From NCBI GenBank assembly GCA_949152475.1, contig OX424555.1, forward strand, positions 59,191,977-59,255,976: a stretch of DNA of 64,000 bases. Direction: 5' to 3'. The DNA comes from Terebella lapidaria. Its lineage: Eukaryota; Annelida; Polychaeta; Terebellida; Terebellidae. A model generated the notes under the pieces. It saw only the letters and a list, made by a program, of their open reading frames with translations. It was not told where the DNA came from and made no database searches. Position numbers and translations under genes: made by a program. This document shows, in pieces, positions 1 to 64,000 of the stretch (positions are counted from its first letter, which is position 1; the number at the start of each line of letters is the position of its first letter).

Positions 1-2700
1 TCTCGGAAACGAAATCTTGAGCCAGTCTTGAACTAATGCTGATTGATACTTCTAATATGTTGCTTCAAAGAAATATATTAGTTAGGGTGGCTCAAGGATT
101 AGGATTTTGCCAGAAAATATGTAATGTTGGTCAAACTATCCAAAAAGTGAATTTTGCTAAGTTTTTATTCCAATGCGTCATATCTCGGAAACGAAATCTT
201 GAGCCAGTCTTGAACTAATGCTGATTGATACTTCTGATATGTTGCTTCAAAGAAATATATTAGTTAGGGTGGCTCAAGGATTAGGATTTTGTCAGAAAAT
301 ATGTAAAGTTGGTCAAAATACCCAAAAAGTGAATTTTGCTAAGTTTTTATTTCGATGCGTCATATCTCGGAAACGAAATCTTGAGCCAGTCTTGAACTAA
401 TGCTGATTGATACTTCTAATATGTTGCTTCAAAGGAATATATTAGTTAGGGTGGCTCAAGGATTAGGATTTTGTCAGAAAATATGTAAAGTTGGTCAAAA
501 TCCCCAAAAAGTGAATTTTGATAAGTTTTTATTCCAATGCGTCATATCTCGGAAATGAAATCTTGAGCCAGTCTTGAACTAATGCTGAATGATACTTCTA
601 ATATGTTGCTTCAAAGAAATATATTAGTTAGGGTGGCTCAAGGATTAGGATTTTGTCAGAAAATATGTAAAGTTGGTCAAAATCCCCAAAAAGTGAATTT
701 TGCTAAGTTTTTATTTCAATGCGTCATATCTCGGAAACGAAGTCTTGAGCCAGTCTCGAACTAATGCTGATTGATACTTCTGATATGTTGGTTTAAGGTA
801 GTACATTAGTTAGGGTGACTCAAGGATTAGGATTTTGTCAGAAAATATGTAAAGTTGGTCAAAATCCCCAAAAAGTGAATTTTGTTAAGTTTTTATTTCA
901 ATGCGTCATATCTCGGAAACGAAATCTTGAGCCAGTCTTGAACTAATGCTGATTGATACTTCTAATATGTTGCTTCAAAGGAATATATTAGTTAGGGTGG
1001 CTCAAGGATTAGGATTTTGTCAGAAAATATGTAAAGTTGGTCAAACTATCCAAAAAGTGAATTTTGCTAAGTTTTTATTTCAATGCGTCATATCTCGGAA
1101 ACGAAATCTTGAGCCAGTCTTGAACTAATGCTGATTGATACTTCTAATATGTTGGTTTAAGGTAGAACATTAGTTAGGGTGGCTCAAGGATTAGGATTTT
1201 GTGAGAAAATATGTGAAGTTGGTCAAAATCCCCAAAAAGTGAATTTTGCTAAGTTTTTATTTCAATGCGTCATATCTCTGAAATGAAATCTTGAGCCAGT
1301 CTTGAACTAATGCTGATTGATACTTCTAATATGTTGCTTCAAAGAAATATATTAGTTAGGGTGGCTCAAGGATTAGGATTTTGTCAGAAAATATGTAAAG
1401 TTGGTCAAAATACCCAAAAAGTGAATTTTGCTAAGTTTTTATTTCAATGCGTCATATCTCGGAAATGAAATCTTGAGCCAGTCTTGAACTAATGCTGATT
1501 GATACTTCTAATATGTTGGTTTAAGGTAGTACATTAGTTAGGGTGGCTCAAGGATTAGGATTTTGTCAGAAAATATGTAAAGTTGGTCAAAATACCCAAA
1601 AAGTGAATTTTGCTAAGTTTTTATTTCAATGCGTCATATCTCGGAAACGAAATCTTGAGCCAGTCTTGAACTAATGCTGATTGATACTTCTAATATGTTG
1701 CTTCAAAGAAATATATTAGTTAGGGTGGCTCAAGGATTAGGATTTTGTCAGAAAATATGTAAAGTTGGTCAAAATCCCCAAAAAGTGAATTTTGCTAAGT
1801 TTTTATTTCAATGTGTCATATCTCTGAAATGAAATCTTGAGCCAGTCTTGAACTAATGCTGATTGATACTTCTAATATGTTGCTTCAAAGAAATATATTA
1901 GTTAGGGTGGCTCAAGGATTAGGATTTTGTCAGAAAATATGTAAAGTTGGTCAAAATACCCAAAAAGTGAATTTTGCTAATTTTTTATTTCAATGCCTCA
2001 TATCTCGGAAACGAAATCTTGAGCCAGTCTTGAACTAATGCTAATTGATACTTCTAATATGTTGCTTCAAAGGAATATATTAGTTAGGGTGGCTCAAGGA
2101 TTAGGATTTTGTCAGAAAATATGTTAAGTTGGTCAAAATCCCCAAAAAGTGAATTTTGATAAGTTTTTATTCCAATGCGTCATATCTCAGAAATGAAATC
2201 TTGAGCCAGTCTTGAACTAATGCTGATTGATACTTCTAATATGTTGCTTCAAAGAAATATATTAGTTAGGGTGGCTCAAGGATTAGGATTTTGTCAGAAA
2301 ATATGTAAAGTTGGTCAAAATATCCAAAAAGTGAATTTTGCTAAGTTTTTATTTCAATGCGTCATATCTCGGAAACGAAATCTTGAGCCAGTCTCGAACT
2401 AATGCTGATTGATACTTCTAATATGTTGCTTCAAAGTAATATATTAGTTAGGGTGGCTCAAGGATTAGGATTTTGTCAGAAAATACGTAAAGTTGGTCGA
2501 ATTCGAAAAAAAAAAAGAACTTCCTTAAGTTTTTATTTCAATGGGTCATACCTCGAGAATAGAATTTTGAGCCAGTCTTGGACTAATGCTGATTGATATA
2601 TCTAATATGTATCTTCGAACTAGTATAGGATTTGAGGTGGCTCAAGAATTAGAATATCAAAAAAGTTATGTTAAAATGGACAAATGGCCAGCTTTGAACC
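1..2700. repeat. 182-bp satellite array, dimeric in part
   Basis: About 14 head-to-tail units of exactly 182 bp run from the left edge; the phrase ctaatgctgattgatacttc recurs at 34, 216, 398, 580 and so on to 2400. The array probably continues left of the window. Most units carry ttgcttcaaagaaatatatt, while the units at 762, 1126 and 1490 carry ttggtttaaggtag, so type A and type B alternate (364-bp dimer) in the middle. From about 2490 the units decay and stop near 2700. Each unit holds a 60-codon open frame whose stop overlaps the next ATG (taatg). Because 182 is not a multiple of three, the frame shifts every unit; I regard these frames as by-products of the repeat and not genes. Confidence 0.97.
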
Positions 2701-3950
2701 AGCGTTGGGTGCTGATACAGTAAAGCTAACAGGCATCACCAGCCACACAACCCTCCGTGGGGCATAGCAGGGGGTGGGGTGAGGGGAGGCGGGGGGGGGG
2801 GGGTGGTACCACACCTACAATAAAGCAAAAAGGTATTTCGCGTAATGATAAGCAGATCTAGATATACCAAAAATATTTTACCAGGTCGAATGGTGATACA
2901 TTCAGCAGTGCCACTCAAGTCTTGATTCATCATGAAATTATGTCTGAATAAGTAGCCAGACTGAATAAGTAGCCAGCTCCTGGTTACTTATTCGATTTGA
3001 ATAAGGAACTAGTAACAAGTAGCTAACTTCACGCCGGTTCTGGGGACAGTGAAAGATTCAAACAGGGAAGTCATTTGAACATTGCTAAAGTTCATACGGT
3101 AGGCCTACCGAATCGATACGAGATGAATACAATATCAAAAGAATTTACCTTTGCAGCGCAAACTATCGCCAGTTTATGAGTTTGTTTTGTAGCTTTGTTG
3201 ACCACCAAAATCAACTTCCCCTTGTTTTTGACAGCCTTGGCACACACTGCCAAAATTCCGTCACCAGATCACGATAAAAATAGTTCGCATTCGGTATTAG
3301 GATTTCCTAACTCAAATCGCAAGTTTTAAAGTTATAATAATGCCGGGATATATATATGCAATTAGAACTATACTGGATCATTGATTTTCTTAGACATGGA
3401 TCAGAATTGACTATCAATTTTAATCAATAATACACCGCTCTGTGATGCGGTTTGTTGCTACAACAAAACAAAAAGCACGTGGACATTGTTTACGATATGT
3501 AACTGAACACCGTCCACTTGTTAAATTTACAAACGCATGGGGTCGTGGGTCCTCCCCAGTGGGTCCTGCACAATTGCAGGCCTATGAGTATAAACTCTTT
3601 GATCATGATATTTGTTCAGAGAATGAACCTTCATGATAGTCCACGAAAGCCACTTAGATGTCCATGATAGGTAGGGGCCCAAAGCAGTGCTCAAAGAGCA
3701 TGAAATTAAATTAAAATTTCATGAGTAAGATTTGCTTATTCTAACATTTGCACGCTCACAGTGAGTTATAATATATGTTCATTCTTTTCTGAGCACTGAT
3801 AACCTTAGAAATTGTGTTCGATATTTGGTCACCTACTGTTCGACATTTAGTCCCCTACCTGCACCGGTAATTCATTATCATGATTATCAGTGTACGAGAT
3901 CTTGTTTTGCATACCGCCAACTCGCACTCAGTGCCCACTGCGGTAGTCTA
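2700..3950. other. Unassigned intergenic stretch
   Basis: No gene or transposon end is recognised. A G-run lies at about 2790-2805. A short hairpin near 2965-2995 pairs gaataagtagccag with ctggttacttattc. The rest is ordinary AT-rich sequence. Confidence 0.5.
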
Positions 3951-4199
3951 CACTAAACTCGAGTTCATCCATCAGTGAAACACGCATTTTGGCTGTAGAT
4001 TTGTTTTGGATAATTAGATCGACTCCATTGGGTTAGATTGCCAACTTTCTCAATTTTTGAAATAGAACTCTGAAATTTGGTGAAAAATTACAGCATGATG
4101 CCCAATTAATACATACAAAATTTTAAGTTGATCCGATTATTCGAAACAAAACTATGACCAAAAAGAGTGTTTCACTGATGGATGAACTTGAGTTTAGTG
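3951..4199. mobile_element. Small TIR element (MITE), 249 bp
   Basis: The left end cactaaactcgagttcatcc is repeated inverted at the right end (ggatgaacttgagtttagtg). The match continues inward through catcagtgaaacac for about 40 bp with few mismatches. There is no coding capacity. I do not see a convincing target-site duplication, so the superfamily is open. Confidence 0.75.
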
Positions 4200-4483
4200 A
4201 CTTCAATGTTCCGTCCAGAGTTCTGGTTTGACGTTCCCATGTTAAAATGTGTCAAATATCAGAGATGACCTTATCACACGGAGATCTTCAAGACTGAACA
4301 AAGCCAAAACATGGACAAATATGGAGTGGAATATTAGAGTTGGTATTCCAACTCTGGTGTACTGCCAGAGAGCAGATGTGCTTTGATGTACTGTCAGAAA
4401 GCTCAAAATAATCTCTCTTGCTTTGCTTCTGAGCACTCTCATACTGCTACCGGTATGTCATAATGTCTCTAGCAGCCACAATT

Positions 4484-4756
4484 AGATCAGGGGCCTATTT
4501 CACAAAGGACCTATATAAACCTACTTTAACGACTAAGCCAGGATTACATTCTTTGTTAAATAAGCCCTACGTCACATCTCTCAACATTCTCAGCACTACA
4601 TGTATGACTTTCAGTACAGCAACCACCATCTCTGGGCCCGGAGGACAAAATACAGAATATAAGCTGCTGAATTCACTGATGAACCAGACCTGGAATCGAA
4701 CCAAGGACTGCTCCTTTGAGATGAATTCTCTACCAGTGATCTAACAGGACCACTCA
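4484..4756 (-). mobile_element. tRNA-derived SINE candidate, minus strand
   Basis: Read on the minus strand, 4752-4685 looks like a decayed tRNA. An A-box-like stretch (tagatcactggtagagaa) is followed by a B box matching ggttcgattcc (4702-4692). The body then runs to about 4484, ending near the phrase ctttgtgaaataggcccc. A tRNA-like head with an unrelated body is the usual SINE layout. An isolated tRNA pseudogene is the alternative, because no second copy is present in the window. Confidence 0.55.
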
Positions 4757-4943
4757 TGCCCAATCTTACTGAAGCAAATCATCATCATCAGCATTCAAAA
4801 CACTGCTGTCTAATTTTGAATGTACTAAATTAAAAGTATGAAAACTCACACTACAGGTACATGTAGATTTAATACTGTACCAGTATACCCTGCTTTAAGA
4901 GGTGGGACAAACCAAGAGAGACAAATGCACAAACCCAGCTGTT

Positions 4944-4949
4944 TTTATT
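4944..4949 (-). terminator. Candidate poly(A) signal of GTF3C6
   Basis: AATAAA on the minus strand about 260 bp downstream of the GTF3C6 stop. This is a plausible 3' end for that transcript; nothing else in the neighbourhood needs it. Confidence 0.5.
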
Positions 4950-5210
4950 GTGTAATCACACACTACATGTGTCTCAACGTGTACAGTGCATAGTCCGTCT
5001 GTATTGATAACAAAACAACAGGTTTCATCATCGCTGGTTTCATAATATGTCATGTTTGATTCAATATCAGACACAAAATTACAGTAATCATTACAAACAA
5101 ATGTATGTATACATTCACATGCACGTAACAAAATTTGTTGAATACCAGTATATGTTGTTAATAAATAATTGTTGAATGTGAGATAAAAAAACATCGTTGG
5201 CACCCCAGAA

Positions 5211-7588
5211 TCAAGTGACTCCTGATGTAGAGGGTTCAGTATCCTCTGTCTCCACGCTTTCCAGGCCGTTCTCTGAACTGACCTCTTCAAGAAGGTCTTT
5301 GGCACGCTGGCTACTATTTTGATGAGTTGATGGAAGATCTGCAATTGCAACGATATCATTAGAGTGAACTTCTGTCTATGACAGGTTTGTACGAAAATAA
5401 TCATCAACATCACTAGAATAATAAACTAGACGTCAAGGCCTAAAGATGCCTTGGAGGCATTTCGGTGTTAGGACTAATTTGTAATATTTAAAACATGTTT
5501 GCCATGGGCTCTACGACACATCGTTTCCTAGATATGGATGAAAATGAAAAATGTCGACTCAGCAAAAAAACATTTCAGGTCAAGGTCAAAGTTCATCCAT
5601 AATACCCCTTAGACATGTTTGTCTAGGACGACGAGTCCGAAAATAACGTCCGTTTCGCTCTACGACGCACCGTTTCCGAGATATCGTCGAAAACGAAAAA
5701 TGCCGACTCGGCAAAAAATTTTCGGGTCAAGGTCAAAGTTCATCAATAATACCCCTTAGACATGTTTGTCTAGGGCGACGAGTCCGAAAATAACGCCCGT
5801 TTCGCTCTACGACGCACCGTTTCCGAGATATCGACGAAAACGAAAAATGCCGACTCGGCAAAAAAATTTCGGGTCAAGGTCAAAGTTCATCAATAATACC
5901 CCTTAGACATGTTTGTCTAGGGCGACGAGTCCGAAAATAACGTCCGTTTCGCTCTACGACGCACCGTTTCCGAGATATCGACGAAAACGAAAAATGCCGA
6001 CTCGGCAAAAAAATTTCGGGTCAAGGTCAAAGTTCATCCATAATACCCCTCGTCGCCCATGTTTGTCAAAGTTCATCCATAATACCCCTCGTCGCCCATG
6101 TTTGTCTAGGGCGACGAGTCCGAAAATAACGTCCGTTTCGCTCTACGACGCACCGTTTCCGAGATATCGACGAAAACGAAAAATGCCGACTCGGCAAAAA
6201 AATTCAAGGTCAAGGTCAAAGTTCATCCATAATACCCTTTAGACATGTTTGTCTAGGGCGACGAGTCCGAAAATAACGTCCGTTTCGCTCTACGATGTAC
6301 CGTTTCCGAGATATACATGATGCCTCAAGGATGACTCAGCAAAAAATTATTTCGACCTCTAGGTCCAAGGTCGTTTGAGGTATCGATCCCAAAATCAATA
6401 GGGTTCTTCCCTGGTGATATATAAACCTCCTTGCAAAATTCTGCAACTATTGCCTGAATATTTTTTGAGTTATCGTCCGGAAACCAAGTTCCTCGATTTC
6501 ATCCTCACGGACCTCACGGACCTCGGAGCCGGATCAAAAAAAAAAGTACACCCTAGAGATGTTTGTCTAGGGCGACGAGTCCGAAAATAACGTCCGTTTC
6601 GCTCTACGATGCACCGTTTCCAAGATATCGACGAAAACGAAAACTGCCGACTCGGCAAAAAAAATTCGGGTCAAGGTCAAAGTTCATCCATAATACCCCT
6701 TAGACATGTTTGTCTAGGGCGACGAGTCCGAAAATAACGTCCGTTTCGCTCTACGACGCACCGTTTCCGAGATATCGACGAAAACGAAAAATGCCGACTC
6801 GGCAAAAAAATTCAAGGTCAAGGTCAAAGTTCATCCATAATACCCTTTAGACATGTTTGTCTAGGGCGACGAGTCCGAAAATAACGTCCGTTTCGCTCTA
6901 CGATGTACCGTTTCCGAGATATGCATGATGCCTCAAGGATGACTCAGCAAAAAATTATTTCGACCTCTAGGTCAAAGGTCGTTTGAGGTATCGATCCCAA
7001 AATCAATAGGGTTCTTCCCTGGTGATATATAAACCTCCGTGCAAAATTCTGCAACTATTGCCTGAATATTTTTTGAGTTATCGTCCGGAAACCAAGTTCC
7101 TCGATTTCATCCTCACGGACCTCACGGACCTCGGAGCCGGATCAAAAAAAAAAGTACACCTCAGAGATGTTTGTCTAGGGCGACGAGTCCGAAAATAACG
7201 TCCGTTTCGCTCTACGACGCACGGTTTCCGAGATATGCAGGAAGCCTCAAGGATGAATCAGCAAAAAATTATTTTGACCTCTAGGTCAAAGGTCGTTTGA
7301 CGGATCGATCCCAAAATCAATAGGGTTCTTCCCTGGTGGCATATGAACCTCCATGCAGAGTTCTGCAACTATTGCATAAATATTTTTCCAGTTATCGTCC
7401 GGAAACCAAGTTTTAAAATTAGCCTTGATTTCATCCTCACGGACCTCACGGACCTCGGATCCGGCTCAAAAAGAATAGGGTTCTTCCACATATCATTTCT
7501 GACTTGCGGTGAAAATTTGACAAGGATCCGTCAAGGCAATCTAAAGTTATCGTCCGGAAACCAAAAGTGGCGGAAGAAGAAAAAAAAG

Positions 7589-7620
<32 letters not shown>

Positions 7621-10375
7621 CTGCTAAAACCATAAAGGCATTTCTGCCGAAATGCCTTAATAATATGTTCAAACATTCCAGTACCACTGGGTGGAGTGGG
7701 TTCTGTACTAGCTTCAGATCCCGCAGTTTCTGTGGTTAAATCCTTCTCCGTTAGAAACGCTCTCTGCATGTACAACTTCTTGTGCGTGTGGCATGTGAAC
7801 CTGTACTTCTCACGCATTTTGTCATTTTCCATATCTACCCCATCTGTAGGGATCGCAATATTCATTAAGAAGAACAAAACCTTTCAAAATGAAATGAGCG
7901 AAACTCCATTTTATTTAGGATCTGATGAAACAAATAGTACTGGTTATGAAATATCTAGCTATGCGCTGCAACCTGAAGATGTCTCTTCTGTCAGATCTTG
8001 TGAATCCTTCTCAAACAGGACCAAACTTCCAACTGTGTCTTTGTAGTCCCCGGTGAAAATGTAGTGGCCTAGCTGTAGGACTGGATGCTCTTGATCTATT
8101 CCCTGTAGAGTAACACGTGGTTGTGTTTACATCCCGTTCTGTTAAAATTTTAGATGAATTAACTCTGACAGCAGAGATATTTAAAGAATCTTCAATTATT
8201 TCTTCGCAATCCCAATCAGGTCCACAAGCAGAATGAGCTACTGTAATGAAAGCCTAACATCTTTTCTATTTTGCACAAAACAGCTTACAGGTCTCATCCA
8301 ATGGCATGAGATACTAGTTTCAGATTTAACAGCAGCAGAATTGGCTTTGTTTTGCATTTAATATGAGGAATATCAACTTAAAATAGGAACTACATGTATA
8401 GAAGCTTGGGAGAAGGAACTTTTTCAGCAACTTCAAGATGCCATGGCGAGCCTGGCTACTTACAACAATTTTACACTTGTCTCCAACTTTGTTCATCCAG
8501 TCATTTTCAAGAATGCCATGCAACTCTATAATAACTGTATCCTCCTGAAAATAACCAAGATATCTACAACACAACTTAAAATACCTTGAAATCTTGCTGA
8601 AAATTACCTCCAAACATGGTTGGCAAGTGTTACCCAATGTGTTTTTTCTTAAGCAACCCCCCTCTCCGGGTGGGTAAATGTGGGCCATAGTGGGTAAAAA
8701 AGATTATTCACAATTTTATTCAAAAACTCTGTCAAGTGGTTTTGTCAAGGCACAAAAATTAGCAAAAATGGGCATATTATGAAAATTGTTCACACATTTT
8801 ATTGTTCACATGATTTAGCCAGAAAACATCAGTCTGTCATTCTTCAAACATTGCTTTCAGAAGTCAGTGCTTAATCCTGGTACCAGTAATTCTTTTCAAT
8901 TTCACTTCCTGCCTGTGTTGCAGTCTCAGCAGCAATGCTGCAGGTTTTCTGCTCACTGATGCTTTACAATCTACACACTTTGATTTAGTGCCATCAATTT
9001 CTTCAAAGAATTGGCATCTTTCAGTCTTTGCCTGCCAAGTGAGAACACGCACGCCTGCACTCCATGCAGTCACATGGAATCCCAGATTATCATCTTGCCT
9101 CAGCCTCGCAGGATTCCCTCGAGTGTGTGCGCGTGTGACATCACTTGGCAGGCAATATGGCATGTATGACTACAAAATTTAAAAAATCAATTAATCGGAA
9201 ATGAATAATCGAATCGTAATTAATTAATTAGAAATGTAGAACAAATTCACTCAAGTTTGCAACAAACGCCAGAGTATGACCTCGATTGTCACTGATGTGT
9301 GTGAAAAACAGCTACAGTACCGATTTCGCAGAAACCTCACTAGCCATGCGAATGCTACATGCTAAATGCTAGGCCGTGCAGTTACGTGCGACTTGATACT
9401 TGCATCAACTCGCATGGTGTGACCAGTGGGTGCGATGCCATCGCATCAGGTGGCCGTCTTAGTTCAACAGGCGAGCATTGTCTCGCACAGATGCGTGCAT
9501 CCTTTATTTCGGACTTAAATACAGACTTTAATATGGAATGAACTTAAACACTGCATTTGCCTATATGATCTACATGATACAGACTGTCTCTAAACCACTT
9601 GACCATGTGTTTGAAAGCATATGCAAGCATATAATAGCCTTCACAAAAAAATGCGAAATGCTTTTAGTGTGCCACAGTGCCAAGAAGCAATGCTAGCATC
9701 GAGCGATGCTCGCATACACAATGCTAGCATCAATTCGCACGATGCTATGTCAGGCGAAGTTGGGCGAACACATGTTAAATGCCAGGTTACTTGTGCTAGC
9801 ATTTTGGTGAGGTTTTGCAAAATCGGTACTGTAAATGTGGTTTATAAGCAATGCGCAAAAACGCGAAAATGAACGTGGTGTCATGTCATGCGATGTAACT
9901 GAGTGCAATCACGCTTGAGTTGTGTTTGATTACATGAGTTGTCGTGTCCCAAGTGTTCTTTTCAACCGGGATTTCCTTAATTGCGATTCGATTATTCACT
10001 TTGTACTTTGTAATCGATTACACCATGTAATCGAATCATAATCGAATAATCGTGTAATCGTACATGCCCTAGCAGGCAAAGATGTCAGCAAATTTGTTTG
10101 AAAATGTATTCCAACAGGCTTCAGAACAGTAAATGTGAGGAAAAACACGTGACAAGTGGATATTTGGTTGGATTTATGAAGAATTGACTAGTAGGTGTCA
10201 TATTATCGCTCACCAATCATGCTTATTCAATATTCAAAAAGAAGTGATTTCAGTCTTGCATTCATCATTTAGCAACCACGAATAATAGTATTAATTATCC
10301 CAATGACGAAAAAATCATTGTTGCATTAAATACCTCCTCCCATTCGTTATTATCGTGATTGGTTTCAGAAGACAT
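5211..10375 (-). CDS. GTF3C6: General transcription factor 3C subunit 6 (TFIIIC35), five exons
   Basis: Small TFIIIC subunit of the part of the complex that recognises internal RNA polymerase III promoters; in the family it pairs with GTF3C5 through a beta-barrel. Minus-strand exons: 10375-10334 (ATG, 14 codons), 8544-8464, 8102-7973, 7843 to about 7685, and 5338-5211 (TGA). All introns are GT-AG and the phases join without adjustment, giving about 179 residues (human protein 213). Diagnostic stretches are DTVIIELHGIL, GIDQEHPVLQ, YIFTGDYKDTVGS and YRFTCHTHKKLYMQ followed by LLTEK-like AFLTEK, each matching remembered human GTF3C6 in order. The C-terminus is acidic and Glu/Ser-rich, as in the family. 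The donor of exon 4 is weak: 7685 and 7688 both keep the phase. Intron 1 holds nested DNA transposons and intron 4 a 2.2-kb satellite-bearing element. Exon 1 and the last exon are the least certain. Confidence 0.87.
5452..7658. mobile_element. Satellite-bearing non-autonomous element with 147-bp units
   Basis: A 2.2-kb element in GTF3C6 intron 4. Its core is head-to-tail 147-bp units (agacatgtttgtctag begins units at 5611, 5758 and 5905, and recurs later). These alternate with a longer, roughly 320-bp variant containing ggtatcgatcccaaaatcaa (near 6380, 6990 and 7300). Both ends carry aggcatttcgg in inverted orientation, and the right end is itself a hairpin (aaggcattt/aaatgcctt). A poly(A) run of about 30 bp lies just inside the right end. 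There is no transposase. An inverted relative lies at 45094-46070. Superfamily is undecided; Helitron-like and TIR elements both can carry such arrays. Confidence 0.8.
8880..9025 (-). pseudogene. Possible BED-zinc-finger fragment
   Basis: In one minus-strand frame, CQFFEEIDGTKSKCVDC resembles the start of a BED zinc finger (aromatic, then C-x2-C), followed by a degenerate RLQHRQ in place of the His pair. BED fingers are common in hAT transposases, and a hAT-type insertion lies next door. The fragment sits in GTF3C6 intron 1 and has no other domain. A chance resemblance is quite possible. Confidence 0.3.
9156..10071. mobile_element. Non-autonomous hAT-type element, 916 bp
   Basis: The element is flanked by a perfect 8-bp duplication gcaggcaa (9148-9155 and 10072-10079). 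Its ends are inverted repeats (tatggcatgtatgac at left; tagggcatgtacgat at right when read inward), and aataatcgaatcg recurs inverted just inside. Eight-bp duplications and TAGGG-like ends with cgatta-rich subterminal repeats are hAT features. There is no transposase; the middle is occupied by a younger element (9315-9831). Confidence 0.85.
9315..9831. mobile_element. TA-flanked MITE (Tc1/mariner-like), 517 bp
   Basis: Ends cagtaccgatttcgcagaaa and its inverted counterpart at 9831 match over about 27 bp, and the element is bordered by TA on both sides. The interior is rich in gatgctagcat and gcgatgc palindromes. It lies inside the hAT-type element, so it inserted later. Confidence 0.82.
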
Positions 10376-10460
10376 CGTTTGTCTTTTACTGGCTGAACAC
10401 CGACTACCTTTTTATTATTAGTTTTAAAGTACTAGTATAGCGCAAATATTAAATAGTTAA

Positions 10461-11308
10461 AGTACTAGTGAAGCGCAAATATGATGTGAACTTATATAAA
10501 AGATCTCAATGATCTGAGCAATACGGTCTTTACGGCATGTGAATATCACAATCCATTCAAAAGTTACAGCACTTTAAAGACTGAAATTGGCAAATTTGCT
10601 TTTTCAAAACAATTTAGCTAATTAGTATGCAAGAGAGATATTCATGACGACATCGGGAAGCTGTTTTTATTAGGTACTTTGATATGTATTATTCATTCAT
10701 TTAATGATATGCTTATTTATCAAAACTTATTCCATACAGTTTTCAATATGAATAATCAGTGTTTTCACTCTTCCTGTTGTTGTCAAGGTAACCAGTGACC
10801 CGGTATGGCCCAGAAATTAACCCATTTAGGACAGGACATGTACAAATAAAAATGGTGCCAACTATATTAATTTAATTCATAAATGATAGACAGAAAGTCT
10901 GCGGATAGATTGACTTGGTAGTTAACGGCCATTGCAACTATGGGTAACTACCGCTATAGAGAACAACTGGTAACCATAGCAACAGTATAGGTTGTGTGGA
11001 TATTGATTATGCATGGCACAACACTAGTCAGATCGTCAGAACCTTTAATGAGCACCTTTACATCATGGTTTAAAATATCCTAATTAAAATTTGTTCCCCT
11101 GATGACGTCATGAATTCTCATTAACATCTAATCTGCATATTAATGAGCTTTTCAAGTGGCTTCTGTAATGTAGTGCCCGAATGGCAGTTTCAAATGGATG
11201 TAACTTTTGAACGGATAGTGATATTGATATGTACCGTAAAAACCAATTTGCTCAGATCATTGAGATCTTTCATATAACTCAATAGCATATTTGCACTTTA
11301 CTAGTGCT
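10461..11308. mobile_element. TTAA-flanked fold-back element, 848 bp
   Basis: Inverted repeats of roughly 130-150 bp at both ends (outer agtactagtgaagcgcaaat, with agatctcaatgatctgagca further in) are bordered by TTAA at 10457-10460 and 11309-11312. TTAA duplications are typical of piggyBac-type insertion. The 70 bp just outside the left end contain another copy of the outer repeat (near 10422). The element sits less than 100 bp upstream of the GTF3C6 start codon, where the promoter should be. No protein is encoded. Confidence 0.82.
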
Positions 11309-11399
11309 TTAATGAATCAAATCACCATCTCCCAATGAGGGAAATGCTCTAACTCAACAACAACGCTTTACAATGAACCGAAAGCCAGCACTCAATAAT

Positions 11400-12600
11400 C
11401 TCAATAATCTAATATGTAAAATATCTGAGTAAGATCATTTCAAAAAGTTTCAGGCTCACCCCACCCCATTCATGGAACGAATAGGAGCTAGTCCACCCCA
11501 ATCTGCCCAATGTTAATTTTAGCTGCACCACAGATTTCCTGAAGTCCGCACAGGATTTTGTGCATTTTTGTTTTAGCTTTTGTAGTGTAGAGCCCACGTA
11601 CTCTTTGGAGAGCATGTGTGAGTGGTAGTAGGCTAGGTAGCCTACTACAAAGGAAACACGGAGAATGAGCACAACAAGAACAAGCTAAATGCTAGCCGAC
11701 GTTGCTCCATTCGAAAAAACATTATATCTCATTATATAACGAATAATTTCGCACATACCAGAACCACAGTAGTCCGTGAGTGACCGGGGGAGGGTGGGGG
11801 CGGTGGGCGATGTGTGAGCAGTGACTCTTATTATTATTGTTTTTTTTTTCCATTTTATTTCAGACTCGCAGTCCATATTAAAATAACAACATATAAGTGT
11901 ATAAAAACAGATAAAAAAGGACATATTAACATCACAGTGACAGGTTACCGAGTAAATGGTTTGCATAAATAGATACATTCCATTCTGTAGTTGAAGGCAA
12001 TTGTACATATTGACCATATGATAGCAGGCACTGTATAATAGTATTAGTGGAGACTCTTAGTCTGTTTAAAAACCTATGAGTATATTTTCGCTTCAATGTA
12101 CTAAAAGAATCAATATTGTTTTCAGCAAACATTCCACTTGCACTACAACGGGATCCATAACCCTTAGTGCATGGTTGGGGCCATTTCCTTTGTTGTTGAC
12201 AGGTTACTATTGAGCAGAGTTACCAGTAGGTTACTATTTCTGCGAATAGGAACCCCTGCACTAAGTCAGATAATGCACGCGGACGCGGGCCTCTCGCGAG
12301 GCCAACAGGTAGCTTATCTACCTTGGGATTAACCCCAACGTATACCTTTCTTTTGTTTCGAATTAATCATGTGTATACATTATACTCTACTCGGCCCAAG
12401 TATCATATCCTGCGCCTTCCTCTATATTCAATAAGGATTAAAAAGGTGCCAGACGGATTAAATGGTATGTTTTCAGTGGACGAGTAGTATTAAGGAGCAG
12501 TGTACGGTACTTGGGCCCTGTAGGCCTATAGCTTGAAAATAAGTTACTTACTTACTTACCTACTTAACAATCCTGATAAGTGTGAACTCGCCCAAATCTC
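11400..12600. other. Unassigned stretch
   Basis: No gene is recognised on either strand; the longest frames show no domain or codon pattern. A poly(T) run lies near 11840. Confidence 0.5.
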
Positions 12601-12606
12601 AGAATA

Positions 12607-12943
12607 CCGTAAAACTTCTAGACGCCGGGTTTCTAATAAACGCCGGGGGTACAAGTATACTGAAATTATTAGACTACGTTTTCTAAAAGACGCCGGGTCT
12701 ACGTACATTGTGTAACATAGCAACGTATAGATACTAATATCGACAACCTCAAGTATCCCAGTCAGGAATTTCCAGCTTTTAAATACTAAACTGTCGTCCG
12801 ATTTGTAAATTCGTTACACAGGCCTCGCCAATTCCAATAAACGCCGGGTCCAGACAACGACTGAAGTCAATTAACGCCGGGTTCTAATAGACGCCGGGTC
12901 TAGAAATCAATAGACGCCCGGGCGTCTATTAGAAGTTTTACGG
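12607..12943. mobile_element. TA-flanked MITE with internal gacgccggg repeats
   Basis: Ends ccgtaaaacttctagacgcc and the inverted agaagttttacgg at 12943 are bordered by TA. The inner copy of aacgccggg or gacgccggg occurs about seven times, and the right end is a perfect small palindrome around gacgcccgggcgtc. There is no coding capacity. Confidence 0.82.
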
Positions 12944-13099
12944 TATGTTATGAGACAGATTCTCACAAAATTCACTTTTTTTCACTTTCTGAGATAGAAG
13001 CTATAGCCTGGAATTTGGTAGAAAATTATCGTTTGACGCCCTGGCGAAGTGCGCTGAATGACACGTTACATGATACCATTGTGATGTCATCGCAATAAT

Positions 13100-13240
13100 A
13101 CGACTATAAACCAGTGAAAATGTATAGGCCCTATACCAGGCCAGTGAAAATGTATAGGCCAGTATAGGCCTATACTGTAAATGTATAGGCCAGTGACTGG
13201 TGAAAATGTATAGGCCCTATATATAGGCCTATACACCCGC
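13100..13240. repeat. Short repeats of ccagtgaaaatgtataggcc
   Basis: Three to four irregular copies of gtgaaaatgtataggcc are mixed with the palindrome taggcctata. It looks like local slippage, not a transposon. Confidence 0.7.
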
Positions 13241-13362
13241 GATTTAAGGAAGTAATGTTTATCGGATCATCCATCATTTCCTGTTATTTTATGGGTCCAA
13301 TAGCTGGGACTATTATTTACGGTGATTTTCCAGATAAAACTTTCATGAAAGGCATGATAAAT

Positions 13363-13773
13363 CGACTGTTGCACGGAATAAGGGCGTAAGTGTAGATACG
13401 CCCTTAATTCGGGGAATAATTTTAATCAATATTTTGATGAAATTTTGTAGACATTACAAATTTATATTTGATTGCACTTGAAGAAGATTGGTTACCATAA
13501 ATTAATAACTTGATGTTGATATCACTGATTGTAACCTGCATGTTGATATCACTGATAGTAACTTTTAGCGTAATGTAAACAGTGGTATTCAGTATTTTTA
13601 TTGGAAAAAATTAATTCTTTTTTATTTTTAACGGTAAGTTAAACCTCGCTTTATTTAATGCAATAATTTGTCTTAATGTAATATTTGTATAAAAGAAGAA
13701 AAATATCTTTCAAACAAATTTGCACATCATAAGGGCGTATGTACACTTACGCCCTTTTCCCGTGCAACAGTCG
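13363..13773. mobile_element. MITE with ~45-bp TIRs, 411 bp
   Basis: The left end cgactgttgcacgg continues into aagggcgtaagtgta and atacgccctta; the whole block is repeated inverted at the right end with few differences. aaat flanks both sides and may be a 4-bp target duplication. Each end contains its own palindrome (taagggcgta/tacgccctta). The AT-rich interior has no protein. Confidence 0.85.
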
Positions 13774-13822
13774 AAATATTTGGTCGGTGTTGAACCGAGA
13801 CTTCAGCTGTAGAAAAGTACAG

Positions 13823-14245
13823 TATTTTAAGTAGTTCCGGATTTCAAGTAGTTCCGGATCGTTTTTTACTTGAATTGCTCTTAGTGCACTGAGAATATAT
13901 TTCATAATAAAAACTATTGTGTTTTGGGAAAGTATGGGTGTTGTAGCTGACAATGCGCGAAAGAAAAAAATCAGTTTCGTTTCATTCTTTTCGTCACCCG
14001 ATCGTAAAGATGACCCACCCACCAGTCCTCGTTGTCATCCGAATGTAAACAAAACAGTTCACCAACGAAAATTGTTCCATAGCTGCGGGAATTGTCGAGG
14101 CACATTTTTCATTCATGTACCAAAATGAGCTCCTATTCCTCACCAAAACATGTATAAACCCAGAATGTACTGACCATATTTCTTCATATTGTAAACCATC
14201 ATAACACGATTGACAAAATTCAAGTAGTTTCGGATTCCGCGCGCC
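13823..14245. repeat. Dispersed repeat with ttcaagtagttccggat motifs, copy 1
   Basis: The motif occurs twice near 13830-13860 and once at 14219-14235, in the same direction. The same motif set occurs in inverse orientation at 18055-18290. The stretch ends near cgcgcgcc, and the other copy at gggcgcc. It is probably a non-autonomous element family; its ends are not resolved. Confidence 0.5.
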
Positions 14246-14249
14246 ATTG

Positions 14250-16560
14250 CTTGTTGTCAAACGTCACACACGTCAGCTGGCTGGTCACGTGACTTTCAGG
14301 AGTTTGGGGACCCTGTCAGAATCTCAGAGGGAGTGGTTACGACAAAAAAAATATTTATGGGCACATTATTCTTGTTTTTTTTGTAAATTTTACGCTGGAC
14401 CTATAGGCCTACAGGTTAAATAAACTCTGCATATTGGCAGTGTTTATGGAACCATATATGTCTATATCTACACTACCTTTATCGTTTTACTCCGTAGCAA
14501 ACTTTTAGGCATATAAATATATATCCCACTCTGGCGATCTACAAAAATACAGTAATGAGCACAGCTATCAGCATATAATTCTGAAACATACAGCGCGCAC
14601 ACTCCTTGGTGCAATGTAGCACCGACATTGTATACAACAGACCTGAAAAAAGGTGTAACTGACCAATTTCAAAGTACGGACAAAAGTGAAGTGGAGTATG
14701 GTGAATTCATATGCCGTGCATGCATGTTTGTTACCACAACATTTTATATTTTTCCCAAGGTGGAATCACTGAAATAAAATTCATAAGCAAAGGTGTTAAA
14801 CTGAAATGATAAAATTCATTTAAATATTGGGAAAATGTATTACTCAGTAGATCTACCCCACATCTATAGTGTGGGTATATATATATTCTACAATCAATAT
14901 AATTTATCAATATTTCTGATGCTATACAATCATGTTTGCTGTTTCCAGTTATCAAAAATGTTCGCTTCATCTCATTTGCCGGGTTGCAGGAAATAAACAT
15001 CACAATCATAGATCTGGATGTTTTGCGTGCCGTGGACGTAAAACAAGAACAACATTTTTTAATCATCTAGTTTGAAGATATTTTCCAAGAGTAATTTTTG
15101 CTGTCCTCGTCAGAATATTTGTGTTCATCGGATATATTGGGAGGACATAAGATCTATTTATTTGCCGTTGATAGTCAGTTATTGACAAGCTGACAATTTT
15201 CTACGGTTTAGCCCTTTATCTGACAACAGTATGGTGACTGGACGCACCGATACCCTTCTAAAGATTTGCTATGTATTTTGCAAGAAAACTGGATTTAACA
15301 AGAAAACTAGAATACCATTATAACTGAACACACGTCAGTTACTTCGGAGATCAGAGAAATATTCACCACAAATTTATTCAAGAATTTGTTCAAATTTGTA
15401 CACAATAAAGCAGAATGCATACACAGGGGGTTATCAGAAGCATATACTCGACGTAGTATCTGGAAGTATGTAATGCACAGGGCCGCTATTTGTCGTACAG
15501 GGAGTGCTGAGCCACTCACGGGAGTTACATGAGCCATCATGAATATATCGATTTTTTGCCGAAAACATATTGTTATGGTATGAGAAATTCAATCTGTCTC
15601 ACCAGCGGAGGAAATCTCAGGTACGACAAATATTTTATAAATCATCATGGTGAAGTTTGCCAAGTATTTTACCAAAGAACTTACGCTCTGTGATTATATT
15701 TCACGAGTAAAAAAACCAAACACTTGTTTCTCAGAGGTCAGAATGCAAAAAGGACGAACTGAGAAATGTGTAGATGGGCAACTTGATGACCGTCCATCCG
15801 TCTGTCACGCGAGCATTCATCAGTCGTCTGATGCGTGATATGGACCGTGGTGCATCAGGATTGCCTGGCCTCGCTTTTTTCTGTGATTCATATCGAGCAT
15901 TAATGTGTGCATCGGTAGGATGTGATACTGGCATCGACTTCGCCTGACAAGACGACGGTGACCTTCTGTGTGACTAAATTGCATTGTATGGGAGAGTGCA
16001 GTGGTACCTACAAGCAATTCTAATACGGTAGTTCAAGATGGAATAATAAACCTATGAGTCGTGGCCATCCCAAAGATTTCATCAAATGACCTGATACCGA
16101 GGTAAACAAACTTTTCAAGGGCACTGTTATTTGTGTTTTGCTAAACCCATATGTCTACGAAGGCTAGCTGTTGGCTTACTCTCAAAAGTTTCCCAAATCA
16201 CCAACAGGTGATCCTATTCATATCTGTGGACAATGCATGGATGTACATTTTAAAGAAAATAACTGCCACTCAAGCTGAAACAAGTTTACAGCGAAATTCA
16301 TCCAGTTTTAGATTTAGGTCTTTTTATATAATTTACATGAATAGATCATTTGGCCACAATAATTCCCAACATTGACTTAAGGTGGTATTAGTCAGTAAAC
16401 AAAACTTCAAGACATCCCAAATAATTGTGGTTTTTGAAAGGTAAGGAAAGGTTTTTATTAAAAAAAATTAAAAAAAAAAACATATGTACCGGGGCTTCCC
16501 TGTAAAATAATCTACATTAAAAAAGTTATGTCAGATTTCACAGTTGCCGGAAGATTGAAA
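14250..16560. other. Unassigned AT-rich stretch
   Basis: No gene, domain or clear transposon end is seen. Several open frames of 60-110 codons exist but none shows a recognisable motif. Confidence 0.5.
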
Positions 16561-16589
16561 TTGTTTTCAGTGGCTGATTGCATAAGTGT

Positions 16590-16985
16590 CAATTCTATTT
16601 TTGTCTTCTATTAAGACTAATTTTTTTCTTTAAAAAATTCTGATTTTGTATATGTTATACAAAAAATCTGAATCTGATATGAATCTGATTATCAAGACAA
16701 AATAGGGGTCATGGGAGAAAATTGAGTCGTTTAGTGTCAAGATATATCTGTTGATCAGGTGTTTTTCTCATAGTTTTCTGCCTATTTCAATTGCTAGTCA
16801 GAGACTCGTATCCAATTTTTTTCTTCTACCACTGCTAATTTTTTCAAGAAATGTCCAAATTTGGTGTATTTGTAGCCAGAAACACAAGGATTCTGATTAT
16901 GAAGAAAAAATTAGGGGTCACGGGAGGGGGGGGGGGGGTTGTGCTGTTTGGAGTCAATATATCCGGTGGTCATGTGTTTTAACCC
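16590..16985. repeat. Two-copy direct repeat, ~210-bp period
   Basis: tctgattatcaagacaaaat followed by aggggtcatggga (16682 onward) is matched at about 16891 by tctgattatgaagaaaaaat and aggggtcacggga. The similarity continues through gtcaagatatatc and gtcaatatatcc. The second copy contains a 14-bp G run near 16925. The copies are clearly diverged. Confidence 0.7.
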
Positions 16986-16999
16986 ATGTATCCATGTGC

Positions 17000-18050
17000 G
17001 TTAAATCTGTGTTTTCTTTTCAATGTTTGGAAACAAACAATTGCTCACGATTAATTTCAAGGTTGGGTCAACCGTGTATATACCACAGTTAATAATTTAG
17101 GATACATGTTTACCAGTACACTGGAGGTTGCTATGACAACCGATGTTGGTACTATAACACTATAACCATGAAATTCAATATCAATTACCAAACCACACGG
17201 TGATATTGGCGAAGAATGTAAGCTTCCTTTTCGTGACATCATTGGGAATCAGTGCCGAATCAGTGCCCGAATCAATCAATACATAGGGTAGCAACCACTT
17301 CTCTATGACTGATGGTGCTGTTGCCAAGGCATATACAGGAAAAAACTGTAAAATATGCTCAGCACTATGAGTAGTTTTTGTTTAGCATGTGAATCATTAT
17401 TAGCAAATTTAGCATGTTTCAAATACACGTTTCTGCCCATAGCAACATGATCGAATCTTCAATATCATTTCATGCTGTAGTAGTACTCTGCCTGTCATAT
17501 TTTACCATGTTTGTTCAAATTTTCATTAAGTTCAGGATATAGCATGCGTACGGAACAAGCGGGGAACTACATTGGTCAACTATCATTACATTTGCACGAA
17601 TTCAATGTGTAATTTAAAACAGTACAACATGGATGCAACCACACAATTATTAGGCCTAAATCAGAGAGCCAACAATTTTATCATGATATTACTGGAGTTT
17701 GAGCACCAAAGGCGTCCAAATTTAGTGAAAAATTTAGTGAAAAAGCAAGCATGCAGAGCGTTGCCGTACTAGAAAATCGTTGTCACGCTTGATTGAATAT
17801 GCGCGCTATGATGCGCACAGCGTACTCACTCATACAACCGTAATTGGATTGAATGGGTTTATATTTGCGTATCAATAATATTGACCATATAACTTGCTGT
17901 TGGCCGACATGCATATAGATTGTTGTGTAAATATTTGCACGAATGCAGACTTATGTTTCAAAATTTAATATTCTTCAACAATGACTTTCCGTCACGAACA
18001 TTTCAACATCGATTGCTTTTGATATGGTCCCTAAATTAAACCGCAACTAC
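17000..18050. other. Unassigned stretch
   Basis: No supported gene or repeat end. The longest open frames have no recognisable domain. Confidence 0.45.
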
Positions 18051-18054
18051 CGGT

Positions 18055-18290
18055 AGATGGCGCCCGATCCGGAACCACTTAAAGCGATCCGTTTCTACTT
18101 GAATTTGTGCAAACAAACAAAGTTCTATTTCTCAGTTATTTAAAAGCACGAAATGCCACTTTTTGCAGCATTTCTGCACAACTATTTTTCCACTCAGAAA
18201 ACGTTATAGAGACGTTTCGTTACGACTTGAGAACAATAGAAATGGACTTTCTTTGATGTGCGATCCGGAACTGCTTGAAATACTGTAGCA
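18055..18290. repeat. Dispersed repeat with ttccggat motifs, inverted copy 2
   Basis: The complement of the motif seen at 13823-14245 appears at about 18066, 18088 and 18262. Its outer context (gcgccc at the left, tactgtag at the right) mirrors the other copy. Shorter and more diverged in the middle. Confidence 0.45.
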
Positions 18291-18600
18291 GCGCTTGTTT
18301 TTACTCTGATCGTGCCACTACCGTAGAATTTAAAGATCACTTTCGTCTCTAAATTATCGTTGATGTATGAATTTTGCAAAGATGACATAACTTGTCATTG
18401 TCAGATTGTGTATAGAGTTCTGACATTTGGTTGATTCTAGATCTAGTCCCCCCACACGACCCGAGTCACTGCAAGATAAACACCGTCTACTTTTTCCTGG
18501 ACGACTACCTGGCTAACCACTGCTAACAAGGCAAGCACACAGAACCCTCCACAATGTGTGAAGTAAAAAAAGAAACATATGCAGATTTGAAAGCTTGCCC

Positions 18601-19254
18601 ACGGAGCCTCTGAGAGGTCATGGAAGAAATATTTTTAGAACATTGTTATTGCGTTTCCTCGCAATATTATCGCGTTCCCTCGCAATTCGGATCACGTTCC
18701 CTCCAATCTTATCTTATTGCGTTCCCTCGCAAACCGGATCGCGTTCCCTCGTGATCTTATTGTGTTCCCTCGCATTCCGGATCGCGTTTCCTCGCGATCT
18801 TATTGCGTTCCCTTGCATTCCGGATCGCGTTGCCTCGCGATCTTATTGCATTCCCTCGCTATCCGGATCACGTTCCCTCGCGATCTCTTAGAAAAACCTT
18901 CTCAGAAGTCATTGGCGTCAGCACAATGCGAGGGAACGTGATCCAGAATGTGAAGGAACGGAATAAGATCGAAGGGAATGCGATAATATCGCGAGCGAAC
19001 ACGATCCAGAATGCGAGGGAACGCAATGAGATCGCGATCCGGATTGCGAGGGAATGCAATAAGATCGCGAGGGAATGCGATCCAGAATGCGAAAGAACGC
19101 GATCCAGAACGCGAGGGAACGTAATAAGATCGCGGGAAACGCAATATTATTGTGAGCAAACGCAATATTATTGCGAGGAAACGCAATGATATTGCGAGGA
19201 AATGCAATAACGATATATCAAAAAAAAATTTCCATGTCTTTTCAGCGGCTCCGT
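18601..19254. mobile_element. Palindromic element built of a gcgttccctcgc minisatellite
   Basis: The 654-bp element starts acggagcctctgagaggtca and ends in its inverted counterpart (20 of about 25 bp match). It is flanked by gcttgccc and acttgccc, a 7-of-8-bp duplication. The left half consists of roughly 20-bp units on gcgttccctcgc followed by aatattat, gatcttatt or attccggat. The right half is the same minisatellite inverted (gcgagggaacgc), with a centre near 18895-18930. The result is one long imperfect hairpin. An 8-bp duplication would suit hAT-type mobilisation. No protein is encoded. Confidence 0.85.
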
Positions 19255-19489
19255 ACTTGCCCATCATATCACGTTGACAATATATTTCCAAGGGTTTTTC
19301 CACGCATTTTCCATGTAATTACAAGTAGGGGACCAACTGAATCAAATGTCGAACACAGTTCTGAATCAATCTCATCAGTGCTCCAAGAGCATGAAATTGG
19401 AGGGACACTATATGGGATTCTGTTTTTAAGGGATGTCCAAGACGCTTCTATTTATAGAACAAAATGTCAGTAGACATGATGTATGGACT

Positions 19490-21450
19490 ATGATCCCGAT
19501 AACATATAGTTGTCTATGGTCCCGATAACATATAGTTGTTTAAAGTTTACGATCAAATCTTTCTGAAATTTTGCACAAAAATGCCTAAAAATATTTTGAG
19601 AAGGAGGTATTTTTTTTGTTTTTTGATTTTCACATTTTTTTTCAAAATGGCGGTCGTTTTTGTCGAAAAACGCTCAATTTTGGGCTTTGACGGCCATTTT
19701 CTCAAAAACTGTCTGATCAGTTTTTAGTTTTTGGTTTAAAAAGATTCCTCTTATATACCTCTGTGACGTGTATAAGTTTGGTTGCCCTTGATTCGCCGGT
19801 TTCCATGTGGTGGCCATTTTGAATTTTTGGCGGGTTGGCATTTTGGGCCATTTGTAGGCAAAAAAAATTTTTCACCCTTTGAAGAAAATTTTGGACTTAA
19901 AAAATTTTCGGCACTTTTTTCCTTCATAATGGGAGCTGTTAGGACTGTACTCATAGAACGCCTGAAAATAGAGCATAGAAATTGGCACTTTCAAATGGGA
20001 AGTCATATATGGCGACTTGTGTGGTGACCTTGAATTTGACCTTCGATGACCTTGAAAGGTCAAAACAGCCATTTTGGCGTCAAAAAATACCCAGATTTGC
20101 CTCTATAGATGAAAGGCTTACAGAGCTCATGTTTGCATTATGAAAATATAGGAAGTCATATACATATATGGCACAACTAATGATGACCTTGAACTTGACG
20201 TCAGAGGACCTTGAGTGCCAAATATCTGACTCGGAATGTGTAAATTGACCTGAGTGGCCTAAACGATTCCACCCAGATATATCTTTGTTTTATGAACATA
20301 TAGAATATCAAATGCCGCACACATACATGTAATGGTGACATCGAAGTTCACACGGATGACCTTAATTGGTAAATCTCAAGGTCTGTTACCTGCCAATGCT
20401 GCCATGGCCAAACCAAACTTGCCTTTGGGCAATTTTTTTTCCAAAATGGCAGCCAATTTTGATGCAAAATAACCAATTTTGGACTTTGGCGGCCATCTTC
20501 TCAAAACTGTCTGATCAGTATTGAGGTTTTTGTTTCAAAAGATTTCCTTCATATACATGTATGTACCTTTATGATGTGTATAAGGTAAGTTTTTGTACTA
20601 GTACCCTTGAACTGCCAGTTTGCGTGTGGCGGCCATTTTGATTTTTTTACGGGTCAGTAAAAAAAAAAATTTTTTGCCCCAAATTGCATTGCTATCCATT
20701 TTGGGCCATTTATCTTTATAGGCAGTTTCACCCTTTGAAAAAAAATTTGCACCTAGAAAATTTTTGCCACTTTTTCCATACATAATGGGAGCTGCCAGAA
20801 CTGTACTCGTAGATCGCCTGAAAATAGAGCTTAGTTATTGGCACTTTCAAATAGGAAGTAATACATGGTGATTTGGGTGATGACCTTGAATTTGACCTTT
20901 GATGACCTTGAAAGGTCAAAATAGCCATTTTTGGGTAAAAAAAATGCCCAAATTTGCTTATTCAGAAGAAATGCTTTTAGATAGAGCTTATGTTTGCGTT
21001 ATGAGCAGATAAGAAGTCGCATATCGAACAAGTAATGATGACCATGAGCTTGACCTCTGATGAGCTTGCGAGCTAAATGTCTGATTTGGAATGTGTAAAT
21101 AGGCCCCTGGGACTTAAATGCTTGCACCGAGAGATAGGGTTTGTGTTAAAGCTTATACAGAATCATATATATATGGCACATCTTTTAGTGACCTTGAACT
21201 TGACCTTGAAGGCTGTACTCAAAATCACCTGACCTGAAGTGTGTAAATTGGCCTGTTGTTACAGCTTACATGATTTATTATGAATACATAGGAAGTCACG
21301 CAGCACACTCAATGGTGACGTTGAAGTTCACAAAGATGACCTTAATTGGTAAATCTTAAGGACTTATGTCACCTGCAATGCTTAAAACCAAAATCGTCTG
21401 CTATTATAAACCTATCTTTCATGAAATCTGTCTGATCAGTTTTGAGATTT
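19490..21450 (-). mobile_element. Helitron-like repeat, tandem copies, minus orientation
   Basis: Two copies and a third partial one with a spacing of about 800-930 bp; ctgtctgatcag marks them near 19712, 20510 and 21428. Typical contents are gcggccatttt motifs, then gtgaccttgaatttgacctt and gatgaccttgaaaggtc. The outer end (tatggtcccgataac, itself duplicated) corresponds to the complemented 3' end of the copy at 30689-32114. No transposase or helicase is present. Confidence 0.75.
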
Positions 21451-21702
21451 TTGTTTCTGAATGAGGTTTATCATTGTTTAGAATGTGTGTTGCCCAACTA
21501 AAGGCACCCACAGAATATAAGTACATAGACACAGACTATAAATATTAATATAAAAGTTAGGTTGAAATTTCTGATATTTCCAGGTGAACTCTGAACAGAC
21601 ACGCATAATGTAACTGGACATCATAGACGGGAACACTGCCTGGCTAGTCTCCAAACAAATGATGGCACTATTATTAAAGGTAAGAAATATCTGTAACATT
21701 AT

Positions 21703-21808
21703 GAAATAGAGAAACCCCGAGGAACAGGGGGTTATTCAACATGGTCGAGGGCGGTAGCCCGAGACTATGTTGAATAACTCCCTGTTACTCGAGGGGTTTC
21801 TCTATTTT
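21703..21808. mobile_element. Near-perfect hairpin element, 106 bp
   Basis: aaatagagaaacccc through gttattcaacatggtcgagg pairs with ctatgttgaataac through ggggtttctctattt, giving a stem of about 47 bp with a very short loop. A second inverted pair lies immediately to the right (taaaccatac near 21810 with gtatggttta near 21900; aggtgttta with taaacacct inside it). No coding capacity. Confidence 0.8.
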
Positions 21809-22249
21809 AAACCATACAGAAAACTACTCAGCCGTGACCAGCAGGTGTTTAACTAACATACAGCATTGATTAAACACCTACGAGAACAATGCAAGTATGG
21901 TTTAACATGGGTTAAATGCCTGAAATGAAATGAAAAAAAGATACTTTTCATTAAAAGACTGAACATTCCATGGATGTTGAATGTATCATGGGATATGGCC
22001 AAAATGAACTCAATTTAAAAAAAAAACATTAATAGTATTTTTAGTTCAAATTATAGTATTTCATATTATCTCATTCCATACAAAACACATGATTTGCAAA
22101 AAATTACCAATTTTTGGAATAGCTGATCCCAAGGTAGCCTACTACTGCGGTACCCCAACACCTCATTCATATGTTGGTGCCGGTAAGCCAGTAATATTTT
22201 GTATGTACAGGGGTTGTTCTTCATCACATTGTGCTGTCAGACAGTTTGT

Positions 22250-22480
22250 ATCGGTTATATGGAATGGATGTTGTTGTCAGGGAAACACATTGATGATGGG
22301 GAAATGTTTTATAAATAAGGGAAATATCACATGTATACAGCATGTCATAGGTCATTTTACAGATGAAAGTTGTAGGCTCAACAAGGTGCAGTCATGGGTA
22401 TGTAATGAAATACAGGTCATGGACCATGTAGATATAGATGGCCAGCTTCCAGATATCTCGCTCTTCAGTAATTGACAGCA
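22250..22480. repeat. Dispersed repeat, 5' part of a split copy
   Basis: The phrases tgtatacag, caaggtgcagtcatgggta, aatacagg and gatggccagc with ccagat correspond in order to 29500-29670 downstream of ALDH5A1. The similarity stops near 22480 and resumes at 24820, so the copy appears split by about 2.3 kb of other repeats. Confidence 0.6.
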
Positions 22481-23159
22481 GACTCCCGGCCAGTTCAGCT
22501 TACCAATGTCATTTACAGTCATGTGGTTGTGTTTCTGTTGCATGTCCATGGCTGTTCGAAATGGGGCAATTCCAGCGCAATGGTGGAACCCTCCATGGAC
22601 AATCTGTAATGTGAATAAAACATGATGTTCCTCTCCAGGTGGGTTTAAGGGTGGGTGATAACACCAAAAAGGATGTAAGAATACAAGCAATTAAAGTATA
22701 TACTATGAGTATGAAAATATGGGCTATTATCAACATGAAAACATTTACATGTAAATAACATACCGCAAACAATTGATCATTTGGTTGCTAAGTTTTTTTA
22801 GTGAAGTGTATGACATGATTTCCATTGATTTTCACATCTGAGGAATGTCAGATCGCTAATTCCCTGAGTAGATTGTGGTCACTGTAACGCATACATGTAT
22901 GTAATCTGCTCATGAACCATGCATGCATTGCAGCAAATGAAACATTGTATGCTGCATGCTTTTATTGACAAATTTGCTGCACCTGCTAGATTATCTTGTA
23001 AACATAGCACCAAGGGTGCTGTAGCTTACCGGCAATCATGAGAATTGCATAGAATACTGAATACCCAGGGACATATAAATTGTTACACTGATGTTAAAAT
23101 CTATATGTTAAAACATGTTCGTAAATGTTGATAGAAACACATTCTCTGTATGGACTATA

Positions 23160-24017
23160 ATACAAAATCAAGTTACATCTTGAAATTTTTTTTTCGTTAA
23201 TGAGTCTTATGAGATATTTTCACAGACAGTCGATTCAAAGGCAACAAAACTTATACGCATCACAAAGGTATAGAAGAAGAATCTTATACATGATTTTGAG
23301 GAAAACTGTCTGAATAGATTTTGAGAAAATGACCACCAAAAACAAAATTCATCGTTTTTTTGACAAAAAAAGGTCGTTTTGACCTTTCAAGGTCATTGAA
23401 GGTCAAATTCAAGGTCACAACTCAAACTGCAATATACATGTATGATTTCACATGCCAATACTGAGGCTCTTATCTTGAAGTGTTCTATGAGATTACTCAG
23501 CACAGCTCCCATTATGAAGGAAAAATTGGATGAAATTTTCTAAGTCCCCAAAAATTTTCAATGGCCAAAAAAAAATTTTTTTTTTTCTTGCTGGAAATGG
23601 CTCAAAATGAATAGTGACTTGATTTGGGACAAGAAAAAATTTTTTCGCCGACCCGTCAAAAAATCAAAATGGCCGCCACACGCAGAGCGGCGATTCAAGG
23701 GCAACAAATACACGTCACCTTGGAGGAATGTTATGAAATAAAAATCTCAAAACTGATCAGACAGTTTTTGAGAAAATGGCCACCAAAGTCCAAAATTGGC
23801 AATTTTTCGTCAAAAATGGCCGCCAAATCGGCAAAAACGATTCAATCAAAAAATTTTAGAAACATCTTTAGATATTGGCCTAAGGTATGTTCTGACAAAT
23901 TCATGGAGAAATTCATCACTCCAAAAAAAAGTTACAGACCCGGGGGGACGACGGACGAACGACGACAGACGAAAAACCACGATAATAGCTTATCGGCCCA
24001 AAGGGCCGGTAAACTAA
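23160..24017 (+). mobile_element. Helitron-like repeat, plus orientation
   Basis: Same family as 19490-21450, in the opposite direction (aaaatggccgcca motifs, aaggtcaaattcaaggtca). It ends in a ggacgacggacgaacgacga tract, a hairpin (ttatcggccc aaa gggccggtaa, 23990-24012) and CTAA. A 3' hairpin followed by CTRR is the Helitron end signature. Opposed copies at 19.5 and 24.0 kb make a large inverted repeat. Confidence 0.75.
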
Positions 24018-24452
24018 AAACTTGGGAAATACATATAAATGTACTACAAGTTCTGGACATACTATGTAATCACCAAAGGAAGTTCCGGTTATTCATGTTA
24101 TTGAACTATATCATATCATATCATGATGTCACCTCACTATCCCAGAAATTTCACCACAAAACATGTAAATGACTGGAAGATCTACATGTACCTGAATATC
24201 TGTCGGTATTCATTGCATATTCAAACATTTGAATCATAATTTTTTTGCCACAGTCTTCACTGACGTTGATTGCAGTGGCTTTGTTCTAAGTTTGAAACAA
24301 ATTTGTGTTATGAGTTATGAATACAAACATGAATCTGGAGAAAACTATAGATAATCCCAACTCCCAGGTGATAACCACCCTTTAGAATAGGAACGTACTG
24401 CATGGGTCCCCCCTAGTGGTGGGGGTGGGCGATTGTGGGGTGGAATAATGCT

Positions 24453-24723
24453 CTTATGCTGCATTCAAACCAAGTTGTAAAGACTGTGCACACCGCCGGC
24501 GCCGGTGAAGTCGACTGTCACAGGCGGTGAGCGTTGATTTGAACGCAGCATCATTAACCACTGCCAGCTATTTCGCTGATGATGAAAATGGAGGCGCTAA
24601 AAAATTTCCCACTGCACCGCTGGTGAACACTGTTGGTAACCATGGTAACGTTGCTTGAATGCAAATCACTGGTGGTGAACTGGAAAACACCATCTTCACA
24701 AGTTGGTTTGAACGCAGCATAAG
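24453..24723. mobile_element. TA-flanked MITE, ~270 bp
   Basis: tgctgcattcaaaccaagtt at the left and the inverted aagttggtttgaacgcagca at the right are each bordered by TA. A third, internal copy (tttgaacgcagca) occurs at about 24536. The interior is GC-rich (gccggcgccggtg) unlike its surroundings. Tc1/mariner-type insertion is likely; there is no transposase. Confidence 0.8.
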
Positions 24724-24819
24724 TCTGATGGAACCATCTGGCTTTCTCACAAATAGGACCCTGGTTTGTGGCCTACATTTGGCCATGACCCGAGCTTTTG
24801 CTTGCACTCACTCTACTGA

Positions 24820-25100
24820 TATTTATCATGTTTATGGGTAACTATGTCACATGAACACATGAACAAAACACTTGTGGACTTTAGACTGGCTACCATTTTG
24901 CTTGTGGTGCATTTGATAGTATAATAAAAAAAGTGTATGTACATTGTTAATGCAGTAGACATGGTAGATGGATAAATACTGAAGTGACATAGCCATCACT
25001 ATTCATCAGGAAATATAAAATCAACAACCACAATCTATTGCACTGTCGATATAAAATGTCAGATATGATCACAACATGCTCTCATATCATGGGCATTTAT
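24820..25100. repeat. Dispersed repeat, 3' part of a split copy
   Basis: tacatgaacat-like, gactggcta, tggatggataaatactga, aaatataaaat and acatgctctc match 29730-29970 in order. It lies just upstream of ALDH5A1 and is the continuation of 22250-22480. Confidence 0.6.
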
Positions 25101-25473
25101 AACATTTACCTACATTAGATTATGCATTCAGATATTAAATATACAAAAAAAGAAGTGTTAGTTATCAGTTAAGGTAAGTTAATCAGTAAAGTTCAAAGAA
25201 TATGTCATAGTGAGCAGGTGAGTACAGAAGCCTACAACATGTGCATGTGTAACTCCCAATAATGATTATTCCACTACTCTTATCTCCCCACAGCATTATA
25301 ATGAATGAGAGGTACTCGGTTTTATTTGAAACATCAGATGTACACGTGTACATGTACAAAGATCACTGAAGCTATTGTCAACCTAATTATTACATTGCCT
25401 TGGCCTCGCAGTAGTTATGAAAACAGGTGGACTATCACCCACTGCTTGACTTGTGCATCCTATTCTTTTTCAG

Positions 25474-28400
25474 ACTGCGCTGAGGGTGTCATCGTTGCAG
25501 GGTACGCGGTGTCTAGCCACGTACGTCAACAGGACTTTCACGAGCAGCACAGCTTTGATTCCACATCTACGACTGCGACGGTGCAGCATTCATTTATCTG
25601 TAGCCATGGCTAATGCTAGATCAGCAAGTTCTTTCATCTGCGACAAGGCTTATGTCAACGGGCAATGGGTGCCTGCAAAAAGCGGTGCAATGTTTGAAGG
25701 TAAGTAACAAAACCTAATTTAGAAAAAACTCACAGTCTGTGAATCACCAAATATTCAAATCAAATCACACTCAAATCACATCCGAATCTCGTCCTAAATG
25801 ACGAAAGCATACACAGAGGAATTGCCTGCAGGCGATCCTAAAACCTATAGTCCTTCTATTCATACACACTAACTACAGTGGTTTTCCAATGAACATTGAC
25901 CAGTCCATGTTTCCTTGATGTTTCCCCCACAGTTACGAACCCTGCGACGGGGGAGGTGCTGGGTTCGGTGCCGGACATGGGACCCGACGACACAGAGGCA
26001 GCGATACAGGACGCGTACAAGGCCTTCTACAGCTGGCGGAAAACCACTGCTAAGGTACAGACAGCACTCTTATTTCGAGAACCTAATAATTTACTTACAT
26101 GCCCTATATTTTGAGATAGAGTCTACATATTAGCGCATTTAAATGGGAAGTTATAGACACATATGATTATGTCAGTGGTGATCTTGAATTTGACCTTCGA
26201 TGACCTTGATGTAAATATTTCAGGAACGCAGCAACATATTAAGACGTTGGTACAACCTGATGATGGAGAATCAGACTGAGTTGGCCAAGCTAATCACCAT
26301 GGAGATGGTGAGTGGGCAGTGGTTCGGATAACAAGCTAAACATGTACATGTGGACACGGCCGGAATACACTTACACTAGAATCTATATGAGTAAATCCAA
26401 ATGAGAATACATTTTGGAAACTTCTCTCTTTACCATGCAGGGTAAGCCGCTTGCAGAAGCAATGGGCGAGGTGTCGTACGGAGCGGAGTTCTGTGCTTGG
26501 TTCTCCGAGGAAGCGAGACGGGCCTACGGCGACACCATCCCAAGTCCTGCTAACTCCAAGAAAATCGTCGTCATCAAGCAGCCCGTCGGGGTCGCGGGAA
26601 TGATCACCCCTGTGAGTCTCACGGGTACTATATGTATACAGGCAATCCGAATTTTTCATGGTCAAAGAATATTTGAAATATTCATTAGCTGTATTTCTGG
26701 TAGTCTATTTATGCTAATTTTCCATCGATATTGTATGAAACTCCATTGTTTCCCTATAGTGGAACTTCCCGAATGCTATGATCACGAGGAAGGCATGTCC
26801 AGCTATTGCAGCAGGATGCACCGTGGTTCTAAAACCTGCTGAAGATACACCATTCTCAGCTCTAGCACTCTGCAGTGTAATCAGATTTATAAGTATAGCC
26901 ACTGCGCTTACAGGTTCAAGCTTTGCCAACTTGTATCTGGTGAAATCTTCCAGCGGCTGTACTTATGTTCCAAAGTTCTGATTTCTTTGGATATTATTCT
27001 CCAATCAGCTGGCCGAGAAGGCAGGCATCCCCCCCGGAGTGTTGAATGTTGTGACGAGTTCTCGAGCGAATGCTGCATCGGTCGGCGCTGTTATCTGTGA
27101 ACATCCCCTGGTCACTAAGATGTCCTTCACTGGCTCAACAGCAGTTGGAAAGGTACAGCCGATATGTATCGATATGTGTATTCATATTCATACAAAGTAT
27201 CAGTGAATACTTCGTTCTTGAACCATGTAAACCAGAAAGCTTAATAAATTTGGTAACTACTGTTAACGTGATACGTGTACACTGCTAGTCATGTCTTTAA
27301 TCGTGTTGACTGAAGACGAGACCATATTGTTCCCACAGATCCTGTTGAAGCAGTGTGCTAGCACAGTGAAGCGCGTTTCTATGGAGCTCGGAGGTAACGC
27401 TCCATTTATCGTCTTCGACAGCGCGGACGTTGACAAAGCCGTCACTGGCGCCATGGTGTCCAAGTTCAGATGTAGTGGCCAGGTATTAACGAGTTCTGTT
27501 GAGGTTTTCATTCATTTACATAAACATGGTCGATATAACCATTCTTTCGGTTAAAAAGACTGATATTCAATAATGTAGGTTCATTTGCAGTCTGCGCTGT
27601 TGAATGAAGATGTATGTATTTGTCAATAGCAAGCAATTACCAGTACTTTGGTGTTTGGTCTCTCAACAGACGTGTGTGTGTGCAAACAGGATGTTTGTGC
27701 AGTCGAAGATCCATGATAAGTTTGTCGAGGCCTTCACAAAAGCAATACAAGGGCTAAAGATCGGCAATGGGCTTGACGAGGGAGTCACCCAGGGACCAAT
27801 GATCAATACCAAGGCTATGGAGAAGGTTTGAATACATAGGTTGAATATATATTCCTGATATGCTGGCAACAATAATGAACTTAAGTAACTGCCCTGTATT
27901 CTGTATCAGATCATAAGGCATTATTTTAATGCAAAGACTACAGAGATTTACATTTTACAAAGTCACATAGATACCTAGGTGCCGTGTAACAGTTCCACCG
28001 TTTCTCGCTGCCAGGTCGAGCAGCATGTGAGTGATGCTGTCAGTAAAGGGGCCAAGATCAAACAAGGAGGAAATCGAGATGCGCTGGGGGGCTCCTACTT
28101 CCAGCCCACCCTACTGACTGGCGTTACCAAGGAGATGCTGTGTGCGAGGGAGGAGACCTTTGGGCCTTTAGCACCAATCATCAAGTGAGTTCATGATTAT
28201 TATACAATCATACCCAACACAGCATTACAAGCGGAGTGCATTGATAATTTGTTCTATGCTTGATTGCATGTATATTATTTTTTGGGGAAAAGTCCCAATT
28301 TGCATAGAAAGTTGATAGCTTTTCGAAATAAAAATCTAAGGATATATGTATGTTTCGGTGTTTTTCAGGTTTGATAATGAGGAAGATGTTGTTGCGCTCG

Positions 28401-29222
28401 CGAATATGACAAGTTCTGGATTGGCAGGTGAAGATTCCAAGGAATATCCAATTCCTATATTTAAAGTCTAACTCGAGTCAAAATGAATTTTAAATTATCA
28501 TGTTTTGTGTGATAGAACACACAAAATCTAGTGTGATGGCTTTTACAGAACATGAATATCTTTAACCGTTCTCAAGATATCAACAACTTTATGTCAAGTT
28601 TCGAAAATATCTGTCCTTAAATTTTGGGGCTCATTAGCAATCATAATGAGTGTTTATGATGTCACATGGGTAGATTTCTTTATTTAGCTACTTTTATAGC
28701 CTTTTTACTTGACCTGTGTATAGTATCGCTACATAATACACAAGGAAGCCTGATGATAGAAAATATCCCATATGTGTAAGAAGAAGAAGAATTTATTTCA
28801 CAGATGCTAACAGAGTTACAAGACATTTATGACGAACAGCACATGAAGGCCACCAGAAAGAGTGAACAAAATGTCATATCCTCATTACAAATTGAGATAT
28901 TGACATGCTGTAAAAAATATAATAATCCATGAGATTCACGCTATCCTCTGTCAAAAATAAGTATCCTGACTTTAGTTGGATTTTAAACCTCATTTTAAAT
29001 TATCTTGCAGGCTACTTTTACTCGAACGATATTTCCCAAATCTGGAGGGTGGCCGAGGCAATGGAAGTTGGCATGGTTGGAATCAACGAGGGCCTCATCT
29101 CGTGTATAGAGGCACCCTTCGGAGGCGTGAAGGAATCCGGGATAGGCAGAGAGGGCTCCCTTTATGGACTCGATGAATTCTTAGAAACAAAATATCTGTG
29201 TTTTGGAGGTTTGGACTGTTGA
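25474..29222 (+). CDS. ALDH5A1: Succinate-semialdehyde dehydrogenase, mitochondrial, eleven exons
   Basis: Oxidises succinate semialdehyde to succinate with NAD in the mitochondrial matrix, the last step of GABA breakdown. Exons: 25474-25699, 25933-26054, 26224-26307, 26441-26611, 26760-26876, 27009-27152, 27339-27482, 27670-27825, 28015-28184, 28369-28427, 29011-29222 (TGA). All junctions are GT-AG and in phase, giving 534 residues counted from 25474 (human 535). Seen: WNFP opening exon 5; FTGSTAVGK nucleotide-binding motif; MELGG glutamate; GQTCVCANR with the catalytic Cys and the second Cys of the known redox pair; [10 protein letters not shown]-terminal [15 protein letters not shown]. The first 44 residues have several Arg and no acidic residue, as in a transit peptide. 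No ATG precedes them in frame and 25460-25473 looks like a splice acceptor, so an upstream initiator exon is likely. Starting at the ATG at 25606 (gccATGg context) would give 490 residues. Confidence 0.97.
26130..26215. repeat. Helitron-like fragment in ALDH5A1 intron 2
   Basis: aaatgggaagt, then gtggtgatcttgaatttg and accttcgatgaccttga, match the family copy at about 19990-20055 almost base for base. The fragment ends roughly 10 bp before the acceptor of exon 3. Confidence 0.75.
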
Positions 29223-29451
29223 TAGTGCCAACCAATACATCCTACTTCACATACATGAGAGCAAAAAGGGAATTCTTCCAAGTAGCGCTAACGGATAGGA
29301 ACCAAATCCTATTACCAGTAGCTTTGCAATTGATTGTCAGTCTGCATTTATTTGTTGCAGTAACTGTGTACGTGTTATTGTTATATATATATATATATAT
29401 GTGTGTGTGATTTGAATGTGTAAATAACCTAGTATCATGCATGAAAAGTAT

Positions 29452-29457
29452 ATTAAA
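29452..29457 (+). terminator. Candidate poly(A) signal of ALDH5A1
   Basis: ATTAAA, the common variant signal, 230 bp after the stop codon. The preceding 3' UTR contains a (TA)n tract at 29383-29400. Confidence 0.4.
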
Positions 29458-29469
29458 AGTGTTCATAGC

Positions 29470-29970
29470 AGGTGATGGGGCAATGTTTTATAAAAAAAAA
29501 AAAAAAAGTGGAATATAAATGTATACAGATACATGTACTACTCATAACAACAAGATATCAGTCAATTTACAGATTCATGTACAACTTGTGAGCTCATCAA
29601 GGTGCAAGTCATGGGTAGTACAATACAGGTGCCGACATAGATTTAGATTGTAGGCCAGCAGCTCCCAGACATTCAGAGATCTTCCTCATCACTGTACAAA
29701 TATATTTGTGTAACACCCATAGCCAGGTTACATGAACATGACATTTGTGAGTTTTCGACTGGCTATCACTTGCATGCGGTAGTACATGAATGTATAGTCA
29801 AAATAGTGTTTGTATATTTTACAGATTGTGGATGGATAAATACTGAAAGGACATCATCGCTATTTATCATGGAATATAAAATAAACAGTCCCAATCTAAG
29901 CTTTGTCAAACCCACAAATGCATGGTTTGTTTACTTAGAAAATGTCTGATGTCAGAACATGCTCTCTATC
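29470..29970. repeat. Dispersed repeat downstream of ALDH5A1, unsplit copy
   Basis: About 500 bp similar in order and direction to 22250-22480 plus 24820-25100 upstream of the gene. Shared landmarks are tgtatacag, caaggtgca, gtcatgggta, gactggcta, tggatggataaatactga and acatgctctc. It may be an old interspersed repeat or a local duplication; no protein. Confidence 0.6.
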
Positions 29971-30072
29971 ATTGTCCACAATAAAAACAGGTAAAGCTGG
30001 ACAATCCTGATAAAAAGAGTATTAAAACAGGCACAAATACAGTGCTGTGCCACATGTGTATCAGCGGTATTA

Positions 30073-30278
30073 CTGTAAAAAGACAAATATTTGCAGATAA
30101 AAATATTTGTGGTTTTCATGTCCAGACAAATTTGCGGAGATTTTAGTTTGCAGATTTTAGCTGTGATGTGTATTATGTACATGGGAGACAAATATTTGTG
30201 GTCGATTTAAATTTGCAGTTGGAAAAAAACCGCGAAATCCGCAAAATAAATTGACCGTAACTATTTGTCTTTTTACAG
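30073..30278. mobile_element. TA-flanked MITE, 206 bp
   Basis: ctgtaaaaagacaaatattt at the left and aactatttgtctttttacag at the right, each bordered by TA. Internal atatttgtggt/aaatttgcag motifs repeat on both strands. No coding capacity. Confidence 0.87.
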
Positions 30279-30688
30279 TATCTCTTATCGAAATGCCGTG
30301 CTGAGGGCCGACAATTGTTCGGCTTCTATTCTATTGGAAAGGCTCGGCATTTGCTCCAAAGTGCATGGCCTTTTGGAGTTTTAGAGGTTATAAAAAGAGA
30401 AATCAAAATCACTGATGCATTAAGGTGAGAAATTTTTGGACTAAAGACAGCAAAAATTTTGTCCTGCAGAAATTTATAGCTGTAATATTAATAATAATTA
30501 ATTAATATAGCTGACTTACCATATTTTACAACATATATAAAACAATATTGGTTTTTATGAGGATACTGAAATGGTCAGTAATGGTCAGGATTCAGCAAGG
30601 ATTTTTATTCCAATTTTGTGATGACAAGCTTGGTTAATAAAGTTGATGAATTCATTTATCTGTGAAGAGTAATAATATAATGAAAAAA

Positions 30689-32114
30689 CTAGGCCAAGGG
30701 CCGAAGATAGGTTACCGGACAATGTTTAAAATTTTAGATTTTAGCCAGGTCACTGGTTGAATTCAAGGTCAAGAGAATATTCAGCATATATAACATTCAG
30801 CATATATCATGTCCACAGTTGATTGCTAAGCTGTAAATTCAATAATCAGAGAGATATTAGCAATTTTGTGCTGTGGCTTTGAAAATGAAGGGGCAAAGGT
30901 CAAAAGGTCATCAAAATATTCAGTGTATATCATTTTCTATATCAAGTCCACAATTGATTCTCAAGTCATAGAGTCAATAGAGGAGCAAGATATGAGCCAG
31001 TTTGTCCTTGGACCTTGAAAATGAGGTCAGAAGTCAAATTCAAGGTCACGAGAATATTCAGCATATATTATCATTTCCTTTATGTCCACAATTGATTCCT
31101 AAGCTATAAAATCGATAATAAGTGAGATATTAGCCATTTTGTCCTGTGACCTTGAAAATGAGGTCAAAGATCAAATTCAAGGTCATGACAATAATCTGCA
31201 TATATCATTTCCTATATGTTCATAATTAATTGCTAAGCTGTAAAGTCAATAACAAGCAAGATATTAGCCATTTTGTCCTGTGACCTTGAAGATGAGGTCG
31301 AAGGTCAAATTCAAGGTCATCAGAATATTCAGCATATATCATTTCCTATATGTCCACAATTGATTCCAAAGCTGTAGAGTCGATAATAAGCGAGATATAA
31401 GCCATTTTGTGCTCTGACCTTGAAACTGTGGTCAGAGGTCAAATTCAAGGTCACGAGAATATTCAGCATATATCATTTCCTATATGTTCACAATTGATTC
31501 CTAAGCTGTAGAGTCGATAATAAGCGAGATATAAGCCATTTCGTGCTCTGACCTTGAAACTGAGGTCAGAGGTCAAATTCAAGGTCACGAGAATAATCAG
31601 CATATATCATTTCCTATATGTCCACAATTGATTCCTAGTCTCTAATCTCAATATCAAGTGAGATATTAGGCATAATGTGTCCCAATATAAAGCATAGGAG
31701 AATTTAACATGGGAAAGTCCCATTTGGGCCGAGTTTGGGCCAAAATGGCCCACTTCGAGCGATTCAAGCGCAACGAAATTTATAGACATCATAGGAGTAC
31801 ATATGAGGAGTCTTATGTATCAAAAAGAAAAAAAGTTACTGAACAGATTTTGAGAAAATGGCCGCCAAAGTCCAAAATCAGGCATTGTTCGTCGAAAACG
31901 GCCGCCATTTTGCTAAAAATGCGAAAATCAAAAAACTAAAAAATACCTCCTTCTTGAATTATTTTAAAGTATTTTTGTGCAAAATTTTAGAAGAATTCGT
32001 CTGTAAACAAAAAAGATAAAAATGTGGACGACGACGACGCCGACGCCGACGACGGACGACGACGGACGCAACGCCATGCCAATAGGTTATCGGACCATAG
32101 GTCCGGTAACCTAG
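30689..32114 (+). mobile_element. Non-autonomous Helitron-like element with internal tandem repeats
   Basis: The 1.4-kb element shows aggttaccgg near its left end (30709) and ccggtaacct inverted at its right end. A 3' hairpin (ggttatcggacc ata ggtccggtaacc, 32085-32111) overlaps a terminal CTAG. Inside are about seven 131-134-bp units, each with ttcagcatatatcatttcc, cacaattgattc, gcgagatat and gaccttgaaaatgaggtc (30750-31680). The right part holds a gcggccatttt region and a (gac)n-rich tract (32025-32070). Tandem repeats, subterminal inverted repeats and a 3' hairpin are what is known for non-autonomous Helitron/Helentron derivatives. No Rep-helicase is present. Confidence 0.75.
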
Positions 32115-32329
32115 GTCTTGATATGATGAAAGGCACCACTTGGGCAATAATAATATTTTGTCTGTGTGAACATAATTTGAGCAAAAGGGATGATAGGCAT
32201 TCACAGGGATCGTCGTTAGCGACCGAAGAACGTCTAGTTTTCTTTAGTGTTCTGACACAATAACAAGGGATACTACAGAGAAACACCGGAAAAATAAACA
32301 CAACAAGAGTGTACTCAAAATCCCTACAG

Positions 32330-33658
32330 AGTTTGGGTACCCTGATCTAATTCAGCATCGTTCACAGAAGAACGATCCTGAGATGTCTGACTTAGAAGGG
32401 GAAAGAGTGAATTCTTCCGAGGAAGATCGGAGAAGTGTGGAGGATCGGGAGATGCAGAAGATTGCTGAAGACATTCGGAGTTCGCAGGTCCAGAGGAATT
32501 GGAAAGATCCATAGCTTCTGGAGATGGTGATGACAGATGTGTCCATGTCAACTTGAGTGGTCAAGATGAATGAAACAAGACATGCGTGAGCGGAAGCGTT
32601 ATCTGCAGAGGGTCCTTGAGAGCTCCGGGCTGAGTAGAGTGTTGGGGAGAACTACTTCCCTCCTGCTGGTCCTTGTGTCTGAAGACTACTAGTACTTCCG
32701 TGACAGAGAACAGACCTCTCAGGCGAGAGAGGACGAATCCGATATGCGGACGAGAGGCTGTCCAACGTCTTTTACTTGAGAGGGACTTAATGTCCTTAGA
32801 TTGTGGCAGGAAACGGTTGGCTTGGGCCACGCTCAGCCTCTAGCCGGGCCTTCTGGCCATGACACGGGGCCGAGATAAGCAGCCGGCAGCATGATGTGAG
32901 CAGAAACCCATCTGCAGATGGGAGGGAATGCCGACAGCCATTGCATTTCAACAGCCACCGCCGATGTACGAGCCACAGATGTCATGGCTCCACAGATGGC
33001 TCCGCAGATGGGAGCACCGCCTCAACAGCCAGTATCAGTGGTGAACTACCATCAGATGCCACTGGTCGTCCAGCCGGGACAGAAGACCACCCGGTACCAC
33101 CTCAGGGGCAGAGAAGACGACGTGATATGGTTTCGGAGATGAAGAATCATTCACTGAAAATAACCTCTCTCTTAGGAGGCAGTAACAGAATCTGAATCCA
33201 GAGAAGTGGAGGCAGTGACAGAATCTGAATCCAGAGAAGTGACCAGAGAAGTGATTCCCAAGGGAAATCCTCTGCATTTGTGCCCGCACCTTGCAGAGCA
33301 GCGGAGACAGGTGCTCCCATATAAATTCGACTGTGTCTCCATGGAGTGGCCAGAGTATTTGAGCTGCGTCTCAGTGGTCGGCGATGTGAACCGATGGGGA
33401 ATGACAGAACTGGGAATGAATCGGAAGAGTGGCTCGATGGGAGAGGCGAGGCGAATTCTCACAAGGTAGAGACTGGGCTGCTTCTAAGACTGGGCCCCGT
33501 CTGGCAAGAAGAGACATATAGGGCAGCCTTACAAAGCAGGAAGAGGGAGCCTGGGGAGACGCCACAAGCTTATGCCCAACATATCTGGCGATTGATCGAG
33601 AGGTGCCTATAAATGAAACAGCGCCTTTTGGCGTATTTCGATAATAATAATAATAATA

Positions 33659-33702
<44 letters not shown>

Positions 33703-34790
33703 GCGTTACCTCCACACTGACTGCAAAGGTCGATAACCTTCGCAAACTGATTGTGAACTTTTCTCATGTGTTCACCAGGGAAGACCAGGGACTTGGACGG
33801 ACGTCACTGGCGCGACCTAAGATTGATAAGGAGATCACAGACCCATCAAGCACCCCCCGCCCCTCCCCTGAAATGAGCGCCCACAAGCAACATGATCTGA
33901 TAGAGGCTGAGGTGGATAAGATGCTGAAAGCGGGAGTGATATAATTGATGGACCACCTGGTTCTGCATGGACTACCGGAAATGTGGTGAGAAAGGATGCT
34001 TTATCCTTTGCCAAGGATTGACGAGAGTTTCAACACTTTGGCAGGGGCCTGTTGTTACTCCACGCTCGATTTAGTGGGCGGGTACTGGCAGGTGGAGATG
34101 GAGGAGGACAAGTGCGCAACAAGAAGCAGATTATACTAGTTCTGAGTGATAACCTTTCGGCCTAGCAACCGCCCTTGCCATTTTCGAGCAGCTCATGGAG
34201 TTTGTGCTGCGAGGGTTGCAGTGAAATAGATGTCTTGTCTACCTGGACGATATGACATGCATTGGGAGTGACCTGGTGGAGGTGCTGAACAACCTGAGAG
34301 ATGTGTTTCAGAGGCTCCAGGAGGAGGGCTTGAAGCTGAAGCCCTCGGAGTGCCAGTTACCTGGGTTTGTTTCCTGGGTCACAAAGTGTCTCAGTGAGGC
34401 ATCGAGTGCGACCCCGGAGAAGGTGGAGGCGGTGAAGCATTATGAACATCCCCAGGAGCTGAGGTGCTCCGTTGGATACGTTGGATTGCCGGTTCATCCA
34501 GAACTTTGCCACAAAGTCAGGTCCACTCACGGCCCTCCAGAAGGAGGAACCCCTCAAGAGGAGTTAGTATATCCCGATTTTACCCAGGATTTTACTCGGT
34601 ATTTTCTAGACAGGGATGCAAGTGGGTATGTCATAGATGGAGTCCTCTCCCAGGTTCAAGACAGTCAGAGGGTGATCGCCTATGCCAGTTGTTCCTTGCG
34701 TACCACTCAAAGGAACTGCTGTACCACCAAGAGAGAACTCCTATAAATGATGGCGATGTTTCACCACTTTTGCCAAGGGAATAATAGCCC
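32330..34790 (+). mobile_element. Ty3/gypsy retrotransposon remnant 1
   Basis: Fossil LTR retroelement on the plus strand. A gag-like piece lies at about 33470-33610, and reverse transcriptase through RNase H pieces at about 33760-34745, including a YLDD catalytic motif near 34240. The order gag then pol is correct for the family. It is broken in many places (more than ten by eye) and neither LTR is recognised. An ATT/AAT microsatellite sits inside at about 33643-33702. It looks old. Homology is only by motif recall. Confidence 0.75.
33643..33702. repeat. (TAA)n/(TTA)n microsatellite
   Basis: About 60 bp of taa repeats turning into tta repeats, a simple inverted microsatellite inside the gypsy remnant. 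Confidence 0.97.
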
Positions 34791-35387
34791 TCGGAGCTAT
34801 TGGCCTGGGAGTGAGGCACTGCGATGCGGGCAAGATTCCCTGGTGTCGGCAATGTAAATTTAAAGCATGAGGAGGGACGAAAAATGAGGGAGGTCTGGGT
34901 GAGGAGCTTCTTCTTCCGCTTAGAGGGGAGAACTGGGAGAGCCTCGTGGGGCTTTTCTCATTCCGGTCGGAGAGGGGGATGGTGCTGATAGGAGGATGAC
35001 GTTTGTGAAGATGGGCTGGGGATGATGGACTTTGAAGTGCAGAGTGAGGGTGTGTCGATGACTTAACTCCTCCAACACAACACAAATTATAAACACAAAG
35101 GGAAGATATCTCAGTAAACTATATAATGTTCAATGTATTGACTAGTATGGCGCGATTTTTAGTCTCGCGGATTGTGACGAAATTTATGTACATGTATATA
35201 AACAGTCCAACTTGATATGTGATTATCTTGTTTTGTCCATTCATCAGAGAATATCATATTTATCATAATTTATACATGAACAACACAAATTCCACCTACA
35301 ATTGTTTGTTATTCGACATCCACAAGCAGATGTGTCTTGAAACAAACGTTGACAAAACCAATGTTTGTTAGTATTTAAAACATTAAC

Positions 35388-35785
35388 GTAGTCCGCTACA
35401 AACAGTGAGGTAACGAAGGATCAAAATTTAAAAATTATTTCTTGAATATTATCTCTTCAAAATGACCCATTTTATACAGTAACTGATCAGCATCCTGATA
35501 CTGAAAAGAACATAAGGGGTTACCGTGCTGGTTTCTTCGACATATGCGATCAAAATCACAAACATTTACCTAAAATGACATAAATTATGGCATCTTCGCA
35601 CATTTTTTATCCATATTCGCATCTTGCATCGTGTTTTCCATGCGAACGGATACGGTGACCCCCTATTTTCTTTTCAGTTTCGGATGCTGATCAGTTACTC
35701 TATACAATATGTCATTTCGAAGCTCTAGATTATGTTGATACAGTTATTTATTTTTTTTAAAAACTCACTTTTGGAGTGGACTACC
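35388..35785. mobile_element. TTAA-type MITE, copy 1 (398 bp)
   Basis: Ends cgtagtccgctacaaac and (inverted) ggtagtccactccaaa, flanked by TTAA on the left and TTAG on the right. About 400 bp are closely similar over their full length to 53768-54187, including ggatacggtgaccccctatt. A piggyBac-like target is suggested by TTAA; no transposase. Confidence 0.85.
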
Positions 35786-35832
35786 TTAGAACCGCTATAT
35801 AAATCTGTAGCGAGCGGCTATGGAGAGTTCTA

Positions 35833-37290
35833 ATGATCTTTGAAGAGTTCATCAGCGTTGGCAGTCTCAGTGGTTCCTTCTACAGCATTGGCAGGTTCGA
35901 CGTCTTCATCTATGCGGCAAGGTGGCCAGTGCTGGCAGTCTTAGACGCCCGAGCAGGTTCTTCTCTTCCTCCCACGACGCAGTCTACGCCAGGGGTTTTG
36001 ACCATGGTACCTTTTCCTCCTCCGTCGGATGTTCTGCGGTGCACCTTGGCGCTCGAGCCTCCTCAGCAGTTGCGGACGGCCATCTTCAGCTCCCCGGAGC
36101 ATGAGGCAGAGGAGTCGGAGTGCGTGAAGGAGAAATGTGTGCAGGAGGATGTTACTCCTTCTACTTCCACTGGGCCCCCACCACTGGTTCCTGTTTCATG
36201 GGAACACCCTCCTTCAGTGATGGCTTTCCGTGGCAAGCGACCGAGGCTTGACTTAGAGCCTGCTGACAGAAAGGTGATGAAGAACAACGTTTCGTCACAA
36301 GCTTGACCTCATATGGTCTACTTTGGAACCGATGGTCTTCCCCACGGAGCCGAAGCTGGCATTGCCTGATTGGCCCATATCACTGCTGGCGTCCCAGCGG
36401 TCCCCTCAGCGGCGGTCGAGGCGAGGTCTTCCAATACCTGATGGTCTCCAGGAGGAGTTCTCTATTCGCCATGCCGAGACCTTGGACCAATTTAAGACTG
36501 ACTTGACTTGGTTTCCCCGTCGGCCCCTCCTCTGCAAGAAGGATTACCAGATCTAATCTGGACTACCTGGACAAGCCGGCAGTTTTTCTAGAGGCAGCAG
36601 CCCCATACCTAAGGACAAGGCTTGCCCAGTTACGGTCCAGCCAGAGACCTTGCTTTCCCAGAACCACGCTTGGACCACGCCAGGATTGGTTCAGAACTGT
36701 GGCTTACAAGCAGATCCAGTGCACCCAGCGGGCTTTCGACGGCTTGGTGTCTCCCCTGTCAGAGTTGTTGGACTTGGTGACCACCTCCGCTCTGCCTCGC
36801 AGCTCCAGGACTCCTACAATCGGGTTTCCATCCACTGGATGGAGCAGAGTACCTTCGTGGAGTGAGTTCTCCACCTATACTATGGGGGAAACGATTTTTT
36901 GGGTCAAGCTAAGTTCAAGCTTTCTACGGCTCTGGTCACAGAGCTGCCCTGTGCCCCACTAGTGGAGCAGGAGGCCACCTCAGCTCTGTCCTCGCCTCCT
37001 ACCCTCTTCGCTGGACTTGAAGCTAGGCTTCCCGTATGTGAGCGGGCCCGCAAGGAAGAGTCACTTTCGGCCAACAAGCGACTGATGGAGGCTCTAGCCA
37101 AGCACTTGGCGTCTCCTCTCCAGGCATACTCCACTCACGCCTTCACGTCCCAGCCATCAGTGAAGTCCAAAGACAGGAAGAACTCCAAGGAGCCCTTTTG
37201 AGGGACCCCTTCCAGCAGCAAGGGGAAGAAGCCCAAGCCCAAGGGCAAGGCCAAACCAGCAGGGGAGAAGAAGTGGCAGGTCCAGTGGCA
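35833..37290 (+). pseudogene. Unassigned coding remnant, gag-like
   Basis: GC-rich plus-strand sequence with several long open stretches unlike the AT-rich surroundings. One piece is Pro/Ser-rich (from 35833), one contains RHAETLDQFK (about 36460), one contains ANKRLMEALAKHL (about 37070), and the tail is Lys-rich (from about 37220). The composition and basic tail recall a retroelement gag, possibly of DIRS type, but I do not recognise a domain. It is broken in several places. A host-gene pseudogene is an alternative. Confidence 0.35.
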
Positions 37291-37534
37291 GGTGAGTGTA
37301 CCCAAAATACCATTCCATGCAGTGGACACTGCGATACCTCTAGCTGTTCCACCCTCATTCCATAATGCAAGCAAGCACTTTCAAGCGAGATCAAAGATAT
37401 GCTAACCAGAAGCGCACTCGAAAAAGTAGAAATTGGCTACAGAGTTATATGGCGACAGTTAATATCCTTATTATCAATGTCGTTGGGTTCTGTGCTGCTG
37501 ATAGTAATTTTGATGGCGATTTTGTTTTTTAAGA

Positions 37535-37874
37535 GGGCGAGATGGCCGAGTGGTTACCTGCAAGCGCTTGGTCGCTCAATTTGAACCAAAAGCTATCACC
37601 GGCGTGGGTTTGATCCCACATTGGGCCCGTGTGCGGTAATTGTAGGGAGATTTTCTTCCTGCCCTCACACCTGGCAGTGTGCCCGTGACTCGGATATCAC
37701 GTAAAATGGAGGTCCCATCTCTAAAAATATATGTTGTAAAGGGATGTAAAAGACCCCTCTGAGAACGACATGTACCCTGGCACTGACCACTCTCAGAGGA
37801 CTTTGAAGCGCTTTGATAATGTGTGTAACGTTGATAAAGCACTATAGAAGAACCGGTTGATGTTGTTGTTGTCA
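37535..37874 (+). mobile_element. tRNA-derived SINE
   Basis: The head resembles tRNA-Ser/Leu: A box tggccgagtgg (37543-37553) and B box ggtttgatccc (37607-37617) at the usual spacing for a long-variable-arm tRNA. A body without tRNA similarity follows (about 240 bp, with cctggcactgaccactctc and gataaagcactatagaag). It ends in (ttg)n at 37860-37874. Head, body and simple-repeat tail make the class clear; the family name is not known to me. Confidence 0.85.
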
Positions 37875-38170
37875 CGATGAGTACCATGTGTGGTCTCTCT
37901 GTTGTGCTCTCTGTCATTGTGATAGTGGTAGCACCTTTGGTAATTTTGTTTGGAGTGGTGGTTATGATCGTGCCGCTGATCATTTCGCAAATGTTGTTGA
38001 TGTATATGCTGATGCCATGACCATGTGTTATTCGCCGTTGTTCCTAAATCTCTTGCTTCTTTCAGAGGATTCATTCTGCATGGTCTGACCCGGACACTCA
38101 TTGACCAGTTTTCGGGGCAATAGATGATTGTTTCATCGGTAGTACTATCAGCACAGACACAAAAAGATTA

Positions 38171-39174
38171 TTAATCTGTAATTTTGCAGGGTAGCTTGAT
38201 TATGTCTGAGATGTGAGACACACCTATGTCCCTGAGGTGATCCCTGATATCATTGGTGGAAGTGTGGCCTTCGAGGTTGCCAATGTACACAGTGTACAGT
38301 GTGTGGACAGTGTGTGGAGATTTTGTGTTGCGAGGGTGTACCACTGACTTCAGGCCGGGATGAATAATGAGCATGGCATCCACATCTGATTTGCCTTTGT
38401 TTGGTGTCTTTGTACTTGGAAGGCAGCAGGAGTTGCTTCTACAGGTCGATCGTCTATGTTGGGTTCTGGTGTTTCCCCTACCTCACATCTGCTCACTCTG
38501 TCTACCGACGTGTTGGTTGATTCATCACTTGTTACGTCCATGATATTATCTGGACCGATCAGCCTAGTTTCGTCATCACCATTGCGTGGGTTGGTTGGCA
38601 TTGTCTTACTCTTGCTGGGATTTCCAATGAAGTCGTCGTTCGATTGGGCAGTCATTGCCTGTCGTCGTGTAGCCTGTTCTTGAGAATCGAGGTGCATTTC
38701 CAGTTGAGCAATTTTGTACATCAGCGAAGTGATCTCACCGGACAGGATGAGGACGTCTGTTTAATGAGTGGTGACAGTTTCTCGAAGTTGCAGGCACCAT
38801 TCGACCAAGTCGGCAGTGTCAGATGGCGTCGAGATGGAGGTGTTATCATTATTGATGATAGATTTTAGAATCCTACTCAGGTGTTCATCACGACCCGCGT
38901 TCTCAAGTGACAGACCACGGATATATATATCTTCTGCCAGAAGGTCAATGTTCCGTCGGTTGTGCATCTCACTTTTCTGGTATTCTGGGTGCTTCTGACA
39001 GAGTTGTTCATAGAATTGTAGCCTGAGAGCGAAGAGTTTGTGTTTCATAGCATCATCAGTTTTAGGTTGTCCTTGTAGCGATTCCAGTATCTCCTGCTTG
39101 TCATACTGGAAAATTTGTGCACGGTTATTGCAAAAAACAGAGGCGAGCGTTTCAATATCATTGATTGTGGACAA
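38171..39174 (-). pseudogene. Unassigned coding remnant, possible retroelement ORF1
   Basis: Two long minus-strand frames (39174-38761, 137 codons; 38721-38350, 123 codons) and a shorter one to 38171. The first is a charged, helix-rich protein. The last contains YIGNLEGHTSTNDIRDHL, which resembles RRM-like nucleic-acid-binding segments in some retroelement ORF1 products. Pieces are in consistent order on one strand but in different frames. There is no reverse transcriptase directly downstream. Family unknown. Confidence 0.4.
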
Positions 39175-39539
39175 GCGTTCAAATATTTATTGTTCACTAG
39201 AGTTGAAGTTTTGCACAGTATTTTCCATTTGATATCCCAGTCAGCAGGTTTAATCAGCTTGACTCAATCATCATTGTATACTGCGCACTGTAGTCACTGG
39301 ATTAGCTCGTTGGCTTGCTGGTGTTGCATTTCTCACATATCCTGTTTCCAGGCATTATGATATTCACTGAGTTGTTTTAAAATAAGTTCTTTCTCTCTCT
39401 CATGGGCCTGACGTGGTAGACCTCATTTCCCGTCCACGTCAAGTCCTTAAGTTAGAACGAGGTTTGTGATGCTATGGGATTGCCATGAACATGCATGCAT
39501 CACTTGATCGAGGGGAACACGTTCCATTTAAGCAAGGGA

Positions 39540-39865
39540 TCAATAAATGTCTGCAGCATCATAACGTACCCATAAATGTTTGGAAAAAATCACAATGTAC
39601 CCATAAATGTTTGAAAAACCATAACGCACTCATAAATGTCTGGAAAAATCATAACAACCATGAATGTTTGAAAAATCATAAAGTACCCATAAATGCCTAT
39701 AAAATTAATCATAACGTAATCATAAATGTCTAGAAAAATCAAAGCATACCCATGAATGTTTGGAAAATCATAACGTATCCATGAATGTTTTGAAAATTCA
39801 TGACGTAATCGTAAATGATTGGAAAATCATAACGCTCCCATAAAAGTTTGGAAAGTCATAATGCA
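39540..39865. repeat. ~32-bp minisatellite, about 10 copies
   Basis: Head-to-tail variants of cataacgtacccataaatgt plus ttggaaaaat, with a period of roughly 31-33 bp and many substitutions. Confidence 0.9.
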
Positions 39866-40189
39866 TTAAAATACATTTTATAGATTTTACAGAAGATACA
39901 ATTAATCCAGTCACCGAAAACATGTATAACACATTTATCAATTGCTGTCTTCTATTTGTACCCATTAGAGATCACATATTAAACTTAATAAATTATAATT
40001 AGCATCTATGTAATTCTAACATATTTTGGAATAAATAATCAGATGAATATCACTTCACAGGCTTGCCCGGCCTGACCAAGTAGAAAACAACGGCGGAGAT
40101 CGTGGACGATAAAGTCATACCGTAAAATTATTTAGATCAAGTGCAGGCAGATATTAATTTTCGAGAAGATATATGAATAAATGATACCT

Positions 40190-40975
40190 TCACGAATAAC
40201 AACTCTTACAACAAAAGTTCGAGCAAGTAATGGTCGATGAATAACACGATATCATTTGTCTTTTAATACTATGTTTAAATTTGCTTTTAGAATAATATTT
40301 TTCTGTCTTCTGTATTATTTCATTCCATAAAACTGGAAACTTATATGATGGTAGTTTTTTATTTGAAAACTGCAACGTTTGATATATGGAGCTCATGTGC
40401 TTGACGTTATATGTGAATTTGTTGAATTTCGTAGTTGTACTGATACAGATTAGAAAACGATACAAGAAGTTTTCCGTATAAGTAGTCATGCATAAACAAG
40501 ACCACTTGTTATTTACCACCACATATTTATATTGATCTGATGATTTTAAAATTATATTTGAATATTTCAAGAGTGGTTCTGTTTCATAATTACATTATAT
40601 TGAGCATTATGAGTAGTTCTTATTGCCCGTTAATGTAATATTATTGTTATTTTGAGATTATGGGGAGTAGCATTTCCCCATGCCATGATTCCATATTTTA
40701 AGTGTGGGTGGATCATTGCATAGTACAATGTTTCCAGACTTTCTGTTGGTATTTGTTTCTTAACTTGTTTAATTTGAAACAAGGCCCTAGAAATTTTATT
40801 ATTAACATAGTTTATGTGATATTTCCATGACAACGTTTCATCAATGTACAAACCCAGAAATTTCGTACATTTCTCATCAAAATTTTCCCCTATTTGACTC
40901 AAAGATATTCCATTTATTACAATATCTAAATCATCAAATTTGCAATTTTGGGATGGGGCTCTGAACGCTATAAAT
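40190..40975 (-). mobile_element. LINE 3' end (non-LTR reverse transcriptase C-terminus)
   Basis: On the minus strand 40902-40630 encodes KFLGLYIDETLSWKYHI followed by ALFQIKQVKKQIP and LETLYYAMIHPHLKYGIMAWG, the segment after the catalytic domain of jockey/CR1-group reverse transcriptases. After a stop, the reading continues in another frame at 40570-40190 (PVLWNEIIQ, SKSKFKHSIKRQM), which fits the C-terminal end of the same protein. The element is 5' truncated (no catalytic core or endonuclease) and frameshifted. It abuts the gypsy remnant at 40985, which is in the opposite direction. Confidence 0.8.
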
Positions 40976-40984
40976 TATTGAGCA

Positions 40985-43900
40985 ACACACAGTTTTGATC
41001 GATGTTGCAGAGGCAAGTCTTCCACAAGGATTACTTCTGCATCTCTCAGTGGACAAGATCAAGTGTAGAAGGGTAAGATGCCGTGTGATGAATCTGTCCA
41101 ATAGAGATATTGCATTATCCAAATCATTACAGATTGCAAACATTTACCAATGTGAAGTGGTTGCTCCTGAAGTGGACATCCTGTGTCAGGAAGGACAAGT
41201 ACCCGATAGCATAGAGAAGCGTTCCCCTTACCACGAATTGAGGAGTGCATTGATCAACTCAAATGTGCCAAATACTTTTCATCTTTGGATTTAACACAGG
41301 GATATCTACAAATAAAAGTGTGCGATGATGATCAGCAAAAAACCGCGTTCAGAGCCATGGGGTCACTATACGAATTCACTCGACTCCCATTCGGGTTGCG
41401 TAATCGCCCTGCAACGTTGTCGAGGCTAATGGGGAGGTGCTTGGGTGATTTTCATGACAGAGGGTTAATCGTGTATTTGGATGATATCCTCGTTTTCTGT
41501 TCCTCTGTTTCAGGCACGATCAGTTGTCTGGAGACGGTTTTCGAATGTCTGCAAGAGTTTGGTCTAAAAGTTGTCATTTCTTCAAGAAAAAGGTTGCATT
41601 CTTCGGACACACTGTCATTGCAGCTGGGGTTGAGACCGATCCAACCAAAATCAAAACAGTGGAAATCTACCCGCGACCAACAACACAGAAGCATGTACGG
41701 CAATTTCTAGGGCTAATATCCTATTTTCACGGCTACGTCAAAGGTTTTGCCCAGAGAGCAGCACCACTGACAGACCTTCTGACTATTGACAATGACAAGA
41801 AATCGAGAAATACTAAAGTGGACATCACAAAACATTGGACAGAAGCATGCCAAGAAGCATTCGAAACTCTGAAGCAGAAACTCGAAAAAGCACCCATCCT
41901 AGGGTTTCCGGATTTCAGAGTTTTGCTTGGAGGTAGATGCGAGTTTGGAGGGCTTTGGTGCCATTTTGTCTCAAAAACGAGAAAAAAAGTTGTAATTGCA
42001 TATGCCAGTCGTCATCTCCGAAAGTACGAAAAGTCCGGCCGCAGCTACAGTTCCATAAAATTAGAATTTCTGGCTCTGCATTGGGCAGTTACCCCAAAGT
42101 TCCATGAATATCTCTATGGATCACGTTTCACCATTCTAACTGACAGTCATCCTCTAAGCCACATCATGAAGGCCAAACAAACAGCTGCGGATGGCAGCAA
42201 ATTAGCCAATTTAGCAGACTACAACTTTGAAGTAAAGTTTCGTTCTGGCCACAGTAATGCTTCAGCAGATGGGCTAAGCCGTAACCCAGTGAGCGATGAG
42301 CAGGATGATGAATCCGATGAAGAGGATTTAGTAATCACTAAATGTTCTGAGTTTCAGGCACTTGTACAGGAACTTTGTCAGGCAATTGATTTAGGTGCAA
42401 AACTCGTCAAAATTAATCTCCTCTCAGCATGGAGGAGAAGATAAGCAAACTCGAATTCAAGAAATCTGCAACAAATGCAGCACAATGATCCATGTGTGGG
42501 AAGGATTATGGACATCTTGACGAAGGGTGTACGAGCGAATAGGAATCAAATAAAACAAGAACCAATTATTGTCAGGAAATTGCTGAACAAGTGGAATCAA
42601 CTCATCATCGACGATGGCCTTTTTTTCGACAGATGACAATCGATAGTGAAACATGTATTGATTCTACCATTGTCACTTCGTTCAGTAGTTTTGAAACAGC
42701 TACATGATGTCACTGGACACCAAGGAATTGAGCAAATCCTACAGCTTGTGCAAAGCCGGTGCTATTGGCCGCCATTGACAACAGATGTAACGGAATACTG
42801 TAAGCGATGTGTATGGTGTCAGTTGTCCAAGGAACCTTCTCCAAAGTTTAGATCAACCATGTCACATGTCATGGCTACTCGACCATTGGGAATAGCCGCG
42901 ATGGATTTCACTCTGTTGGAAAAGTCATCATCCGGTTTGGAAATTGTACTGGTCTTCACGGATGTATTTACTAAGTACACCATAGCAGTGGCAACTAGGG
43001 ACCAGACAGCAAAGGCAGTGGCCAACGTATTTGTGAGGGAGTGGATACATAAGTTAGGTATCGTGGAGTGTATCCACAGCGACAGAGGTCATTCTTTTGA
43101 GAACAAGATTATAGAGGAGCTTTGTTCTATCTACAACATACAGAAATCCAGGATAAGTCCATATCACCCACAAGGAAATTGTCAGGTTGAGTGCTTTAAT
43201 ATGACTCTACACAACCTGCTTCAGACACTCAATATGGAACAGAAAGCTTGATGGCATGATCATTTGCAGGAGTTGGTGTTCTCATATACCTGTACACCAC
43301 ATTTGTCCAGAGGGTTTGCTCCATATCACCTATTCTTCGGATGGGACCCACGATTACCTATCGATAATTGTTGTCATTTCCCACAGGTACCAATGGAGAC
43401 ATACATACTTGGGTCCAGTTGCATCAGCATCGAATGCAAAACGCGATATTGAGGGCTAACCAACAGCTAACAGAGAAGGCCAATGCTCGTAAACAGAGAC
43501 ATGATAAGAAAGCTAAGAATCCATACTTACCTGTTGGAACACAAGTGTTTACCCGGCACCAGGTCATATGGAGAAACACGATCCAGGACGTGTGGAACTC
43601 TAGTCCATACACTGTGGTTGGGCAGTTGCGAGAGGACAACAGTGCCATCTTGATCAGGCGAGCTACAGATGTTGAAGTGAAGGTGGTCAATCGAATTGAC
43701 TTTTTGCCCTTTGCGACTGCTGACGATGATGTTCCTTCATCAGAGGCACCTAGTGGAAATGCGAGTAGTTCCAGTGAGGATGAGTTACTTGTCATACAGC
43801 GTGCTGGCAATCAGGAACCAATACCTTTGCCAGATAAACCCGCACCAAGATGGTCACGAAGACCAACAGCTGGTAAACACTCGAATCCTTATAACCTTCC

Positions 43901-44870
43901 GAAGTCGGTACTCAAGGAGGAAGCTTCGAGGTCAGGGACCTCGTATTCTGAGTATTCAGGAGCGATTGTACAGCTTGGGAAGCTTTTAGAGGAGAGCTTC
44001 GATAAAACTGCTATATAGTAATTGTATGTATGCCTGAATAAATTAATGATTGGTATGTGTGTGCAAGTTGTTTTACCGTTTATAAGCTCGTGCGGACACG
44101 AGGCCCACCGCCGCCACCATATATGGCCGATAAAATATGCTAGTCATCATACATTTAGGGTGTAGATTGACCTCCCTCAAAAGTAGTTCGTCGATAGGTC
44201 ACCTGATCAAAAACCCGCGAATTATATACATAATTTTCACTCGATAAGCTGTTACCTACCAGTTCACATCGATCTGCGTCATTCATATACAACAATACAT
44301 CTACACACATAATTGGATATATATTTATACTGGATTATTTCTGTGAGGTAGGCAAACACCCGATTAATCAATCTAAACTACATTAAATAAGTACATTTAA
44401 GGATAGTAATCATAATTAGTAAAATGATCAGGCAGCTCTACACTAGTCATTGATAAGTCATAACTCCAACTGCGTAATCGCAGATCTCGTCCCCATATCC
44501 ATTATTCTGACATACAAATGTAGCGTAAGGCCTTTGTATCTCCAGGCTGTGGAACGAAAGACAGGGCGACGGGAGTTTGGGACAGGTGCGAAGTCTCAGG
44601 GGCAAGTCTTGTAGATTTGTTGCCAAATTAGTCCCAATAGACGTAAATGTCAGGTTATGATAGAAAGTGATTTTGTGAAAAAAACTGTAAAATATATATA
44701 GGTATATTTATATTTAGCAACAGTTTGTAGTATGTAAACTTGTATTCAATATCACGTTGTAAATATTGTTCATTAATATATTTTATGGTCAGGTTTGTGG
44801 TCCGGCAGTGAGAGCCAACAATAAAGTATTCAGCTCGATTGTGTTGTTTGCGTGGGTCATATAATTTTCA
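40985..44870 (+). mobile_element. Ty3/gypsy retrotransposon remnant 2
   Basis: Fossil LTR retroelement, better preserved than remnant 1. It contains reverse transcriptase (about 41280-41720, YLDD near 41474), RNase H (about 41900-42300) and an integrase (about 42640-43250, His/Cys zinc-binding N-terminus followed by the catalytic core). A Ser/Glu-rich tail ends near 44018. Gag is not seen and no 5' LTR is visible; the 5' side abuts a LINE. 44030-44870 may hold the 3' LTR (aataaag near 44819). It is broken, with a handful of breaks, and looks middle-aged. Confidence 0.87.
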
Positions 44871-44914
44871 ATTTAGCAAATGGAACAGCTTTGTTGTCAT
44901 GTATAAAACATACA

Positions 44915-45030
44915 CAGAAATTTTCAACAAAATCAATCACGGAATTGCTGAGCTACAGTCCAAATAAGATATACAAATAACTAGCTGACAAGGCATGGAT
45001 TCTAGATGATTAGCAACCTTAAGATTGCGT
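44915..45030. repeat. Dispersed repeat, copy 1
   Basis: gaaattttcaacaaaatcaa, ctacagtccaaataagatat and gattagcaaccttaa match 47075-47185 in order (cagcgaaattcatt, agcccaaataaaacat, gttaagcaaccttaa). The diverged pair lies 2.15 kb apart in the same direction. Confidence 0.5.
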
Positions 45031-45093
45031 AACGATTACCTTCTGGTGATTTCAATGGTTTAATACCATGTCCAATTTCAGTTCATTAATTAA

Positions 45094-46070
45094 GGCATTT
45101 CGGTATTTCTTCTTCTTTTTCTTTTTTTCTTCCACCGTTTTCGTTTCTGCGCGATAACTCGAGAACGCCTCGACGGATCGAATTGAAATTTTCATCACTG
45201 TTCAGATACGTTATTTAGATGTGCTGTATAGTTTTTGAGCCAGATCTGAGCTCCGTGAGGTCCGTGAGGATGAAATCGAGGTCATTTTTTGGACTTTGTT
45301 TCCGCGCGATAACTCACAAACTATTCAGACAATGGCTGCAGCAATTTGCATGAAGGTTCATATACCACCAATGAAGAACCCTATTGATTTTGGGATCAAT
45401 CCGTGAGACGACCTTTGACCTAGAAGTCGGAAGAGTTTTCGCCCAGTCATCCTTGAGGTTTCCTGCATATCTCGGAAACGGTGCGTCGTAGAGCGAAATG
45501 GACGTTATTTTGGACTCGTCGCCCTAGACAAGCATGTCTGCGGGGTATTATGGATGAACTTTCACCTTGACCCGAAGTTTTTTTGCTGTGTCAGCATTTT
45601 TCGTTTTCATCGATATTTCGAAAAAGGTGCGTCGTAGAGCGAAACGGACGTTATTTTTGGACTCGTCGCCCTAGACAAACATGTCTAAGGGGTTTTATGG
45701 ATGAACTTTCATGAACTTTCTTTTTTTTGCCGAGTCGGCATTTTTCGTTCTCGTCGATATCTCGGAAACGGTGCGTCGTAGAGCGAAATGTATGCTATTT
45801 TCAGACTCGTCGTTCTAGACAAACATCTAATGGCTATTAGGCATTTTTTGTTTCCTGCGATATCTCGGAAATAGTGCCTCGTAGAGCGAAACGGACGCTA
45901 TTTTCAGACTCGTCGCCCTAGACAAACATGTCTAATGGGTTTTAGGGATGAACTTTTTTGCCGAGTCGACATTTTTATGCCGAGTCGACATTTTTTGTTT
46001 CCGACAATATCTCGGAAACAGTGCGTCGTAGAGCGAAACGGACGTGTCTGAGGGGTATTAGGGATGAACT
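45094..46070. mobile_element. Inverted, partial copy of the 147-bp-unit element
   Basis: Starts aaggcatttcggtatttctt, the complement of the right end of the 5452-7658 element. It continues through complemented longer units (ccctattgattttgggatca near 45378) and several complemented 147-bp units (gtgcgtcgtagagcgaaa near 45480, 45625, 45769 and 46020). The units are shorter and more diverged than in the first copy. It stops near 46070 without a recognisable second end. Confidence 0.82.
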
Positions 46071-47070
46071 TGAATCACAACATTTCCAGACAACTAACCA
46101 CGCCTACCCAGACATGTCATCACATTCAACGAATCACACAGCACTTCCACCCCACAACGCGAGAAACTTACAGACACTCAAGACATGGCCCACGCTTTCC
46201 CGGACTTGAACTTGTGATTCTGAGCTTGATAAAGATAGAGATTTTGATATGGAAGGCATCAACGAGAGTTATAGAAATTGTTGAAGAAAACTAGAAGAAA
46301 TTATATTACACCGGACTTAATAAAGATATCGGACTATAGCTGGGATTACGTGTGAATGGGACCGTACATCGAAATTAATCATCCCAATAAATCTCGGATT
46401 ATTGAAGAAACGTCGGACTATCTGTTTGTGTTTTTGCACGAAATACGTCGTACTATATGATCCTGTCGCAGTATTAGTCGCCGGTAGTAACGCTATTTCT
46501 TCACACTACTCTTAGAAATTATTGGAGTCATTGAATTCTTGATATTGTGGTGACAGCACGCTGATGCCACCCGGCGATTGACCTGTCTGCTATGGTGCTG
46601 CCACCTAGTGAACTGGGCGCTGCTGCCATCTGCCGGCGCCCACGCGGGAGAGCAGCCCAACAACCGGCCTTCGCCAGACGTTGCCCCACCCCCGAAGTGA
46701 GAACACCTAACAGCCTAGCACAACTGACCACCCGTCGAGTGACTGCTTCTACTGTACAAGCCAGGAGCCGTAACCTAAGGTGAATATAGGCGACTTAAGG
46801 TAGACCATTCTCATTGCAATATATTTTGCATTTGATTTACAATGCCAACGGATATCAATTTCTTTTGCCCAGTGTCGAAGTAAACCCCAAAACAGGCAGT
46901 AGGTCATTGTTCTATGATAAGTAATCTAACCATAGTCAAGAAACTGCACCCTAAAACCCTGTCTGCTTCCTATGTAAGTTACATTGAATTGGCGGTGTAT
47001 AACGTTCAGGATATGTATGATTATCGACTGGGTCTTCAATTCGGTCATTGAACAGGTCTTGTAGTCAGCG
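46070..47070. other. Unassigned stretch
   Basis: A moderately GC-rich island (46560-46770) with no recognised coding signal, surrounded by AT-rich DNA. No gene supported. Confidence 0.45.
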
Positions 47071-47074
47071 GAAC

Positions 47075-47185
47075 AATTTTCAGCGAAATTCATTCCCAAA
47101 CTGCAGAGATATAGCCCAAATAAAACATACCAGAATTCGGCTGGTAAGACATCGATCCTGACTGTTAAGCAACCTTAACTGCCGC
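47075..47185. repeat. Dispersed repeat, copy 2
   Basis: Diverged direct copy of 44915-45030; see that entry for the shared landmarks. Confidence 0.5.
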
Positions 47186-47811
47186 AAACATTTATTCTGC
47201 ATACATTTCCACCAAATCCACACCTGAGATGCTGTCAGCAACGGACTGTACCGCTGGCGAACTGCAAAAAGTCTGGTCCACAATACCCCGAGAGACATCA
47301 GAAGTGGTTGTGTGAAACGTACTAGCTTCATCTATCCAACAAAGCTGAACTCAAGTAGGCCTATGGCATCATCAGTGTGTAACGTCCGAAGACACTGCAG
47401 GGTCACTGAGCCATCCAGATTGAGGCATCTCACAAAATGTCTTGTTGTCAAAATGAAGCAATATTACGGACTCAATCTCACAGAAAATTATCATGAACTG
47501 TCTAGTTCAGTTTATGACCATCATCGAAAGGCCTTTGACAGTGAAAGTTACGAAACTAAATGGACACAGAGAGACATCTGCTATGCACCCCACCTCTGCT
47601 GAGCCAAACCTCCCAGCTACCAACCCTAATCCTCTTAGGCTACCACTCCTAATCCTCTTAACCTTGCATTTTAACCTGGCTACTTCAAGCTATTCAGCTA
47701 CCAGCTATAGCATCCTGGCTTACAATGTACATGTATGTACAGTTGTACAATGTTTCAGTATGTTGGAATGCAGAAATGGATGGACTGAGTCGATATACCT
47801 CCAGACAGTTC

Positions 47812-48001
47812 CCTTGATTCTAGGTGGTTTGTTAGAGTTTAAAATTGGTTGCTCCAAAAACTGAGGATCTCCTCACTTTCAGTGACGTCTCTGTCTCCCT
47901 CAGGCAATTATCTCGATTTTAGATGGTTTGTTAGGGTTTCAACTTAGTTGCTTCAACCACTGAGGACCCTTCACTGTATGTCATGACTTCGTCTCCCACA
48001 G
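47812..48001. repeat. Two-copy tandem duplication, ~98-bp period
   Basis: attctaggtggtttgttaga and gattttagatggtttgttag open the two copies; gaggatctcctcact and gaggacccttcact follow. Both end in a cag trinucleotide after a pyrimidine-rich run (tctccctcag, tctcccacag). Confidence 0.75.
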
Positions 48002-48159
48002 TATAGTGCTGGATATTCTTTGTGCTGCGCTGAGGGAGTTTCTTCATATCGGAGGAGAACGCTCCTCTGGTGGTTTGGAGCTTGGAGTACCTTCTGCACC
48101 TTATATTCGTCCGTATTGTGTTATCTGACGACTGACATGCATGGCTTGGTCCCTAGTCG

Positions 48160-49140
48160 AGTGTGAATGGGGGGGGGGGGGGGGGGGGAGGGGTGATGAC
48201 ACGTTGATTGCTGCATACATGTACATCTTCAATAAACAATAATGTTTAATTAGCTCGTCTTGTGATGCAACCATTATATCTCTATAGACACCATATCCGA
48301 CTTGCAGTGCTTCAGTAGTGCTTTTAAGTAGTGTTTTATATGGAATTGTGTTCATTCGATATTATGTGTGACCTCAGATTTGGATTATCTGGAACGGAAA
48401 CGTATAATCAGAACATATGGTGGTAATGGTGAACCTAATATATGTAAATTTGAAATTTCCTGGCAGCCATCTTGGATTTTCCATCTTATTTGGATAAGTG
48501 TTGTACCACTTTTCACGATAAATATATTCTGACATCAGAATCAGATTCCTTGACCTCAAAAACCTATATTTAGACACTAAGAACTCACTTGTAGCTAGTG
48601 TTGGCCCAGAGAATATATGGCGTTTTCACATTTTGCGGTAGCCATTGTGGATTTGTTCCTCTGGCCGAGCTAACCCAAACTTTTGATAGGTGTACCCCAG
48701 CTTTTTTGTTGAGCATGGCCAAATCATCTAAAATCAACCCTCAAACCATGATCCTAGATTATTGGTCACGGTTGTCAATCGGATGGCCCCCTGTTATGAT
48801 ATTTAACTAATATTGACATTATTTCTTCAAAAATGACCAATAATAGTACTTTATTATTGTCAAGTGCAATTTTTGATGCTATCACACGATGGGCCATACA
48901 TAAATAAATATAGGTATTGAATACTAGCTGGATCGCATCAATATTGATAGGGTAATGGCAAAATTATGTAGTATGATGTATCAAAAATCGTACAATCTTT
49001 TAAACGGTGGTGTCATTCAAACCAAGAACTAGAGGCTCTCCGGTTGTCAACCACCGCTGGGGTGTATTATACCCTGCCGGTCTATCTTCCTTGTCGCCCC
49101 CATACTATAAATAGACCCAACTAGTAAAAAAATGTGTTAT
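48160..49140. other. Unassigned stretch with a G run
   Basis: An interrupted G run of about 20 bp lies at 48169-48189. No gene or transposon end is seen in the remainder. Confidence 0.5.
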
Positions 49141-49142
49141 CT

Positions 49143-49650
49143 TATTTCATAATATGATATTTATTACTACAACAATCAAATTTCTACTGACCAGAACCTT
49201 TACCTTGAGCCCAATCAAAAGTGTTTCTGGCCTTAACTTTTTTACTTTAATCAGTAATAGGCTTAACTAGTATACTATTAATTAATGCTGACTTATTCAA
49301 TTACAGCCTTGAAATCTCTACTGGACAGAAACTCCACCTTGTTAAGTCCAATAATAAATGTTTCTTCTCTTCACTATTTTTATTGGGGTCAACAATAGAC
49401 TTAAGTTAAACCATTTGCTTATTTGGTTACAGTCATGAAATTCCTTTTGGGTTGCCTTAATTATTTTATTGTGATCAATAGTAGAATTAACTAGTAACAC
49501 TAATGTTAACTTATTCGGTTACACCCCTGAAATCTCTACTGGACAGAAACTCTACCTTGTTGAGTCCGATAATAAATGTTTCTTGTCTTAGCTATTTTTA
49601 TTTTGGTCAATAATAGACTTAACTAGTAAAACTAATCCTAACTTATTTTT
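49143..49650. repeat. ~130-bp tandem repeat, about 4 units
   Basis: gaaatctctactggacagaa with caccttgttaagtcc marks units near 49177, 49311, 49437 (shortened) and 49529. Each is followed by aataaatgtttctt, caatagacttaactagta and aacttattcggttac. Units are diverged; one has lost about 40 bp. Confidence 0.87.
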
Positions 49651-50036
49651 CGGTAATATTATTCTGTTTTCAACAAAAGCATCAGTACTCCATTCTCAAC
49701 AAGATTGGAGTGATCACAGATGTCAAAGTGGGTATTTTAATGGTCGTAATTAGATAGCTTAATAACTAATTGATATTTATTTCATCATTTCAAGAAACAA
49801 TAGGTTTCGTGTGACTGTCTTTCTAATCAAGCCTGTGCGATGTTATCATCATTCATCGAAAACTGCAACCCGTACAGCGTTCACAATACATGTGCTAAAC
49901 AGGCCAATTTGAGCACAAAACGTGTCGCCAATCGGCCAATTTGGTTGCTATGACAACCAAAATCGATTGGTTTCGCTATCTTACCATAAGACATGTACGG
50001 AAGCTCATATTCGCCACAGAGAGGAACGCAATTTTT

Positions 50037-50152
50037 TTAGAGCGTTATAACGCTCTAATTACAGTGTAATAACGCTGTAATACAGCGTTATAACGCTCTA
50101 ATTCACAGCGTTATAACGCTCTAATTTAGAGCGTTATTACGCTCTAAATTAA
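50037..50152. repeat. Tandem palindromes agcgttataacgct
   Basis: About six variants of gagcgttataacgctc in 115 bp, separated by taattacag or taattcac. Each is itself a palindrome, so the block can form many alternative hairpins on either strand. Confidence 0.9.
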
Positions 50153-50253
50153 ACCGTTCATCTTCCTATCATATTCCCATTGTCGTGATTTGTAATAAAC
50201 ATCTAGATCAGAGTAATTTTTAGATTTCCCTATATATGCTTGAGCTGATGAAC

Positions 50254-50464
50254 CAGCAGAACGCGATCTGGATTGCGAGGGAACGCGATCCGGATTGCGA
50301 GGGAACGCAATAAGATCGCGAGGGAACGCGATCCGGAATGCGAGGGAACGCGATAATATTGCGAGGGAACGCAATATTATTGCGAGGGAACGCGATAATA
50401 TTGCGAGGGAACGCAATAACAATGTGCTAAAAATATTTCTTCCATGTCCTCTCAGAGGCTCCGT
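50254..50464. mobile_element. Partial copy of the gcgttccctcgc palindromic element
   Basis: Units gcgagggaacgcgataatat and relatives, then atttcttccatgtcctctca and the end gaggctccgt, identical in layout to the right end of 18601-19254. Only this half is present, with no left inverted repeat. It lies 100 bp from the agcgttataacgct block. Confidence 0.82.
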
Positions 50465-52380
50465 ACAACACAGACCTGATTCAAGACTAGAAAAAAAAAC
50501 AGTTCTGAATGGCCTGATCCACCAATTCTTCCCTGCTCATCAATGATATGTGGAAGAGCCCTGTATATTTTGTGAGTTCGCTATGGTGTCCAGTAAAAAT
50601 CCAGTGAAAATCCGTAAGAGTTTTCATACATTTTTCCCATTCCATCAAAAATTTCGGAGTCAAGGAATCAACTGAATGATCTTTGACCTAGGTCTCGAGT
50701 GTTTCAAGTGGGCTCCGAAACGATGGGCTGTTAAGTGCCCATATATAGTATGCATACAAGTAATAATTGTTGTCATGGCAATCACACTTGAAGCAAAGGA
50801 TTGGTGGATACACGAAGAGCACAAATCATGATATTCACTGACCTTATAGTATCATACATTTGCGACAAAAGTCACAATTGTTTCACTAGAAATGGGGATT
50901 GGGGGGGGGGGGTTATAGATTGGTTTTCGATATCGGTGGGGGGTCAAACTTTGAAAACTCATTTCTCCGAAAAAACATCCAACCCCCCCCCCCCCCCACC
51001 CAATAAATAATGACCGGCCCCTAAAGTATGAAAAAATAGACCTGTGTAATCGTTAATCTGAAGAAATACAAACATGCGCTAATGTTGTATAAAGTCCTCA
51101 GTGTCGACCAAACCTGCTATACTTGATGTAATATCGTTTTTGTGATAGTGCGTCGCTGTAGTATTGTTGTTTACATATCGTTTTGTTTTATTGAAGGTAT
51201 TTCCGTACCGAATAAAGTGCTTTTAGCTTTGACTTGTTTTGAGTTTTCCAAGAGTTTTCCGGTAGAGTTTATCTTTGTTTCTAGAGGAATTAATCAAAGC
51301 CGGGGTCATCAAGGGTTGACGTATTACCTGATTATACGGAATACACAACGTTCTCTCAGGACAATGATAATCAAGGACATTTTTAGAGCATCGGTTAATA
51401 CATTTGCACCGTCATTAGCATTTAAATTATTAACACTTAATATTTGTGGGAGAGTTTTTTTTTGCTTATGTTGCTTACCGAGCAATAGGAATATGGGCAA
51501 ATGATCAGATAATTCAGCAGCTAAAATGCCAATAAATACATTTTGATAGGCTTACATTTGATATAAATATTGTCTGTCAAAGTTGAAGTGCTTTCAGTTA
51601 TGCGCGTGGGCTTGGTGATTGTGGGAATAAGGCCCATAGGACAGGTGGTACTTAGATCACGAAACATGTTTGGCTATCCATCCTCCTCATCATCACAAAT
51701 ATACATGTTCATATATGAACCGAAATCAACCACCATTGTGCATGTTATGTACATGATTGAAACATTGATTCGACTTTGCGTATAATTGAACCACTGTATT
51801 CATGACAACAGTATTCCAGTAGTGTGTTTTATTCCGAGCAATATGTCGAGTAATCATGGTAGTGATACATGAACAAATTTGCAGACGTATTTGTGAACAT
51901 TTTTTACCTTGTGATATCATGATAAGTAATGTATGAACTTCAATCATGATGGTGAATAATAATACAAACAAAACATGTAGAAAACACATTGACATAGATG
52001 AACAAAGGTGCATTGGCTTAACTAGTGAGTGCACATTGTATGTGTTGTGAGCAACAATAAGCTGAACAAGGATACTGCCACAGCTAGACAAAACGGTGGC
52101 TCATCAGGGTGTTTCGATTACAAATGGGTCTTTATCAAGTCACTTATGGTCAAGACTGTTGAAAGCGTCCATACATAAATCATTGACGTGAGAGAAGCGC
52201 TTGTTACGTATGTGTACAAAATTTGGTGAACACTGTCGAGTTGCAATGCATACAACGTTTTTTTATTTTATTTTTCGCGCATATATGTCTCAGCAGTTGA
52301 TAGCCAGTGTTCCATCTCTGTCAGAGTCATAATTTTCTATGATCTTCCCTCGAGCTCCTTCAAAACGGTACGCAAAGATC
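50465..52380. other. Unassigned stretch
   Basis: Contains a G run at 50899 and a C run at 50984. No gene, domain or transposon end is recognised. Confidence 0.5.
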
Positions 52381-52549
52381 AGATGGATGGAGGCTGCGAC
52401 TTCAGCGTTGTTAGCGATAAGATGTTGGCGAACTGCTGCCACTTCATCCAAGGACTCCACCCGGGCGCTGTAACCTCTGAAGGTGCTCCCACCTTCCGAC
52501 TTATTACGCCTCTCTGTAATTTGTTCCGACTTTTTACGGCTCTCTGTAA

Positions 52550-52745
52550 TTTATTATTTCGTGCAAACGGCTTAGCACATCGTGTGAACGGCTTAGTAAT
52601 ACTTGCAAACGAAGTAGTGATTCGTGCGAACGATATAGTATTCCGTGCAAACGACTTAGTTCTTCGTGTGAATGACTTAGAAATACATGCAAACGAAGTA
52701 TAGTAGTTCGTGCGAACGACTTGGTACTTCGTGCGAACAATGTAG
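52550..52745. repeat. 21-22-bp minisatellite, about 9 copies
   Basis: Variants of ttcgtgcgaacgacttagta repeated head to tail. In the plus frame from 52383 this reads as seven-residue units (RANDLVL, RVNDLEI and similar), and the minus strand is open too (TKSFARN-like units). The 21-bp period keeps both frames open; no gene is implied. A fourth-unit likeness hints at an 85-bp higher period. Confidence 0.88.
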
Positions 52746-52930
52746 GTTTTTTCATCATGTCCTATCAGGGTCACCGTAATTCAAGTTACGTAGGCCACGA
52801 TTGTTGACCAGCAAAGATCAATTATGAATGGGTCAGATCATCCTGACCAGTATGGTCGGTGCAGATAAACACGTTCAAGGCCCAAGTAGCGCACCTTACT
52901 CCACTAACACTATTCACCCACTAAATGTAT

Positions 52931-53162
52931 TAATCAGTTTGTGGACGCAGGCTACAAACGGGTTTGTGTGTGTTAGCGTGCCGGTAGTCTATCCCCAAGG
53001 TTATCATTCCCGCCTTTTTATCCGTTCTTCTAATTTCTACAGTCCGCATTTTATGTAGAATTGGTATCCCTTGACAACGTTACCTGATTATTCAACCAAT
53101 GACAATCTCTCTTTTCGACTAGAAGCTCCTCGAGGTTGTTTTCCTTTCAATCTTTCAATTTT
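52931..53162. repeat. Repeat A1 (first copy)
   Basis: 232 bp identical to 59217-59448. Starts taatcagtttgtggacgcag and ends ctttcaatcttttcaatttt-like sequence; similarity stops abruptly on both sides. Confidence 0.97.
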
Positions 53163-53767
53163 TAATCCAAGATATTCTGCCCCATCGCTTGAAGTATAGA
53201 AGTAAAACTTTATCCCGCTTATCATTAGTGATCACTGTTATTATAGGGTTTTATATTTTTTGAATCCCTCCTAGCATCTAACAGATTTATTTATTTTTCC
53301 CCGAGGCCGGTGAAAGACCGAAATTTTTGCCTCGATCGCTTCTCCAGAATCGATAGGCCTACATGTTATAAATATTTTGTCATATATATTAAACACATTT
53401 TATATCTACTGTAGCCGTATTATACAAAGAGTATCAAATTATTAATCGGATCGACACATCTGTCTCCGATGGTTAGTGTGTTCGCCTTCAAATACAAATC
53501 TGGATAAGCCCCTATCGTGTCATCGGTCGATCGTCTCATCGACCGGCTCGGTGATGCTGCGACATTTCATGCTCAAGGTGGTCATAACGTTGTTTGTATA
53601 ATTTTGTAAGTTCGTCACGAACGACAAACGTGGATGTATTTTTGATCTCTACTCCCGCTCCACCCCTCTCCCAGTATTTTCCCTATTCATACTGCATCCT
53701 GAAATTCCGTGGGTGTAAAATGATGTACACAACATCGTGTAGACAACATCACACAAATTTCAATTAA

Positions 53768-54187
53768 CGTAGTCCGCTACAAACATGGAGGTAACGGAGA
53801 GTCAAAATTTAAAAGTCATTTGTTGAATATTATCTCTTCGAAATGACATTATTTTGTGGAGTAAATGATCAGCGTCCTGGTGCTGAGGGGAAAGTGGGGG
53901 GTCACCGTGCTCGTTTTTTCTACATATTCCATCAAAATCACACATATTTACCTAAAATGACATAAATTCTGGCATTTTTGCACATTTTTTCGTCCATATT
54001 CACATCTTGCATCGTGCTTTCCATGAGAACGGATACGGTGACCCCCTATTTTCTTTTCAGTTTTGGGATGCTGAACAGTTACTCTGTGACATATGTCATT
54101 TTGAAGCTCTAGATAATGTTGACACAGTTATTTATTTAAAAAAAAAACTCTTTGACCCCCTCCCCTCACTGTTTGGAGCGGACTACC
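53768..54187. mobile_element. TTAA-type MITE, copy 2 (420 bp)
   Basis: Ends cgtagtccgctacaaac and (inverted) ggtagtccgctccaaac, flanked by perfect TTAA at 53764 and 54188. Full-length relative of 35388-35785. It is nested in the split-direct-repeat element. Confidence 0.9.
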
Positions 54188-54689
54188 TTAAGACATCAAG
54201 ACATTTAAAAACCGGTAACAACATTGTTCACGGACTAGATTCAGTGTGGTGTAGATCTATCGCTTAGAACATCATCCAACTGGTGACACTTGACGGCTAC
54301 GTAAAGTATTTTATACGGTATTTGTTTCCTTTGAGAGTGTGGGCCAGCATATCCATGTACATCGACAGTTCTTTCATCAGTTCATTCTATCTTCATAACA
54401 AACATAAACTTATTATACTAAATCTAGTAATAGTTTATCTAATAACGTATAATAATATATATATATACGTTCAAATGTTTAGGTCGATCAATTTTTACAT
54501 AGTCACAAATCCATAAAATGTTTTCTATATTTGTTTATTCCTCAATCTGTTATCATTTGTTAATTCGTCTGTAATCTGCAAGTATAAATATATATACTCT
54601 CTAATGTGTCAGTTATCCTCTGTCATTCATACAAGTATTTATCATATTACAATGTAAATATATAATATTTATAATTTATTTTGTTTTAT

Positions 54690-55870
54690 AATGGAAGTGC
54701 AATTCCGCTGACGGTTCAAGGCTGTTTGCCCTAGTTCCAGTGTTATTATATACATCTATAATTTCATTATTTATATATCATAGATTATATTTTACACAAA
54801 ATATGTATATAATGTTTTTCGTGTCAGTGTCTGCTCTCGTTGCGGGATTTATCCTGGGAGTCCAATTAACAGGCTCCAGAGCTTTCACTGTCAGTTGTGG
54901 GCTGTGTGCCCTAGTTTCCAGTTTATTATTCATGTTTTTTTTATATATATTTACATATATTTCCAGTATTTATTCCTTTATTCTATATGTACTATCCTAT
55001 CATTTTTTATACCATATACACATATATACAATATCTATAAAAAAAAAAATAAAAAAAAAATAAAAAAAAAAGTATATATTTACCAATATGTGTTAATGTC
55101 AGTGTCTGCTCTCGTTGTGGGATTTATCCTGGGAGTCCAATAACAGGCTCCAGAGCTTTCGCTGTCAGTTGGGCTGTGTGCCCTAGATACCAGTTTTATT
55201 ATTCATGTATTCTATATATATTTACATTTTTCCAATATTTATTCCTTTATTCTATATCTACTATCATACCATTTTTTATTCCATATATACATATATATCA
55301 TATCTACAAAAAATATGTATATATTTACCTATATTTACCATATAAATAATGTGTTAATGTCAGTGTCTGCTCTCGTTGTGGGATTTATCCTGGGAGTCCA
55401 ATTAACAGGCTCCAGAGCTTTCGCTGTCAGTTGTGGGCTGTGTGCCCTAGTTACCAGTTTTAGTATGCATGTCTTTTGTATATATTTACATTATTTATAT
55501 ATCATATTATATATATATATATTTGAAAATATTTCAGTTGTGGGTGGTGTGCCCTAGTTCCAGTATTTATTCATTTAGTCTATATGTACTATCAGACCTT
55601 GTTTGTATACCATATATATATATATATATACATATATATAAGATGTACCCCCCCCCCCCCCCCCCCAAAAAAAAAAAAAAAAAAAAAAAGTTTATATTTA
55701 TCAATATTCACCATATATATATAATGTGTTCAGTGTCTGCTCTCCTTGCGGGATTTATCCTGGGAGTCCAATTAACAGGCTCCAGAGCTTTCGCTGTCTG
55801 TTTCGGGCTGTGTGCCCTTGTTACCAGTGTTATCATTCACGTCTTTCCTAGATTATATATCTACATTATT
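54690..55870. repeat. ~270-bp tandem repeat with a conserved 105-bp core
   Basis: Four cores beginning gtcagtgtctgctctcgttg (near 54826, 55097, 55358 and 55728) contain ttatcctgggagtccaatta and gggctgtgtgccctag. Two partial cores lie near 54695 and 55530. Between cores lie variable AT, (TA)n, poly(A) and poly(C) tracts. The core can be read as SVSALVAGFILGVQLTG in several copies, but one copy is shifted by a deletion. Confidence 0.88.
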
Positions 55871-55889
55871 TATTAAACCCTGTCACTTA

Positions 55890-56130
55890 CTGGATGTAAG
55901 TGGCCATGACCTTGGTATTGTTTAGGGCTGATTGCCCTTGGTAATATTTAGGGCCAACTGCCCGTGCTAACGTTTAGGGCTCACTGCCCATAGTAACGTT
56001 TAGAGCTGACTGCTCAGGGTAATTTTAGGGCGGACTGGCTGTGATAATGTTTAGGCCTGGATGACCGTGATAATGTGTAGGGCTTACTGCCCCTGGTGAA
56101 ATTTAGGTCGGTCTCCGGTAATGTTTAGAT
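55890..56130. repeat. ~29-bp minisatellite agggctgactgccc
   Basis: About nine imperfect units of the type gtaacgtttagggctgactg plus ccc. The gggctg..gccc pair also occurs in the core of the preceding array, so the two may be related. Confidence 0.87.
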
Positions 56131-56689
56131 TTCAGTATTATATATTTGATATATTTCTCCATTAGATATTTTCATATATTTCATAAATTAAATTTAAGTA
56201 TACGTGTATATTTTAAATACGGTACTTCACAATTCATTTTATCAAATTTAATTAAATTTTCACTTCCTCCTGTCTCGCTTCAAAAGATGCTAGCGTATTA
56301 TAAATTCGTTGGTGTTTATGGTTCTTGTTATTCATTCCCAGTAAATCTGCATCACGATACCTCTTTCATTTCGGAGTTCAATCTTGTTCAAGTATTTATC
56401 ACGTTAAATGTTGTTCCACAGGTACTCGTTCTCGTTTTCTAATATTGCAGAATATGCCTCCACAAGAAAACCAAGGCTGTTGAGCCATGTGCCAACATAA
56501 CAGTACCCCTCGACTCTGGAGCCGACAATCTAATAACTGCTGAGCATGTCTTCACGTGTAAATTCGTAGGATGCTCACGCTCCGGATCCCAGTGCACCTG
56601 AAACCACCTCCAACATCAATACTGCCATTACGGGTGTAGGTCAGGTGCCTCTCCTGTCAACAGCCGAGGACCTCAGGCTGTTATTACCC

Positions 56690-57440
56690 TCCGGTTACAC
56701 AGCTGTGGGTCAGGAGTTCCAGCCTCCCAGTCAGGGTGCTGCAATTATAATCATCGATCTCAATCTGTGGGTCATGAGCCCCAGTTCCATCTCTAATTCT
56801 AGATCTTAGTGTCTAGCTGTGGGTCAGGAGCCCCAGCCTGCAAGTCCGGGTACTCAATTCTAATCGTCATCTAAATCTGTGGGTCAGGAGCCCCAGCCTG
56901 CAAGTCTGGATACCCAATTCTAATCGTCATCTAAATCTGTGGGTCAGGAGCCCCAGTTCCATCTCTAGTTCTAGATCTTATTGTGTAGCTGTGGGTAAGG
57001 ATCCCCAGCCTGCAAGTCCAGGTACTCAATTCTAATCATCGATCTCAATCTGTGGGTCAGGAGCCCCAGTTCCATCTCTAATTCTAGATCTTAGTGTCTA
57101 GCTGTGGGTCAGGAGCCCCAGCCTGCAAGTCCAGGTACTCAATTCTAATCATCGATCTCAATCTGTGGGTCAGGAGCCCCAGTTCCATCTCTAATTCTAG
57201 ATCTTAGTGTCTAGCTGTGGGTCAGGAGCCCCAGCCTGCAAGTCCAGGTACTCAATTCTAATCATCGATCTCAATCTGTGGGTCAGGAGCCCCAGTTCCA
57301 TCTCTAATTCTAGATTTTAGTGTCTAGCTGTGGGTCAGGAGCCCCAGCCTGCAAGTCCAGGTACCCTAGTCTAATCATCAATCTCAATCTGTGAGCCAGC
57401 CCCCCAGTTTCTTCTCTTAATTCCAGATCTCAGTCCCTAG
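56690..57440. repeat. ~57-bp repeat in 114-bp dimers
   Basis: About twelve copies of ctgtgggtcaggagccccag. They are followed alternately by cctgcaagtccaggtactca and by ttccatctctaattctagat, so the true unit is a dimer. Units are very similar in 56820-57370, suggesting recent expansion. Confidence 0.92.
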
Positions 57441-57479
57441 CTGTAAGTCAGCAGCTCAAGCTGCCCCTGTTCTGGGTTT

Positions 57480-58973
57480 TTCTATTCCAGAATTATCACC
57501 AGTCCTTTCCTCTTACCCTTCCCTATCCTGAACAATATTTATGAGAAATGGTTAGGAAACCAAGAATTCTTCACAAGCACTCCACCTGGTTAACCCAACC
57601 CCTTTTTCAATTTTTACAATATCTTTACGTAGCTTTACACTTATCTTCCACTCTCATACACAAATCTAAATTTGTTCCTCAATACCTTTAAATTACATTA
57701 TAAAAACTTACATTCCTCTTTTATCTCTACCTTACTAATTTCCAAACTCATCCTATTACTGAGTGTCGTCTGGCACTTGTTGCAATATTCAATATCAATA
57801 TTCCACATATCATAATCCTATGTCAACATTTTTCATCAATTAATTATAGTCTACCTTTATGTAAGTGTGTTTAAATTATAACTCTAGCTCCAGAATATTA
57901 AAAAAATTTGTTGTCGACCTTTTAACCCATCGTTCTACATCAAGTCTTATTTCTTTAACATTTTCCCTAAAATTAGTGGCCTTTTCATAGTATACCATAA
58001 ACATTTTCACTGCATACATATGATTAGTGAGCTCCCAGAGATCTAGGAGCATGGATGTCCATCTTCTCTATGTTCAAGGGTCGTCCAATCTATCTTTCCC
58101 TTTACTACTAGTAATTTATTTGCTTCATCCCATCCCATTTGCTTCGTTTCTATGATTAATCAACAAAGTCGTGGCCAATAAGACTTCCACTTCCAATTTC
58201 CAAATGTTCCTCCTCCAAAATACAACTATTATGTTTTTGGCACTTTCCCCGTTGTCGATTATATTTCATACAATTCACAATTCAGTCCAAACATTCTGGT
58301 ACTAAGGGTATCACCATTACAGTTCGGCTTCGTTTTCAGGTTTCACCCCTTTCTCGTTTGACAGATCCTCGTCCAACAAACTTCACTGACCCAGTATCTT
58401 ATCCTTTCACATTCTTCATCGGAACCAGTATCATTTCCGGTGTTACGGTCACTATATGTTAATCCAGAGTTTTCATCAATCGCCGTTGGATTTTTACTCT
58501 TGTCATTCTCATCCTTCGTAATCAATTCGGGTCAAACTAGTAACAGTCAGTCTCACCATTACAGGCATGTTGATTCTAGAATATTCTGATCATTTTCTAC
58601 CCAACACCTTACCTCTGTTACTTTAATTACATTGTTCTTTGTCAAGACCTACGGTCTATCTATTCTCATCTACTTTTTTCTTCACATCATTTAATGGTCA
58701 ATTTTTGTTCATTCCCAACTCCCTCCGTCGTTGTTCATTTATATCGGGGTTTCATTCGGGTCTTATGTTTTACTCCTAAGCTGAGACGGATAAAATCAGC
58801 AACTGTCTTACTTGCTTATATCCCACAATTATAGTTTAAGGGTCGTAGTTGTCGTCCTAGGTTTTTCTTTTTCGTGGTAAATGTATGTCCTCTGAACGGA
58901 TGCTTTACTTTCTTGGATCCGGCTGGGTCGTTTTTGGCTGTCACCATTCCCAGTTCCTGTGAATGCTTTGTGG
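57480..58973. other. Pyrimidine-rich stretch of the split-direct-repeat element
   Basis: The plus strand is strongly C/T-rich for about 1.5 kb. On the minus strand a 78-codon Lys/Arg-rich frame (59052-58816) and a 60-codon acidic frame (58525-58343) stay open. This might be a decayed gag-like region on the minus strand, but no domain is recognised. Confidence 0.45.
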
Positions 58974-59216
58974 CGCGTGTCAGCCTTAGGTTCTGATTTT
59001 TGTCGTTCATATTTGTGTTATTTACCCACATATCATGGTAATTGTTAGTCATAACCCATTTCCAATAATTATGTCTTATTTCTCATTGTAACTCATTTTA
59101 TTGTAACTACCTCAACTTCATTATGTTTGTATATTATAATTTAAATAATTATATTTTTAAATAAACCAAGGTTAAATCCCAGTCGGTTAGTTACTTTATA
59201 ACAGCAACACACACAA
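58974..59216. repeat. Repeat B1
   Basis: 243 bp identical to 59718-59960, ending exactly where A2 begins. Confidence 0.97.
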
Positions 59217-59448
59217 TAATCAGTTTGTGGACGCAGGCTACAAACGGGTTTGTGTGTGTTAGCGTGCCGGTAGTCTATCCCCAAGGTTATCATTCCCGCC
59301 TTTTTATCCGTTCTTCTAATTTCTACAGTCCGCATTTTATGTAGAATTGGTATCCCTTGACAACGTTACCTGATTATTCAACCAATGACAATCTCTCTTT
59401 TCGACTAGAAGCTCCTCGAGGTTGTTTTCCTTTCAATCTTTCAATTTT
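59217..59448. repeat. Repeat A2
   Basis: 232 bp identical to 52931-53162; directly abuts B1. Confidence 0.97.
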
Positions 59449-59717
59449 CCCACCCAACCCACCCTTTTTCCTTGTCAATATTATTTACATACAAGTACAG
59501 TTGTATACTATAGTACTATACCATATCATTTCATTGTCATGTAATCTCGTGTTGTTTCTCCGTTATATTCAAAATATAATCTTATCTTGTATTTCTTCAC
59601 TTTCCTATAGTATGTGTTATTGTACTATTTTAGAATTATGTCTAATGTATCTTTTTTCAGTTTGTACTATGTTTCTTCCATGTATCATTATGTACGGTAG
59701 ATCGTATTTACTGTGAA

Positions 59718-59960
59718 CGCGTGTCAGCCTTAGGTTCTGATTTTTGTCGTTCATATTTGTGTTATTTACCCACATATCATGGTAATTGTTAGTCATAACC
59801 CATTTCCAATAATTATGTCTTATTTCTCATTGTAACTCATTTTATTGTAACTACCTCAACTTCATTATGTTTGTATATTATAATTTAAATAATTATATTT
59901 TTAAATAAACCAAGGTTAAATCCCAGTCGGTTAGTTACTTTATAACAGCAACACACACAA
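59718..59960. repeat. Repeat B2
   Basis: 243 bp identical to 58974-59216; marks the right end of the element. Confidence 0.97.
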
Positions 59961-62900
59961 ACCATAATTAATCCGTCTGATATGGTATGCCATATGTTGC
60001 AATATTCAAAGTCTAAATTATTTTTGAAAGAGGTGGGGGTGGGGACGGGAGGAGGGTTAGGCGGGAGAGGCGCGATTTCAGGTGTGACTAGATTAAAAAT
60101 ATTCGATTTTATTTGATATACTAGTATTAATTGTATTAAATATACATCCACAAGATATGTCAGCTAACGATATTTTCACAAGACAAGACGTGTAATATCG
60201 AACCGACTTGTGTCCTTTTTCAAATGCTTGCATCTTTTTCAAACACAAAGCATGTGTAACTTTGTGATACATTCGAAAATGTGTGCCATTCGTTTTCGAA
60301 AGGGGGATTATGGGATCGACGAGTACTGCCCCTCACTGAAAGGGGTCAATTTGATTGGCTGCTAGTCTCTTGGCGCCCAACCAACCACAGCGTTCAATCC
60401 TTTCCTCGTCCCACTTCCACCATGTGCAGCGTTCAATCGTTCCCACATCTCCCCCTTCCACTGGACCAATGTATTTTCTCGCAGTAGGCCTATTAATTCC
60501 ACATTCACAATTTAGTGTTATGTTATCTCTAAAGTCAGGTTACAATTATGAATACGCAGAATACATGCTGTCTTGTGAAGTGTAATATTTCTCAGATATA
60601 TTTTAAATATAAATTATATACACGGGTCTTATCTCATGTATTTGAATATATTTGAGCCGAAGGTTCAAGATATTCAAGTTGATATTTTCTCTGATTTTCC
60701 GACAAAACGATAATGAGCATTGAACTAACTGTATTCCGTCAGTACGCTAATGTTTTTTTTTTGACATTAGAGCGTTGGGGGCGAAGCCCCCAACTCTCTA
60801 CATGTCTATGTGCTGACTTTTTTTATGGAGGTTTCATGCCAACCTATCGACGCCCGTTTTCGCATGTAAACCTTTGTACACCTACTTCAAATGAGGATTT
60901 TCTTCGTCCTTGACATAAAATCTCTCGATTTGATGGCGAGCTTTGAATATTCCACATATATATAATGCATAAATCGATGTGTTAGGTTTGAGAAAATTAC
61001 GCAAAATGGTCAGCTCGTCTGGAAAACGTCAAAATGGCGGAGCCGATGGAAATTCACGTTCCCAGAATGCAAAGCAAATTTTACCGCAATGACGCGTACT
61101 TTGGAACGCACAATTTTCTGTGCAGCATTTTGTGCATGCATGTACATGTAACCTTGCGTGTGGCCTTCTTTGGCGTCATGAAGTAAACACAACGATTCGT
61201 CTGCGGTACCACGACTACATTCACCGTAATTGGACATATTTTATCACATGACAAGGTGTTCCATGCTGGGTTGCGAAACCTTTTTATTTGAAACTGGTCT
61301 TTTAATTTGCTCAGTATGCATGTGTTATCTATATCATGATATCAGATGCAGATATCCCTCATAGTTTCCAATATTTTAAGGATATTTTATTGAGGTTCAA
61401 TATCATTTTATCAGGCGTTTTATGTTTACTCATTAGGAATATGATTGAAGTAGGCCTATATGTGTTTCATCATAATATACGGGAATGAAATGGAATCATG
61501 TGGGACATGATATGTTTCAATTTTCTTTTTTTTGTGAGGGGGGGAGCGAGGGGGGAACGTTGTGTAAGATATATTCAGGTCTCGTGGTGCTGATGGTGTG
61601 CTCGAGCTCTAATGTCGTCTCCCGCAGTTAGCTGCATTTTCTTGTTACACTTTCTGTCACCTGTTTGTGGGAAAATCCCCTCGTTGTGTTGAAGGCATGG
61701 GACAATTTCTTGACAAACTTCTTGATCCGTTAATCATTAATCAGAGAATGCGGGTCCCAAACCGAGAATGCAGGTTAAAATTGTGCTCACAGAATGCGGG
61801 CTGTTTATGAAACGTGGATTTACGTATACATGCATATAAGAGTGACGAGCTACATTTATATTTCATGCATGATGTTAATTGGATGGATTATGACTACTTT
61901 TGATGGCATTGCTCTCCTAACAAAAGTCGAGGGCAAAATGACGTCGTCGAATGACCCGACGGAGCGACGTAGGGTCATTGACACTGATTTCGCTTGATTT
62001 TATCCTGAAAATGCAGGGAAAATCCCAATGAGACATGCAAGCAATATAATTCCGTCTGGATGCACTAAATTAGAATATAATATGTAAGCATTGACACGTT
62101 TCCGTACACTTTTTTATTCGTGAGACGGAAAAATTTACAAAAGTATATTACTTTCATGAACACATGGTATAGGCTGATGTGTTGTCAGCTATAACGCACC
62201 GAACTATCATGAAAATAAGAGATGGTCAACACACAATGCATGTTATAATTTTACGTGAAACCGTCAAATCACGAAGGAGAGCTAGACGATTTCAAAAGTT
62301 ACAAATAAGTTCTAGGTAGAGATAAAGATCACGGGGGACTAGGCCTATCTGTTCCGCATAGAACGGTTTACGGCGGTTTGGTTCCGATTTACGTGTGGTT
62401 ATATTGTTTGTTTCACCATAAGTGAGAAATTATGGGCAAAGGTCAGCTTAACAGATAGTATGTGAGACCCGTGTGCCTATTTCTATAATATAACGCTTAG
62501 GAGCATAATATATGAAAATATCATTCGCTTGGGGAAAATTCTAGTTTTGGTGTAGTATGGGGTATATTGGATGATATGTTCCCATTTACCGAAACGAGCA
62601 CAGGTCACAGTTCAGATTTACGTGGTTGTGCGTTGGGATTTACGAGACTTGTAAAAACATTAGAATAGACAATGCTATCAACTGTTTCTAATATTATTTT
62701 GGCATAAGTTGGAAATATTGGAATACTATCTGACCCAATGACGTTTGATGGATGAAGGTGCCTTATATAGAACGGGATATGACATGGTTCTGCTCTATTC
62801 TAATATACTTGCTTTAAGCCATTGTAAATTGTATTCATTTATATTCTGCCATGGTTAATTAACCCCGCCCGCCTGTCGATTTGGTTAATAGTGATCTCGT

Positions 62901-64000
62901 GAATTCCCCAATAATTCAATCATATACACATTGGATTCATGCCGTTTTTCTCGTTTACACTCTCCCGTTTTATTGGTTATTTTCTTCGATCACTCACCTA
63001 CTGCGTATTTATCTCTAATCGAACTATATAGTTTGAAACGACAATAACCAACGTGTGGTGCATATTGAGGCGCACGATTCTTGTGTTGTAGACTCCTGAT
63101 TATTATGCAATTAGATTATGTAATTAGCGGTAATTTTGTGTTGTCGTGATGCAGTGTCTAAGTCGCCTGATTTGACACACACGTAATACACATTGATGGA
63201 CAATATGAATAGTGTCATCATTAAAACAGAATTCATTCACAAAAATAAAAATTCATTTTTTTAAAATAACAGTTCTGAACATGTTTACCGATGATATCAG
63301 AAATTTGATCTGTTTGTTGCCTATATTAACGGCGGAATTCAAAAGTCCTCCTAGCTAAAGGAATTATTAAAGATCAACTGTTTCACTGATGCCATATCGG
63401 ATATATTATCATGATATAGTTTTACTCTCCTAAACGAATACTAATTTATATAGGAACCCATATTATGAACGCAAACTTATTTCGAGCAGAGCCTCCTCAC
63501 TCCAATTATAAACGGCCCCATAGCCTCTTCCCATAAGCACAAAAGTGTATGCTCGTATATCCTTCATCTCGGCGATTATAGCATTCGAAGTATCTGTTGT
63601 TATGCAATTTGTTATTCAATTGTTGACTTAGCCCGAGTGTATTTTGATAAGAGATCTGGGCACGCTAAGCTTCCCAGCACGATCAGTGTCCATGCCCATA
63701 GACCTATAGGCACATCAGACACGAGGTCTGCGAGCACGCAACACCGGCATGAAACACCCGCTATCTATTGTCACATTTGATACATGTACGATTGTAACTT
63801 AAGCGATGTAGCTCAATATTGTTCTGAACATATGGATGGAAACACATGGTTCATTCCGTAGGGTACATTGATAAATTAGGTAAAACACATCAACTAATTT
63901 CGCTAATTTAGTACTTGGGTAAATTAGTTCAGAGTTCTTAGTTATTTCAAGTGTATAACTCTTGTACCTCATGATTCAAAGAGCTTCTTTCATTCGTGCG
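59961..64000. other. Unassigned right end of the window
   Basis: No exon, domain or transposon end is supported. There is a local inverted repeat at 61951-61980 (aatgaccc..gggtcatt). Long stretches are AT-rich single-copy-looking sequence, which could be intergenic or a large intron. Confidence 0.45.
60770..60795. repeat. Perfect short hairpin
   Basis: gttgggggc gaa gcccccaac is a 9-bp GC-rich stem with a 3-base loop, in AT-rich DNA. Function unknown; it could mark a transposon end. Confidence 0.7.

Follow-up and report, generated by a model that had tools for sequence, protein, structure and literature searches.

A young, non-coding family of split-direct-repeat elements in Terebella lapidaria, apparently mobilised by enzymes that a rarer relative provides

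Layout and content of the element

The stretch of DNA analysed here (the window, 64,000 nucleotides from the annelid Terebella lapidaria) carries at 52931-59960 a repeat-bounded element, which sequence self-comparison resolved into A1, body, B1, A2, C and B2. Its features, together with an empty site of another copy outside it, are given here in window coordinates:

52931..53162, + strand: repeat A1 (232 bp), the element's left end; first letters TAATCAGTTTGTGG; identical to A2
53163..58973, + strand: body, non-coding, 5.8 kb
53763..54137, no strand assigned: repetitive body stretch, 86% to window 35382-35753
54822..55496, + strand: tandem array, period about 269
55913..56097, + strand: tandem array, period 26
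56765..57455, + strand: tandem arrays, periods 52/60/113
58974..59216, + strand: repeat B1 (243 bp); AATAAA at 59160; last letters CAACACACACAA
59205..59260, + strand: B1/A2 junction (circle-joint sequence), nested palindrome, proposed recombinase site
59217..59448, + strand: repeat A2 (232 bp), identical to A1
59449..59717, + strand: segment C, 269 bp (269-273 bp in other copies)
59718..59960, + strand: repeat B2 (243 bp); AATAAA at 59904; the element's right end
61169..61382, - strand: paralogous empty site, belonging to a different copy (C7:34774916-34781513), flanks meeting at 61341/61340

An earlier reading of the sequence alone had proposed the order A1, body, B1, A2, B2, with two identical repeat pairs and with B1 and A2 abutting to the base. 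This order was borne out, with the addition of the 269-bp segment C, which keeps A2 and B2 out of contact. Alignment gave 232/232 identical bases for the A pair and 243/243 for the B pair, the identity breaking off at exactly the repeat borders on either side, and the last base of B1 (59216) is directly followed by the first base of A2 (59217). The element ends read TAATC...CACAA and the AATAAA signal stands 57 nt ahead of the B end, compared to 45 nt in two coding families. Helitrons have 5' TC and 3' CTRR ends and an A/T target; the ends found here do not fit, and this candidate was rejected.

The claim that the element has almost no coding sequence also holds. Its longest stop-to-stop frame is 141 aa, and none of the 10 body frames tested gave a Pfam match over the cut-off; one of them had two matches below it, both weak, with E values of 0.06 and 0.10. 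Neither reverse transcriptase (RT), RNase H nor tyrosine recombinase (YR) was found in the 10 tested frames, which points to a non-autonomous derivative and not to an autonomous member. Near 56500-56560 a 42-aa frame without Pfam match contains the letters 'LDSGAD', which resemble a retropepsin motif and were set aside as chance or relic. The body had also been described as mostly satellites; this was overstated, tandem repeats making up only 1,759 of the 7,030 bases of the element (25%).

The family and its insertion sites

A genome pattern search found 143 A heads, 132 B tails and 54 B/A junction sites, each against 0 for the reversed control. The best 30 of 41 genome matches were fetched as junction loci and A1 was additionally read for 24 of them. 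All 30 showed B-A-C-B with an abutting B/A, with the 3' part of the body upstream of B1 (1291-1500 of 1500 bp covered), and the flanks adjoining the element were unlike one another at 30/30 right and 24/24 left ends listed. The A repeat started at base 1 in 39 of 40 scored genome places and at base 2 in one; the last base of B was likewise attained in 39 of 40, the remaining B ending 35 bases short. The same order in different flanks at every fetched locus rules out chance and an assembly slip: the layout recurs elsewhere in the genome, and the window element is one copy of a real, dispersed family. This family of 7-kilobase elements is young and makes no protein of its own.

Three junctions stand in tandem on C3, 11.96 kb apart, and look like a local duplication. 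They would suit an assembly error or a segmental duplication as the source of the layout, an explanation that for the family is ruled out by the differing flanks and by an empty site present in two paralogues. The sequence-only reading had named two patterns that would speak against its proposal: a plain LTR at both ends, and a layout confined to this locus through an assembly error. Neither was seen among the 30 junction loci, and in none of the 24 copies whose two ends were both read did the same repeat stand at both. An LTR retrotransposon with rearranged repeats would explain the direct terminal repeats and the poly(A) signal, but it is ruled out by this layout, and neither the lack of a consistent 4-6 bp duplication nor the exactness of the empty site agrees with it.

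That empty site belongs to the copy at C7:34774916-34781513; in both paralogues no base was gained or lost. A second empty site is older and blurred by small indels, and a third is ambiguous. Comparison of 24 paired flanks revealed 1-4 bp in common in 16, none longer, with no consistent duplication. At the exact empty site, insertion took place without target duplication or loss. The sites share the motif GYCATAW/AW, with A at -2 in 41/44, C at -5 in 26/44 and A at +1 in 28/39. On the B side the target resembles the joint (4.48 of 12 matches, compared to 2.86-3.68 at 44 control offsets), while on the A side the similarity stays inside the range of its controls.

The B/A junction and its coding relatives

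The B1/A2 junction folds into a nested palindrome, with outer arms at 59206-59216 and 59250-59260 and an inner stem in the A head. The junctions of three coding YR families of the same genome also fold in this way, one of them weakly. Among the matches listed in a literature search, no published palindrome at Ngaro joints was seen, which is not proof of absence. Used as a genome pattern, the arms returned 48 sites, namely 46 junctions of the family (assigned by eye against the B/A junction list) and two others. Upstream of each of these two, at a distance of about 283 bp, stands a YR frame preceded by an RT frame, with domain matches of 30-31% for YR and 40-41% for RT. The 56-bp junction of this likely partner departs from that of the element at 5/56 positions, of which four fall in the terminal loop and the fifth in the central spacer. 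At the C14 locus, in the region C14:28151680-28158300, a matching A1 right arm stands 5,849 bp before A2, the first 21 nt of A1 giving no match; at the C3 locus, in the region C3:20588400-20595200, there is no such right arm and the YR frame holds a stop.

These two loci, known from their coordinates and one 56-bp junction, are likely the autonomous partner. The longer relative expected by the sequence-only reading came into view in part: the order RT, YR, junction could be placed by coordinates at both loci. The listed B tails with up to 1 mismatch include none close to the C3 locus. This rarer relative apparently provides the enzymes that copy and insert the element, and the nested palindrome is probably the short folded site where they cut.

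The partner came to light only through the arms pattern. Compared by eye, none of the 150 PF00589 places and 122 L057-YR places lay within 20 kb of the 54 junctions except C12:815194, which is 17 kb from one family junction and on the opposite strand. Two other candidates were rejected: a long-spaced copy on C9 (11.5 kb; 9.5 kb read, L069), which is non-coding with duplicated body stretches, and C4:45018270-45018869, upstream of an odd B end, which has no long forward frame and matches the loci used for comparison only in B. Coding elements of the same genome show YR followed by B1/A2..B2, and in L070/L057 A1 equals A2 over 219 bp. No match to a methyltransferase domain, absent in Ngaro and present in PAT elements, came from the RT-side frames of L057, L062 and L065, which cover these elements only in part.

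Paired repeats were also compared within copies. B1 equalled B2 exactly in 21 of 30 copies and differed in nine, A1 equalled A2 in 16 of 24 and differed in eight, and one copy with an unequal pair shows 12 differences. Summed differences amounted to 21 for B1-B2 against 50.3 permuted (30 copies) and to 20 for A1-A2 against 46.3 (24 copies); 0 of 20,000 permutations were as low as observed for either repeat, in a test that counts inherited sharing more than once because the copies are related. Variants common to A1 and A2 and to B1 and B2 within a copy are what a circle-copying step predicts.

A derivative of a Crypton-like YR DNA transposon, travelling as a circle of DNA and with no RNA step, would equally leave a precise joint and no target duplication, as these suit any YR element. 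This origin is nevertheless improbable in view of the split repeats with their internal B/A joint, the poly(A) signal in B and the homogenised repeat pairs. Moreover, Cryptons have YR without RT, a distinction that applies to the partner loci and not to the element itself, and at both loci with the joint arms an RT frame directly precedes the YR frame.

Proposed cycle and comparison with known systems

We propose, with a probability of about 0.85, that the element is a non-autonomous, Ngaro-like split-direct-repeat retrotransposon of the YR order that depends for its movement on an autonomous relative acting in trans. The Ngaro/PAT-like interpretation first drawn from the sequence is supported by the layout at all 30 junction loci and by the exact empty site. 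The RNA would start close to A1, reach to the poly(A) signal of B2 and therefore lack the outermost ends. The partner's reverse transcriptase would copy this RNA, the internal B1/A2 joint supplying the absent ends, to give a circle with two B/A joints. The partner's putative YR would then recombine a B/A joint with a GYCATAW/AW-like target, without duplication.

The two joints of one circle might also recombine with each other, and the resulting A-body-B and A-C-B circles would integrate as short forms. Both forms are met in the genome: 11 of 18 single A heads read are A-C, in a sample picked as not earlier listed with body and so biased towards A-C, while A-body-B ends were read in two cases and placed by coordinates in three more. 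Homologous deletion of full insertions (A1 with A2, B1 with B2) has only slightly less than an even chance of being their origin instead. The repeats are near-identical, both routes give identical end points, and the same account is given for Ngaro solo AB repeats in Cafeteria (PMC8547959). As 744 bp separate B1 from B2 but about 5.8 kb separate A1 from A2, however, homologous deletion predicts more A-body-B than A-C-B, against the counts obtained from this biased sample.

How the joint is recognised may be considered by analogy with integron attC, a YR site described as a hairpin whose central spacer is unpaired and which serves in the form of a folded single strand (PMC6393395). It is conceivable, though rather unlikely, that the YR reads the B/A joint in the same manner as the integron integrase reads attC. 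In the folded strand the outer arms would enclose an unpaired spacer and an inner stem with its loop, and exchange would take place on one strand only, at the edge between outer arm and spacer. This would account for the target resembling the joint on the B side only, for a near-uniform break base although targets differ from the joint, and for the restriction of the differences in the partner's joint to loop and spacer. It counts against this reading that no clear centre emerged when the target was searched for dyad symmetry. The attC likeness is an analogy only, as attC is bacterial with a different partner protein and the folding of the retroelement joint is predicted. As a compact candidate recombinase site, the junction is open to test with one protein and one short DNA.

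The element shares with Ngaro (order DIRS) the A1-[body]-B1A2-B2 split direct repeats and the lack of target duplication; unlike Ngaro, it has no RT, RNase H or YR that we could find in the frames tested, and a 269-bp segment C separates A2 from B2. TOC1 of Chlamydomonas, in an algal host and of PAT type, is likewise a non-autonomous element of the DIRS order, with split repeats and with tandem repeats inside. What is known of how split-direct-repeat retrotransposons replicate and integrate comes mostly from models. Most of the traces that these predict are visible together here, in a single genome, because the family is young, non-coding and present in many near-identical copies: full-length insertions and the two short ones, repeat pairs homogenised within copies, one exact empty site, a target motif and a likely partner that shares the joint.

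Among published short forms, SIRE of Trypanosoma cruzi is the non-autonomous short form of VIPER and corresponds to A2-B2 (PMC6681497), as does the A-C-B form here; SIRE measures about 0.4 kb, whereas the full-length non-coding form of our family retains all of the repeats together with a body of 5.8 kb. A non-autonomous, satellite-carrying DIRS-order element, which the sequence-only reading had suggested would be new, is not without precedent in view of SIRE, solo AB repeats and TOC1. The solo AB repeats are those of Ngaro in Cafeteria burkhardae, isolated A-B units scattered through that genome (PMC8547959); the family described here has such units too, and in addition the complementary A-body-B form.

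Repeat architecture and dispersal

The window occupies G000:C1:59191977-59255976 of a 761.6-Mb genome. The split direct repeats proposed in the sequence-only reading were recovered in the following order:

Window 52931-59960: A1 (232 bp), body (5,811 bp), B1 (243 bp), A2 (232 bp), C (269 bp), B2 (243 bp)

In this copy A2 begins directly where B1 ends, and A1 and A2, like B1 and B2, show zero differences, with identity ending exactly at the repeat borders. Tandem repeats make up 1,759 of the 7,030 bases, stop-to-stop frames reach at most 141 aa, and no coding domain exceeded the Pfam cut-off in the 10 body frames tested.

The element belongs to a dispersed family. At least 40 scored genome places matched A1 and 338 bp of body at ≥97% (among 166 candidates), and at least 40 matched B1-A2-C-B2 at ≥98% (among 194 candidates, one place giving an additional short row). 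All 30 junction loci read displayed the order B-A-C-B with B and A abutting, and in each of them element body was present upstream of B1 (1,291-1,500 of 1,500 bp covered). Genome-wide patterns returned 143 A heads (≤2 mismatches), 132 B tails and 54 B-A junctions (≤1 mismatch for both), while each reversed control returned 0. Of the 100 A heads listed first, 42 were at a junction, 31 had a junction 3.6-23.2 kb downstream (median 5,757 bp) and 27 were neither at a junction nor paired with one. Three junctions on one strand (G000:C3:35934047, 35946008 and 35957972) are spaced by 11.96 kb, and probably reflect local triplication, in tandem, of a segment containing the element's 3' end.

Repeat pairs are homogenised within copies. 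B1 equals B2 in 21 of 30 copies and A1 equals A2 in 16 of the 24 copies with A1 read. Differences summed to 21 for the B pairs compared to a permuted mean of 50.3, and to 20 for the A pairs compared to 46.3; for both, 0 of 20,000 permutations were as low, in a test where copies are related by descent and a single event may count in several of them. At one locus (L037), B1 and B2 each carry 3 changes relative to the window and none relative to each other, and at another (L025) A1 and A2 differ at 12 positions. The low within-copy differences therefore indicate that the members of a pair were either renewed from one template during transposition or converted later, and the data fit both.

Insertion sites and short forms

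Flanks adjoining the element were unlike one another in every copy listed. The pre-insertion site of the copy at C7:34774916-34781513 was found twice, at window 61341/61340 (minus strand) and at 2049/2050 of another stretch, L043; at both empty sites the flanks join with no base gained or lost. A second empty site, that of an older solo copy (L101/L120), was without clear duplication and blurred by small indels, and a third candidate (L023) gave an ambiguous reading. By a naive test, 16 of 24 paired flanks share 1-4 bp (4 bp in 2, none longer). The window segment holding the C7 empty site (60755-61646) is 91% identical to L043 1723-2633, which begins just behind a tyrosine recombinase (YR) match, and is possibly the tail of a different YR element family.

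Left flanks showed a preference for G at -7 (20/44), C at -5 (26/44), T at -3 (24/44) and A at -2 (41/44), and right flanks for A at +1 (28/39) and T at +8 (25/39). These counts exclude, on the left, L099 and L108 (B tail on that side) and L111 and L112 (not ends) and, on the right, L120-L122 (B cut or altered) and L123-L133 (1 base of flank read). A search for dyad symmetry gave rival centres at +3 and -1, neither favoured. Left flanks matched the B tail at 4.48 of 12 positions at offset 0, compared to 2.86-3.68 at 44 control offsets; no such likeness was seen between right flanks and the A head (3.50 compared to 2.72-4.06 in controls, 32 sufficiently long flanks). In L099, an A-C copy (G000:C1:90671819-90672198), the last 12 bases of the left flank equal the B tail, being either a B1 remnant or a target closely resembling the joint.

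We read 18 single A heads, picked for their absence from the scored A1-plus-body matches: 11 ran from A directly into C, 1 was a B-A-C junction and 6 stopped inside A. The right end was read for 10 of the 11 A-C copies, all ten with A at -2 of the left flank; 7 finish at the exact B end followed by unrelated DNA, and the others end at B 238, broken at B 193 and about 26 nt into B. Two further copies, identified by their ends, have unrelated DNA immediately after B1:

C16:28077763-28083457: A-body-B copy (start L001, end L134)
C8:2022615-2027855: A-body-B copy (start from the A1-plus-body match, end L135)

The genome-wide junction pattern listed no B-A junction inside either, and from their coordinates C12:10051604, C4:36082135 and C8:14388693 may be additional A-body-B copies. 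A circle with two B-A joints, cut at both, would yield precisely A-C-B and A-body-B; homologous deletion would generate short forms with identical end points.

Other broken forms were also seen. Three independent copies (L094, L095, L097), each with a normal left end preceded by A at -2, all stop in A at 220-222 before unrelated DNA. By eye, L098 (G000:C1:66486363-66486742) joins A 1-215 directly to the reverse complement of B; this inverted copy, joined to itself, may have arisen by template switching. Two B copies starting from base 16 lie 26.7 kb apart (G000:C4:45017949 and 45044681), preceded by identical sequence as far as shown; the 600 bp upstream of one of them bear no likeness to the element.

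The folded joint and a likely autonomous partner

As single-stranded DNA, the B-A junction of the element is predicted to form outer arms, an unpaired spacer, an inner stem and a loop (z -3.5; 0/200 shuffles as good). Three coding families, found in the same genome by a YR search, carry B1 abutting A2, then B2, behind the YR frame. Their joints are unlike each other in sequence and alike in predicted fold (z -4.1 for L057, -4.9 for L059 and -2.0 for L063, the latter with 8/200 shuffles as good). 80-mers of the same sequences folding as low or lower numbered 0/339 for the window and 0/167, 3/165 and 3/167 for the coding families. In the coding example L070/L057, A1 equals A2 over 219 bp and precedes the frames, YR and B1-A2-B2 end; its left flank ends ATAAAT, resembling its own B tail (GTAAAT). 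Pfam identified Phage_integrase in L057, L062 and L065, the last two also having RVT_1. Elsewhere in the window, a satellite array (30747-31706) matches the tandem array behind L053, a coding YR element, and open frames at 41210-42441 resemble, by eye, Ty3-type reverse transcriptase (RT).

A pattern of the two outer arms around a free spacer (CAACACACACAA N22-45 TTTGTGTGTGTT) hit 48 genome sites (control 0), 46 of which are element-family junctions by visual comparison with the junction list. The remaining two are joints of a likely autonomous partner:

C3:20589240-20589295, minus strand: joint 283 bp behind a YR frame with one stop; RT frame of 550 aa before YR
C14:28157517-28157572, plus strand: joint 282 bp behind a YR frame open over 327 aa; RT frame of 578 aa before YR

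A crude count assuming 300 YR places puts accidental YR proximity at both sites in the order of 1e-8. The C3 joint and the window joint agree at 51 of the 56 positions. Of the five differences, four lie in the terminal loop; the fifth is in the central spacer and affects a base that is only weakly paired in the fold predicted for the window joint. In C14 the A head is the same over 31 bases without mismatch, and 5,849 bp ahead of A2 there is a matching A1 right arm; no match was found for the initial 21 nt of that A1. No matching A1 right arm was found before the partner A2 in C3. From the joint and these coordinates, we infer that the element is mobilised in trans by the partner, whose enzymes would act on a circle formed over the internal B-A joint. 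The RNA would end after the AATAAA of B2, a motif located 57 nt from the element end; in L057 and L062 the corresponding distance is 45 nt.

Comparison with known elements

The family is best read as a non-autonomous, Ngaro-like split-direct-repeat retrotransposon. Published accounts give the Ngaro layout as A1-[ORFs]-B1A2B2 (PMC8547959, PMC9210276), with solo AB repeats attributed to recombination (PMC8547959). They describe PAT as having split repeats too but encoding a methyltransferase (PMC4157794), and VIPER as having a non-autonomous short form, SIRE, consisting of A2-B2 (PMC6681497, PMC12278014). The passages covered by a search of literature outside subscription papers contained no account of a non-coding family that has full-length copies together with both short forms, nor of a palindromic joint. 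The likeness of the joint to integron attC sites is one of analogy (PMC6393395).
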